A stretch of 64,000 nucleotides of DNA from Brachionus manjavacas (lineage: Eukaryota; Rotifera; Eurotatoria; Ploima; Brachionidae): assembly GCA_019054805.1 (NCBI GenBank), contig JAHQIY010000007.1:4221501-4285500 (forward strand), given 5' to 3'. The notes below the pieces were generated by a model. The model was not told the origin of the DNA and searched no databases. It was given only the letters and a program-made list of their open reading frames with translations. The stretch's first letter is position 1, and each line of letters opens with the position of its first letter. Shown here in pieces: positions 1-64,000 of the stretch. The translations under genes and the position numbers were made by a program.

Positions 1-769
1 TTTTAAAATTAGAAAAAAAATTAATTTTCGGATAAATTTACTCGGTTAATAAAATTTTACTATTTAAAATATTTCAAGGTTAATCAACAGAGTAATGCCT
101 ATATTTTTTAGACGGATTAACACTTCATTTATTTAAACATCAATATTTAGGTAATAAAGTGTAGTAAATCAAGAATTGTTCTGTTATGAGTATATCTTAA
201 ATAAAATAACAAAAAGTAAATAAAACTAGTGGTATGTTCAAATATTTATAATGTTTAATTTTTTTAGTTGAAATGATTATTCAAGAAGTAAACGGGTCAA
301 ATAGAGATGATAAAATTAATTATGAGAAATTAATCAAAGTTTTGTCTACACCGTTATCCAGCTTTTAAAAAAATAATTTTTAACGTAAATTTAATACCAA
401 ATTTTTTAAAAATTAAATTATATTCTTTTTAATAAACTTAAATAAGCCTGTTGATATTTAAATTCTAATTTAGATTCCACTAATACAATTTTTTAAAATA
501 ATTAAAAGCATTAATTGCTAAAATTAATTCTTTGATTAAAAAAAATATTTTAATGGTTCATATTTTTTCCTTATTATTTTGGAATAAATTCTAAAATTTT
601 AAATTAATTCTCATTAGAGAATTGAAGATTATTTTATATTAAATAAAAAACAAATTGAAAATTTTTAAATGTTAAGGTTTTCTAAAATAAAATTTGACAA
701 GCCTTTAGCTATTTTTATTTTAAATATCAAAATTTTTTAAAATCAAAAATAATTGTACAAAATTCCAAA
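1..769. other. Intergenic, AT-rich
   Basis: Long stretches of A and T with no open frame that resembles a protein. I see no repeat or RNA gene here. It includes the upstream region of the SLC34-like gene that starts at 770. Confidence 0.6.
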
Positions 770-2380
770 ATGAATGCGCTAGATTCAATAAAGATAATGA
801 CCGAGAGTGATGAAACAAAACAAGAAATCATTCAAACAGATCCAAGTCCATGTGAAGAATTGAAAAAATATGACAGCAGTGAAAAAAAAATATTTTTTTT
901 CAAATCCTTTGCCAAGCTAATAATCCTATTCTTTTTGCTTTATTTATTTTTAATTACCTTAGAATTGATTACAATCGCAGTTATACTCATAACCCCGGCG
1001 TTTTTAAAATTTCAAAATGTCCTCAGACATCTATTTTCCGATCCTATCACTGCTTTATGCTTAGGCATTCTCACTACATCTATTCTTCAAAATGCGGCGG
1101 CCACAACTTCAATAATAATTACAATGGTCGGAACTGGTCTGATTTCATCAGTCAAGAATGCTATTCCTGCAATAATGGGCTCAAATATTGGAACATGTGT
1201 AACCAGCTCTTATGTTGCGTTAACTTTATCAAATAATCCGCTTTCACTTGGAAGAGCTTTCGCTGCCGCTACTCTAAACGACATGTTTAACATTTTAACA
1301 ACCTTAATCTTGCTTCCGTCTGAGACATTTTTCAATATTCTATCGTCAATAACTGAAAAAATTGTTAAATTAATCAATTTTGAAGAAAAAAAATTACTTA
1401 AAGAATTAAATATCATTGGAAAAATTCAAACTCCATTTACAAATTTGTTAATACAGATAGATAAAAGTGAATTAGATCGGTTAGATAATGGATCAACTAT
1501 TGCTTTAAGATATTGCGGGAAAGATGGATCAAATTTTACAGAGGAATGTAATTATTTAGCGATGCCGTTGGTAAAAAATTATGGAGACACAATAACTGGA
1601 TTGATTATTTTAATCTCATCTACAATTTTTTTGTTGATTATTTTTTTTTGCATTGTCAAAATTCTAAACTTGATAATAGCTGGTCCAATAGCTCAATGGG
1701 TTAGTCGAGCTATCAATGCCGAATTTTCAGGTAAATACAAATGGCTGATGAATTTAATTATATTTTTAATTGCTTTTCTGATAACTTTAATTGTTCAAAG
1801 CTCTAATATTATTACAGCTACGTTGGTTCCATTATGTGGTATCGGCGCAGTAAGTCTGCAAAGAGTTTATGTTATGATAATGGGCTCAAATGTTGGCACT
1901 ACAGTGACTGGTATTTTGAGTGCATTCTCTCAACCCGGTTGTACCTTGAAAAAATCTCTGCAACTTGCTTTTGTCTATACATTATTCAATTTATTTGGTG
2001 TTGTACTGTGGCTGCCCATACCGTTCTTCCGGTTGCCCAAAAAAATTGCCATAAAGTTAGGTAATCAGGCTTTTATTCACCATTGGTTTATAATAACCTA
2101 TATTTCTTTATTTTATTACATAACACCTCTGATTATTCTTCTAATATGTCTTTTTTTTTTAAATTATAGAATAATAATTATTCTATTACTCGTATTTGTA
2201 TGTTTAACAGTTTTTTTAGTCTACATTTTAGTTGTAAAATATTGTTTTGTAATTTTGCCAGAAAGACTTAAAAATTGTTTTACTTATAAATCAATTGAAA
2301 ATTTAAATTTTCATAAAAAACTCTATGAATCAAAATATAGTCGTGTTTTGAGACGGCTAAGCTCTGTTGATACCTCGTAG
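770..2380 (+). CDS. SLC34-type sodium-dependent phosphate cotransporter
   Basis: A single uninterrupted frame of 536 aa starting at ATG 770. It has the two inverted repeats of the SLC34 (NaPi-II) family. Repeat 1 reads ILQNAAATTSIIITMV, then AIPAIMGSNIGT and GRAFAAATLNDMFN. Repeat 2 reads VQSSNIITATLVPL, then MGSNVGTTVTGIL and PIPFFRLP. A large hydrophilic loop with several cysteines separates the halves, as in animal members, and many membrane segments are visible. The family imports phosphate with Na+ across the plasma membrane. The Asp in TLNDMFN matches the position tied to electrogenic transport in mammalian NaPi-IIa/b. The QSSS signature is altered in both halves (QNAA and QSSN), so substrate handling may differ. 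No introns are present, unlike most neighbours. An AATAAA lies at 2431-2436, about 50 nt past the stop. Family call is firm; exact substrate is not. Confidence 0.9.
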   Translation: MNALDSIKIMTESDETKQEIIQTDPSPCEELKKYDSSEKKIFFFKSFAKLIILFFLLYLFLITLELITIAVILITPAFLKFQNVLRHLFSDPITALCLGILTTSILQNAAATTSIIITMVGTGLISSVKNAIPAIMGSNIGTCVTSSYVALTLSNNPLSLGRAFAAATLNDMFNILTTLILLPSETFFNILSSITEKIVKLINFEEKKLLKELNIIGKIQTPFTNLLIQIDKSELDRLDNGSTIALRYCGKDGSNFTEECNYLAMPLVKNYGDTITGLIILISSTIFLLIIFFCIVKILNLIIAGPIAQWVSRAINAEFSGKYKWLMNLIIFLIAFLITLIVQSSNIITATLVPLCGIGAVSLQRVYVMIMGSNVGTTVTGILSAFSQPGCTLKKSLQLAFVYTLFNLFGVVLWLPIPFFRLPKKIAIKLGNQAFIHHWFIITYISLFYYITPLIILLICLFFLNYRIIIILLLVFVCLTVFLVYILVVKYCFVILPERLKNCFTYKSIENLNFHKKLYESKYSRVLRRLSSVDTS

Positions 2381-3522
2381 AGAAAAATTTAAATACGCTT
2401 TTTTTTTTAATTTAAGATTATTTATTTATAAATAAAATTGTAAATAACGAATGTTTTTTAAGATTTTGTCTGATCATATTCTTCTGGGTACATTAGAAAT
2501 AATAAGACATCAAATACGCTGTAAACAAAGTGCCTTGGGAACAAAATTGTTTGAATTTTGAAACATGTTTAAATTGGCACACTTACTTGTTCAAAATTTC
2601 ATGTTTTAAGCAATTAATGATGACGTTAATCGAATAATCAAGTCTTTTGCCAAAAATTTTCTTTATCAAATCTAAAAATAAAATGTAAATTTTTATATTA
2701 AAAAACCTTTAAAACAGTCTCAAAGGTATTTTTTCTTAATTTACGTATTTGGAAGTGCGAAGATAAAAGCAATACAGCACGAAAAAATGTGAAGAATTTT
2801 AAAATTTGTTTAGCGATTGCTTTAAATTAAGATTATATATTTTAATATGAACTATTGGTTTCATAAAAATGCATTGTTGCTTAAGAGGCTTGTTTTGAAT
2901 TTTAAAAATATCTTTTTTTAAAAAAAACTTAAATTTTATCTATGTCATCTTAGAAAATTCTTTTCAAAATTCTTCTATTCCATTGCTCTTTGGTTTACTA
3001 TTCCAATTTTCTAATTTTGCAAAAAAGTCAATTCAAAAATTTTTATAAGAAAAATTCAGATAAAGATATTCAGATTAATTGACAATGAAAAAGAAATTTT
3101 AACTAAAAAAATTTCTTGCGCTATAAAAATTCAACACCCTTTAGAATTCTGATTTAAGATATTAAAAATATTCTAAAATTATTCCTTATTAATTGAAAAT
3201 ATCAAGTAAATAGAGAATTATTTTAAAATCTTTAAGAATTTGAAAAATACCTTCTAGTAAAGAAGACTCAGTATTGTTTAATTTTAATAAATTATTTTTC
3301 AATCCAATTTATTTTTTCGATAAAGAAGCTTGAAGCAAATCATTAAAAAATAAAAAAATTTGTGTCAGAAAAACAGTTGAAAAACCAAACATTTAGTTCT
3401 GTTTCTATCAATAATCGATATATCCTAATTTTATTCTTATGCTTTTGTCTATGTTTAAGAGCGTTAGATAGTAATTTTAAATAGTTGCCAATAATTGTAA
3501 TAAAACTGGTTTCAATCGAACT
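2381..3522. other. Intergenic region between convergent genes
   Basis: About 1.1 kb of AT-rich sequence between the ends of the SLC34-like gene (+) and the SNX19-like gene (-). It contains a possible polyadenylation signal near 2431 for the former. No protein-like frame or structured repeat was recognised. A further short 3' exon of the sorting nexin could hide here. Confidence 0.5.
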
Positions 3523-5997
3523 TCACCGCCGCCTCATTTTTTGAATGAAATTTTCTTCATAAAGCGAAACACATATTTTTTTAAAATAAAATATTGAGAC
3601 TGTTTTTGAAAACTTTAATGATATTAAAAAAATAAATTTACCAGGAATTTTTTTTTGTAATAAAGTTTCAATTAAAATTTGATAATCTGGATCACTATAT
3701 TTAATTTTTTGTGTTTTAGCAAATAGAGTACTCTCTAAATTTTGAAAATACAAAGCCAAGTTTTCATAAGACATCAATTTGTTTAGTTGGTCCTCAAAAA
3801 ATCTTTTTATGAAAATTTTAAAATTTAATACAACTAATTCTTTACCATCTATATACCTTTCAGCGTAAAACTCACAAACAGTAGATTCAAATAATTTATA
3901 GACATTTTTATGATTAAACCAGAAATTGGCTGGCAAATTGTTCATTAAAGAAGCTGAAAGCATTACTTTGTTGAATATCTCTAACAGATTTTTGCTAAAG
4001 CTTATTTCATAAAAAGGTTTTGTTTCATTTGAATTTTCTTTTAAAAATTGTAATTTAAATTCTGACACAAAAAACAAAAAAATAATTACCGTTTTTAAAA
4101 ATATTTTCGTAAAGTATCCTCGTTTCTTTCAACAAAATATCTAATTGATCACGAAACTTTTTAAAATTGTCCTTAAAATAACAAATCACACAAAAATATT
4201 TCCAACTTTTTTTTCTTACTTCTTTGGTATATTCAAACGAATTTGGTAGAATGTTTGCAAAATTAACAATCGGATCAAGTTTCGATGAATTTCGATCAAA
4301 CAAAGTTTCACTAACAGATTTGAAAATTGACTTTTAAAATTTATTAATTAAAAAGAAAACGAGAAAAAAGTGAAAAAATTTTACCGAATTTTGATTCTCT
4401 TTTGTATGTTCATTATTCGAGTTGAGGCCCAAAAAATTGATAAAATCTTTTGACTGACAAATCTCAGTCAAACAAATCAAGCTCTATTTAAAGAAATAAA
4501 AATAAAAATCTTAGCAATAGTTAAATTTTACATTCAAATATGTATTAAGCTTGATTCGTCTTTTTTCGACTATTTCGAATTCCATATTTCCAATGGGGGA
4601 GTTAAATTTAGAAGGACCCTTGAAATTTTTTAAATGAAACTGTTCATCTAAACTTTTCTGAAGTGACACAAATTCTTTGTATCTTCTCTTAATTAGTTTG
4701 GTTAGTATTTCTGTATTATCGTTGCCAGAATCCTTGTTTAAATCCGAAGATGAGGATGAAAATTTATAGTCAAACTTGATTTAGAAAAAATCAGAACCAA
4801 TAGTTTAAAACACTTATCAAAAATTACCTGTATCAAATAATTAGTAAACTCTTTTCCTGTTTTGGGTTCTTTGCCTATCTCAGAACCTGTGATTCCGATG
4901 TTAAATATTTCCAAAAACAGATTGTTCTCAGTCTCATCCATGGCAGCGTAAATGGGATTTTTCATTGATAGTTGTGGTTTTTGAGATGCTTTTGACTGAT
5001 TTCCGAGCTCATTCTTTAAGCTAACTTCTTCAGATAAGTCAACCGACTCAAAGTCGTCATCTGATCCAGAGTAAAACATTTCTTGTGGTTGCTGTTCGAC
5101 TTCTATTCTGGCTGCAAATGTTCGTTCTCTGTCCAAAGCACAGCAAATGGCAAAGTACAAAAATTGAGGTTTGCTAACAAGATCTACAATCTTTTGGATG
5201 CAGTTTTTTCCGATTAGTTGCATGAACAGCTCCTCCAAAAACTGATTGTTTACATCCAGAATATTTCCAGATTTTCTCAAAATTATGAGCACAAATTTTT
5301 TAATGAAAATTTTTTCCGATTCTGGCGAAAATCTGAGCGCTGGATGAAGTTTTTCTATAGGAATGGCAACTTCGGATAGCTCATGATTTATACCGAAATT
5401 TATAAAATTTTTGTTCAAAATAAGCATTAATTTGGAAAATAGATCTATTTTATTTAAATGAATAAAACGATCTATTAGGTCTTTAAAAATTAGCCGAAGT
5501 TGTAGCTTTGACTCTGAGATAAATTGACCATCATTGCTTATGTAAGCAACATACCATGTTTCAATGAAATTTTCCGATACTTTGTCGACAAAAGAATCAA
5601 TTTGTTTCATCATTTTTTCGTAGCTTTTTTCATTTTTTTGCGCCAAATCTTGGTTCGTAATCTCAAAAATTGTTTCCAATTTTTCTTTCTCATTTAACTT
5701 ATATTTCAGCAATTTTGAGAATATTCGGTAAATTTGCTCATTTTTGAACAAGAAAGTGTACAAATTTAATTGAAATTTGGTGACTTGGGATGGGCTGCTG
5801 CACTGTTTCAGATTGATTAGCTGTACAAACGAATTGAAAAAATTATAGCTTAGATTGCACAAGAGAATCGAAGTAATTAGAATTGAGAATAATTTATAAC
5901 TTTTAACAAATAAATAAGCCAAAATTAAAAGTGCAAAATTAACGATTAGTATCAACTTTATTTTGAAATTTAATGGTTTGTTTTTAAACCAGTTCAT
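3523..5997 (-). CDS. SNX19: Sorting nexin, SNX19 type (TM-PXA-PX-nexin C)
   Basis: Reconstructed on the minus strand as exons 4828-5997, 4532-4774, 4385-4483, 4090-4330, 3642-4061 and 3523-3599, about 749 aa. The N-terminus has two hydrophobic helices (about residues 12-52). Next comes a PXA domain (about 110-300, with FIETWYVAYIS and LHPALRFSPESE). The PX domain follows with KRRYKEFVSLQKSL, FKGPSKFNSPIGNM and the phosphoinositide-pocket-like VEKRRIKLNTYL. After it lies an alpha-helical C-terminal (nexin C) region. PX follows PXA with no RGS domain between, which fits SNX19 rather than SNX13, 14 or 25. SNX19 tethers endolysosomes to the ER in mammals; that role here is inferred. The last joint is uncertain: the 42-nt intron 3600-3641 has no stop and is divisible by three, so retention would stay in frame. 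Confidence 0.85.
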
Positions 5998-6529
5998 CCT
6001 AAAATCAGTTAATTATTTATTTCTAGACAACAACAATAACAAAAATGTTCAATATGAACCCAGTTAAAAGATTCTCGTATAACATTAAAAGTTTTTGAGT
6101 TGATTATGATTTTATTAAATTATTTAAATAAAAAAAAAATTCGATAAAATACATGTTCTCATGCTAATTTTAATTTAGAAAAAAATCTTATTTCTTTTAG
6201 ATAACAAATAAAACTCATTTGCTTTTGATTTTTTAAAATAAGATAATTTCAAATTTTTTTATTTGAAATGATAATTTAACAATATCAAAAATTAAAAAAT
6301 CATTAATTCGCATATTTGCAAACATTTTCCTTAAGCCATATTCTAAAAATATTTTGTAAAAATTTCACTATTACCACTGGGAAGGTTTAATTTTAGGATG
6401 CTTTTTTTTTTTATGAGTGACTTTTGAAGGATCATCCGGCTAATACACTTGAATTGATAAAATAATAAGCTTATTTACACAATAATTTTAATTTTGCGAC
6501 TAATGGCTAAATATAATTGCCAAAAGAGA

Positions 6530-9500
6530 CTACCAAAGATTTGGAAAAATTTGCTTCATGCTTTTAAATCCTTGATTTTCCCGTTTTGTCCAATATTGTT
6601 CATTAAATATCCATTCTTTTTCTTCGTTAGTGCTTGTTTTGAGACTGTCTTTGCTCAATCTGAACCACAATGGCTGATGAAATTCGCCCTTAGCCTCCAT
6701 TTCCTTTCGCCTAGTACGCTGTTTTTCTTCAATTCGATGTTTTTCACATTCAGCGCGCTCCACGTCACCATTTTCAAGATTTCTCTGATCTGGTCTGAAT
6801 CGAGTATCGGTCGGAGGCAAATCACTTTTGATATCTTCTGTTATTTCATTTAACTCCATGGCAAAGCGGGTAAATCCATAATACATATTAAAGTCCTCGG
6901 GCATTGCGCCCATTCTCCAAATTGTTTTGGCTGTATTATCCATTCCGCACAAAAACGATTCATGCCATTGACCAAATATTTTGCGCTTGACCACATTATC
7001 TTCAAAAACCTCGCCGTAAAATTCATTTTTTTGACTCGAATTACTAGACTTAGAACAAAAAAAAATAATCTAAAATTTTTTTATTTAATTTTCACATTAC
7101 TTTTGGAAAATTAATTGTACAAGATATGCCATTTGTACACCTAATTGTAATCTCGCCATATTGTTCTATTTTTCGTGATGCTCCCATCACATTATGGACA
7201 TACATGACAATTTTGTTCCATTGATATGTCTCATTGAATCTTTAATTTAAAATTAGAATTTTTGGTTAACAAAATTTTTTCCATTTCATAGAATTGTTTT
7301 CATTTTAAGTTCTTATGAATAAAATAAAGATAATTCTATGGATAAAATAAAGATAATTCTATGGATAAAATAAAGATAATTCTATGGATAAAATAAAGAT
7401 AATTCTATGATAGAAATTTTATGGTTCTTGTAATTCTATGAATAAAATAAAGATAATTCTATGATAGAAATTTTATGGTTCTTGTAATTTTTCTTGGACT
7501 ATAAGCTGACAAAATGTTTAAAATATTCCAAAAATCTAAAAATTTTAAATTTTAATTGAAAAAAAATAATAAATTATTTTTTTATTAAATAATCTTGCAA
7601 AAGAATTTAAATTTTTTTCTAAAAAAACTACTCTAATAAATTTAATTTGAAAAAAAAAATTTAAACAAATTTCTATTAAATTTGTAATTACGTAATTTCT
7701 ATGAAATAAATTCGATGAGCATATTTCTATCAAATATTTTTTACAAAAATTTAATTATTTGAATTTTGCTTTATTAATTTTTTATGAACTAATTTTACAA
7801 TGAATTGATACATATTTTAATTTATAGAGATTATTTATTTTACTAACTTACTTTGGTAAAGTGACTCTGGTGTATCCTTCCGGATGAACTTCCATTGATT
7901 TACCCCAGAATTTTATTTTAGCATGAAAGACTTGTTCGTGGATGAAATTTTTTGACTGGCAGTTGCAAGAAGATATTGGTGGATGATGACTCACCTGTTC
8001 AGCTACATACTTCCATCCTTTATCAGGTCTTATTAATTCGTATGTTTCGCCAAGAACTGGATTGAAGTTTTTAGCCCCGTTGCGGTAATATGATGAAGAA
8101 TAGCCGGAAATAACAAAAGCTGCAATGTAAATCATTCGGTCATACGGGTCTGAAAGACTGCTCGCTGTGTCCAATAGATCACTATATTCAAGCTCTTCAC
8201 TCAATCTCTGATGAAGTTTTTTAGTTTGCAGAATAGTTTAAGTTTTCTAATTAAGTTACTTGAAGAATGCTCAATGGTTCATTAAGAATGACTGGAAGAG
8301 ATACTTTAGACAAGTCTTTGCCGATCGCTTTTCTCAAAATTCCCCAAACACTCACGTTAGATGCATCAGGGGCCGTTGCTGGAAGTTTTCGTCGTCTTGT
8401 CATCATCTTTTGAGTCTGAAGCTCTTCTTAAAAAAAATTAAATAAAAATTGATCTATTAAATCTTATTTAAAAAATAATTGACAATTATCTAATTAAAAT
8501 AAACATTCCTAGGATGCATCAAGCAAAATTTTAGTTATTACATAAGTACACAGAATATTTAATACAAATATGATTCGATATAAAATTTAGGGCTGTTAAT
8601 TTAATAATGATTTGATTTTTATAGATTCAATGATTAATTATTATTAATTTTCAATTTATAATTTTAAATTTTGCCGAAAATTTTATAAGCATAATTTTTA
8701 AATTAAAAAAAATAGATTCGAATTTGAATAAACTTATTATGAATTTTACTAATTAGAAATATGACTTATTATCAAATACCATGATAAGGGTCCAAAATTT
8801 TTAAAATTTCTTATTTTTACTCTGATCATTTGTTTCAGAATGTATTAGAGAAAAAAATATTAACAACCCCTAATCAAGCTCATAATGAAAACATATGCTA
8901 ATTTTTGAAATACCTTCACTTGGATCATATGAAACATCTCGATTTAAGTCAACTTAGAAAAAATTACTTATAAAAATACTGTTTATATCATTTGAATAAA
9001 AAAGAATTGATAAAGTTAACAAAAAAAAAGCTAAATTCTAAATACCAACCTGGGACAATTGGATGTTGACCTGATTTGGCAATTTCAGCTGCCTCTTGGT
9101 CACTCTCTTGATCAGAGTCATCGTCTGACTCACTATCCGATGTGAGGTATTCAATAGCATCATAAAATTGCTGCGAGTCTTGAAGTGACACTGTTGACAT
9201 AACCGATTCAGATCTCTGAGATCTAAATGATGATTTATTCATCTTTATTTTAAAAAATAAAATTTTAATCCATAAAATATATTAAAAATTTTACATTAGA
9301 ACTGTCTGTCAAAAGATTCTGTTTTTTAAGAAGTAATTGTTGATAAATAAAAATCAATTGATCATGAACTTAAAATAAAATTTCTATGAGATGAGAATTT
9401 TTTTTGCTGAATGAATTACTTGATTTAGCATCCTGATAAAAATTTTTTCTAAACAAATTTTCATCATTTGAAAGTGAACTAGACGATTGATTTGTTTGAG

Positions 9501-12046
9501 ACGAACAAATAGTTGCAGTTGAATTAATGCTAATTGATGGCGGTACAGTCAAAACCATGGCTAAATTTGAAATGGTACTTGGACTTGAATTTATGGAACT
9601 TAATGTATTACCATTTGAATTTGTAGTCATCTGACCACTTTCATTGTTTATTAAATTCGGGTTCGATTTACTTGAGTGAATCTTTGGATTCGCATTCATC
9701 ATTTGAATGAAATCTGCACTCTTGTAAAAAAATTAAAATTTTAGACAAAAAAAAGTGTTCAAAAAGGAATGCATACCACTGATGACTGTTGAGCTTGGTG
9801 GTGAGGAATAAACGCAATTGTTTGTCCAGGTAAATTGCTTATTTGGTTATTCGAAGAATTGATAGTATTTGCTGATGACGACAAAGTGCATAAATATAAA
9901 GAGCCTAGGACTTTTGACAAATTCATTAAATTCTCCTCAACTTGCTTAAAACTATTATCCAATTGATAATCATCAATAACTGAATAGTTTTTTTGCTTGT
10001 TTTTAACTTCGTGATCTATTTTTAAATTTATTTGCAAATTTCTTTTGGCTAAGTCCTCAGATCTAAATTTTTTTTTCATTAAAAAAAAACAAAAGAATTT
10101 AATTAATATACGTTTGATTTTTTGGAAAATTTATCATATTTGATGAGCTTTGATTAATTTTCAAATTGCTTGATGACAAATCTGATTTACGGTTATTTGC
10201 TGGCGTTAGTTGGGTTTGGTTATTGATTAGGAAACTGCTATTACGGTTATTATTCTGGAAAAGTTTGAATTGGTAATAAAGTCTATGTTGCCTTAGTAGT
10301 TCTAGCCATGTTTCGAATTCAGATTGAGTTTTTGCCTAATTTTAGCAAAAATTAATCAAAATTTTTTAAACAAACTTGACAATACTTTTAACTGGCAAAC
10401 AACTGCACTCGAATTAGTGCTTGAGTCGATCAAAATTCTTCGTTTACAGGAAATATAGGAGACAATGGACATGTATGCATTCAGGACTCCATGGGGCTTA
10501 TCTTTGTGCTTGGTCAACTTAAAATTTTATTAAAAAAATAGGGTGTTTTTGGTGCAACAATGTCTTCCTTTTAAAACCTGCACCGGTATTTTTTAATTAG
10601 TAATGCTTTTTACCTTGGCATTTATTATTTTATGACAGATTATTTGTTTATTAAAGTGACACCAATTTATCCTTTAGCTAAAAATTTCAAGAACTTAGTC
10701 AAAAATTTTAATTTACCTTTAAATTACTAAACAAGAAAGAAAATTATGTGAGAAAATGATTTAAATTTGTAAATATTAATAAATGCTGATTGTTTCACGT
10801 GACCATTATAGCTCATTCATTAATTAAATTTTTGAAACTAGAGGATACTACTTTGAAAAAAATCTTAAATTTTTTAAAAAAATATTCAACACATATAACA
10901 TGATAACCCTAGGATTTTGGCAAAAATATGATTAATAAAACTCCAAAAATTTAACTAATAAATATCTGTTCTGTTAAAGAGTTTAATTTAAAAAATAAGC
11001 AATAACTTTTAAATAATTAATGAATTAAAATTGAAAAAAGGTTAATTTTAAGTCATAAAAATAAATGCTAACTGAATCTTGTAGAATTGTTTAACTTTAT
11101 TTACTTATTCCCTAAAAATTTTATTAAAAATTAATTTGCTATCAATATTATTAGATTTTAAATTCCGAATATAAGCTTTTTTAATTTTTTAATATAGCAT
11201 CCCTAAAAAAATAATCTGCATTCTAAAAAAGCTAATTTATTTAAAAGAGAGTAGGTTTTGATGGAAGTCTAAAAAGTTAGAAAATTTTACATCTGTTTTT
11301 GATTTTCCATAAGTTAAAATTCCATCAGCAAGAATAAAGTAGCGTTTGTGCCAACCTTTCATGGGCCAGTTGCGGCGTTTTAATAAAATTCCTTCATAGT
11401 TTTTCGGCTTCGAAATCACCGCGTTGGTATCTCGGTAGCTTTCGAGCAACTCAACCGCGCGCTTCTTAAATAAAATTAAATTAAATTTTTTAAATGATCA
11501 ATTTTTTTCAACTACCTTTGATTTTTTTGTTACATTGATGTTTTGATTAAAATTTATGTTTTGTTGACCAACGCTTAGATTCAGTACTTCGTCCATATCC
11601 TCATTTTCATCGTCACCACTTGACGGTCCCGAAGATGAAATTTCCTAAAAAAATTAAACAATTATTTAATCTGCAATATCAAAAATTAGGATCATTATGA
11701 CTCTAAATTTTTTTATAAACTCAACAAGTATAACCTCGTAAATTCAATTCTTTTTTGCAAAATAATTATTGATTTAAATATTTTTATCATTATTTATCAT
11801 CTTTTAGAATTTGAAATTATTTACGTTTCTACCAACAAAAAATTAATTTGATGCTTGATGAGTTAGATTTCATTCCTCTGTTCCAAATATACCCTAAGCT
11901 ATAGCATTTTATTATTTTTTAATTAAAAACTGTTGAAAATGTGATGAACTTTTGGAATCAAGTAAAACTTTGGGACTGAAATTTACTTGTTGTCTTGCGA
12001 TGTACATTTTCTGCTTCTCTTCTAAATCATCTGATGCATTTGCCAT
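6530..12046 (-). CDS. OSBPL6: Oxysterol-binding protein-related protein (OSBPL3/6/7 type)
   Basis: Fourteen minus-strand exons: 11987-12046, 11516-11644, 11291-11464, 10386-10517, 10112-10335, 9777-10062, 9420-9720, 9295-9305, 9050-9242, 8914-8952, 8260-8423, 7852-8207, 7101-7239 and 6530-7048. These total 2727 nt, or 908 aa, with every phase matching. The PH domain begins YEGILLKRRNWPMKGWHKRY. A Ser/Asn-rich linker ends in an FFAT-like core, QFYDAIE, followed by an acidic run. The ligand-binding domain has NVSVWGILRKAIGKDLSKV, FNPVLGETYEL and the family signature EQVSHHPP, and ends PPTDTRFRPDQ...FPNLW. Such proteins move sterol or phosphoinositide at ER-plasma membrane contacts and bind VAP through FFAT. 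Length matches human OSBPL3/6 (about 890-930). One ORP of this subgroup is typical in invertebrates, so the symbol marks the subgroup, not strict orthology. Confidence 0.93.
7314..7492. repeat. 23-bp minisatellite plus ~54-bp duplication in an OSBP intron
   Basis: Within the intron between exons 7852-8207 and 7101-7239 the unit AAAATAAAGATAATTCTATG (plus GAT) repeats about four times head to tail from 7321. It is followed by two copies of a longer ~54-bp unit that adds GATAGAAATTTTATGG and TTCTTGTAATT. Copies are nearly identical, so the expansion looks recent. Confidence 0.9.
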
Positions 12047-15000
12047 TATGAATAAAAATTCGTCTTGTTGGCAATAATGAAAATAAAGTTTGCTCTTTCT
12101 GAATTTAAAGATAGCAAACTAAAATAAATTGTCTAAATTTAATTTAAATAGTAAAAAAATTATGATTCTAAATTAAATTGGATGTTTAAATCGGTGACCT
12201 ATTTGAAATTAAACATCTTTAAAAAATAAATACAGGAGAATTTTAATATTAAATTTGTTGTCTAACATTTGGTAAAATATTTGATTACCATCAAAAATTG
12301 GTGAAGAAAAAGAAACTCGCTTATAAATCCCAAGAGAAATTTTTTATTATTTCTTAGAAGCAAAAGAAAATTTCCAGTAGACGCTAAACCTAAAGTCAAG
12401 TGTTATTCAATTTCATAAATGCAATTTAACTTAGAGTTATCAAAGGCTATTTGATTACTTTTTAGTGATTATGTGCGTACTTTATTAAAAAAATAAACAT
12501 TTGAGCGCAAATCATTTATTATTTTAGATTGAATAAAACTGATCATATTTCTAACTTAAAAATTCAAATTTCATATAATATTTTATTATAATTATTGAAT
12601 TTTAGAAGAATTTTTATGTATAGTCTTAGATTTTTTTTGCATGAGATATGAAAGACTTTTGAGTGAGCAAATAGCTGTATGCTTAATTAAATGCAAAAAT
12701 TTATGATATCATTATACAATATCAGATTTGCATAAGTGATTTCAAATTGTAGAAATAGGTGTCATGTGCACGCTATGCCAAGATAAACAGCTTTGTTAGA
12801 TACTCGATTATTAATCGAAATTTTAATCTATTAAAAAGCTTTTCTGAATTTGCGATAAATAAAGCCTTTCAAAAGTGTTTATAATTTATAATTAATCATA
12901 CATCAGATGTGGTTATATAATTACATTGAACCACATAAAATAACCCAGATTAGTCACGAGAAAAGAATTTATGTTGCTAGGGATCAATAATGTTGGTCAA
13001 GAATGAAAAACTTGTGTTTAAATCTAAATATTTTGAAAATTATTCGAAAAAAATTGTTGTTTAATAATTTTACTATCCTCAAAAAGCTCATTAAATATCG
13101 ATTTTTAATAGGAAAAAAATTATTATTATTTTAAATAAATCGTTAAGTTAATTAGACTATGTTTGATGAATAAATATTCAATTATGTGCCCTGAATATGT
13201 ACTTTTTTCACTTTTTTTAATTCAAAAAATAAACCTTATTTATTTTTTCTTCAAATTTTTAAGCAAAAAATGAATTTTAAAATCGAAAGACATTTTTTGT
13301 TACTTAAAAAGGTAAAAATCTTAAAAAAATTAGATTATTAAATTTTTTCTTTAAAAAAGCAATTCAATTTAATTTACAGCTGAATAAACCATTGAGCTTA
13401 TTTCTAAAATATTTGAAAAAATATTCATATAATTAATTAACTTTTTTCTAGTGTCCGATATTTTAAGAATGATCCATTTAAATAAAAAAATTAATATAAT
13501 CTTTGATGCAATTTTGAATCTCTAAAAATATCTTTAATTTAGCTTAAGTTCAAATTGAATAGATAAAAATAATTATTCCTCATAAAAGAATAAATCTAAA
13601 TATCATTAATACAAACAAATATAAATTATTCATAATTTCCTTGAATGCTCAATTAGATTTTATTCAAGCGACACTTTTTTAAAAATGCTAATCAAAAATA
13701 ATTGATCTATTGCCAAAAATTCCATTAACAAAGTTTTCTTAAATTCATCTTTAGGTTAAAACTTTGAATTTTTTCAAATGATTTCTTCCTTTATGAATGA
13801 ATAAATTTTTTATTTAAAATTTACCTAAATTATCTAATTAATTAAAAAATGCATACAAATCTAAATTTTAAATTTTAATTTACCAACAAAAGTCAAATCT
13901 ATTCTGTTCTAAAAAATCAAGTAAAACCAAAAAAGATTAAGCAAATATTATTTCAAATTAATTTGCTTTTTGAAAGATAAAGATTTTTTGCATCTACTTT
14001 TGTCTAAAAGGCTTATGTTAAGTTTCGTGAAATATTTTTATCTTAATCATTTATTTTAAGATTAAAATTATTAGATTCATAATTATAATGGACCTTAAAA
14101 TAGTTAAATGTGAAGGTATACACAATGAAGTAAATAATTCTTAATTAACAGACTTAATTTTGTATAATTAAAATTATTTTACCAAAAATATCAAATTAAT
14201 ATCTTCAATTATAAAAAATTTAAATTAAAAGCTCAATTTTTATAAAAAATATACTTAAATTTTTTATCATAAAAGAAAAATGAAGTACAAACAAGAAAAT
14301 TTTTTATTATTTTCAAATTGTCATCAAATGATTATTACATGGAGAAAATCAATGCCGCTTGATAGAAAAAGTGAAGAAGGAAAATGAAAAATTAAGAGGA
14401 AACAAATAAAGAGGAGAAATTAATAAATTTTAGACAGAGAAAATGAAAGAAACAAAAATAATTTTTATGATTTAAATAATGAAAAAGAAGAGCAGATGAT
14501 TGAAAAATTTATGACACATGAAAACCAAATTTAAAACTAATTTAATTATATTTACATATTTTTTATTCTATGACAAAACTACATTTTTAATACATTAGAA
14601 GCATCTTCAGTATTCTGATTAAAATACGTATGTTTCACATCAGCACAGTCATTTGATGGCAAAAGAGTATTAATTTGTGAAAAAATGGTTTGAACGAACG
14701 ATTCGAACATAATTCTAATTAGAAAAAGCAATGCGAAGTTTTTACTCTGGTTTTCACAATCTACAAAATTTTTTAGTAGAGTTCATAAAAGATGCACAGT
14801 TTAATTTTTCATTTGACATAATAAAAGTGAATATTATCTATTTTGATAAGAAATAATAAAATTAAATGCAGACATTTTCCAAGTGAATTTTATATTATCT
14901 TCTTTGACTTTATTCTAGTTTATAATTAATTTCCCATTCAACTAGACTAAGAAATGATTTCGTTGCATTCAACTTTTCGAATCTTATTTAACAATAAATT

Positions 15001-15050
15001 TGTTATATCTTCATAATTTTGAAGATTAATTGAGAAAAATTTAAACCATT
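12047..15050. other. Gene-free AT-rich spacer
   Basis: Three kilobases upstream of the OSBP-like gene with no plausible exon on either strand. A purine-rich tract near 14340-14500 (many GAAA/GAGA runs) is the only compositional change I noticed. It likely includes the promoter of the OSBP-like gene near 12.1 kb, but no defined motif could be recognised. Confidence 0.5.
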
Positions 15051-15059
15051 TTCAAAATT

Positions 15060-16200
15060 GATAGCTTAATCGGCTTGTAATTTTAAAAAATTGAATTAAA
15101 TCCCCTCTCATCCGTCTTATTTTGAGATCAGTCATCTTAAGTCTTTTCGAGTAGTCATATTTTCTAACTGAAGAGATTAACTTTGCCACTATTTTTTGGA
15201 TCTTCTCGATTTCAGAAATGTCTTCCTCAACAAATGGACATCATGAGCTTATGGCAAAAATTAAATTAAGTCTAACCAGTGGTGTATAGCATTCTCAATG
15301 AATAAATGTTTAAATTTTGTAGACTTACCGCAATAATAACAAAAATACGATTTCCAAGACAGGTGCAATATTTTATTTGGTTAGTCCACTTCAAGTCATT
15401 TTAAATTTGAAGAGTTGTTTTAGTCAAATTCTTTTTATCATATCTACAAGAAATGGTATTATTAAAGGTAAGATTTTTTGAGCCAATATGCATTATAATG
15501 CATTTATCGATAATTGAATCTAAGAACCAAGTAAGTGATCAGCTTGAAGTAAAAAGCAAAACTTTAGTACTATCGGTATTTTTCTCACATTAACTAAACG
15601 GGTCCAAAGACCATTTAGAAAATCTCTTTCCTAAATCAGTACTAAACTTTTTAATATTTTGGGCACTAGACTGTTGAATTTTTAATAATTAATAAATAAA
15701 TAAATTAAGAAAAATTAAAAATAAAAGAGGTCCCAGTACTCAACCTTTAGGTACTCCTCTAGTTAAATCTAACCAATTTGACATGAATGAACCCATAATA
15801 ACTCTTTGCTTCCTCTCGCAGAGAAAACTACTCATCCAAAAGGTAATCATGTCAGTAAAACCAAATGCCTTAAGTTAAAATAATAAAAGTGCATGCGATA
15901 GTCTATCAAATGCTTTCGAAAAATCAGTGTTTAAAATGTTGACGGATAAACCTCTATAGAGAGCTAACTTGATGAAATCCAGTGATTCTAGTAAATTTGC
16001 TGAACATGACCTTTTTGGCATCAATCCGTGTGATGCATCAGACAAAAGATTATGATTTGAAAGATAAACTAACATATAGAATCGTGCAAATACTATTTTT
16101 TAGAGAAACCGGACGTTAATAAATTGAATTAAGCATATTCCCCTTCATTAAAAGGGTGTCAGATTCGTCTTTTTCCAAATGTAAGGCAATTTCCCTTTTG
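15060..16200 (-). mobile_element. Decayed LINE (jockey/CR1-like reverse transcriptase), family 1
   Basis: Read on the minus strand, broken frames give a non-LTR reverse transcriptase in order. These are KLPYIWKKTNLTPF near 16180, HGLMPKRSCSANLLESLDFI near 16020, the catalytic-block sequence LNTDFSKAFDRLSHALL near 15890, WMSSFLCERKQRVIMGSF near 15820, and GVPKG then VLGPLLFLIF near 15740. The C-terminal part, RMRGDLIQFFKI, is near 15110. Stops and frameshifts interrupt it, so it is inactive. No endonuclease domain or clear ends were recognised. Same general family as the piece at 19.4 kb but in the opposite orientation. Confidence 0.85.
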
Positions 16201-17197
16201 AAATAGATAGTCGAAATAATAATGTAATTTGACTCACGTTGGTGATTACGTTAATTATAAAATTTTTATATTTAAAAAATAAAACAAAGCTAATTAAAAT
16301 AAGTTAGAAAAATGAGTTGAAAAAAATTTGACATAAAATTTAAAAAGAAATTTTAAAAATGTTTATTTCAAAATCAATTATATTTTTTGATTACTCACTT
16401 TTTGAATATATTTTGAATTTAAAATTTACTAACTTATAGTTAGATAAAAGTTGCAAGTTAGATAAATCTTCAAAATATCATAAAACCATCTAAAAAAATA
16501 ATTTTTATTTAATAATTTTTAAAGTAATTTTTGAAAAAAAATTGATTCATTTTTCGAAAATTTATAATAAAACACATAAAATGATTCAACTATAAAAAAA
16601 TAGCTGACAAAAATTCTTATTTAATTTTTCAATTATTCAAGGAAATAACACGATGTCAAAAATATCGTGATCAAAATTTAAAAAATAATGAAAAGGTTTT
16701 TCAAACAGATTTTATAGATTTTTTTGTTGAATTTTTTTTGCAATAAAAACGAAAAATTTTCAATCAATTAAAGTAAGTCAATCTATAAATCTTAAAGATA
16801 ATTAACAGATTGGACCATAATTGTTAAAACTGTTCAAAAATTCAGGAGATTTACCAAGAATCCTTGTGACAAATCCGTACAGTATCAAAAAATATTTTTT
16901 CCATAATTAAAAATTTCAGCTTCAGTTTCATATCTCAATTTGTAAATCTGGAATTAAAATTAAAATTTTTTAAATATTTCAAAGTTTATTCGTAAAAGAT
17001 ATTATAAAAAAGTAATCTTAAGTGAAGAAGTAGAGCCCATATTATACATTATAAATAACATTGGAAAAAAAAAAAAAAAAAAGATTCACTGAATAACAAT
17101 GAAATTAGCTAAAAAAAAATTAAAATTCTAAATATTACATTTAATTTAAAGACAAGATAAATAATAAAAATATTTATTTTAGTTTGTTTAAATAGAG
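16201..17197. other. AT-rich spacer downstream of RNF13-like gene
   Basis: No coding potential recognised. It includes a run of about 19 A residues near 17065, which could be a LINE or retrocopy tail but is not tied to an element. AATAAA-like motifs in this strip could end the RNF13-like transcript, which runs leftward. Confidence 0.45.
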
Positions 17198-20100
17198 TTA
17201 CGCTAATTCGTCATCACTTTTGACTGCAATAGGCTCATTTTCGTTAACCGATTGAAATTTTTCACAATCCGAATCTCTCTCATCACTTGCATCCTCTTTA
17301 CGGCTATTCTCTTTTTCCAAACTGGCTGCAATCTGGCTCACATTTATATTCGTAATAGGTTTAACTCTAGATTTTTTTTTCTTAATTTTTACTTCATTAG
17401 TTGCAACAGATTCATCAGGATTTGATTTTTTCGTTGCACTTCTTTCATTCATTTTAAGAACAGAATCCGAATTAGAGGCCTCGGCACTTTGTTCAAGAGC
17501 TGATTCACTAGGAACACTGTAATAATCGGGTGTTTGCTTTCCTTTAGTTTGTTGGTAGCTATCTTGGTTTGCCTGGTTGGCATTATCAGCTAAATTTATT
17601 GACGAAATGCTTCCGTATCGTGAGGCGGATGTTGCTTGATCTTTAGTCTGAACAACATTTGATGTGCCAGAGTCAATTCGAATTTGACTAGTTATACTTC
17701 TTGTCATATGATTGTTAAGACTGCTAATTTCATTGTTATTTTGATTCGAACCCAAAGTGAAATTGTTCAAATTGGTACTGGTTGTTAATACACTTGAGTT
17801 GTCATCATGATTATTTTGACTCAACAGAGCTGTAGATTCGTTTTCGTCTTGATTATTGGCCTCATTCTCTAGCAGAAGAGGCTGAGTCTCTGGATTAGAT
17901 GAAGATGCTACCAGGCTGTCTTCGTTCTCTGACTCCGAATCGCCAGGCAGTACTTTTCTCTTGCACACTGGACACAATCGATTGTTCCTAAGCAGCCATT
18001 TATCAATGCATTCAATGTGATAAGCTACAATTAAAAAAAATAGCAATTTTTTCAAAAAATTTTCTCGTATTTACCATGTTCGCAAGGTAAAATTCTAATT
18101 TTGACACCTTCTTCATATTCGTTTAAGCAAATAGGGCATGTATCATACCTGTCTGTCTTTTGATACTTTTTGGTGGGTATCTTTTTTAAGGCTGATCTCG
18201 GAAATCGGTTCTTTCGAATTTTTCTACAATGAAGTATTAATTTTATACTCTTAAATAAAATAAATCAATTAAATAATTAAATAAAAAGTATTCAAAACCT
18301 ACAAAAATGCAGACTGCAGTAAGAAAACAAACACAAATAACCGACACAAAAGGTATAAGGAAGTAACTTAGATCCGAATCGTTGGTCAAGCTCACATAAG
18401 TTCCATTTTTGTAAGTGTAATGCACTTTTAGATCTAAACCGTCTGAATGACCGACAAATACCGAGGGTATTTTGATGTTATAGCGACCACTTGAGCTCAT
18501 TTTAATCAAATTATCCGACTCGGAGTTGAATATTATGACGGCAGCGTATCCAGCTTGTTGAGCATTGTGAACTTTCACATCAAATGAACAATTTCCAAAT
18601 ATTGATGGAGTGCGTTGAATCAAAGCAATCCATTTGGATGCTTCCACGAATGATACATTTGGTGGCGCTTCAATTTTCGAGCAACCATCTAACGGATTTG
18701 ATGGATTTATGAAGCCCTTTGCCAAAAATAAATCTTCTTTTCTAATTATTAGACTAATTTTTTAATTACAAAAAATCCGTCATCTGGTAGATCTGGACCG
18801 AAACTTGCTGTTAATGATTCAAAAGTGTTCAATGTCTTGTTGTTTGCATCATACTAAAATAATACAATTAAATTTTAAAATTTTTAATAACAAATTTATT
18901 TTATTTAATTTTTAAATTAGTTGATTAAATATATTATTTATAAATAAAATAACATATTTTTTCATTCAAAAAATATATTTAATGAATTTAATTGACTAAA
19001 ATTATGATATAATAAATGTCCAAACAACCTTTATTTATATTTTCACCAAAGAATCTGTTTGATAAGAATCTAAAAACATCACTTCCTTTTTTGATAACTT
19101 TTTTTATTTAATTCTTTGGATCTCTTCTTTCACATTTTAATCAGTCAAATAGACCTTCTATTTAATTTAAAAAAGAAATATCATTATAGCTTATGAAAAT
19201 TTAAGTAATTATTCATTCCATGTTATTTTACAAAATAAATGAGCTATTGTTAATATTACTATTTAATTGATGTCAAAATAATTTACAAAAATTTGACTAA
19301 TAAAAACGTCCAAAAAGATTTGAGGTTTGAGAAATTATCTCATTCAAATGTTTAATTTTAAGAAAAAAATTTCATTAACAACACTTTTTGTTATATATAT
19401 AAACGACCTACCTGACATCATTTCAAACAAAATAGAAATTTATGCCGATGACTCGAAGATTCTTGGAGTAGTTCACAACTTGTATGATAGGGCAAATATG
19501 CAGAAAGACCTAGATGCTCTGTGTGAATGGATTGATGTATGGAGAATGGGTCTCTGTGCTAAAAAATGTAAGATTATGCATTTTGGAAGGCTAAATGCTA
19601 GATTTTTGTATGAAACATCGGGAAAAGAGGGATTGGATAAAAATCAACTGTGTACCACTGAGTGTGAAAAGGATCTAGGCGTTATGGTGTCTTCAGACCT
19701 TAAATGGACATGTCAAGTAAAAAACGCGTGCGCAAAAGCAAATAAAGCACTCGGAATTCTTAAAAGAACATTTTTAAGTAGAGAAGAAACTCTTTGGTTG
19801 AAACTTTATATGTCTTTGGTTAGACCTCACCTCGACTTTGCAGTTCAAGTTTGGAATCCGAGCAAAAAAGGTGACGTAAAAGCATTAGAAAAAGTACAAG
19901 AGCGTGCAACGAAAATTCCTTGGTCAATAAGAGAAATTTCATACGAGGAAAGGCTTGCCAGATTGGTTTTAACAAAACTTAGTGAGAGAAGGGTGAGAGG
20001 TGATTTGATTGAGGTTTTTAAAGTGATTGACGGTCATGAACCAGAGAACTTCTAGATCCTGTTGGCAGGAATGGACCGATACCGAGGTTAAGAGGAACAG

Positions 20101-22113
20101 GGCAAAAGTTCAAAGAGATAGTTTTCCAGCACAAAAAAGAAGTGATTTTTCTGCCGCAGTGAGTGCACGTTTTTTTCTCGAACAGAGTAGCTCCGCACTG
20201 GAATAGACTTCCTGAGGAGGTGGTTAAAGCTAAGACAGTTAATGGCTTCAGGATTTTTTAGGATTTCGCAGAACTACTACTACTACTTAAAAATAAAATT
20301 TATGAGTGATTCTGATAGAAAAAGTTTTGGAAGATACAAATTTTCATTTAGAGAATAAGCAAAAAATTGTTTCACAAACTATAAATTCGATTATTAGAAC
20401 TGCTTATCAATAGAATAAACTATCGGACACAGCAAGTGCATGCAATATAATAGGAGAATTGAATATTTTCATGAAAATATTCCATTAAAAATTTAAACTC
20501 TTAATAAAAAATTTAGATATAGAATTTTTTAATTTTCTGAAAGTGTTAATAGGTGAAACAATTAAAATCGCATTTAACTGGAGAGTTAAAAGAAAGCGAT
20601 ATAAGAAAAATTTAAATAAATTTATTATTTTTTTTTATCAAATTGTTTGTTAATTTAGAATTGAAAATTAAAATTCTTAATTTACAATTAATGTTGAATA
20701 AAAATTAAAAGACTTTTTTTATTCTTTTTCTAATTTGAAAAAATAAATTTCTTATTTTTATTCCAATGTGCGAAAAGGAATTTTTTATTATATTTCTTGT
20801 CAATGCACTTAAATGTAATTGAAAAAAATTATTTTAATTTAAATTTAATTATTGTAATTGTGTAGAAAACAATTGAAAAATGAAATTATAATTTTTTACT
20901 TAAAATAATGAGGTGAATCTACGTAATTTAAAAAAAATATTCTAGAAATATTAGAGATCAAAATGTAATATTTAGAGAAAACATGATGAAAAAAATGCCA
21001 TCAAATATATTGTTTTAAACTAAATTTTAGTAAGTGTTATTTTGATACCGTAAAATCTGTAAATTTTTTACATGAACTGTGAAAATTTAAAACTCAGATT
21101 CTAGTCAGTGCATCTGTTATCTTCGATCTAATGTAAAAATCATATATTTTTATATGGAAGAATAACAATCAAATTTCCAATTAAAATAAAACTTAAAATT
21201 GAAAAAAATTCAAATTTTCACTCAATTTAACTAGAAAAACTGGAATTATTGCGAAACTAATTTCTAGTACTCAGTCTCAAAGAAAACGATGATAAATCAA
21301 TGAAAATTTATAGATGAATCATTAATGAGTTAGGAACCATTTCTTTAATTATAATCAAAGGTTAAATAGCTGATAACTGATTTGGGTTTTTTATTTTGGT
21401 AGAAAATTTAAAATAAATATACAACAAATTTTATTAATTACAAAAAATTACACCTTGATTTCTGCTAAAAATTGACTTGCCAAAAAAAAGCGATTAAAAA
21501 AGCCTATTCAATGAAACAGTTTAAAAAATAATTTTCTTTTTTATTCTTCCAACTAAAATTAAATACATTGGTATCTGATGATAATCAATGTAATCAAAGA
21601 TATATTGTTCAAAACAGAAATTTAAAATTTTCTTTAATATGATGACTGTTTTTCAAAACGCAGATAAAAAAATGAGTCATAAGGAAAATCATAAAATTTT
21701 ATTTTTGTGATTTTGTTTCAATATTCTAATTTATTTTTAAGGTTTATAAAGATCATGATTAAGAAAAAGCTCTTGCTCATATAAATTATTTTTAATGTAA
21801 AAACCTGAGATCGTCACAGAACCGTAAAGAAAACAAACGACAAAAATTTAAAACAAAGTTCAAATATATTCTAATCAATTTAGAGATAAATTTAGTTAGG
21901 AAACTTGATTCAGTAGAGAATTTTAGTTTTGTTAAAATACTGGCTACATAAATTGAATTATATCAATTTCAATTATTTTGACTACGCAAATTTAATAATT
22001 TAATTGATTAAATTTTATTAGATACTTACGGTTATTATGTCACACAAACTTAATCCAAAATTGAGGATCAATATTGAACTGAAAATTGCTTTTAAATTTT
22101 TGAAATGATTCAT
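17198..22113 (-). CDS. RNF13: PA-TM-RING E3 ubiquitin ligase, RNF13/RNF167 type
   Basis: Exons on the minus strand: 22030-22113 (signal peptide ending FGLSLCDIIT), 18770-18854, 18303-18716, 18075-18210 and 17198-18024; about 514 aa. The protease-associated domain carries SFGPDLPDDGFF, GFINPSNPLDGC, FDVKVHNAQQAGYAAVIIFN and IPSVFVG. A single membrane helix follows (YFLIPFVSVICVCFLTAVCI). Next is a RING-H2 with CPICLNEYEEG, LPCEHAYHIECIDKWL and CPVCKRKV. The long C-tail is Ser/Asn-rich and ends in a Lys-rich and acidic stretch. Family members sit in endosomes and lysosomes and ubiquitinate local targets. The junction of exon 1 (phase 0) with exon 2 leaves one extra base (T before ATGATG), so the N-terminal join is not settled: either an unseen exon or a 1-base indel in the CAAACAAACAAG tract. 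The 3.2-kb first intron contains a LINE fragment. Confidence 0.88.
19375..20290 (+). mobile_element. 5'-truncated LINE fragment in RNF13 intron 1 (antisense to the gene)
   Basis: One long frame (to the stop at 20055) starts inside the RT palm at FVIYINDLPDIISNKIEIYA and has the catalytic YADD box. It continues through CEKDLGVMVSSDLKWT, VRPHLDFAVQVWNPS and RRVRGDLIEVFKVIDG. After a frameshift near 20050 the terminal LINE region resumes (FKEIVFQHKKEV; PHWNRLPEEVVKAKTVNGF) up to about 20260. A short ACT-repeat tail lies at 20268-20282. The endonuclease and N-terminal RT are missing, which is the usual 5' truncation of reverse transcription. Few internal stops, so it is younger than the relic at 15-16 kb. 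Confidence 0.9.
20291..22029. other. Remainder of RNF13 intron 1
   Basis: AT-rich intron sequence. No exon in the correct phase to repair the exon 1/exon 2 junction could be picked out by eye, and no repeat structure was recognised. Confidence 0.45.
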
Positions 22114-23355
22114 TTATTCAATATTTAATCATTTAAATAAGAAATTTTTGCTTGAAACAGTGGTTTTGAAAACGAATCGTTTATGCTGTATAACACAATA
22201 ACATTAGATTATCTAAGTCGAAAATAGCTGAAAAAAATATAAACATTTTTATGATATGATTTTTTTGAAAATTAAAATTTCCTAAATTACGTATTTTGAA
22301 ATTATTACTTAAATTGGATGCTTCAGTTTAATCATGGAAAGAACAGATAAGGAATAGATAATGAAAGATTAATGATAGTTGGCATGAATATCAAACATGT
22401 ATGCTCTTAAAGATAGGGACAAGATATGTCCAATTCGATTAAAGTCCATACTAAATATTTTACTTGTTCTTAGTTATCTTCTCCGGTATTTATTGAAAAT
22501 AGTTTTTTCTAGCATTTATAAAAATAAAAATAAGTAAAACAAAAAAATTTTAGCATAATTTTTGAAATATATTTTCTGCAGTGAATTTGTTTGAGAAAAA
22601 TTTGCATTTTCACAATAATTCTCGTGATTACAAAAATAATTGTGAACGTATTTAAAAATATGCAAAAAATAATTTTGAAATATTTTAATGAATTTTATTT
22701 TAGTTTGTCTGAAAATTGTTTTGAATTTTTGTTGTTATTTTTTAATTTTTTTAAATAAAACTTTCTCAATTAAAGTGAAAAATAAAAATTATTCAATAAA
22801 GAAACATCAGCGATTTCAAATGAATTTTTTTTGTTTATTTAATTTTTTTCATATTTTTTTTATATTTAAAAATATGAAAAAAATTATGTCCCATTTGAAA
22901 ATAAATGTCATTTAATTTTCAGTTTTTAGTGCAAACCATAAATTGATTTTTGATTCAGTTTATGTTGAGTTTTTTTTAGTCCAAATGCAACATGAATATA
23001 TTTCGTGTATTAAAATGGCTGATTGTCGCAAATGTCTGCACCAAACTCGAACGATGAATTTTAGTACAGATATTAAAAAATATAAAAAAATATTGTTTTT
23101 AGCCTAAAATTATTCTCTTGTATCAGCTGATTAATCACATTTTATTAGGTACTCTTTTAATTAAAAAAAAAAATTAATTTATTTGATGGTTTTTATTTTC
23201 GAAAGATTATTCATTAAAAAAAAATAGTTTAAGTTTTTCCTTTTAACTAAGATAAAAAATTTAATAAATTTTTCTTTTTAATTTTATATTAAATAGAAAT
23301 GACTATAATTCTGAAAAATATCTTTACTAATAAATAATTTAAAATTTTTTTTTTA
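22114..23355. other. Upstream region of RNF13-like gene
   Basis: AT-rich sequence 5' of the signal-peptide exon. A small open frame at 22688-22915 on the plus strand is Phe/Lys/Asn homopolymer-like translation of A/T runs and is not supported as a gene. No defined promoter motif recognised. Confidence 0.45.
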
Positions 23356-23359
23356 AATG

Positions 23360-23830
23360 TTTCATTCCTCTAATCTATCCAATTCAACAGATGGTAAAAG
23401 ATTGTTTTCTAAGGTGTCGATGTAGTCAAATTTATTAAATCATTCAATGTAAATGCTACTTTTATCCGTGCCTTTATAAGAAATCCATCTCCAGATGCCA
23501 GCTGATCCTTCATTGTTTTGTATTCAGATGAAACTTTCCATTCTTAAACCTCTAAATTATTAATCTTGACCACTCTTTAAATTAACTTCGGTGGCGAGCT
23601 TTTTATGGCTAGATATACGGTATTTTTTTATTTCTCTAAAAATGTAATTTTCATCTATTAAAGTCAGCTTTAAAGGTCTACCAGAAAGACTTCGGCCAGA
23701 CGTAATACCAGTATCATCCAATCGCTTTTTGGAGGAAGTGATACATTTTGGATTTGAAATTAATAGCTCTGCTATCTAATTGTGTTTTTTATCTCCAATT
23801 TTTAGCCGTCCCATCATCTACCATTTGAGT
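23360..23830 (-). mobile_element. Decayed Tc1/mariner-type transposase relic
   Basis: Minus-strand reading from about 23820 gives a degraded helix-turn-helix region: SSKKRLDDTGITSGRSLSGR, RPLKLTLIDENYIFREIKK and SHKKLATEVN. This matches the Tc1 N-terminal DNA-binding domain. Further left come GSAGIWRWISYKG and KFDYIDTLENNLLPSVE, the Tc1 region just before the last catalytic Glu. The middle, with the first two catalytic acids, appears deleted, and stops interrupt the frames. No terminal inverted repeats were identified. Confidence 0.8.
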
Positions 23831-24661
23831 GGTCAAGAAACAAATTTTTTTGCCCATTTTTTGAAAAAATAAGGATTTTGGTAATGCTAATTTGAAAGGA
23901 CATGTGCAGTTAGAAAGTGGTGATATATAAAAATATAGAAATAAATAATTACAGAAAAAAAAATAAAGAAATATTTAAAATGTAGAAAAAGTAAAGGTCG
24001 AAAAAATATAGAAAAGAAAAAAATTTATAGAAAAAAAAACATTTATTTTAAAGGAATAAATATATAAAAAAACCTCTGGCTTTTTTTAATGAAATTTAAA
24101 ATGAATGCTAATACTCCGATCGCTAATATACTCCGACTCACGAATAAAGCCTGATGCAAGGCAGAATTTGACTGTAGGCAAAGTAATAGACTTTTTTAAG
24201 CAAGAGCAGAGTTACATGGAGTCAAATTTAGTGAGCATTTTTCAAGGCGAAAGTATAAAGCGAACAAAAAAAAAACTTGAGTAGCAGAAAAAGAGTTGCT
24301 TCTTCGTATGTCCTTTTAACATTTTTTTTTCTATATTTATTGATTCGATATTTTTTTTATTCTACGTTTAATAAAATTCTATATTTTTTTTTTACTTTTC
24401 TGTATTTTTTGTATTCTACATTTTGATTATACCCCTTAAAAAATATTTAATCAATAATTTTTTGACCACAATTTATTTAAAATTTATAGATAAGTAAGAA
24501 TTGATCATAAATGCAAGAAAAAAGGCTGTTCTAATCGTTTAATCTTTCAATTATCGGAATTTTAAAACTTTGAACCATTTTTTTTATTGTTTTTTTTTTA
24601 AATTAAGATATTTGAATATAAATATTTAAAAGCTATATTTTTAAGTCGAGTATGATATATC
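23831..24661. other. Spacer with low-complexity A-rich blocks
   Basis: Contains A-rich runs (23930-24070) and a slightly more GC-rich stretch at 24110-24300 with no recognisable coding content. It may be remnant flank of the mobile elements on either side, but there is no direct evidence. Confidence 0.4.
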
Positions 24662-24766
24662 GTCAAAGGAGAAATCATTCACAGTTTTAAATTCAAGAAT
24701 GCCAAATTGAACAAAATGGAAAATAAAAATGTACTTTTAGTTGGAATCGGAAATAGTTCAGTGGAT
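24662..24766 (+). pseudogene. Inverted 105-bp fragment of FMO gene
   Basis: The plus strand reads KGEIIHSFKFKNAK and NKMENKNVLLVGIGNSSVD. It is nearly identical at DNA level (about five mismatches by eye) to the interior of the FMO-A exon at roughly 26724-26827, which lies on the opposite strand. It begins and ends abruptly, has no FAD-binding half, and after GTGGAT the homology stops. It is a short inverted duplicate, not a gene. Confidence 0.88.
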
Positions 24767-24805
24767 TCAATACCAGCTAATAGTATTGCATCCACTATAT
24801 TGCCT

Positions 24806-24843
24806 TCAAAGGTCAATACTCAAATAAAAGTATTGACCTTTGA
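24806..24843. repeat. Perfect 15-bp inverted repeat (hairpin)
   Basis: TCAAAGGTCAATACT at 24806-24820 pairs exactly with AGTATTGACCTTTGA at 24829-24843 across an 8-nt loop. Another partial copy (GAAAGAATCAATACTTTTA) follows directly. It lies 40 bp from the FMO fragment, so the two may share an origin. Confidence 0.85.
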
Positions 24844-25395
24844 AAGAATCAATACTTTTATTTTAGGCGGAAAAGTTTTAATTTTTTGTCCTTTTATTTT
24901 TTTATCAGTCCAAAGGACATTAAATCCGGTTCAAAATTAAATTAAAGAAAATTAGGAAATTTTAAATTTTTTTATCAGAATTTAATTTAAATTATCGTTT
25001 AATTGAAATAATTTAAAATTAATAAATACTTGATTAGGTCTAAGTTAATACTTTTATTTTGTATGTCTTTTTTTTTAAATCTTCTATGTGGCGTGAATTG
25101 TAATATTAAATAAATAATAAAGTTAAAAAAGTTAAACTTTCAAAAATCTTCTTTTTATTCCTCTGTTATAACCATTTTTATACAAAACCGGTTTCCCAAA
25201 CTTACATGTAAATACTTGCTTTGAAGTTTAAAATAATTTTAATCATAAATATGAATTTTCATTGATGAACACTTTTTCTTTTCTATTATGATTTATTTAT
25301 TTTAGAATTTTATTGAATTAAAACATTTTAATTTTATTATTATTGTTTAGTTTTGAGTTAAATTAAAGTTTAATGGCTTCAAAAAACTAGGTGCT

Positions 25396-27473
25396 TCAAT
25401 ATTTTTGGTTTAAAATAAAGAAATAAGAAAGAGAAAGGATCGAAAAAAGAAAAAGCAAGGGGTGTAGAGCAAATAGAGAAATAAGCAAGCAAAAAAAAAT
25501 AAAAACTATTAAAAGCATTAGTTTGTTTAGAGGAGGAACTGGCACATTTTTGACAATCTCTACTGCATTCGACATCTTGTCAGGTCCATTTATTCTCCAT
25601 TGTGCTGTTCCGCATGAAGAAAATAGTATTCTTTAAAAATCACTGTTAAATTTTTTATTTTTATCATACTATAGAATTTACCTCCAGGCAATATTGAAAT
25701 TTTTGACCAAGTTTGGTTTTGCTCCGAAAAATCCAGCTACCTCATCTATATAAAGCAGTGGATCTTGCTGCAGTGTATGTCGAGATGATTTATAGAAACG
25801 CTCTTGAATTTTTTTCTTAAAAAAAAGATAAATTTAAATCCAAAAATTAATTCACTTACTTTAAACTCTGTCACATCTCGACTCATTTCATTTTCACTAG
25901 GTAATTTTATTTTTTTTGCCATCAAATAAACAAACCATCTTGCTTGAATTTCCGAAACTTTCAAAAAGTTAAAAAATTCAATCACTTTAGTATTTAAGAT
26001 TAATTACTTGGTAAAATTCCACCAGTATGTGGTTGAACATAGCCAATAAAAGCTAAAGATGAGCCAATTTTTGGACAAAATACCATCTTGTATAGCTTAA
26101 ATTATTTAATAACTCAATCAAAAGATAATTGGGACATTTTAAAAAATTACATCTAAAAATGAATCATCATCTGGATCGAATATTAACTTTTTCAAATCAT
26201 CTGATAGGAAATCAATAGCGATTTTATATCCAGTGCATAAAATAATTGAATCGAATTCCGATTTTTCGCCATTAGTAAATGTCACCTCTTTGTCTTTAAT
26301 TTCCTTGGGAAATTTTTTATCAATAAATTTTTTTCTTAGTAAATTTTGTTACTTTGATGTCAGGCTGAATTTTAACTCTTTTTCGTTGAATATGATGAAA
26401 CAAGACAGGACTTACCGTTGGATGATACTGAAAGGCCCGAGATTTCGGATTCAACTCGTATCTGTGTAAAAAAAAAAATTAAAGCTTAATAAATTTATTA
26501 AAAAGAAAATATTTTATATTTACCTTTTTGGATCTCCATGCATTAGTTTAATTATGGTTTCAAATATTGCAGAGCTAGTTCTCCATGGTAGCTTAAGGAA
26601 AAAACGATTTGGATATAAGTCAGTTGGATAACCATTAATATAATTAGGAAGAATCCATGCGCCACTTCTACTGCTAATTGTTACATTTGGACAATCTCCT
26701 TGAGTAACCAAATTGTCTGCTGCATCCACTGAACTGTTTCCGATTCCAACTAAAAGTACATTTTTATTTTCCATTTTGTTCGATTTGGCATTCTTGAATT
26801 TAACACTGTGAATGATTTCTCCTTTGAAAGAATCTTGTCCAGGAAATTCAACATTCTTAGGCTTGCTGTGATGCCCAGTGGCAACCGCAACAAATGGTGT
26901 CACATAAATCAACTCTAGTCCAGTGGTGTTATCTTTTACTTTAACTTTCCATAATTTATCATATTTTTCTAAACTCGGAAATTTCAGATCCTCTAGGCCT
27001 AGTTCCTCTTTATTCAATATTTCTTCAAAACAAAATTTATGTAAAATGAGAAGACAAAATATTTCCCTTACCCTCCACCAATGTGACTTCATGATTAAAT
27101 TTAGTATATTCATTTAAGTGATGAATTTTCATGTAAGACTTGGCGTAATCATAAATGTCCTTATGATGCATGAACTCGACGCTGTCCTTAGAAAAAGGAT
27201 GGTCAGAGAAACTATAGTTATACTTAGAAACATTAATATGGGTGAAACTCATGACGCCATAGTCATTTTCACGATAACGCCATAAGCCAGCAATGTCTTC
27301 TGACTTCTCCAAGACAACAAAATCAAAATTATATTTCTGAAAAGAAATTATTAATTTTTAAAGACTTTTTTTATTAAAATTAGAGATACCTTTAGCCATC
27401 GAGCAACAGCTATACCCGATATACCACACCCAATAACGCAGCATTCAGTAAATAAAATTTTATTATCAATCAT
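25396..27473 (-). CDS. Flavin-containing monooxygenase A (FMO family)
   Basis: Nine exons on the minus strand: 27390-27473, 27072-27336, 26524-27022, 26353-26461, 26151-26303, 26008-26095, 25860-25957, 25682-25815 and 25396-25630. They total 1665 nt, or 554 aa, with consistent phases. FAD motif GCGISG is at residues 15-20. The FMO fingerprint FKGEIIHSVKF follows VATGHHSKP. The NADPH motif is GIGNSSVDAADN. SRSGAWILPNYINGYPTD and LCTGYKI are typical. The C-terminus (after SSCGTAQWRINGPD) is a hydrophobic anchor of about 25 residues, as in ER-bound animal FMOs. The enzyme oxygenates soft nucleophiles (N, S) with NADPH and O2. Length fits the family (530-560). Tandem with FMO-B, whose stop lies about 100 bp upstream of this start; substrate unknown. 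Confidence 0.93.
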
Positions 27474-27569
27474 CTTTTATTTTTTGATAAAAAAAAAGTA
27501 TATAGAGTTTTTGCATTCGTTTCAAGATATTTAATTAATGCAAAATAATAAGTTTCAAAAAAAAATAAT

Positions 27570-29712
27570 CTATTTGTTTTGATTTTGTTCGAAATTATTT
27601 TCAAGAAAATATTTGTAAAAAACAAGCGATCCTATAGCGAATGTAAAAATAATTGGATGCTTATAAACTTGTAGAAGAAAAAAAAACATGATCAAAAATA
27701 AAATAAATGAAAATATTTTCATCATATCAGTAACTGGAACTTTCATCACTTGCATAGAAGCCTGATTATCAGAGTCTGGGCCGTTAAGCCTCCATTGAGC
27801 TGGACCACAGCTTGAAAATAAAAGATGCCACAATAAACCCAAATTCTGAAAACGATTTGGTCTAGCACCAAAGTATTGTCCTATGTCATCATTGTATAAT
27901 ATTGGATCCTGCTGAATTGTATGACGATTTGACTTGTAAAATCTTTTTTGGGATTTTTCCTAAAAAATTTTTAATTCAGAAAGCTAGATTTCTTATAATC
28001 TTCCTTCAATTTACCGTATCTTTTACAATTATCTCGTTCATTAAATTTTCTGATGGTAGTTGGCTTTGATTAAGCATCAAACTCGTGTGCCATCTAGCTT
28101 GCATTTCCGAGACTGTTATTAAACCACCACTGGATGGCTGAATGAAGCCTAAAAAGGCCATAGATTTTCCAATTTTAGGATGAAAAACTTGCTTGAAAAG
28201 CTTAATAAATGTTCAATTAGATTAAATTAATAAAAATTTTCAAATTTTTTTCATTACATTTAGTGAAGTTTTATTTTCATCTTGAAAAATCCTTTTCTGA
28301 ATATCGTCCGATAAATAACTTAAGTCAATTTTATAACCAGTGCATAAGATTATTGCGTCAAAATCTTCTTTTTCATCATTTTCGAAGAAAACAGTATTTT
28401 TGGCAATGCTCTATGGAAAAAAAATTATTTCTAATTAAATAATTAAAAAATCTTACTTTAATGTTTGGCTTAATAGTAATGTGTTTTCGTTGAATATGAT
28501 GAATAAGAGTTGGACTCACAGTTGGTTGAGTTTGCAAAGCTCTCATTTTAGGATTCAAATTATATCTGGATTAAAAAATTACAATTAAAATATCAAAAAA
28601 TTTTCTTTTAAAACTTTTTGGGGTTTCCATAAATAAATTTGATCGCAATTTCCATTACATTGGTAGCTATTTTCCAAGGAATATTTAAAAAAGATCTGCA
28701 AGCATATAGATCAGTTGCATAGCCTGAAATATAATTTGGTATTATCCAAGCACCGCTTCTTGAGCTAATAATAACCTTGGAACATCTTTTTAAAATTAAT
28801 TTTAATTATTAATTTTAAATGTTTTTTCGTTTAGAATTTGTTTATACTTTCCCTCATTTACTAAATTAACTGCTGCATCTACAGCACTGTTCCCGATACC
28901 CACTATTAAAACACGCTTATCAACCATATTGTTCTTGATAGCACTCTTAAACTTGACACTATGTATAATTTGTCCTTAATTTAAAATTAATTTAAAAAAA
29001 TTGAACAAAACTAAAATTTTACCGGTAAAACTTTCCTGCCCTTTAAAAATAGCTTCGACTGGTGTACTATGATGACCACTAGCTATGCTTACATATGGGG
29101 TAATATAAATTATTTCTTCTTTATTTTCCAAATCAACCACAGTTATTTTCCAAAGTTTTTCATAATTTTTGAAATTTCCAAATGCGGGTTTTACGGAAAT
29201 TTCTATTATTTCTTGAAAAAAAAATTAAAAAACTATTTTTTAATTAAAAAAAAATACCCTCTATATTTTTTACTAAAATTCTAACTTTTATATTTTCGTC
29301 TAATTGATATTTATTTGAGTAAGATTTTATGTAGTTGAACATTTCAGAATGATGCGGATAGTCAGTAGTGTTTTCTGGAAAAGGGTGGTCTGAAAAGCAG
29401 TAATTGTGTTTGGAAACATTGATATGAGTGAATTCCATAACACCATATTCATCATCGGTGTACCGCCACAAACCTCCAATATCTGACGATTTTTCCAAGA
29501 CAACAAAGTCAATTTTATATTTCTTTACGAAAAAAATTTAAATTCAAAATAATATAATCTCAGAAGTAATCAAAGTGTACTTTAAGCCAACGAGCAGCCT
29601 TTTAAATTTTATTTCAATTTTTTAAAGTGAATATAAATTATTAGAAATTTACTGTCAAGCCGGTGATTCCAGCTCCAATTACCACACATTCTTTATATAT
29701 TTTTTTCTCCAT
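27570..29712 (-). CDS. Flavin-containing monooxygenase B (tandem paralog)
   Basis: Starts at ATG 29712 with FAD motif GAGITG and is split early: exon 29653-29712, an 18-nt exon 29581-29598 (AARWLK), then 29258-29522. Later segments give the FMO region around SIASGHHSTP, GQIIHSVKFK, GIGNSAVDAAVN, SRSGAWIIPNYISGYATDL, LCTGYKI and SEMQARWH. The last exon ends at the stop 27570 with SSCGPAQWRLNGPD, a hydrophobic anchor and a polar tail. Same enzyme class and probable ER anchoring as FMO-A. Compared with A it has extra introns in the FAD region, in the fingerprint (FTG|QIIH near 29036-28973) and after the NADPH motif (near 28848-28799), and lacks A's intron before SEIQARW. The exact middle exon ends were not all fixed. 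Confidence 0.9.
29581..29598 (-). other. 18-nt micro-exon of FMO-B
   Basis: Bounded by acceptor AAAAG and donor GTACAC; encodes AARWLK, which FMO-A encodes within its first exon (VARWLK). Both joints are phase 0, so the six codons link GITGLT to KYKIDFVVLEK. Confidence 0.85.
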
Positions 29713-32633
29713 ATTTAATTTTATTTTTAAGAATTAAATTGAATTTATTAAATTTTAAATATCATGTGAATTGTTTTATTCTTTGCTATCTTTCAAAAAG
29801 CAAAATCGACTTTGACCCAAAAATTTGATAAAAAATTTAAATTTAGTAATTTATTTTAGCTATCAAAGTTTTTAAGAAATAACAAAAATGAGCCGCGTTA
29901 ACTGAATACGATCGAATATGCTCCAGAAATATAAGTATTGGAAAATAAATCTTAAGCTTTCATGTAAGCATAATTGTTGTCTTGATGTGAAATATTTTAA
30001 GGGAATCGAAAGAAATTAACCTAAAGGCATTATTAATTTTAGGAAACCAAATTCTAGATAAAAATTAAATTCCTTTTTTTTCAAAAAATTAAAAATTGGA
30101 CCTGTAACATGACTATAATCAGATTTTATTTTCAAAGTTTCACCAAAATCCAGTCTATGATAAAAAATTCTAAAAATACACACACACTGAGATACATGAA
30201 AAATACCTTGTAGTGTATTCAACCTGGAATTAGGCGATACATTCAATTTATCATTTGCAAATAAACAAAATCACTTTTGTACTTTTAAAAGAAATTTATT
30301 GTCTTTTATTTAATTTCTGTTGTGTGTTTTATTCTAAAATTTATTTCTTATTTAAATTTTTAATTTATTTTATTTTGAAAGAATTATATTTGTGAACAAT
30401 ATGACTAAATTTTAAACTAGAAATATTTAAATATTTATTTTTTCCTTTAAAAACTAAATTTCAAGGGAATGCATTTTGTTTATAGCTTAGCTTTCTGATG
30501 TAATTTACTAAATTTAAAAAATTCGAAAAACAAATATCAAAATATTTGTAAAAATATGAAGCTCTTAAACTTAATTCTATTTTTAAAAAATAAACACTTA
30601 TTGCTTGCCAATTTTAATAAGATCTTTGGCTATAATCCCAAGTCGTACTTTAATGTTTAGGTTAAATTGTGATTGTGAAAATTCACTGCTTTTTTTGATT
30701 CAGAAAAACTGATAAATTATCTGGAAATTTTGTTTTGCAATTTTTAAAATTTCTTTTTGAAAAAAAATATTTTAATAAAGGCTAATAACAGCAAATAACA
30801 GCTAACAATTGATACCATTTAAAACAATAATATTATCATTAAATTAATAACATTAATATTAGATTTAAACGGGATATTTAGAAGGAAGTGTTATTGATTA
30901 ATTATTAATTTTTAAAGAAATAAAAATTTAATTATATAAAATAAAAATCATTTCGGTAACTTCGGTCATTTTTTTTATCAGCAAATAATTCACAAATAAA
31001 AAAATTCCAAGCATCAGAATATTTTTAGAAGTCATATTTTTGTTAATCCATGTTTGTTTTAAAAGAAAATATTCTTAAAGCAATATTATTAATTTAGTTT
31101 AAATACATTATTAAATATTTCATTGATTTTTTTATTGTTTTTTTTTTTATAAAATTGTTTAGCATTATAAACTATTTAATGACTTAATATTGAAATAATT
31201 AAGTTCAATTTAATTTTTTAATGGATATTATCGGTTTTTTAAAGTTTCTGATAATTTTAGCTGTCGAATTCAGTCTTAATTACATTTTCACAATTAGACT
31301 TGAGGAAATACTTTATGAACAAAATATAGCAAAAAAACCGGAGGAGTTATTTAGGTTTTTGATTTGAATCACAAAATAATTAAAAAAGTAATTATTTAAA
31401 TTTGTATTATTTCTAAATAGGCCAGACAATAAGAATATAAAAAATATATTTTATTTTTTATACTTGTTATAGACGGAGGAGTATTTGACAAAAAAACCAT
31501 AGTAACATATAATACATTTTCGAATTAATTAGAAATTTTTCTGGATGATTTTATATGTACATTTAAAATTTAAATTAATTTTCTAGACGAAGAGAAATTG
31601 ATAACTTTGAGGCTAATAAAGATTTTTTATTATTTAATGATCTTTCTGTAACTATAATTTCAAAGTTTAATTTTTTATAGAAAAATTCGAAAATTCTCTT
31701 TTCATGTTTTTTTGAATCAAACGAATTATGTCGTTTTAAAATTTGATCGAAATATTTGAAATTTAATTAACTTAAAATACTAAGCTAGTCTTTCAAATTT
31801 GGAAAATATTACATCGGTTTGGCAGAAACTTGCAATAGTTAGTTAAGAAAAAAACGAAAATTACTTTTATAAATGGATGTTTTAACAAAAATCTGCCAGC
31901 AATCTAGAGTTTATTTTTTAATTATTTTTTAAAGTCAAATTCCGTAGTTTTTTTTTAAATATTTAATCAATGTTTTTTGTGTCTACTTTATTTTTCATCA
32001 TGTTTCTAAATATTTACCTTTAAAATTTATACTTGAGGCCAAAAAATTAAAATTAATTTATTTGAGGATATTTTATTAGTTCAATTTTTAAATATGAAAT
32101 TCGCTTATTTTTTATTTTTATTTTTTTTAGACAAATTTAATTTTTTTTTTAAAAACCAAAATTTTATTTAAGTCTTAATTAAAATTCATAATCAGACCAG
32201 AATGTCCAGCAAATCATGAAAACTTTAGGAGAAGCCAGAAAGTTTCACACTAAAATCTAAAGAATTGTTTTATAATTTAGCAAATTGATCGGATTTAAAT
32301 TACAAACTATCTCAAATAATTTTTAATTAGAATCAAAGTGAACAAGTTTATTGTTATTTGACTCATTGGCTAAAAAAATAAATTTTTAATAAAAGCATTT
32401 TTAGTAATAAGTCTTCTCAAATCTAGACATATTTAAATATTGTCTGATTTATATTTTGTTTCATCGATAAAAAGTGCTTTTGGTTAATATGGTTACAAAT
32501 TTTTTTGGATTAGTATTAAATTTAAATCTTTTTTTTAATTTAGATTGTAATCATTTGAAAAAATTAAGAGATATCTAAATTTTTCTAAACAATTTTTGCA
32601 GAATTAGAAATATGCTAAAATTTTAAATTCAGC
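29713..32633. other. Intergenic region between divergent genes
   Basis: 2.9 kb separating FMO-B (-) from the coiled-coil gene (+). It should hold both promoters. No exon, RNA gene or ordered repeat recognised; only scattered A/T tracts. Confidence 0.5.
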
Positions 32634-35600
32634 ATGGAAGAGTATGGTTCTATAACGATTGACAATAAAAATTTGTTAAATGACCTGCTGGGTCTTGAAT
32701 CAAACGATAACCACGAATTAACCCTGTATCAACCAAATCAGCCAGCTTACATGTCATCAAATCAAAATAATCATTCAAATTACATGCCGGGACAAGGAAG
32801 AAAGTTTTTTCTAGAATCGCCGACTTTTTCAAAAAAAGAAGATGACATATACCGATACGTGCACAGTCGCATTAGTAATGTAGATGCAAGTTTGAATGCT
32901 GGTCCTAATTTTCACGACTCTCTTGATAAAATTGGTGAGGATCAACCGACAAATTCTTTTTCATTCAACAATCAACAATTGTATGTATTAATTAAAAATT
33001 TATTATTTATTTAAGAAAAGATGAAAATGAGCCATGATATACTAAGATAATTTTGTATTTAAAAAAAAATAACTTAAAGTTAAATTCCTAAAAGTTCTTT
33101 ATGGAATGTCAATTTTTTTTGCTTTAAAATAAATATGATAGAGCAAAATCTTATAATTTTTTTTCAATTAAATAAAAAGAGAAAAACAATGCCAAAACAA
33201 TTTTATTATAAGGTTTAAGATATTGATTTTAATTCAAAAGGTTTTCTTTTATTTACTTGAATTACTTTCAAAGAAGAATGCTCATATTTTTTTATTGAGC
33301 AAACAAAAAGGTTCAATTCCGATATTTTTAAAATTTCATTAAAATTCCGAATTTTAAAAAATATCCTGATTCGGTTCCTTATGAATTTAAAATTTTAAGT
33401 TTAAAAATCTTAACAGAAAAAATCAAACACGATTTTTTATGATTTTTTTTAATCAATCATATATATTAATTTTTAATTTTTTTCGAAAAAAAATTGACCT
33501 AAAACTTATGAAAAATAATTTTCTTATAAAAATTAAATAACAAAAAGTTTCATATCAGATTTGGACTTTCGAATTATGAAATTAATATTTATAATTTTAC
33601 TTAATGAGCTCAAAAGAAAAAAAGCTACAAAGGAGCTCAAATAAAAGACGGAAAAATTTTGATTGAAAATTTAAAAATTCATCTAATTTTTCTTTAATCG
33701 TATCATTCTTGATTTCTAGCCAAAAAATTTAATTTAAAAAAGCCAGCTTACATATTTTCAACAAAAAAGAAGTCCGTTTTTTTTTGGAATAAGTCTTTGT
33801 TCCAGACAACCTCATGGCATTAAGTATTTAATTTGTCACGGAATTTAATTTGGTTTAAAAAGCGAAAAATTTTAAATTTAATTTTAATCTTAATTTTATG
33901 TTTTTTTTAATTCTTCAACTTAATTAATCCAGCTAGAAAAAAGTATTCAAAAATCAAAAATTTTAATTAGGTATTTTTAAATGCTTGTTTTCTATAATTT
34001 TTAAATAAAAAAATCAAGGACTTAGGCAGGCCCAAGGGAATTTATTTTCGATAAATTAATTAAAATTAAAGGAAATAAATATATTTTTTTGTTTAAGCAA
34101 TAAATTTTCCACAGATGCAAACACTCGAATTGGTTCGAACAGACTTCTCAGCGATCTAGCAGTTGCTTCGATAAGTAAACAGAATGCTCCCAGTAATAGA
34201 TGTAAGTAATTAAATTAAATCTAATTTTCTAATATTGTTTTAATGATACACGTAGCAAATTACCTGTTGAGAACAACACCTCTACACCTAAAACATCAAA
34301 AATATATTTTTTTTCTATGTTTATTTTTAAATAAAAATTTGTCGCCAAGGATTCAAAAAACATATGCTTAATGCTTTTAAATTTTAAAAATCGTTGCTTT
34401 AGGCTTTTTTCATTTGTTCACAACAATTGTTATTTAACAAATTCGTTTAGCAACCAGAGCTTGACTTCGTCATTTTTCAAAATAAATATGAATTTTAATG
34501 AATTCTCTATTGAATAGAGGAAAAAATTTCAATATTCTAATATTTTTTTCTTCTACCTTTAAATAGTCTTTAAACTAGTATTCTCCACAATTTTATTTTT
34601 GGCAAACTTAAAAAACCATTTCATTCAAAAAACTTCAATTAATGTCTAATTTTTAAAGACTAAACTAATTCTCTTTATTTAAAAAAAAAAGTAAAAACTT
34701 CTGAAGAGCCTATTCACGAGAACCAACTTGCCGACTCGCTAGAAGCTCAAAATAATAGACCTTCCGCTTCAAATCATTATCCCAGTAGCAGACCAAAACA
34801 ATTTCAGCCCCTTTCGCCACCAAGCTCCCAGCCTTTGATCGAAAATCAATTCATTTTACAGCAGCAACAGCAGCAAATACACCAACAACAGCAGCAGCAG
34901 CAGCAGTTTTTTCCTTACCAAGGTCAGCCTGTTATTTACCTTCAAAGCCCTACATCACAACCAATTGTTAATTCTTCACTTCAATTAAACCCCCCAGCAC
35001 AGTTTATACCAATTAATTTTCAACAAGCTCAATTAATACCACAACAAAGCATGTTTTACCAGGAGCCAGTCCAGCCAATGTTTTACAACACAGCATACCC
35101 ATTGATCCAAAACGCCAACTATCAAAATCCCAACTTTTACAGCCAAGACGAGTACGGGAATAGCTTTCAGCAGCAGCCTTACCAAATTTTGGAGAATCGT
35201 AGCCTACAGAGCGTTCCTCAAAATGTAACTGGTACACGCTATGACGCTCAGCCACTTCAACCGCCAGTACCAGTCCCAAGAAGCAATAAAAACATATCAC
35301 AACAAAGCAATAATGATAGCTATGAGATGAACACGCCTGAGCCCGATGAGGCCGAGCTAAACAATGAATTCAATCAGATGAGAATAAATGATAATCAATC
35401 AAGCAATGATCAAAATATAGAGAGAAGTGATTCTAGAGCCCAGGAGTATTGGGTTAAATTGCAAAAAGCCAAAGAAACAAGAGATAAAAACAGCGGATTG
35501 AAGAAAAAAATGGGAAGCTCAAACACTTTGCCGTCAGTTGGCTCCTACAAAAGCGTTTCGAAAAAACCTCCTCTGCCAAATGGAACTAATTTCTTGGAGA

Positions 35601-37561
35601 AAAACATCGAATCTATACGAAATAAGGAGAATTTAATGCACCGATATCCAGAGAAAAAATACGAATATGTTCATGGCAAAAATGCCACAGAGAGACTTAG
35701 AAATATCCAGGCTTCACCCAAAAAAGCTCCGCAGCACTTGCAGCCTCTGGACAACTTTGAGGACGAATCGAACAATTTTAATTCCACTAAGAAAATCAGT
35801 ATACCTATAGATTCGTCCAAAATAAAGGATCAAGATCATATAAATGTAGACATTAACCTGAGGCTTGTTGACTTATTGCCTGGTCGACATGACAATAGAA
35901 GCTATGATGATTTTGATGTTCAAAATGATCCATTGGCCAGATATATTCGAAAATTTGAGACAAACATATCTCGATCTTTGCCAGGATCATCTGGTTCTTT
36001 GAACAAGCTCAAGCCTTTGCCTCCTCTAAACAAAAAACCACAAAAACCTTTTTCGCACGAGGGCGCCAGGCTACAGCATGAATATGACAATGAAATAAGA
36101 AATGAAGGTTGGTCATTTGTAATCTATTTTTTTTGAATAAAATTATTTTTTAATAGAGGGCTATTTGGCTCAATTGCACAAGACAACTCAAAAGCCTTCG
36201 TTTAAAACATACACTCTGAAAGACTATAGGAATTATAAAAAAGACACTTTGCTAAACGTGGCCAACCATACTGGTAAATTAGGTTTCGACTATGAAAGTG
36301 ATGCTTACAAGCAAAAAGTAATCGATCAATTATTTGAAAATATTTGATCAAAATTTTAAATTAAATTTAAGTTGGAATCAACTCTGAAGAAAAATGACTA
36401 TGCAGAAAGAGTCAAGATAAGAAACCAGATTTTGCTTGCAGAACAAAAGAAAAATGAAGAAAATTCAATCAAAAGTCAACCAGTTCAAGAGCCTTCAAAA
36501 GCCCAGAGGGTATTTAATTAGATGACTTTTTTTTCCCTCTATTAATGCCTTTTTGTATATTGCTTTTGATATTTTTTTTTCTTTCTTTCTAAATATTTAA
36601 TGGCAATATTTGCATGCAAAGCATTGATATAAATATTTTAGAAGTTTTTAAGTCAAAGAGAATATTGACAACTTGATGTTATGCTTTCAATATGAAATTA
36701 TTGACAGTCAAAAATTTTAATAAATCAATTTTTTTTTAAATGTAAATAAAATTTTTTGAAAAGAATATTTTTGTATTTTTTATTTTAATTTTAAAATGTA
36801 AATTAAAAATAAACATTGACAAGCTTTTAGCTTTGCTAACATGACTGATATTCACGCCAATGCTTTGCATGCTTGTTAATTTAGTTTTTGCACAATGTAA
36901 GCTTAAATTTATCATTTTTTAGGCCAGAGAATATGTGGAGAAAAATGTTGTCCGCATTAAGTCAGCGTCAAGAGAAAATCAGCAACAAATCAGCAAAAGC
37001 GCACCAAATGAACGAACTAAGGCTGCTATGCCAACTAAATCTGTCAGAAACATGCCTCAAAAATTGGACCTTTCAAAGAAAAATCGACCCGAAGACACAG
37101 CTATAGTAAAAATACGAGATCCTATTACATCTAAACTCAGAACAATTTTTTTAAATGACGAGCAAATTGATGTATTAAGTAAAAGACATCAGGCTGAAAA
37201 AGACCTGGTTGATAAAACTATAATCAATAAGAATAAGACAAAGCCTTATTCACCTCAAAAAGTTGAGAAGCCCAGGCAACCCATTGACTTAAAAGACACC
37301 AAAGTACTCATAGAAGACAACCAAAATTTTGATAATCGAACCAGGTACTTTGAAATTCCAGTCGAACCTGAAAAGCCGAAAGATCAAGTGGATTCTGCAG
37401 TGGCTCAAAATCCAAATTATAATAACATCGATGATGATAATTTTGACCAACTTCTCCAAAGACATAACCAAGAAAAAAATTTAGTAGAGCAATACGAAAA
37501 TAGCTATCAGTCGGAAACTTACAAATCAAATGATAAACAAATTGAAGTCACTGTTGAGTGA
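32634..37561 (+). CDS. Gln/Asn-rich coiled-coil protein, possibly cilia-associated JHY-like
   Basis: Six exons: 32634-32934, 34115-34201, 34692-36107, 36157-36317, 36372-36509 and 36923-37561. They total 2742 nt, or 913 aa, with phases agreeing at every joint. The N-half is disordered, with a polyglutamine stretch (34853-34905) and many Asn, Pro and Tyr. A Pro-rich segment (KPLPPLNKKPQKP) is followed by the only family-like part: SFKTYTLKDYRNYKKDTLL, GKLGFDYESDAYKQK, KKNDYAERVKIRNQILL and AREYVEKNV. This Tyr-rich plus basic coiled-coil layout recalls the JHY/C11orf63 cilium proteins, from memory and weakly. The C-terminal 200 aa are charged and include two copies of a short motif: LSKRHQAEKDLVD and LLQRHNQEKNLVE. 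No membrane segment or enzyme motif. The gene model is firm; the function is not. Confidence 0.75.
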
Positions 37562-39410
37562 GAATATGCAAAATTAAAAAATAAATTTTTTTTTCAAAAC
37601 GTTTGGATAAATTTTTCCAATTTTGTTTTGTTAAGCATCTAGATTAACTCAAAATAAACAATTCTATTAGCACAAACATTATTTTAAAAATAAAAATGGT
37701 TGATTTACGTGTTTATTCAATAAATTCTTGATTTGAATATGTAAGTTAAATATTTTGCAAAAGCTTTAATTATTTTCAAAATATGTAGGCAACAAAAACA
37801 AAAGATACTTTAAAGAATAAGATTAAAATATTATTAACAGATTTTAATATTTTTCTTTTATCTCAGTGTTTTTTCTCCGCAAATTTAAAACAAAAATTTA
37901 ACAATTTTGTGTTTTTATGATAATTAATTTGATTCTGGCTAATCTAAAAAAGTAAACTAGTCACTATTTTTAGTTTTTTAATGCAGTTTAGTTTATGTCT
38001 AGCTTTTTTGCGAATTTAGATACAAAGTTCATAAACAGATTCTTTATTTTAAACTAATGTAAACATTATTAAAATAAAAATAAATTTGAAGAAATTCAGA
38101 ATTTAAATTTTTTTAAGCAATAAATATTGAAATTATAATCTTAAATTTTTTTTTAAATTTTGCTCATGAAAAAATTTTGAAAATTCTCTTAAATTTTTAG
38201 ATTTAACTTATTTTTTCAAGGGATATTCTACAGAGTGATTATTTTGACAAGTTGATATATTTTTCGAAAGTTAAGCTTTTTTCTACATTTTAAGAAATTA
38301 TTTGGAAATTTTCTAGGGTTTAAAAAAAAACAAAGAGATTAATTTAAAGCCATTTTTAAGTCTCTGTTTTACTTTATTTTTAAAACCAAAGCTTATTTTC
38401 ATTAAATAAATTATTGCAATTTCGATGTTTTCTAGGGTTTTATTGAAGCATTCATAATATTATATTGTCAAATTAAACTAAACACTTTTTATTAATTTTT
38501 TCTTTAAATATTTTGATTTATAATTTTACAGTCATTTTTAAAATATTCCGTATTTTTTCTTTCATTTTGTCCATTCTTGATTTTTAAATTGAAAAAAATT
38601 GATAAGACCACAAATACCACAAAGACTGCTTTTATAATGTAAACAATAATAAGTGACCTTTAATGAGCCATTTTATTGAAATCGTGATATCCTCTTATTT
38701 AAAATTTGATAAGACATTGTAAGCTTAGTCACAATTAATAAATTTAAAATAAAAGTTGTACCAACTAATACAATATGCAAAACCAAATTTCAGCCTTCAA
38801 AAAAGATACGAAGCTGTTTTATTTTTATTTCAAAATTCATAAAACCTGAAATTCTTAATAATTCTTCAGATACACTACTAACCAATTTATTTTATACTTC
38901 AAAAGATATGAATTTTTTTACTCCAAGTTCATTTGAAAATTAATTCATCTTTAGTCTGCTTTTTATTCAGTTTAAGATAAAAGATATGGTTAAATAATGA
39001 GAATAGAAGAGCTCCATTATTTTATGAAGTCTACCTTGTTTAGGGTTCAAGTTTATTTTATCATACTAAATCACAAATATTTATTAATTTCCTAGTTTTA
39101 GTAATATTTGCCAAAGTTTATTGAATGATTGTAATTATTCCTATTAAAATTTAATAATTATCAAACTTTTTTTATTTTATTGGTAAAAAATTTTGGTTTC
39201 CAAGTATCTTTATATACTTGCGTCTTAATGGGGACGTTTTTAATATGAGAAAATGGCTTTTCTTTTCTTTTTATATACGAAAACCTGAAAAAACGTAAAT
39301 AAGTGAAAAAGTTTACTGATAAAAAAAATCAGTTGATGACATTATATGTTATCAATAAATTTGGTTATCAACCTTGATCTGATAACAAAATTATTTACGT
39401 GATTATTTAA
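37562..39410. other. Intergenic AT-rich spacer
   Basis: Downstream of the coiled-coil gene; contains several AATAAA-like motifs soon after the stop (37660-37730). No protein-like frames or ordered repeats recognised. Confidence 0.5.
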
Positions 39411-39419
39411 TCTTATTAC

Positions 39420-39831
39420 CCAAGCCTTAAAATTTTTGGAGAGAATTACCACAAATGTGTTCCTCAAGACTCTGATATTTTTGATTTTGATTCTCAATCT
39501 GGATCCGAAACATGGTCCGAAAGCTATCTCAATGATCTTGAAGCTGAAGAAGTTGAAGATGAAGATGTGGAAGCTGTAGATGTTGAAAATGAAGAGATTA
39601 AAGATGGTAAAGAGGGGTTAGTCGATATTGATGAGCACGTAGATTCTAATGTTAATGTCCTATCTTTCAAAGTCAGCTAAAATTGATAATTTAGTTCTTT
39701 CAGAAAGTGTTTGTGATACTGAAGAAATTAGACGTGCCTTAAGCAAAATAAAATCCGACTCCTTGTCCAGAATTCGGAAAGTACATGGAAGGAAGCAGGG
39801 GATTAAATTTACACATAATAAAATCGCATAA
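39420..39831 (+). pseudogene. Acidic coding relic or unassigned exon(s)
   Basis: From about 39430 one plus-strand frame gives an unusually non-random acidic stretch: SDIFDFDSQSGSETWSESYL, then NDLEAEEVEDEDVEAVDVEN and GLVDIDEHVDSNVNV, stopping at 39678. An overlapping frame from 39658 then gives SESVCDTEEIRRALSKIKSD, SLSRIRKVHGRKQG and a stop at 39831. The two halves look like one acidic-to-basic protein split by a frameshift, since no GT-AG pair of workable size joins them. No start or upstream exon was found. It could be a broken cellular gene or the N-terminus of a transposase-like protein. Confidence 0.4.
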
Positions 39832-40600
39832 AAAGTGTAGCTAAAAATTAAAATGAATTTTATTTTTTAATATATTTCTTTAGGGGCAATATATTAAAAT
39901 TCTTCGAAATTAATTTTTTAGTAAAATTTAGATAAAATAAAACAGTAATTAGAAGCTGACTTTTTATAAAATTATTATTTAAATTTTCTTCGAATTCGAA
40001 GATTCGAATTTATCAAAAAAATGTTTATTTTTAATTTTCAATAAAATTTAATTTGATTATTAACATTCGTGATGTAAATGTTGAAGTTAATATCAAAGCT
40101 TAATTTTAGAACTATCGGAATTGCTGTTTATTGAAGTTTTTGTTTTCTAAGAATGAGTTGAGACTTAGGAAAGAATGGTCTAGAAAAGATGAAACAAACT
40201 ATTTCCTAGAGTTATACAATTCAGATAATACAATATTACATTCGTTCATTATTTCTATTATTTGTACCATTTACCATTTACTTAAAATTTCAAAAGCCCA
40301 AAAATGAAAAAGAGCATTTTTGAATGACTTTCTCTGTTGGAGAAATCTTTTTTTCATGTTTGACTTTGCCGTCTATTTCTTTAGAAACTTTAGAAATCTG
40401 ATTTAAAAAACTTTGTACAAAATTTTACCAAGAACTCAAACGCAGTCAATATCGGAATCAAAAGTTCGAAGTAATTGTGATAGGAATATAACTAATAAAA
40501 AAATTAAATAAAAAATATTTTATTAATTTATTTATGTATAAAATACTTGATCTATTCTCTTTATCTAATTTTTATTTTAAATTAAAATTTGTGTTGATTA
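39832..40600. other. Spacer
   Basis: AT-rich with no recognised coding or repeat content between the acidic relic and the LINE 3' tail. Confidence 0.45.
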
Positions 40601-40690
40601 ATTATATTTATTTATTTGTTTTCTGTACCGAGCTAGGGCTCCTTCAGAATAAGTTTTAAAAAAAATAAAATAAAATAAAAAAAATAAAAT
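40600..40690 (-). mobile_element. Solo LINE 3' tail with conserved stem-loop
   Basis: Read on the minus strand this matches the 3' end of the LINE in the Vav intron (57130-57215). Shared features in order are an A/T run of TTTTATT units, TCTGAA, a GAGC-loop-GCTC hairpin, CAGAAAA and ACAAATAAATA. The hairpin stem GAGC/GCTC (40630-40641) is kept while the loop differs (TAGG on the plus strand here; TTAT at 57179-57190). It is a heavily 5'-truncated insertion; no RT frame was found at higher coordinates. Confidence 0.72.
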
Positions 40691-41322
40691 CAAAATAAAG
40701 TAAATAAGCCTAAAAAAAAATGAAAGTTAAGAAGATATGTATTGAAATAGATTGTTACGTGTGGCACATGTTTACATAGTTCAAGTTTCAGGAAAAGAGA
40801 AGAAATAGTAAGGTAGCAATTATTAAAAATTTTTAAAATTATCTAAATGCTTAAAGGAGAGCCTTTCTTTAAGCAGAAGAAAAGTAAATTTTTTAATAAA
40901 TTAGATTAATTTCTCGATTAATTTCGACGAAGCTCTATTTATTCAGATCAAACATATGCGATTATTAAATATTTAATTGCTTTGTCAGAATCTAGCGTAC
41001 CTGCCTGTACCTTCTATAAGTCTTGACATGCTTACTGATAAAGGATGCTTTTTTGATTAGACATCACTGACAGAAAAAAATGAGGATTTTTTTTGAACAC
41101 ACTTGATTGACAACTATATCATGTAACCAATTTCTCCTGTTTCCTTAATAAAATGTTTAAAAGGAAAAAAGGTATATTTAATGATGGTTTGATTGACTGA
41201 GATAAAAAATGAAATAAATATTAGATAATAAAAATAAGAAATAATTTAAGAAAAATTTATTTTATCTTATTCTAACTTTTTAGGATAAAAAACCTTTATA
41301 AATTCAAGTTTCAAAATAAAGT
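40691..41322. other. Spacer 3' of the unrecognised repeat gene
   Basis: About 0.6 kb with no coding features recognised. It may include degraded LINE sequence upstream (in the minus sense) of the tail at 40600-40690, but the reading frames are not recognisable. Confidence 0.4.
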
Positions 41323-42368
41323 TTAGCTTTTATTGGACAGGGTGTTGTGGATTTTTTTAAGCTCATCATAGCTGAACGCCATTGTCATTCGATTAGGATT
41401 TGGTAGCAAAACTTTAAGTCGATCTTTGAATTTTTTCTGAAAACGCTCTTCAAATGGCGACTTTGACCTTGGATCCAACTTTCCTAATTTGAATTGCTCA
41501 CCAGTAAACTTTAGTTCATTAACTAGAGTAAATTGAGGATCAAGGAGAGTTTTTGGATCTCTTGTTTGTCTATAGGTCGATAACATTTTGGTTGAATCGA
41601 AATTTTTCGAATTAGCTGTCAATTTTTTCAAAGTTTTTTCATATCTTTTTTCAAATCTTTCCTCGAAAGGTGATTTTACTCGCGAATCCATTTTGCCTAT
41701 TTTAAATTGATCTCCTATGTACTTCATATCATTTACTGAACTTAGGTAAAAATCTTTAGTAATTTGGCTTGTTGAATTGGAAGTTGAATTTTTTCTCTTT
41801 TTTTTCAAATCAAAATTTACTGATTTCGATACAAGCGGACTGTTAGATCTACTTGGCTTGTTGGACACCATCGACGACTTTCTTGATCTATTTATATTTT
41901 CCAAAGTTTTTTCATATAACTCACTCTGTTCAGCATGCTCGCTTTTGGTGTCTATTTGTTCATTTTTATCATTTGAATCATCGTCTTGGTTTTCCAAGAT
42001 TTTATTTTTATTATCTCCCTCTCCATCCTCTGAGTTTTTTGAATGCTTTGAGAACAATATTTCACTTTTTTCACTGTTATCTGTTTTTTCATTTAATTCT
42101 TCTTCTATTTCCTGAGAATTAGATTTGAGTTGATCCATTTTGTACAACTGATCATTAACTAGTAACTTGGCGTACTTAGCACTTTAAGTTTACCAAAACG
42201 CGAAAAATGTGTTTGGATCAAAAAATGAGGTAATTTATTACCTGTGTGGGTTTTTGTTAGATTTAAATATTTTTCAAAAATTTGGAATTTCGTAACTAAT
42301 GGTATATACTTTTTTTGATTTAATTCTGTTAAAGTTTTTAGTAGAAGTAAATTTTTATAAAATTCCAT
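41323..42368 (-). CDS. Unrecognised protein with two 'KSPFEERF' modules
   Basis: Two exons, 42242-42368 and 41323-42158, with an 83-nt intron (donor CAG|GTAATA, acceptor CTAG); 963 nt, or 320 aa, phase consistent. The first 60 residues are helix-forming (KYIPLVTKFQIFEKYLNLTK). A strongly charged Glu/Asp/Lys/Asn linker follows, then a Ser/Asn/Arg stretch (SRSNSPLVSKSVNF). The C-half has a tandem duplication. Copy 1 is VNDMKYIGDQFKIGKMDSRV followed by KSPFEERFEKRYEKTL. Copy 2 is VNELKFTGEQFKLGKLDPRS followed by KSPFEERFQKKFKDRL. Copies are about 40 residues, spaced by a roughly 40-residue segment. No signal peptide or membrane helix. I do not recognise the family. The duplication with conservative substitutions argues that it is a real, constrained protein; the SPF sites could be phosphorylated, which is speculation. 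Confidence 0.8.
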
Positions 42369-43708
42369 AATATGAATTTGAAGTTTTATATTTATCAAGT
42401 GATTAGAAACTTGGAGACTGTTAAAGATGTAAAATTATTTTATTTTTTTGTTTTTAATAAACCTTCTGTGCAGAAAATTTTTTTCAATCGAACGAAGAAT
42501 GTTTAATAAAATAAAATCTAAATATCTTAATTAATCGTTGGGAGTAAGTTGATTTTTTTAAAGAAAGTTTTTATTAATAGAAAACCGCAATACTTGTAAT
42601 AAAAAAAAAATTTAGTCACATTTATGAAATCATTACAAAAAATCGATTCCAAAAAAAATCTAAATTAAGTTAATTTAGAATGATATGAATATCATTTCTA
42701 TTTATTTTATGTCAAAAATGAGTAAACTTTTTCAAATTAATTTAAGAACATTTTAAAATTTTTTTTCATTAATTTTCAAAATTTTACGTCTTAATAAAAA
42801 GACCATAATTTCTCTTATCGCTAATGTTAATTAACTTTTCGCTTATTTAATACAAATAAATCTAATTTATTGAAGCTAAGTCTAATTAAATAAAAAAGTA
42901 TATTTTTAAAGGAAATTTCTAATTTTTTTGAGTTGCATCTTAAAAAAGAAAATATCATCTTTTAGCGATTGGCATGTTGCAATTTATGCACAATTTATTT
43001 TCAACATTTTGAGAACCATTTAAAGTATGTTAGCATTTGCATTTACAGTTTTTATCTAAACTAATTTACTTGTAATAAGTTTTTGAATGTTTTGTTATAA
43101 ATTACACCTGTAACCTTTTTTTACTTTTTTATTTTCTTTTTTTACTTTTTAAACAATTTTTAAATTTTCATTAAGATGTATTTTTTAATTAATTTAGATG
43201 AGTTTTTATTAAAAATATTTTTTTGCTAAGTTTGATTTTTAAAATTTATAAATAAAGAAAAAATAAATGTACGAAAAATAAATAAATGTTAAATTCAAAA
43301 AAGCTATTTGATTTTTAAATATCTAATTTTGATATTCAAATTTATAGTTAATTTAAATTTTTTTTTACAAATGATAAATAATTTAATTTTGCAAGTTTAA
43401 TTTTATTTTATAAAAGTATAAAAACTTTGAATATTACATTGTTTAAAATTATTAATTTTGTTTTACTATTAATTAATATGAAATTATGAAATTCAACAGT
43501 GTTTGACATGAACATATGAATTTATTAAGTTCGACATGACTGTAACATATTATCCAAGACCAAAATTCGAAGTCTGCTGTCTCAAGAAATTTTCCTTTAT
43601 TATATTTAGCATTAGCTTAGGTTTTTGAGAGTTTTCTGCCAAAGTTGTTTAAAAGTCATAAAGTTAAATTTAAGTCAAGTCACTAGACTTTTTTTTTTAG
43701 AAAGTCAA

Positions 43709-43795
43709 TTTAAAGTCTTATCAAAGTCAAGTAGTTTTATCTCACTTGAATTTTTTTTCAAAAAGTCTTTGACTTGACTTTGAAAAGACTTTAAA
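43709..43795. repeat. Imperfect long inverted repeat rich in AAGTC/GACTT
   Basis: Left arm TTTAAAGTCTTATCAAAGTC(AAG) at 43709-43731 pairs with CTTGACTTTGAAAAGACTTT(AAA) at 43773-43795, 22 of 23 positions. Outside this core the arms continue with weaker matching (GACTTTTTTTT on the left, AAAAAAAGACTTTTTT on the right), so the palindromic zone spans roughly 43660-43860. AAGTC occurs many times in both orientations. A foldback or MITE remnant is the simplest reading. Confidence 0.8.
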
Positions 43796-44477
43796 ATGAC
43801 GTTTTAAAAAAAGACTTTTTTCTGACTTTTGCCAAAGTCTGTTTTCTACTTAGAACTAGCCCATTTCGACAAATTTGCTGGGACCTCCTAATTTATTCAA
43901 TGCGTTTCCATCTTGGTTACGATTCCGAGTTGTAACTTTCATCTCTGATGTACGAATACTGTTTGATAAAATGGTCAATTTTGAAGTTGGTTGTTCTACT
44001 CTTTATTTTCCATATTGATTCTAAAATATTTTTTTTGTAAATAATCAAGTTATTTTTTCAATTGTTAGTAAATTAGTCAGTTTTTTTAAATTCTCATTAT
44101 TTTTCATAAATAAAATAAAATTTTTATTAGCTAATTAAAATAAATTGAATTATAGAAAAATTTTCATCAAATATTTTCTAAATTAAAATATTAGTGCAAA
44201 TCGAGTGGAGAAAAAATCTAATTTATCGAAAGAAAAATTAAAAAAAAATATTTTTCAAATGATTTGAAAAATTTATTTGAACATTTATTCAATAAAAAAT
44301 AATAAATAATTGATAACTAACAAAAAATCAGCTAAAATTTTAATTTCGATTTTTTACTTAAAAATTTTCTGTAATTTGAATGCTTGCTTTTAATAATCCT
44401 TTGAATTAAAATTTTCACAATCAAAAATTAAGATAAAACAATTTAAAAAAAAAAAATTTTTGTTTTTTTTTTTAGCG

Positions 44478-44550
44478 GCAATCAAGACATGATATGAAAA
44501 ATATCTGATAAAATTTTTATTTAAATCATTTTTTAGTATGTCTTGATTGC
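44478..44550. repeat. 73-bp element with 13-bp terminal inverted repeats
   Basis: GCAATCAAGACAT at 44478-44490 is exactly repeated in inverse as ATGTCTTGATTGC at 44538-44550. The 47-bp interior is AT-rich. Its size and ends suit a tiny MITE or a simple hairpin; a target duplication was not apparent. Confidence 0.75.
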
Positions 44551-44786
44551 TAGGACTCAAGGTTAGTTATATTAGAGTTGAAATGACTAGAAGATATCCT
44601 AAAAATTCAATAGTAGTCAGCCTAATCAAATTTTCAAGAAGCATACATAAAATTGCATTTAAGAAAAACTAGAATTTAGATTTAAATTGAAATAAAGATA
44701 AATATTAAAAAAATTGATTAATGTTAAATGAAGCTGATTAAATACTTATAAAACATAGAAAATGTTAAATTTTCATTTTATCTTAT

Positions 44787-46942
44787 TTAGTCTTCCTTTA
44801 TATTTGACCCATTAGATAGCTTTTCAGAACTCAAGCAGAAATCTTCCACATGTCCATTTGGTTCAAAACAATTCCCATTCGCATCAACTAGCTTTTTAGC
44901 ATCATGCTTAGATACAGTCTTAATTTCAACTTGTTTTGGTACAAAAAATTTATGACCAATGATGCAGTATATTTTTCCATGTAAGAGTATAAATAATGTT
45001 TGGTGAATATGAGCAGCAATTCGGTACCAGGGCCCTTCAAAAGGATCACTAACAGCCGGACACATTATTGAATTCAGATTCACTTCGGTTATGAACGATA
45101 TCGGCTGTAGCACTAAATAATGGTATAAACGCATGAATCCAATTGAAATAAATCCCCAGTGAAAGTTCGACAGTGGCTCCATATTGTATATGCCTAAAGT
45201 TTATTAAATATTAAGAATTTTACAACACTTTTTGTTTTAACTTTTAAAAGAGCCTAAAAATTTTTAATTTTTAAAAAATAGTTCCTATAGGCCAAATACA
45301 AGGTCTAAAAAATATATTCATTTAATAATTAAACATTTTCCGAATATGTTTTTTATTATCGATCAACGGATAGACAATGAAATTTATCTATTAAAAAACC
45401 ATTTTACTTTTTGTACTTTATGTCCTTTATGGCAATTTCATTTTAATGTAGCCTGCTATTTTTTGTACTTTTTGAAAAAGTACAAAAAGGATTTTTACTT
45501 TTTAATATTCTCATTTTCTATACTTTTTTTACCATCAAAAGCTGGTAAAAACAAAAAATAATAATAATTTGTAATTTTTTTTTCCTAGCAAAAAAGAGGG
45601 GAGGCGCTAATTTCTTTTTCCAGTACCTTTTAGAACAACGGCTCCGACATGAGACAGAGGCTACTGCATCGAGTTTATCTTCTACACCGCAACTATTACC
45701 CGTTCGAAACCAGTCCTCCTTTTATTAAAGGGGTTTAAACATGCATTCCGTACTGGAGAGATATTTCTCAGCGGGTTTTAAATCTTTGATCCTCTGCTTA
45801 TTTTTGGTAAAATTTAATTTATATTTTTCACCAAAAATTAAGAACTTTTTAAACTATTCTTTAAATATTTTTTTTTCAATTAGGTTAAAATTTCTTAAAG
45901 CAATAAAGATTTATCAGCTTTTAAAAAATCTACTTTACAACATTGCAATAAATCAAGATTGATGAGAAAAACTGACTACTAATTTTAAATTGAATTACCC
46001 TTATTTAAGATAATACTTAAAAAAATTTCAATAAAATTACTATTTTTACAGCTACATCGTCGATTTTAAGTGAAAATACAAACCACGCAAAAATCAAATC
46101 CTAATACAAATATTTATTTTAATAGCAGACTATGAACATGTTAGTCAATTAATTTTTCATCAAAATAATTGTTGGCTCTAATGATATTTAATTTTCTTTT
46201 AGCTTTTGTATATTTTTGCTTATTAGTTGAATTTAATTTCAATGAAAATTGAAAAAAAAGCTTATAAGATAAAGTAAATAGTAAAATTTACCTCCTAGTC
46301 TCATTAAATATAATGGCGTGACTAACATCAGAGCGTGGTGAATGTAGTAAGAGGCTTTTTCGAAAGGTAACTTAAAAAATGAATCAAGATTAAAAAAAAT
46401 TCAAACAAAAATCTATTTAACTTACTATTCTGGTGTTTAGAACCGGGAAAATAATTGCTATGGTTGCTCCACTAACTACATAAGTTTGAAAACGGAATAA
46501 AATATGCATCCAATTTCGGGGCGGACTGATTAAAAGAATGATCTAAAAAAACAATATTAAAATTCTAATTTTTTTCTACATTTAGAATCAAATCTAAAAT
46601 TTTACTATTCTAAATTATTACTTGTAAAAATGTCACTACATGGCATGGATTTAGAATGAAAATTAATTGCCTAGTGGACAGTTTGTAACCAATTTCAATG
46701 CCCCAAATCAAACAAAGACTTGCCAAGAGCAGTTTTCGACCAAATCTTTCCCTCAGCTCTAAATTTGGTTTGTAATTGGAAATGGATCTTGTCCATGGAT
46801 AATAAATTTCAGCTACCAGCGAGTAAATGATAATTAGAATGGTCTCGGCAATGATGGAAGTAGGTGACAAAAAATTGACGCAATCCGGTCCACCATTCCC
46901 TTTTAGCGAAAAGTTCACTCCACTATAAGACCATTCAAGCAT
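44787..46942 (-). CDS. TMEM164: TMEM164 family membrane protein
   Basis: Exons 46622-46942, 46426-46542, 46292-46370 and 44787-45193 on the minus strand; 924 nt, or 307 aa, close to the human 297. It begins MLEWSYSGVNFS and continues KGNGGPDCVNFLSP, the family opening. Then come several membrane helices, the ILNPCHVVTFLQ segment, PPRNWMHILFRFQTYVVSG, FPVLNTR, LPFEKASYYIHHALMLVTPL, MEPLSNFHWGF and VTEVNLNSIMCPAVSDPFEG. The Cys of NPCH corresponds to human C123, reported as the acyl-enzyme residue in TMEM164, which makes polyunsaturated ether phosphatidylethanolamines. The cytosolic tail differs from vertebrates. The start is ATG 46942; an AG acceptor at about 46977 leaves room for an upstream exon that would add a few residues. 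The third intron (45194-46291) carries a foldback-type element and a GC-richer island. Confidence 0.92.
45366..45526. mobile_element. Short foldback-type element in TMEM164 intron
   Basis: Starts with ATAGACAATGAAAT and ends with TTCTCATTTTCTATACTT, an imperfect terminal inverted repeat like that of the 541-bp element at 49.7 kb. Inside are inward-facing units: TTTTGTACTTTATGTCCTTT on the left and AAAGTACAAAAAGGATTTTT on the right, meeting at TTTTTGTACTTTTTGAAAAA. It looks like a deletion derivative of the same family. Target duplication not evident. Confidence 0.75.
45590..45780 (+). other. GC-richer island, possible SINE remnant
   Basis: Inside TMEM164 intron 3, a roughly 190-bp stretch of visibly higher G+C than its surroundings. 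It includes CGTTCGAAACC, one base off the RNA polymerase III B-box consensus. No convincing A box or tRNA cloverleaf could be drawn, so a tRNA gene is not claimed. It may be a tRNA-derived SINE piece or unrelated inserted DNA. Confidence 0.35.
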
Positions 46943-47402
46943 GCTTGCAAATTCACTGTTGAAATGGTTCAATAGTCTAAAAATTATTATAATATCAGTA
47001 TAAAATTATTTTTTCTTTTCGGTTATAACAATGTAAATTATGATAGAAAAGCAGCGATTTTAGGAAAACTCATGAAAAAATGCGAATTTATTATTTTAAT
47101 TCGAGTTTAGTTTAAAATTTTATCTGTTTTATTATTTTCATAACAAAAATATAGATCAAATAAAACAACGTATTTAGAGCTTTTTTTTTTAATTAAAAAT
47201 AATTTCCTAGCAATAAATTGGTCTCAAAATGCGATCATAATTTTCAAAATTAAGATCACTTCAAACTTGACACATCTAAATCTAAAATCTTTAAATTTGC
47301 ATTTGCATTTTTCTACCAAAAATGATGAAAAAAATTTTTTTTTCTTACTTTTCTAAAAATGTTTGCGTTAGAATAAAATTAATTTTTTTTCTTAGTTAGA
47401 AC
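46943..47402. other. Shared upstream region of TMEM164 (-) and RNF7 (+)
   Basis: About 460 bp between divergent genes, so it probably contains both promoters. No TATA-like or initiator element could be assigned with confidence in such AT-rich sequence. Confidence 0.5.
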
Positions 47403-48090
47403 ATGTCATTGATCAACGAAAGCCCGGTTTTAAATGAGCCGTCCTTGTATTCAAAGCTAGTTCCGGGTGTGATCAATGTTTTGGACAAAGACGAGAATCT
47501 AAATACTATAAATATTAATAATTTAAACAAAGTAAACAGCGTGAATGAGAGCTCAACGAAACAACTTAAGTCTAGTACGGGTCAAGCTAATTGTCTTGAT
47601 TGTCCAAACAGTTCAAAAATGTCAACTATTAGCTCAAATTCAACAAATAAAGACACTGTTTTTACGCTCAAAAAATGGAATCTGGTCGCCATGTGGTCAT
47701 GGGATGTTGAATGCGAAGTAATTTTTTTGACTTAAATTTTTTTAAAAAATTAAATTTATTAAAAAGGTTTGTGCTATATGTAGAACTCCTTTAATGGGTA
47801 ATTTATAATTATTATTTATAAAACAAATATTTAAAAAATATTTAAAACATCATGCTTTTGTTAGATTCTTGTTTAAAGTGCCAAACGGACAATAAGCACG
47901 AAGATTGTGTCGGTAAATAAGACCTTATTTGTTTAAAAAAATTCAGGCTAATCTCTAATTTAAATTTAAAGTTGTTTGGGGTGAGTGTAACCATTCGTTT
48001 CACAATTGCTGCATGTCTCAATGGATCAAAAGCAGAAATTTGTGTCCTTTGTGTCAATCGGAATGGCATGTACAAAGAATCGGACGATAA
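47403..48090 (+). CDS. RNF7: RNF7/RBX2 (SAG), RING subunit of cullin-RING ligases
   Basis: Four exons: 47403-47717, 47767-47797, 47865-47912 and 47972-48090; 513 nt, or 170 aa. The C-terminal part is almost a textbook RBX2: TLKKWNLVAMWSWDVECEVC, AICRTPLMDSCLKCQ, TDNKHEDCVVVWGECNHSFH, NCCMSQWIK, CPLCQSEWHVQRIGR. All zinc-binding Cys and His of the RBX-type RING are present. Conservation near WSWDVECEVC and CLKCQ favours RBX2 over RBX1. It recruits E2 to cullin-5 or cullin-1 complexes for ubiquitin or NEDD8 transfer. Oddity: before the conserved core there are about 88 residues rich in Asn, Ser and Leu, compared with under 30 in vertebrates. Exons 2 and 3 are only 31 and 48 nt. Confidence 0.95.
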
Positions 48091-49729
48091 ACTGCTCTAT
48101 TATTTTTATGTATATTATTCAAATAATTTAAAGTTCTTAAATTGATATATATTTTGAAAAAAAAAGAATTTTAAATTAAAAATGGTAATTCTATTTTTAT
48201 AGCAAAAAAAATTGAATCGGAAAAGCTAATATTAGCAAAATGTATTTATTCGGAATTTATATTTTTACAATTAAGCAATAAAATTTTATCAAAATTCATT
48301 TTAATTAATACAATGTAATTGTACAGCATCCAATTTTATTTAGATTATTATTAACGCTCAATTATTAATTTCTGCATAAATGAGAATATAGCTTGAATTA
48401 AACCAAAAGCGAATTTTTCTAGAAGTGAATAAATGCAATCAGTCAAAGTTACGGCAATCATTAGCTAATTGATCTTTTTTAAATGATACTGAAACGAACT
48501 CAAGTATCTTATGAATGGATTTTTTAAATCCATTAGTGGTTTGGAAGCTTTAGAAAAAATGGTGAGCAACCAAACTTGTATAATGTTATTATCCAGATCT
48601 GGTATTTATAAAATTTTTCAAACTTTAAAAATTAAGAATAAGCCAAGTTTCTGCTGATTCAGTATTTAGAGTAAAAAAAATTTTTTTTTTTAAATTACGT
48701 TTTCCATTGCCTAAAACCAATGTTTCACGATCTTAAAAATTTCCTAGGTCAGCTTGGTAAAACATACTGAATTTATAAAAAGGAATTTTTTCAAGCATAG
48801 CAAATAGAAAAATTAGATTTTTTAACCAAAAAAATAAAGATATTTCAATTGTGTTTAACTATGATCTAGAATATAAAAAAGTATCTTTTCTTAACAATAA
48901 AAACATCTTCTAATGCTACTCAATAAGTCAAGTACCTTATGTTTTTTATATTCCAAAAAAGACTCTTAAAAGCAACTTTGAATTTTTTTTTTTTTTTTTG
49001 AGAGATTAAATCTTCCATAGTTAAGAATACTAGCACTTGGGTCACCGTTGCAGATAAATCAATTTATTATAATAATAAAAGTAGTTTTATGAAGTAAATT
49101 CACAAATTTGATCAGTTAAGAATATGATGAGATTTTTTTGATTTAAATAAGTATAAAAAATTACAAATAAAAAAAAATAAGCAAGAACAAGAAACCTATG
49201 GAGCGAGAGTTTCATTATGGTAACTGTTGTTTTTTATTTTGTAAAAAAAAGAGACCAAAATCTTAATTAAGTCAAAATTAAATTTGAATTTTGATTATTT
49301 TTTCTTTCAGTCCAACTCCAAATCGATCGAATATTAACCAACAATATCAGAAAAAATAAAAAAGACTTATAACTATTTAAAATTTATGATTAAAGAAAGA
49401 AATTATTATTGAGATGATATCGTCAATTTTTTCACTTATTTTGAATATAAATTTAAATCTACCATTAAAAACTATTTCAAAAAGGATTAATTTAACAATT
49501 TTTTATAATCTTAAAAATTGTTTATCTCTTCCGTTTAAATCAAAAATCTTCCCGATGACTTTTAAAATATATGAATTTCAGGATTCACCAACTGTATGGC
49601 TTAGAAATTAAAATTTGAAAAATATACAATAAAGTTTAAAAAATTAATTGATTGTTTTCAAAAAAAAAATTTTTAAATTTGTTTACTTGAAGTTTATTTA
49701 AAATAAAATTATCAAATATTTGTACATTA
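48091..49729. other. Intergenic AT-rich spacer
   Basis: Follows the RNF7 stop; no exon, RNA gene or repeat recognised up to the foldback element. A short open frame at 49414-49611 has A/T-run composition and is not supported. Confidence 0.5.
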
Positions 49730-49737
49730 ATAAGGAT

Positions 49738-50278
49738 CATGGAAAGACAATGAGATCAAACTTTTAAAAAACTATTTTCCTTTCTGTACTTTTTGTCCTT
49801 TTTCTAATTATTTTATTTGGCCCTGTTCCTTTTTGTACTTTCTGTACTTTTTGTACTTTTTCTAATTATTTTATTTGGTCCTGTTCCTTTTTGTACTCTT
49901 TGTGATTAAGTTTAATTTTAATGATTTTATTAAAAGTTAAACGGGGTCCGGGGCGGAGCCCTGGTTTAGGGATTCGGGTATGCTGAAGGTAAGAAAAATA
50001 TTAGTTAAATATAAAATTTATATTTAAAATATTGATTAATAAAAGGTTTTTTTACCATTAAGAACAAAAAGTACAGAAAGTACAAAAAGGAAGAGGGCCA
50101 AATATAATAATATTCTAAAGAAGTACAAAAAGTACAGGAAGGAACAGGGCCAAATAAAATAATATTCTGAAAAAGTACAAAAAGTACAAAAAGGAACAGG
50201 GCCAAATAAAATAATTAGAAAAAGTACAAAAAGTACAGAAAGGATTTTTACTTTAAATATTTTCATTGTCTATACCTC
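49738..50278. mobile_element. Foldback transposon with internal minisatellite and 8-bp target duplication
   Basis: 541 bp flanked by ATAAGGAT at 49730-49737 and again at 50279-50286. The ends are inverted: left CATGGAAAGACAATGAGATC, right the complement of GAGGTATAGACAATGAAAAT. From both ends run head-to-tail units of about 50 bp built from CCCTGTTCCTTTTTGTACTT and TTTCTAATTATTTTATTTGG. There are about two copies on the left and about four on the right in inverted sense. The arms flank a unique GC-rich centre near 49940-49990 (GGGGTCCGGGGCGGAGCCC). No transposase frame is present, so it is non-autonomous. An 8-bp duplication is typical of hAT elements. Open frames on its minus strand are translations of the repeats. 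Confidence 0.85.
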
Positions 50279-50286
50279 ATAAGGAT

Positions 50287-53200
50287 ACCATTGCTTTTAA
50301 AATCAAATTAAAGTTTAAATTTATTCGAAATATGATATTTCTTCAAATTAATTTTAAAAAAAATTTTCTTTTAAAAAAAAGCTCAATTTGAAGTTTCTAT
50401 AACAATTTTCTATTAATAAATTATCAAAATTTTGCAAGGATGTTTTTTATTTATTCAAGAATTTATTGACTTCAAATTGTCCGTCCATCTAGAAGTTGCG
50501 GAAAAAAAATTATTGATGAGTTGGCTGACATGATTTTAAGGTTACTATATTAATTTTTCTTATTAATTATACGCCTAGACCGTTTTATTTGAACATCTAG
50601 ACACTTGTGTGAATTGTTAATTTTACAAGCTTAAAATCAAAGATAAATTTAAAGATTTTCTACTCATGCTTTCGGCGTGCAAATTTTCTCTAATCCATAA
50701 TCAAATACTTGGTCATTTTTAATACTATAAAAAATTTAAAAATAAACCATCATAAATCACCCAAAAACTAAGGGTCTGGGCTCTATTAATATTATTTATA
50801 AAGAGTCATAAAAATTTTTTACAATCAATCATTTCAAATCTTGTTTGTTCACTTTGCGCTCGCATTTTCGCTCGCTTGCGCTTAACCTTAATCGCTCAGG
50901 ACTAACTAGTAAATTGTTTTCTTTTTAAATGTTTATATTGTATTTAAATAGTTTCATGAAAAGAAAAATATAAAATCTCATTTAAATTGTAGTATGTGTA
51001 GATTGAGGTAGCAATTTATTTTCTCGACATTGTTTTAAGGGTATTTCATTTGATATCGAATGATAAATAGAGTTAATCTATGTTTAATAATCCAAAGATA
51101 TATCCAAGTAAATAAGATATTTACGAAGAAAAAAATTTAGATTTATTAAGATAGATCAAGATTGATTTTAGCCTCAAAACGAAACAAAGTTCTAATCTTT
51201 CGTTTCGCTAAATTAAATGAAATGTTCTACCTTTTTTTTTTAATTTTTTTATCTCAAACAATGTTTAAATAAACGTTTTGAGATAAAAATTAATTGAGAT
51301 TAGTTCAACTCACTGCTTTCGATTGAATGAGATGTTTGAGCGCTTATTAAATTGGTGTTTTTTTTCTTATCTTAACAAGTTGAAGAATTTTTCCATTTTT
51401 TTAGTTTTTGATTATTTTAACAAAACCTTGGTAAAACATGTAGTTTTTAAAGTAAAGATGGATTATATTTATTAAGTCAATAAGTGTTTAGACATGTTTC
51501 TAATTATACTTGCAAAGGAAATAACCCTGATATCTTTTCTTGGTCTTGATAAAACACTAAACTAATTTATTTGAATTTTTAGACTTAATGTAAAATCCAA
51601 GATATAAATTTAGATTCAAACTTGAATGGTTTACCAAGGTAAAAACGCATCAATTAATAATAAAATTCGACGATTACTTAAATTATAAATATTTTTAATT
51701 CAAATAAATTTTTTGTTAAATATAATTTTATTTAAACTTTTAATTATCATTCTTGTAGTGTTTACAGAAATAAATAATTATTATAATAAAGTTTACATGC
51801 AATTAATAAAGATTAATTTTCTAGGAGTAATTCAATAGCTAGAGATTTGAATTTTTTTAAGGTTGCTTGTGTTTCCTTTGAAAAATTAATTATAATAGAT
51901 ATTAAATCATTAAATTTCTAGACGCTGAGGTTAAATTTACAACAACGAGCTCTTAAGGCGCATCAATCAATTTGAAACCTAAAATATCTAAATTAAACTC
52001 TTTTATCTTTATTTATTATTTTACTTTAAAAAATATTTGTCATTGGATATGGACACTTTTTTAATTACTTCTAAATTAAAAACTTATTTCAAATAACCAA
52101 AATGTACTTGCTGGAAAGGTTTTGTTGGTTTTTTTTAAGGCAAATAGCAAGATGAAAGAATAAAACAAATTAAAGATTGTCCTCATTTATTTTGATTGAC
52201 ATTCTTAGCCAAATACAAAAAACAAAGCTCTTTAGAACAAAAATAAAATTATCTGTCACAGAAAATAAGGTATTATTCCAGAATGGCTTTTTAGGGTGGG
52301 CAAAATTAAAAATTAACTACAAAAATGGTTTCTATTTTTAAATTCGTTAAAATTTGAGGACACATTTTATGTCAAGCTGCTGCCATTTAAAGGATTATAA
52401 TTTTTTTTTAAATTTTTTGTTAAAATTTGAACGCAATCCAGAAGATAAACTTTTAAAATTAGAATTTTCAATTATAATACGGAGCCAATGGTGTCTAAAT
52501 TTAAAAGGTAACTAAAAAATTGCTAGAAAATAAGTTTTCCAAATTTAAAATTATTTTAGATTATTTCTAGAGCCTCACTTGAGAATATGTAATTTTCATA
52601 TTGACATAAAAAAAACCAACCGTCAATAGCAAGTTCTAAAAGAGAAAAAATTCTCAAATTTCATACTCATAATAAGTTTTTAATAAAATTTTCAAATCTT
52701 AATTTAATTTTTCAAACGTTTGTCACATTGCATTACTAATTCAGCTTTAAAATTTGGTTTTTGTTGTTCTTATTAATCACCAACTTAAATAAAATAAATT
52801 CAAATCTAAAAATTTTAAAGCATCTAATTCAATTCTTAGAGATGGGGGTGTCAAATTAGAATTTTTTTTCAATCATCACCTAGAAAAAGTTCAAATTTTA
52901 GGCCGTAAAAAATGAATGGAACAATTAATTAAAATACCGACACATCCGTATTGGCTTTTTGTGATTTTATGATTCATCATTAAAAAGATATTAAATTCGG
53001 AAGCAATATTTTTTCTTTGATTTTAAAGATTAGCTATTTTAGTTATTAATAAATTTTTCTCAATTTGATAGTTATCTTCAAACCGATGTTTTAAAAAAAT
53101 TGGCAAAATTAAATGGTAATTTATGCTTTAAATAAAATTGGTCTTATTTTAAGATGGCAAGTTAACTTTTCATAAAATATTCATGAACTAATTAGATTTT

Positions 53201-53350
53201 TGATCACGTTTAATTTTTCTGTTTATATAATTTTCTAATTATTAATTAAAATTTAAAAATTAACTTTTTCCAAACCAAAAAATTAAATTCTAGGAAAAAA
53301 ATTTCAATTTAAAAAATTTTTAATGAACATTTTTTTTAATTTTTGATAGT
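50287..53350. other. Intergenic region upstream of Vav
   Basis: 3 kb without recognised genes. A short CpG-containing patch TTGCGCTCGCATTTTCGCTC near 50855-50885 stands out from the AT background, but no element was identified around it. The Vav promoter should lie toward the right end. Confidence 0.45.
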
Positions 53351-56300
53351 ATGTCGAACCAGACGAATTCGAATAGCGACTGGATCGAATGCATCAAGTG
53401 GCTAAATAGTTTGAACAGTTTACCACTCGGCCTTAAGCAAAAATTTCTAACAGATCAATTACAATTGAACGAGTTTGCCAGTTTTTTGCGTGATGGCGAG
53501 TTTTTGTGCAATTTGGTCAACCAAATTGTGCCTGGCTGCATTGATTCCACCCTGATTAACAAACGAGCTCAAATGAGTCAAGTTTTGTGCTTGAACAATA
53601 TCCGCCTTTTCCTGTCCGCGTGTAAATCAGCCCGCTATTTCAGCATGTCAGACTCGGATCTATTCGATGAGCACATGCTGTACGATCTAGTCGACTTGGC
53701 TTGTGTCATTCGAACTCTCAGTATTCTATCCAAGAACCATCTCACTTTTAAGTCGACCAACATAAATGGTTTTGACATCACAAACTCATCTGCCGGTACA
53801 TCATTCAAAAGTGATTCATCTTCGAGGCGACTATCTTCAAGCGGGTCGCTGGACACAAATCAATTGATCCAAACTAATGACGATATTTACTATAACATTG
53901 TGCCTGCGGAAGTGGAGGCTCCCGAGTCCTATTACACTGATGAATCATTTTTGTTCAATGGGCTGTCTGATCAACAAGAAAAATCTGATAACCAAGTTTA
54001 CCAAACAATAGTGGCAACACCCAACAACAGTGTTCATCATCAACCTTTAAAAAGAGATTTTGTAATGAAGGAAATTTTAAACACAGAAAAAAATTTTTTG
54101 GATGGATTAAATATTTTAATGAATGATTTTCTGATACCGCTTGGAAACGTCCTAAATGAACAAGACAAAAATATAATTTTTACCAATATGAACAGTCTCA
54201 TTGAATTGCATACAAATTTGTACAATGATATATATAATGCATGTAAAGGTAAATAAATTTTTTTTAAAAAATTAATTGATTTCTTGTTAAATTTTGATAA
54301 TTCTTTAAAAAAAATTAAGAAATTTTGAAAGAAATTAATTTATTAACAATCTATTTTCTTGTAGTTTAACAAAACTTAAATTCAACTTTTTGCGTTTTGA
54401 AATTAAAAGAAATGAAAATATTCAATTTTAATAAATTTAGTTTCTTTACCCCAACTTGTTAAGGAAATCTTCAAGGATGAAGGATAAAAATTAAACAAAA
54501 ATTTTTTGACAGACCATAAAAAAACTTTTATTAAATAGAATGTTAAATGTTAAATATTAAATAATTTTATTTTATTGTCTTTTTTCAAGTGTTTATGGTC
54601 CCAACAATTAAAAAACTGTTCAACACATACAAAAATATACTTAGCAAAAATGTTTGCCAAATCATGTTGTGACTAATAGACAAAAAACTAAATCATTTAA
54701 TGTTTTTCTATTAAAAATTTCTTAAATTTTTAGTTTATTTCCTTTAAAAAAATTGACTGATCATAAATGATTTAAAAATTTTTACAGAAAAATTTTTTTT
54801 TCTAAGTGATATTAAGAATATGAATATTTTTACGTCAAGTTAGAAACTTGCAGGCTTTTACGGCCGTCAGTTTGGCCTGTTTTCAACGACCCTCTGTGAG
54901 GCCCTAAAACTTTTAATTAGATTTCAAAAGTTGATTTTTGCGTACATTTTTTTCTCATTTTATGTGATTATTTTACCTAAATCGAAATCTAAAAATTAAA
55001 TACTAATTTTATGGATTTTACTACCACTCCATTCAAAAAATATTGAGATTAAAAAATTTAAAAAAACCCACCACGCATTCTATTGGCAAATCTATTTTTA
55101 TCCATATGATAAAGAGTAAACATCCAAAATTTAAATTGAATACTTTAAAATTTAAATTTTTAAAAAATTCTAACTAAAACTCATTTTTTAAGTATTTTGC
55201 CAAAAATTATTGTTTTAAATTTCTTTCCTGAAATTTTTTAATTTAAAAAAAATTTTCTTTTTTTTCAATATAAAAAGTTTCATATTTTTGAAGAGCAGCT
55301 TTTGTCTTTTATATTTAAATTTTGGGCTAAAAGATTTATCATTATGATCATCAGAGATTTTTTGTGAGTGTAATATTTTTATTTTTTTAAATAACAAGAT
55401 TCTTTTTAAAATTAATTTTGTCTTCATGTCCTAATAAAAATCCAGTCAGTAATTTATTTTATCTTAATTAAATTAATAATCCAGATAGGTAGATGGATTG
55501 TTTTACAAAATTCATGATTTTTTCATATTTTGTCAGTTACCTCGGAATCAGTGATATCCAGAAATTTTTCTTATAACTTAATAATTCTGAGAATGCTCCA
55601 AGGTGCTTCAGAGTTTGTTGAACCAGCTGTTTTTTGTGCTTTAAGGAAAAATTTATTATTGAAATTTTGCGATTTATGGAAAAATTACATTAATTCATCA
55701 TCGGAATTAAACTATCCGAGCTAAAAGAAGCTATTAACAAAGCTAAAGATCAATCGGCTATGGGTTTTGACGGAATCTTTCCAAACTAGAGTTCTCGAAT
55801 TCTGTGATCTTTGCTAAAAAAATTGTTTTTTTCCTGAAGCTTGGAAGATCGACAAAATTTCAATGCTTTTAAAAAAAAAAGTTTCCTTGCAACCCTAATA
55901 ACTATCGTCAAATAAGTGCTACAAGTTGTTTAGGAAAATTACTGGAAAGAATAGTTTACAACAGACTTTATTCATATGTTGAAATAATAAAATATTAGCA
56001 AATGAACAATCTGGCTTTAGACGACTATGGACAACTGCAGACAACTTTATCTTTTTGATTCAAAAAATATCTGAGTCTTTTTGCAGATCTAAAAAGGTGT
56101 GCGGTCTCTTTTTGATATTTCTAAGGCATTTGAAAAGGTGTGGCATCCAACATTCTTGTCTCACAGCTCTTTCAAGGTAAAAATTAATGACCTCACATCA
56201 AATTCATTTCCAATTAGGACAGGCGTTCCACAAGGCTTAGTAATAAGCCCCTTACTCTTTAGCATATATATTAATGATGTTCCCAAAGCTGATCTTTCGA

Positions 56301-59300
56301 ACATAAAATACTCACTCTTTTTTGCAGATGGTCTGATTACTTTCTTCATATTTAAAAAGACAGGAAGAATAGAAAGATAAATAAATAGCTACTTAAAAGA
56401 AATAGAACCATGGTTATGCAAATGGAAGATGAAAATTTGCCCAAATAAATGTAGCTACCCAGTTTTCACAAAAAATAAGAGATATAATAATATTTTTAGG
56501 CTTCAGTTATTCAACAAAACTATTCCCTGTTCTAAAACTAATAAATTTCTTGGTCTTTACTTTGATGAAAGTCTTTGCTTTGATAAAAAATTAAAGAAGT
56601 AAAGACTAAATGCTTGAATAGACTCAGTATAATAAAAATTTTGTCTTCAAACAATTATTAACTCAATTCTGGATTATAATTTTCCATGTCTTAACTCATT
56701 GTCCGAATCAGGTTTACAAAAGTTACAAGTTATTCAAAATGCTGCTGTTAGATGCTAAAACTTCCTCTCAGAACCTCCTCTGAATCATTATTCTATGAAG
56801 CAGAAAATAAATTAAATATTAGTAAAATTGACCACAGACTAAGCAATCTCTTAGAAAATTACCTTCGTAATGCTCTTGATTATTCAGTTCCATTGACTAG
56901 TAGACTTGTTTCAGATTATCAAAGAGGCTTCGATTCTAGATTTATTACGAATCCCACTCCTTTATGTAGCTGCTACCGAATTATACAAAAATTTTCTGAC
57001 TCTTAAGATCTTATCTATGTTTTCTTATTTTTTTTTCTGATGCTCATGTTATTTTTATTCATTTTTAATTATTATTTATGTCTCTCATCCGTTCATTAAT
57101 AAACTAAAATAACTTACTTCAAATTTGAAATGTTTTAAAACTGTTTTAATTATTTTATTTTATTTTTTTTATCTGAAAGAGCTTATGCTCGAACAGAAAA
57201 ACAAATAAATAATAATATGTAAATTTACGAATTTCCTTGCAATTAAAAAGATACACCAAAGTAATTATTTTCATTGAAAGTAAAAAAAAATTATATTTTA
57301 ATTTTTTTTGAGTTAAAAATTAAGTGAAAACTATTTAGATTATTTAGATTTACTTAATTTTAAAATTGTTATCTAATGCAATAAATTAAAGGTGGACCCG
57401 GAAGAACACTTAGAATTTGTAGTGTATTTGAATTATTTAAAGTCGGTCTCATGAAAGAATACGCAGAGTATTTTTCAAGCATTGACCGAGCCAGGGCTCG
57501 AGTGGATTCATTGATGCAAGTTTCATTAAGCAACAATTCTTCTGAGCATACCAAAGAACTCTACATCCGCCAATTTCGATCGAAATTGGAAGAATGCTCG
57601 TCCAAAAGTAAATTTGGCAAATATAAACTAACCGATTTGATGGGTTTGCCATATCAGCGGGTACTGAAATATCATCTTTTGTTTAGCGAATTACTCAAGC
57701 AAACTGATGTAGACCACACAGCCAAAGATGTGATCAAAAAAACCAAGGATTCAATGTGCGAACTGGGCAACTATTTAAACGAATGCCAGAGAGACAAAGA
57801 AAATTTGAGCAAAATAGAATTTTTGCTAAAATTTTTACTTATTAACAACAACTCAAACGAAACTGCTCGTTCGTCACTCTACTCGACCAGTTTCAATCTA
57901 AATCTACTCAAAGACTATGGCCACTACATCAAAGATGACAAATTTCGAATAAAATCGATCGACTCAGGCGAAAGATACGCGCGGACAAGAACCTTTTTTT
58001 TGTTCGAAAAAGCGCTCATAGTCTGCAAATTAAAAGGAAACTACTACAACTACAAGGAAACACTTTTGATAAATGATTTCTCAATCGAGGACCACTACCA
58101 ATCCAATTTGTCATCTCAGTCATCAAGCAATCTTCCGCATGGCCTCATATCCAATCTGTTCAACAGTTCCAATCTAAACTCAACTGCCAACTTGTCGACC
58201 AGCTCTCTTAATTTGAATTCGAGCTCAAACGCTCACTCGCTGCATCTAATCAACCAGGAACTTTCAAAAATTTATTTAATTATCTTCAAAAATAAAGAAC
58301 ACAAAAAAGAATGGAAAGAGTGTTTGCTAAAAGCCAAAGAAAAAATGCGCCCAGAAGGGCAGCGAGCATTTAAGCACTTTTTTGAATTGACCAATTTTGA
58401 CCGAGAATTGGTCACGTGTTGTGTATGCAGCAAGTATTTGTTGGGACTATTTTACCAAGGCTACAAATGCTCGCAGTGTTCAAGCATAGCTCACAAAGAG
58501 TGCTTGACCAAAGTAACATCTACTTGTAGCTCATTCAGTTCATTGCCGATCCAGGCACCATTGTTGACCAGACCAGTGTCCAACTCCGGTGTCACAATAA
58601 CTCGCTCTTTGTCCACCAACTCGGCTAAGTCCAACTACAATCAGACTTTGTTGGCTCAAGCGATCTACAACTATGATGGCCGACCAGCACCGCCGGAAGG
58701 AGCTGCAGTAAGCTTCAACCAAGGAGACTTGATTCAGGTGACAGATGATGATGACGATGACTGGTGGAAAGGCGTTGTTGTTGCCAAAAATAAAGAGGGA
58801 TACTTTCCGCGCCGCCATGTCAGGGTCATGCAAAATCATAGGCTTAGTCACAGCTTGTCCTCCGGGCACTTGAGCCGTAACCTAAACCTAGAAGAGTATC
58901 CTTGGTTTTCGCCAGTAGATAGATTCATGGCTGATGCTATTTTGACCCGAATACCAAATGATCTATCGGAGACTATTTTCATGGTTAGATGCAGAAATGA
59001 CGGCGGATATGCCATTTCCATTAAGCACAAAGGAATTGTTGACCACATTAAAATAAATATTAATGAATTGAGCAATTCATCTTTGGCCTATCCGTTGATT
59101 ATTAATGATTCGGCCGAAGATGAAGACTTCACCCATGTGTACTTTATTGACCAACAGCATAATTTTAACTCAATAGTGTCACTCGTAAAGTATTTTAGTG
59201 CACACTTGCTAAAGGATAATTTTCCTCAATTGGACTCGACTTTGGGCATACCTTTTAAGAAAGCACTTCCGCCATATATTAGTGTTGCTGTGGCAAAGCA

Positions 59301-59481
59301 TGACTATAATCCGCCTAGTAAGGAGAATATTGGTGAACAAATTGAGCTTAAGGTTGGCAAAAAGTATTATTTACTAAGTGAGGAAGTGAATGGCTGGTTG
59401 AGAGTGTACAATTCGGATGGTCTTATTGGATTCGTGCCTGGATCGTATTTGAGCGGAAGCAAAGACTTGATTGAATCCTAG
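53351..59481 (+). CDS. VAV: Vav-type Rho guanine nucleotide exchange factor
   Basis: Two exons, 53351-54248 and 57392-59481; 2988 nt, or 995 aa, joined at phase 1 inside the DH domain. Domain order is that of Vav. Calponin homology comes first (about 10-135, WIECIKWLNSL, LRDGEFLCNLVNQIVPG). An acidic region has tyrosines in DDIYYNIV, ESYYTDE and NQVYQTIV that fit the autoinhibitory sites. DH follows (KEILNTEKNFLDGL ... LPYQRVLKYHLLFSELL), then PH, then a C1 zinc finger (HFFELTNFDRELVTCCVC ... HKECL). SH3 is QAIYNYDGRPAPPEG ... DDDDWWKG. SH2 has IFMVRCRNDGGYAISI, with the phosphotyrosine-binding Arg kept although FLVR reads FMVR. A final SH3 is AVAKHDYNPPS ... GWLRVYN. It activates Rac/Rho downstream of tyrosine kinases. 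Longer than human VAV1 because of Ser/Asn-rich inserts in PH and between domains. The only intron, 3.1 kb, holds a LINE. Confidence 0.95.
54249..55520. other. First part of the Vav intron
   Basis: AT-rich intron with no exon recognised. A small GC-richer patch near 54850-54910 (TTTTACGGCCGTCAGTTTGG) is notable but unassigned. LINE homology begins near 55540. Confidence 0.45.
55540..57215 (+). mobile_element. LINE relic (jockey-like RT, family 2) in the Vav intron
   Basis: Plus-strand broken frames give an ordered RT: LKEAINKAKDQSAMGFDGI (about 55720), WKIDKISMLLKKK, NEQSGFRRLWTTADNFIFL (about 56000), FDISKAFEKVWHPTFL and RTGVPQGLVISPLLFSIYIN. The catalytic box is degraded to FFAD followed by Gly instead of Asp. 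Then come LKEIEPWLCKWKMKICPNKC and TNKFLGLYFDESLCF, and a terminal part to 57005. The untranslated tail ends with the GAGCTTATGCTC hairpin (57179-57190) and an ACAAATAAATAATAAT tail. Stops and the D-to-G change show it is dead. It is clearly distinct from the family-1 LINEs at 15 and 19 kb. Confidence 0.88.
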
Positions 59482-60151
59482 ATTTGGTATTGAAATGGAA
59501 TGAAATTATTTTGCTCAGATTGTATGTTTAACCGGTGCTCTTTAATTATTATTTTCTATCAATTTTCATAGGTAATTAAGGATAGTTTTTTCTTATTTTG
59601 TTGGAAAATTATTTAATATTAATCAATTTTTCTATTATTTTTTTGTTAAAATGAATTTTTTTTATGCTTAAATTAAATACTAATTTTCTTAAATGCTTTT
59701 TTAAAAAAATTCTAAATAAACAAATTAAAAAAAAAGTATTTCTAAATTTTAACAAAGAAAAAACCACCGTATTCGTTTGTTCTATATTGCAGCTTCATAA
59801 AAATACAAAATACAAAAATCAAAATTTCAATTAAGTCATCCATCAGGTTTGGATTTTTCCCAATTTTTTTTTATCTTAAATTTTGAGTATCATTATTTTG
59901 TAATAAATTTATTTAACGAGTTAGAAGAAAAAAAAACAACACAATTTTTTAAATAATTTTTATTCTATCAATCTTTAAAAAATTTAATAACTAAGAGGAT
60001 AAATCTTGATAATAAAATTCGATAAGCACTGGAAAATAACAAAATTTTTCAAACAACAATTATTTTTTCTGTAAAATTTAGGACGAAAAAAAAATATTAG
60101 ATAATTGATTTAATATTTTTATTCTTTTTTTTTTATTTTATTCAAAAGAAT
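59482..60151. other. Intergenic region between convergent Vav and CLUH
   Basis: About 670 bp of A/T-rich sequence holding both 3' ends. Several AATAAA-type motifs occur on the two strands (for example near 59715). No other feature recognised. Confidence 0.55.
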
Positions 60152-63100
60152 TCATTGCAAATCGTCGTCTTGTGCATTTACTGACACAGTAGGTTCCGGA
60201 GCAACTGCTTTTTTATCTGCTACAGAAACACTATTTTGCAACTGTTTTTGCTGAAGTTTGTTCAACTCTTCTTTAATTTTTTCCATTTCTTCATCATGTG
60301 TTGGCAAAAAAATTATTCCATTTATAATATTTAGCATAGCCAAAACTGTTTGAAGACTTGGCTGCTGAATTTGGATAGGTGGGAATGACACCTTCTCACC
60401 TTTGTGCATTTCGTTCAATTTTTTTTGCAGCAAAACAGCTTGTTCTGTCAAATGCTTCAAAACTTGAGCGCTCTCTTTGGTTCGGTCATGCTCTTCTCCC
60501 AAAAGACCTTTATAGATTTGATAGGTTTCTCTTTCGTTCATTAAAGCAGTTCGGAAATCTCCGCGGCATGACTGCAAACGCGCTAACAAATGATATGATA
60601 GCGCTGTTTTCATGCTCTTCGTTCCAAAATATTTCTTGCTGCATTCCAAGGCCTTTTCCAAAAATTTTAGAGCAGAATCGTATTCTCCGGCTGCTTGGAG
60701 TATCAGACCCAAGTTAGAGTCTATTAGGCTCATTTCCGGATGATCCTCTCCATAATTAATCAGCAATAGATATCTCGCTCTGTACAACAATTTTAATGAA
60801 TTGCTTATTTGACCATTGGCAAAGCAGTACAAGGCTAAATGAGAGTACTCAGTTATAGCTTGTGCGTTGTCCACTCCGTACAATCTTTCACACATTAGCA
60901 CAGCTTTGTGTTGAGTAGACAAAGCTTCTTGATAATCTCCAAGAATGTAGTTCAGTCTGGACAACAGTCTTAGGCACATGCAAATTTCTGGATGCAAAGC
61001 GCCATACACATTTGTCAACAAATTGTACGACTCCGAAATTAAGTCGAAACCTTTAATTTAAATTATTTAACTCATGAATGCTGAAAGACTTTTATTGAAA
61101 ATATTTAAAAACGAGAAAATTTCAAAATTTATTTCATGTAAAATTCTATTTATTATAAAAAGAATTGAAATTAAAAAAGATTTTTCAGTCTAAATCCAAA
61201 GGATTCATATGTCAAAGTTGTAGTTATCATTCAGCGTGAAGATAGAAGACAAAATTGAAGAGTTGGTGGTAATTTTTTTAATTTCACTTTTTTTCAAATT
61301 TAACTGAAGAATCGTTTTATTAAGAATCTATTTTAATTAATTACTCAAGACTGATGTTCTATGTTAAATATTTTTTATAAATATTGATATAAAAATTCTA
61401 GGTATACGATTTGTGTATTGAAATTAGTAAACAGGTAAGTATTATTTTTATTTATTTTTTGAGCTAAAATCAATCGGTAATAAAATCACCAATATTGAAT
61501 TGTGACTGGAATGTTAATCTTCTGAAAAAAAGGAGATAAAAAGCCTGAAATTGTATCAGCTGATATATTCAATTTTTTATATTAATCATGCTTTTGAAAG
61601 CAAAAATTTAGTAATTAATGAATTCGGAATACTTCAGTTTTGGTTTAATTTAGAAGCAACACATCAAATTGTATTTTTTTTACCATTTTTTAGATTTCTA
61701 AAATATCAAACTTTTTTACAAGTGTCAACTCTTTTTCTCTTTCAGTTTTTCCAAATGCAGATTTATTATTTTTAGCCAAAAATACCAAAACTTTAAATAA
61801 AATTAAAAAAAAATTCATTTTGAATACCAAACATTTTTTATTTTTATTTTTCCGAATCGTATTAAAATTAAAAATCAAACATACAACTTTACTTAAAGAA
61901 ACTAAAGATTAACTGTTTGCGCACCGATGAAAAATTTAGACTTCTGTGTATAACGAATGGGTTCGTTCGGTGAAATTGGATAAGCAAAATTAAAAAAGGT
62001 AATCAAAGTTCCAGAAAAGTATTAATATTCGGCTATTAGGTGCAAACCAAGACAGGAATAAAGAAAAAGTCTTTTAAATGTTAGGCAATTATTTAAATTT
62101 ATGAAAAACTAACATCAAACTTGATTTTTATAATAAATATAATAAATGATAATAAATCTGTATTTTTCCATATTCATCAAGTAAAACTGATAAAAAAATT
62201 AGTAATTTTAGTTAATGAATTAGCACACTTCTTTCTAAACCAAATAGGTAATACATTTTACAATTTAAGATGGAAAAGTATGAACTTAAATAAAACGACG
62301 CCATGAGAAATTTTAATTTTTAACGAGAAAATGTTGACAAAATTTTTTTGAATGAATTTTGTCAAGCTGAAAAAATAAATCTGCCTATTTTTGATAGCTC
62401 TATTTTTAATTTTTATTATTACAATCAACGCTTTAAAGATGATGTAAAGTAACAAAAAAAAAGAGAAAAAATTAAATAGGAGAAAATAAAATAATATGAA
62501 AAATAAAATAATATGAAAAACTAAATACCTTCTTTAAAATAACCTTGTTGAATTTTAGCTTGACCATTGGTAAAAAAGTTATAAGCATCGGTTGCTTTAG
62601 TGGGTACGTGTTTGACAACAGGATACATATTTAGAACATCATCATCCAAAAATGTTTCTTTGTGCTTGTTATCAAAATTGTATTCTCTGAGTAAAATTTG
62701 AACTCCGTTCGACTGACAGAACGAACGGAGTAGACTGAGTTTTCTAAGTTTTAAATTGGCAAAAGCTTGTTCATCATTTCCATCTAGTTTAATGTCAAAT
62801 TTGTACTGAGCCATTGCTTCTTCGCTTATTAGCGACCAAAGAGAACGCTGGGTCAAGTTAGCCCAGTCGTTGCTGATCTCTGGTAGACCACGTTTTTTAT
62901 TCTGATTTTTCTTTCGCTTTTTATTCACTTTGTTCTCGGCGCTTTCGACTTGACCAAGTGCGGAATTTTTCACAAAGCTGCTCAAATAACAATTCAAAAA
63001 GTGAGCAACACAAGCGGACAAATTAAGTGCCGGCACCGACTGAACAAACTGTCTAAAAACTCGTTTGGCGCATCGATTAACCAATTCGTTGATGCCAATT

Positions 63101-64000
63101 GAGTAGATATAAGACAAGGTTTCGTGCTTTTTAACCTGATCCAACAAATAGCCTAAGTAACGAATATTGATGCCTCGTGAGTGCAAGGTGTCCGAAAGAG
63201 TGACACCGTCAGTCACAAAAATACCATGCTCTAAAAATTCCTTAATCAACAATGGTATTTGTACATCGACCAAATATTCACACGCTTCATTAAGCATTTT
63301 TTTATCAGATTGTATCAATTCTTCTGAATCGGCCAATTTAACCACTGGCTGATACAAATTGGGATTGAAGCGAATGTCGAATTCGCTTGATTTCCATGAG
63401 CCCACATGTCTACAAGCATCTTCTATTATTTTAGTGCTATTTTCTTGGACGTTGTTGTTGGTCAAGTCTTTGACTAGTTGTTTGGCATTTTCAATTTCGC
63501 TAGGGTCAGTTTCTTTGTCTCTTTTGGCCTCTGCTTCCTCGGCTTTCTTAGCCTTGTTCATGTCCTGAATTTGAATAGCTGCATGCTTGACAAACTGTAC
63601 ATACTTGGAATCAATGAACGACTCGATCAGCTCTTGTCTCAATGAACACAATTTGTGTCTGAAATTTCGCGGAAAAGCTTTATCCTCAGCTTCCTGGTTG
63701 TCCTCATTGGGCAAAAAGTTAACATCACTGGGAAACATTCTCAACAAGTCCAGCACGTAATGACGGCTATCATTTCCGACAATGCCTTTGCATTCAATGG
63801 ACGAATACAGCACAATATCGTCCTGGGTGTCTATCTTAATTTTGTGCGGCCTCATTCTCAAGTGGCTGGCCACTTTTTCCAACAGTTCATTGTACTTGGG
63901 ATGAGTGACACATGTCTTGCCAAAATCTGTCGAGCCATGCACCACTGACTGCTCCTGATCCTTGTCCAAAATTCCCGGTATTATCGACTGGGCAGTTACT
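60152..64000 (-). CDS. CLUH: CLUH/clueless (mitochondrial clustering protein), 5' end beyond window
   Basis: Two exons seen on the minus strand: 62529 to the window edge at 64000 and 60152-61050, joined at phase 1 across a 1.48-kb intron. The frame is open to the last base (VTAQSIIPGILDKDQEQSV), so the N-terminus is missing. The first part is the end of the CLU domain (GSTDFGKTCVTHPKYNELLE, IECKGIVGNDSRHYVLDLLR). The central eIF3-p135-like region follows (RGINIRYLGYLLDQV; NEACEYLVDVQIPLLIKEFL). The terminal exon holds TPR repeats (YGALHPEICMCLRLLSRLNY, GEDHPEMSLIDSNLGLILQA) and an acidic end. CLUH is a cytosolic RNA-binding protein for messages of nuclear-encoded mitochondrial proteins and keeps mitochondria dispersed. 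A Lys-rich insert (KRKKNQNKKRG) interrupts the central part. At least 790 aa are encoded here, against about 1300 in the full family. Confidence 0.95.
61051..62528. other. CLUH intron
   Basis: A 1.48-kb AT-rich intron bounded by GTATTT donor and AAAG acceptor. Several small open frames inside are A/T-run translations. No mobile element or exon recognised. Confidence 0.7.

Follow-up and report, generated by a model that had tools for sequence, protein, structure and literature searches.

A probable non-autonomous foldback transposon family with minisatellite arms in the rotifer Brachionus manjavacas

The 541-bp block at 49738-50278 of the window, a 64,000-nucleotide stretch of a Brachionus manjavacas contig, is very probably (about 0.88 by our estimate) a member of a real mobile family of over 200 copies, a non-autonomous foldback DNA transposon. 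By structure the element is foldback: inverted arms of tandem subrepeats lie round a middle domain, dispersed copies have common ends and target duplications, and the arms differ in length from copy to copy and within a copy. The ends and duplications point to movement by a transposase supplied in trans. A cut-and-paste (DDE) transposase would recognise the shared ends. To the known foldback elements it contributes a clan that is abundant in a monogonont rotifer.

The element and its family

Direct reading of the window places the 541-bp block between perfect copies of ATAAGGAT, and the coordinates and length given in the initial annotation are exact (Table 1). The same annotation had described arms of about 50-bp units running in opposite directions around a GC-rich centre. 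The unit spacing in this element is 49-52 bp and the inverted arms pair closely, 49778-49852 with 50170-50244 over 75 nt and a second pair over 66 nt, each at 97% complementarity. The GC content at element positions 200-260 is 55%, and that of the other stretches is 10-30%. Folded as a single strand, the element reaches -136.1 kcal/mol, compared with -48.1 +/- 4.3 for shuffled sequences (z = -20.5; 0/100 shuffles as low). Two sub-threshold plant-miRNA hairpins were the Rfam result for the element (27.7 and 27.4 bits versus 144 and 230), weak matches of the kind that inverted arms would give. No tRNA was found within the 64-kb window.

Table 1. Parts of the foldback element and a decayed relative in the window
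Feature	Position	Strand	Basis
Decayed short clan relative	45364..45527	+	Limits by eye; 4.2 kb upstream of the 541-bp element
Left target-site duplication ATAAGGAT	49730..49737	.	Direct reading; 8-bp duplication in 66/85 family end pairs
Foldback element, 541 bp, probably non-autonomous	49738..50278	+	Reading, folding, copies elsewhere with identical start and end bases
Left end CATGGAAAGACAATGAGATCAAACTTTTAAAAAACT; commonest family form CATGGATAGACAATGAGATCAAAC...	49738..49773	+	Reading, family alignment
Left minisatellite arm, 2 units counted, nested 9-bp GTACTTTTT repeats	49775..49903	+	
GC-rich centre, family-conserved, recognisable in the sister family	49942..49984	+	
Right minisatellite arm, 3 counted units running opposite to the left arm	50060..50244	-	
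Right end, inward reading GAGGTATAGACAATGAAAATATTTAAAG...	50245..50278	-	
Right target-site duplication ATAAGGAT	50279..50286	.	Direct reading

The decayed relative has two recognisable ends and one short inverted stretch; neither a GC-rich centre nor a clear target duplication was found in it. Elsewhere in the window, an open frame at 57385-59478 is Vav-like, with 97% identity over 97% of its length to a Brachionus plicatilis VAV2 protein, in keeping with a genome of the B. plicatilis complex, and an open frame at 19324-20055 (+) resembles, by eye, the C-terminal part of a non-LTR reverse transcriptase.

The genome assembly searched consists of 114.17 Mb in 61 contigs. The whole element found many copies in it (40 scored of 800 candidates). 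Allowing 3 mismatches at most, the genome contains 261 matches to the left end CATGGATAGACAATGAGATCAAAC and 200 to the right end GAGGTATAGACAATGAAAATATTT, compared with 0 for the reversed end patterns. For the main patterns, the positions of 100 of the 261 left and 100 of the 200 right matches were used. Among these listed matches, 64 of 100 left ends pair with a right end, and 60 of those pairs are 265-1093 bp apart.

Target duplications were sought at 85 end pairs (loci L001-L030 and L046-L100). The 8 bp on either side agree at 7-8 positions in 66 pairs and exactly in 60, and when flanks were crossed between the 66 copies as a control, 39 of 4290 comparisons reached 7-8 matches. Exact duplications of other lengths are present in 3 (6 bp), 3 (7 bp), 1 (9 bp) and 0 (10 bp) of the 66, copies that were preselected at 8 bp. 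The initial annotation, which had proposed a search for other copies with these ends and with 8-bp duplications at their flanks, survived on both counts. Among the 19 pairs without a 7-of-8 duplication, some have mispaired ends (L007, L021, L029) and some are partial (5-6 of 8). Seven loci have both ends present, yet only 1-3 matches of 8 (L019, L073, L081, L083, L092, L093, L097). The right end of one of these, L092 (C4:4707149-4707787), abuts a hAT C-terminal domain. No reciprocal flank partner indicating recombination was found among nine copies without a duplication.

At least 90% of the 66 copies agree at 33 of 36 left-end and 30 of 36 right-end columns, a conservation biased upward by the choice of copies on their ends and duplications. 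Inverted ends around AGACAATGA had been described at the outset, and correctly, except that the terminal 5 bp of the two ends disagree at three of the five positions: CATGG is the left terminus in 63/66 copies and GAGGT the right in 64/66. The copies are 185-2195 bp long, apart from one of 6248 bp with a Ty3-like retroelement. Among copies compared over 90% or more of their length, the two most similar have 97.9% identity across 483 bp, and the spread is therefore fairly recent.

The element has no evident gene, and the other copies support the original statement that there is no transposase inside. Across 61 copies of up to 1 kb, the median length of the longest stretch between stops is 66 aa, and none exceeds 190 aa. 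The long copy L047 is open over 443 aa; being pure arm repeat, that stretch was rejected as a gene. The foldback anatomy is likewise borne out by other family copies. The retroelement occupies 1622-5517 of L046 (C8:980130-986377), a family copy totalling 6.2 kb, and its open frames appear by eye to be gag-like, RT, RNase H and integrase-like.

Variation of the arms and centre

Units were counted with up to 4 mismatches in a 16-bp core, a count that misses decayed units. Where the centre is in its normal orientation (61 copies), unit counts range from 0 to 21 in the left arm and from 0 to 13 in the right, in support of the early suggestion that arm repeat number changes. Extremes, left to right, include 12:1, 2:13 and 21:12. 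The two numbers are weakly correlated across these copies (Spearman 0.32, p = 0.011); for the 56 smaller copies the coefficient is 0.25 (p = 0.06). The modal spacing of units across the family is 61 bp (140/220), and ladders of 70/61/52/43 and 58/49/40 bp cover 206 of the 220 spacings. The step of 9 bp is the length of the nested GTACTTTTT repeat, and therefore two repeat levels vary in number.

The orientation of the centre also varies. Among 64 copies with a detected centre it is normal in 61, inverted in 2 and mixed in 1, the retroelement-bearing copy. Both inverted-centre copies (L087, and L049 at 2977) have perfect target duplications, and a third inverted centre, in L132, is accompanied by a 7-of-8 duplication read by eye. 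Pairing of the mirror arms, or template switching between them, would be the simplest explanation for an inverted centre. In 60 aligned copies of the first family the mean column agreement of the GC-rich core is 0.96, versus 0.93 and 0.82 in its flanks, the last figure being pulled down by one stretch with an alignment agreement of only about half. With over 200 copies, 0-21 units per arm in those measured, two-level steps and flipped centres, the family is a good natural series for palindromic minisatellite arm growth.

How might the arms have changed? Slippage or unequal exchange within an arm, with occasional exchange between arms, could account for it. Arm growth, arm asymmetry and flips of the centre would come from arms pairing with each other or with another copy, and such pairing would occur in replication or in gap repair after excision. 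Alternatively, replication slippage or unequal exchange could act inside each arm alone, with no dialogue between the two. We regard this as a serious contender, at a little under even odds. Units of the same arm are the most alike (similarity 0.907, then 0.862 for opposite arms of one copy and 0.843 for different copies), and the multi-unit periodicity, with a similarity of 0.928 at lag 5 versus 0.870 for neighbouring units, fits block duplication inside an arm. The 12:1 and 2:13 asymmetry is also in keeping with it, as are the independent arm dynamics described for Galileo (PMC3573991). However, growth within single arms makes inverted centres hard to explain without arm-arm recombination or a template switch. 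In addition, a copy's own opposite arms match better than permuted arms (p = 0.0002), own exceeding others in 41/53 copies, a similarity that could reflect subfamily descent instead of exchange within the copy.

The ends of a sister family, CATGGATAGACAATGAACTTATTTT and GAGCTATAGACAATGAA(A/C)TTC, are almost those of the first, and its GC-rich centre is still recognisable as the same one, but its arm sequences are different. Sister copies with the centre are L129, L136, L153-L157 and L159, and L158 is without it. By eye, an 8-bp duplication flanks L136 and none flanks L129. The sister copy L159 (C4:4350380-4352580) has right-type ends at both sides, which leaves its orientation undefined. L050 and L054 are copies that keep mere scraps of arm. 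Ends and centre persist while arms change, across a clan of families.

These observations can be joined in a broader reading, which we consider doubtful. The ends and GC-rich centre would be the conserved unit of a rotifer hairpin-transposon clan, with the arms built anew from minisatellites in every family (in this one a two-level minisatellite, 9 bp within 61 bp). A single process, template switching between mirror arms during the repair of excision gaps, would underlie both the growth of arms and the flipping of centres, and the centre would be kept for a structural or binding role instead of being filler. If this is true, the copies hold a fossil record of their own repair events.

Candidate transposases

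Which transposase moves the family? Among the end matches listed (100/261 left and 100/200 right), no transposase-bearing copy was found between family ends. Several long or unpaired ends were considered as autonomous candidates and rejected. The 1854- and 2195-bp end pairs have long arms, the 6248-bp pair contains the retroelement, and the 3249-bp pair spans two short copies. L058, whose two ends lie 3.2 kb apart with a weak MULE match between them, resolves into two separate short copies. Reading inward for about 400 bp from 40 unpaired ends (36 left, 4 right) showed ordinary family sequence of 200 bp or more in 28. Of the other 12, four were followed further: L143 and L144 contain nested insertions (a MULE and a LINE-like element), and L141 and L142 have the 16-bp end in common with no partner end seen. 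L129 and L136 belong to the sister family, and the remaining six are L106, L117, L121, L126, L135 and L138.

Among the candidate superfamilies the largest share is given to a Mutator-like transposase, for example of Phantom type, in which case the family would be a Mutator/foldback element comparable to Tm1, from root-knot nematodes. This is a tentative preference at clearly less than even odds, and the resemblance to Tm1 is a lead only. It is favoured because the asymmetric CATGG and GAGGT ends resemble the Tm1 terminal motifs: they are short and lie outside the shared inverted core, as in Tm1 and in Mutator elements with sub-terminal inverted repeats (PMC3169594). MULE domains are also abundant in the genome (150 scored of 394 candidates). 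On the other hand, the duplications are of 8 bp (exact in 60/85 pairs), whereas 9 is usual for Mutator-like elements, within a range of 8-10. The only MULE found between two family ends, that of L143, is a nested insertion. Proximity was assessed with 199 listed ends, 150 MULE matches and 53 Merlin matches, which are the 60 obtained less seven that lie in close tandem arrays, and 2 listed MULE-end pairs lie within 6 kb, one of them L143, versus 3.1 expected by chance. L143 was rejected as a Mutator-bearing autonomous copy on the evidence of L147, where the MULE's own end GGGTATATTATTATAG sits in an unrelated flank. Subterminal repeats of GTCAAATTT are numerous in this MULE family (L143 85-2415; L147), whose left end is GGGTATATTATTATAGTCAAATTT. 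Elsewhere, the 38 kb of C18:1091920-1129517 contain nine matches to MULE domains, on both strands.

The initial annotation assigned the element to hAT. Duplications of hAT elements have the signature nTnnnnAn, and their ends are of the type YARNG. The 8-bp length of the duplications agrees with movement by a hAT transposase, hAT domains are abundant (150 scored of 397 PF05699 candidates), and CATGGATAGACAATGA has letters in common with CAGGGATGGGCAA-type hAT ends. Nevertheless, T2 and A7 of the signature occur together in 4/66 duplications, whereas frequencies of 37% each for T and A would predict about 9. CATGG and GAGGT are not of the YARNG type, the right end GAGGT failing to fit. The sole local hAT-domain family with readable ends, among the 15 of 150 hAT loci viewed, terminates in TAGTGATG, and no hAT lies between the family ends among located copies. 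The autonomous hAT with the same ends that had been anticipated was not found among the end matches listed. Because two hAT features, the duplication signature and the end type, were tested and are absent, the family is not filed as hAT, and we consider a hAT transposase unlikely. One hAT domain, at C4:4707200, was weighed as a partner, being the sole one of the 150 listed within 6 kb of a listed end; it is outside the copy. The hAT-domain family with readable ends, at L037, L039 and L044, terminates in TAGTGATGTTATTTG, with an 8-bp duplication TAGATAAT read by eye at the flanks of L039.

Nor is the length of the duplication the pointer to hAT that it was at first taken to be, as local Merlin elements make 8-bp duplications too; an 8-bp duplication alone does not mean hAT. 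These elements, with long open frames and exact duplications, are the grounds for proposing that a Merlin (IS1595-like) transposase moves the family, which is very improbable. The ends are GGG or GGC in the four Merlin elements examined of 60 matches (two of the four are one family), as opposed to CATGG and GAGGT, and 0 of the 53 domains lie within 6 kb of a listed end, where 1.1 would be expected. In the four elements (L149, L150, L151, L152) the ends that start with GGG or GGC are inverted copies of each other, perfectly or nearly so. Merlin-like fragments at L141 were set aside as a link, since the four Merlin elements have other ends. Merlin-domain fragments are also regularly spaced at C1:2487026-2508796, mostly 3.3-3.4 kb apart, and at C7:79893-82016 four of them are exactly 628 bp apart; both are apparently transposon pieces captured in tandem arrays. 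For the P superfamily, PF21787 gave 0 genome matches, and the control of the same search was also silent.

That there is no transposon, and only an inverted minisatellite with chance 8-bp repeats in AT-rich, low-complexity surroundings, is refuted by the 85-pair duplication test, the same ends being found at over 200 places with 8-bp duplications specific to each copy, and has practically no remaining probability.

Comparison with known foldback systems

Galileo elements of Drosophila have target duplications of 7 bp. The hATpin-type hairpin hAT elements and the sea-urchin TU elements are hairpin or foldback structures with 8-bp duplications, and on this general description they are like the rotifer family.

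Tm1 is a Mutator/foldback family of root-knot nematodes, one copy of which encodes a Phantom-type transposase (PMC3169594). Like the rotifer family, it has composite inverted arms in which the number of tandem repeats varies, short and asymmetric end motifs that lie beyond the inverted repeat, and a majority of copies without a transposase, and in one Tm1 class the arms are separated by a hairpin motif (PMC3169594). It differs in its 9-bp duplications, units of about 14 bp and other sequence, and in the transposase of its one copy, none having been found in the rotifer family among located copies (PMC3169594).

Tetris of Drosophila virilis is likewise an apparently non-autonomous foldback element with tandem repeats in the arms and 8-9 bp duplications in complete copies (PMC4079207). 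Its ends are common to another element, DAIBAM, and no autonomous copy is reported there (PMC4079207). Unlike the rotifer family, its TIR-220 repeats have seeded satellite arrays, and it has three structurally complete copies (PMC4079207).

Galileo belongs to the P superfamily, and it is alike in its tandem-repeat arms, with a unit number differing between arms (PMC3573991, PMC4168063). Its arm repeats have transposase-binding sites, and unlike the rotifer family it encodes a P-type transposase (PMC3573991, PMC4168063, PMC3688188). By analogy with THAP sites in the Galileo arms (PMC3688188), the 9-bp GTACTTTTT motifs of the rotifer arms are putative accessory transposase binding sites.

Judged by titles and the starts of abstracts, no published rotifer foldback clan was found; the word 'foldback' occurs once in a bdelloid paper (PMC2861651). 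Tm1, Tetris and Galileo are the closest known systems, and the rotifer element is a new example of a known foldback class.
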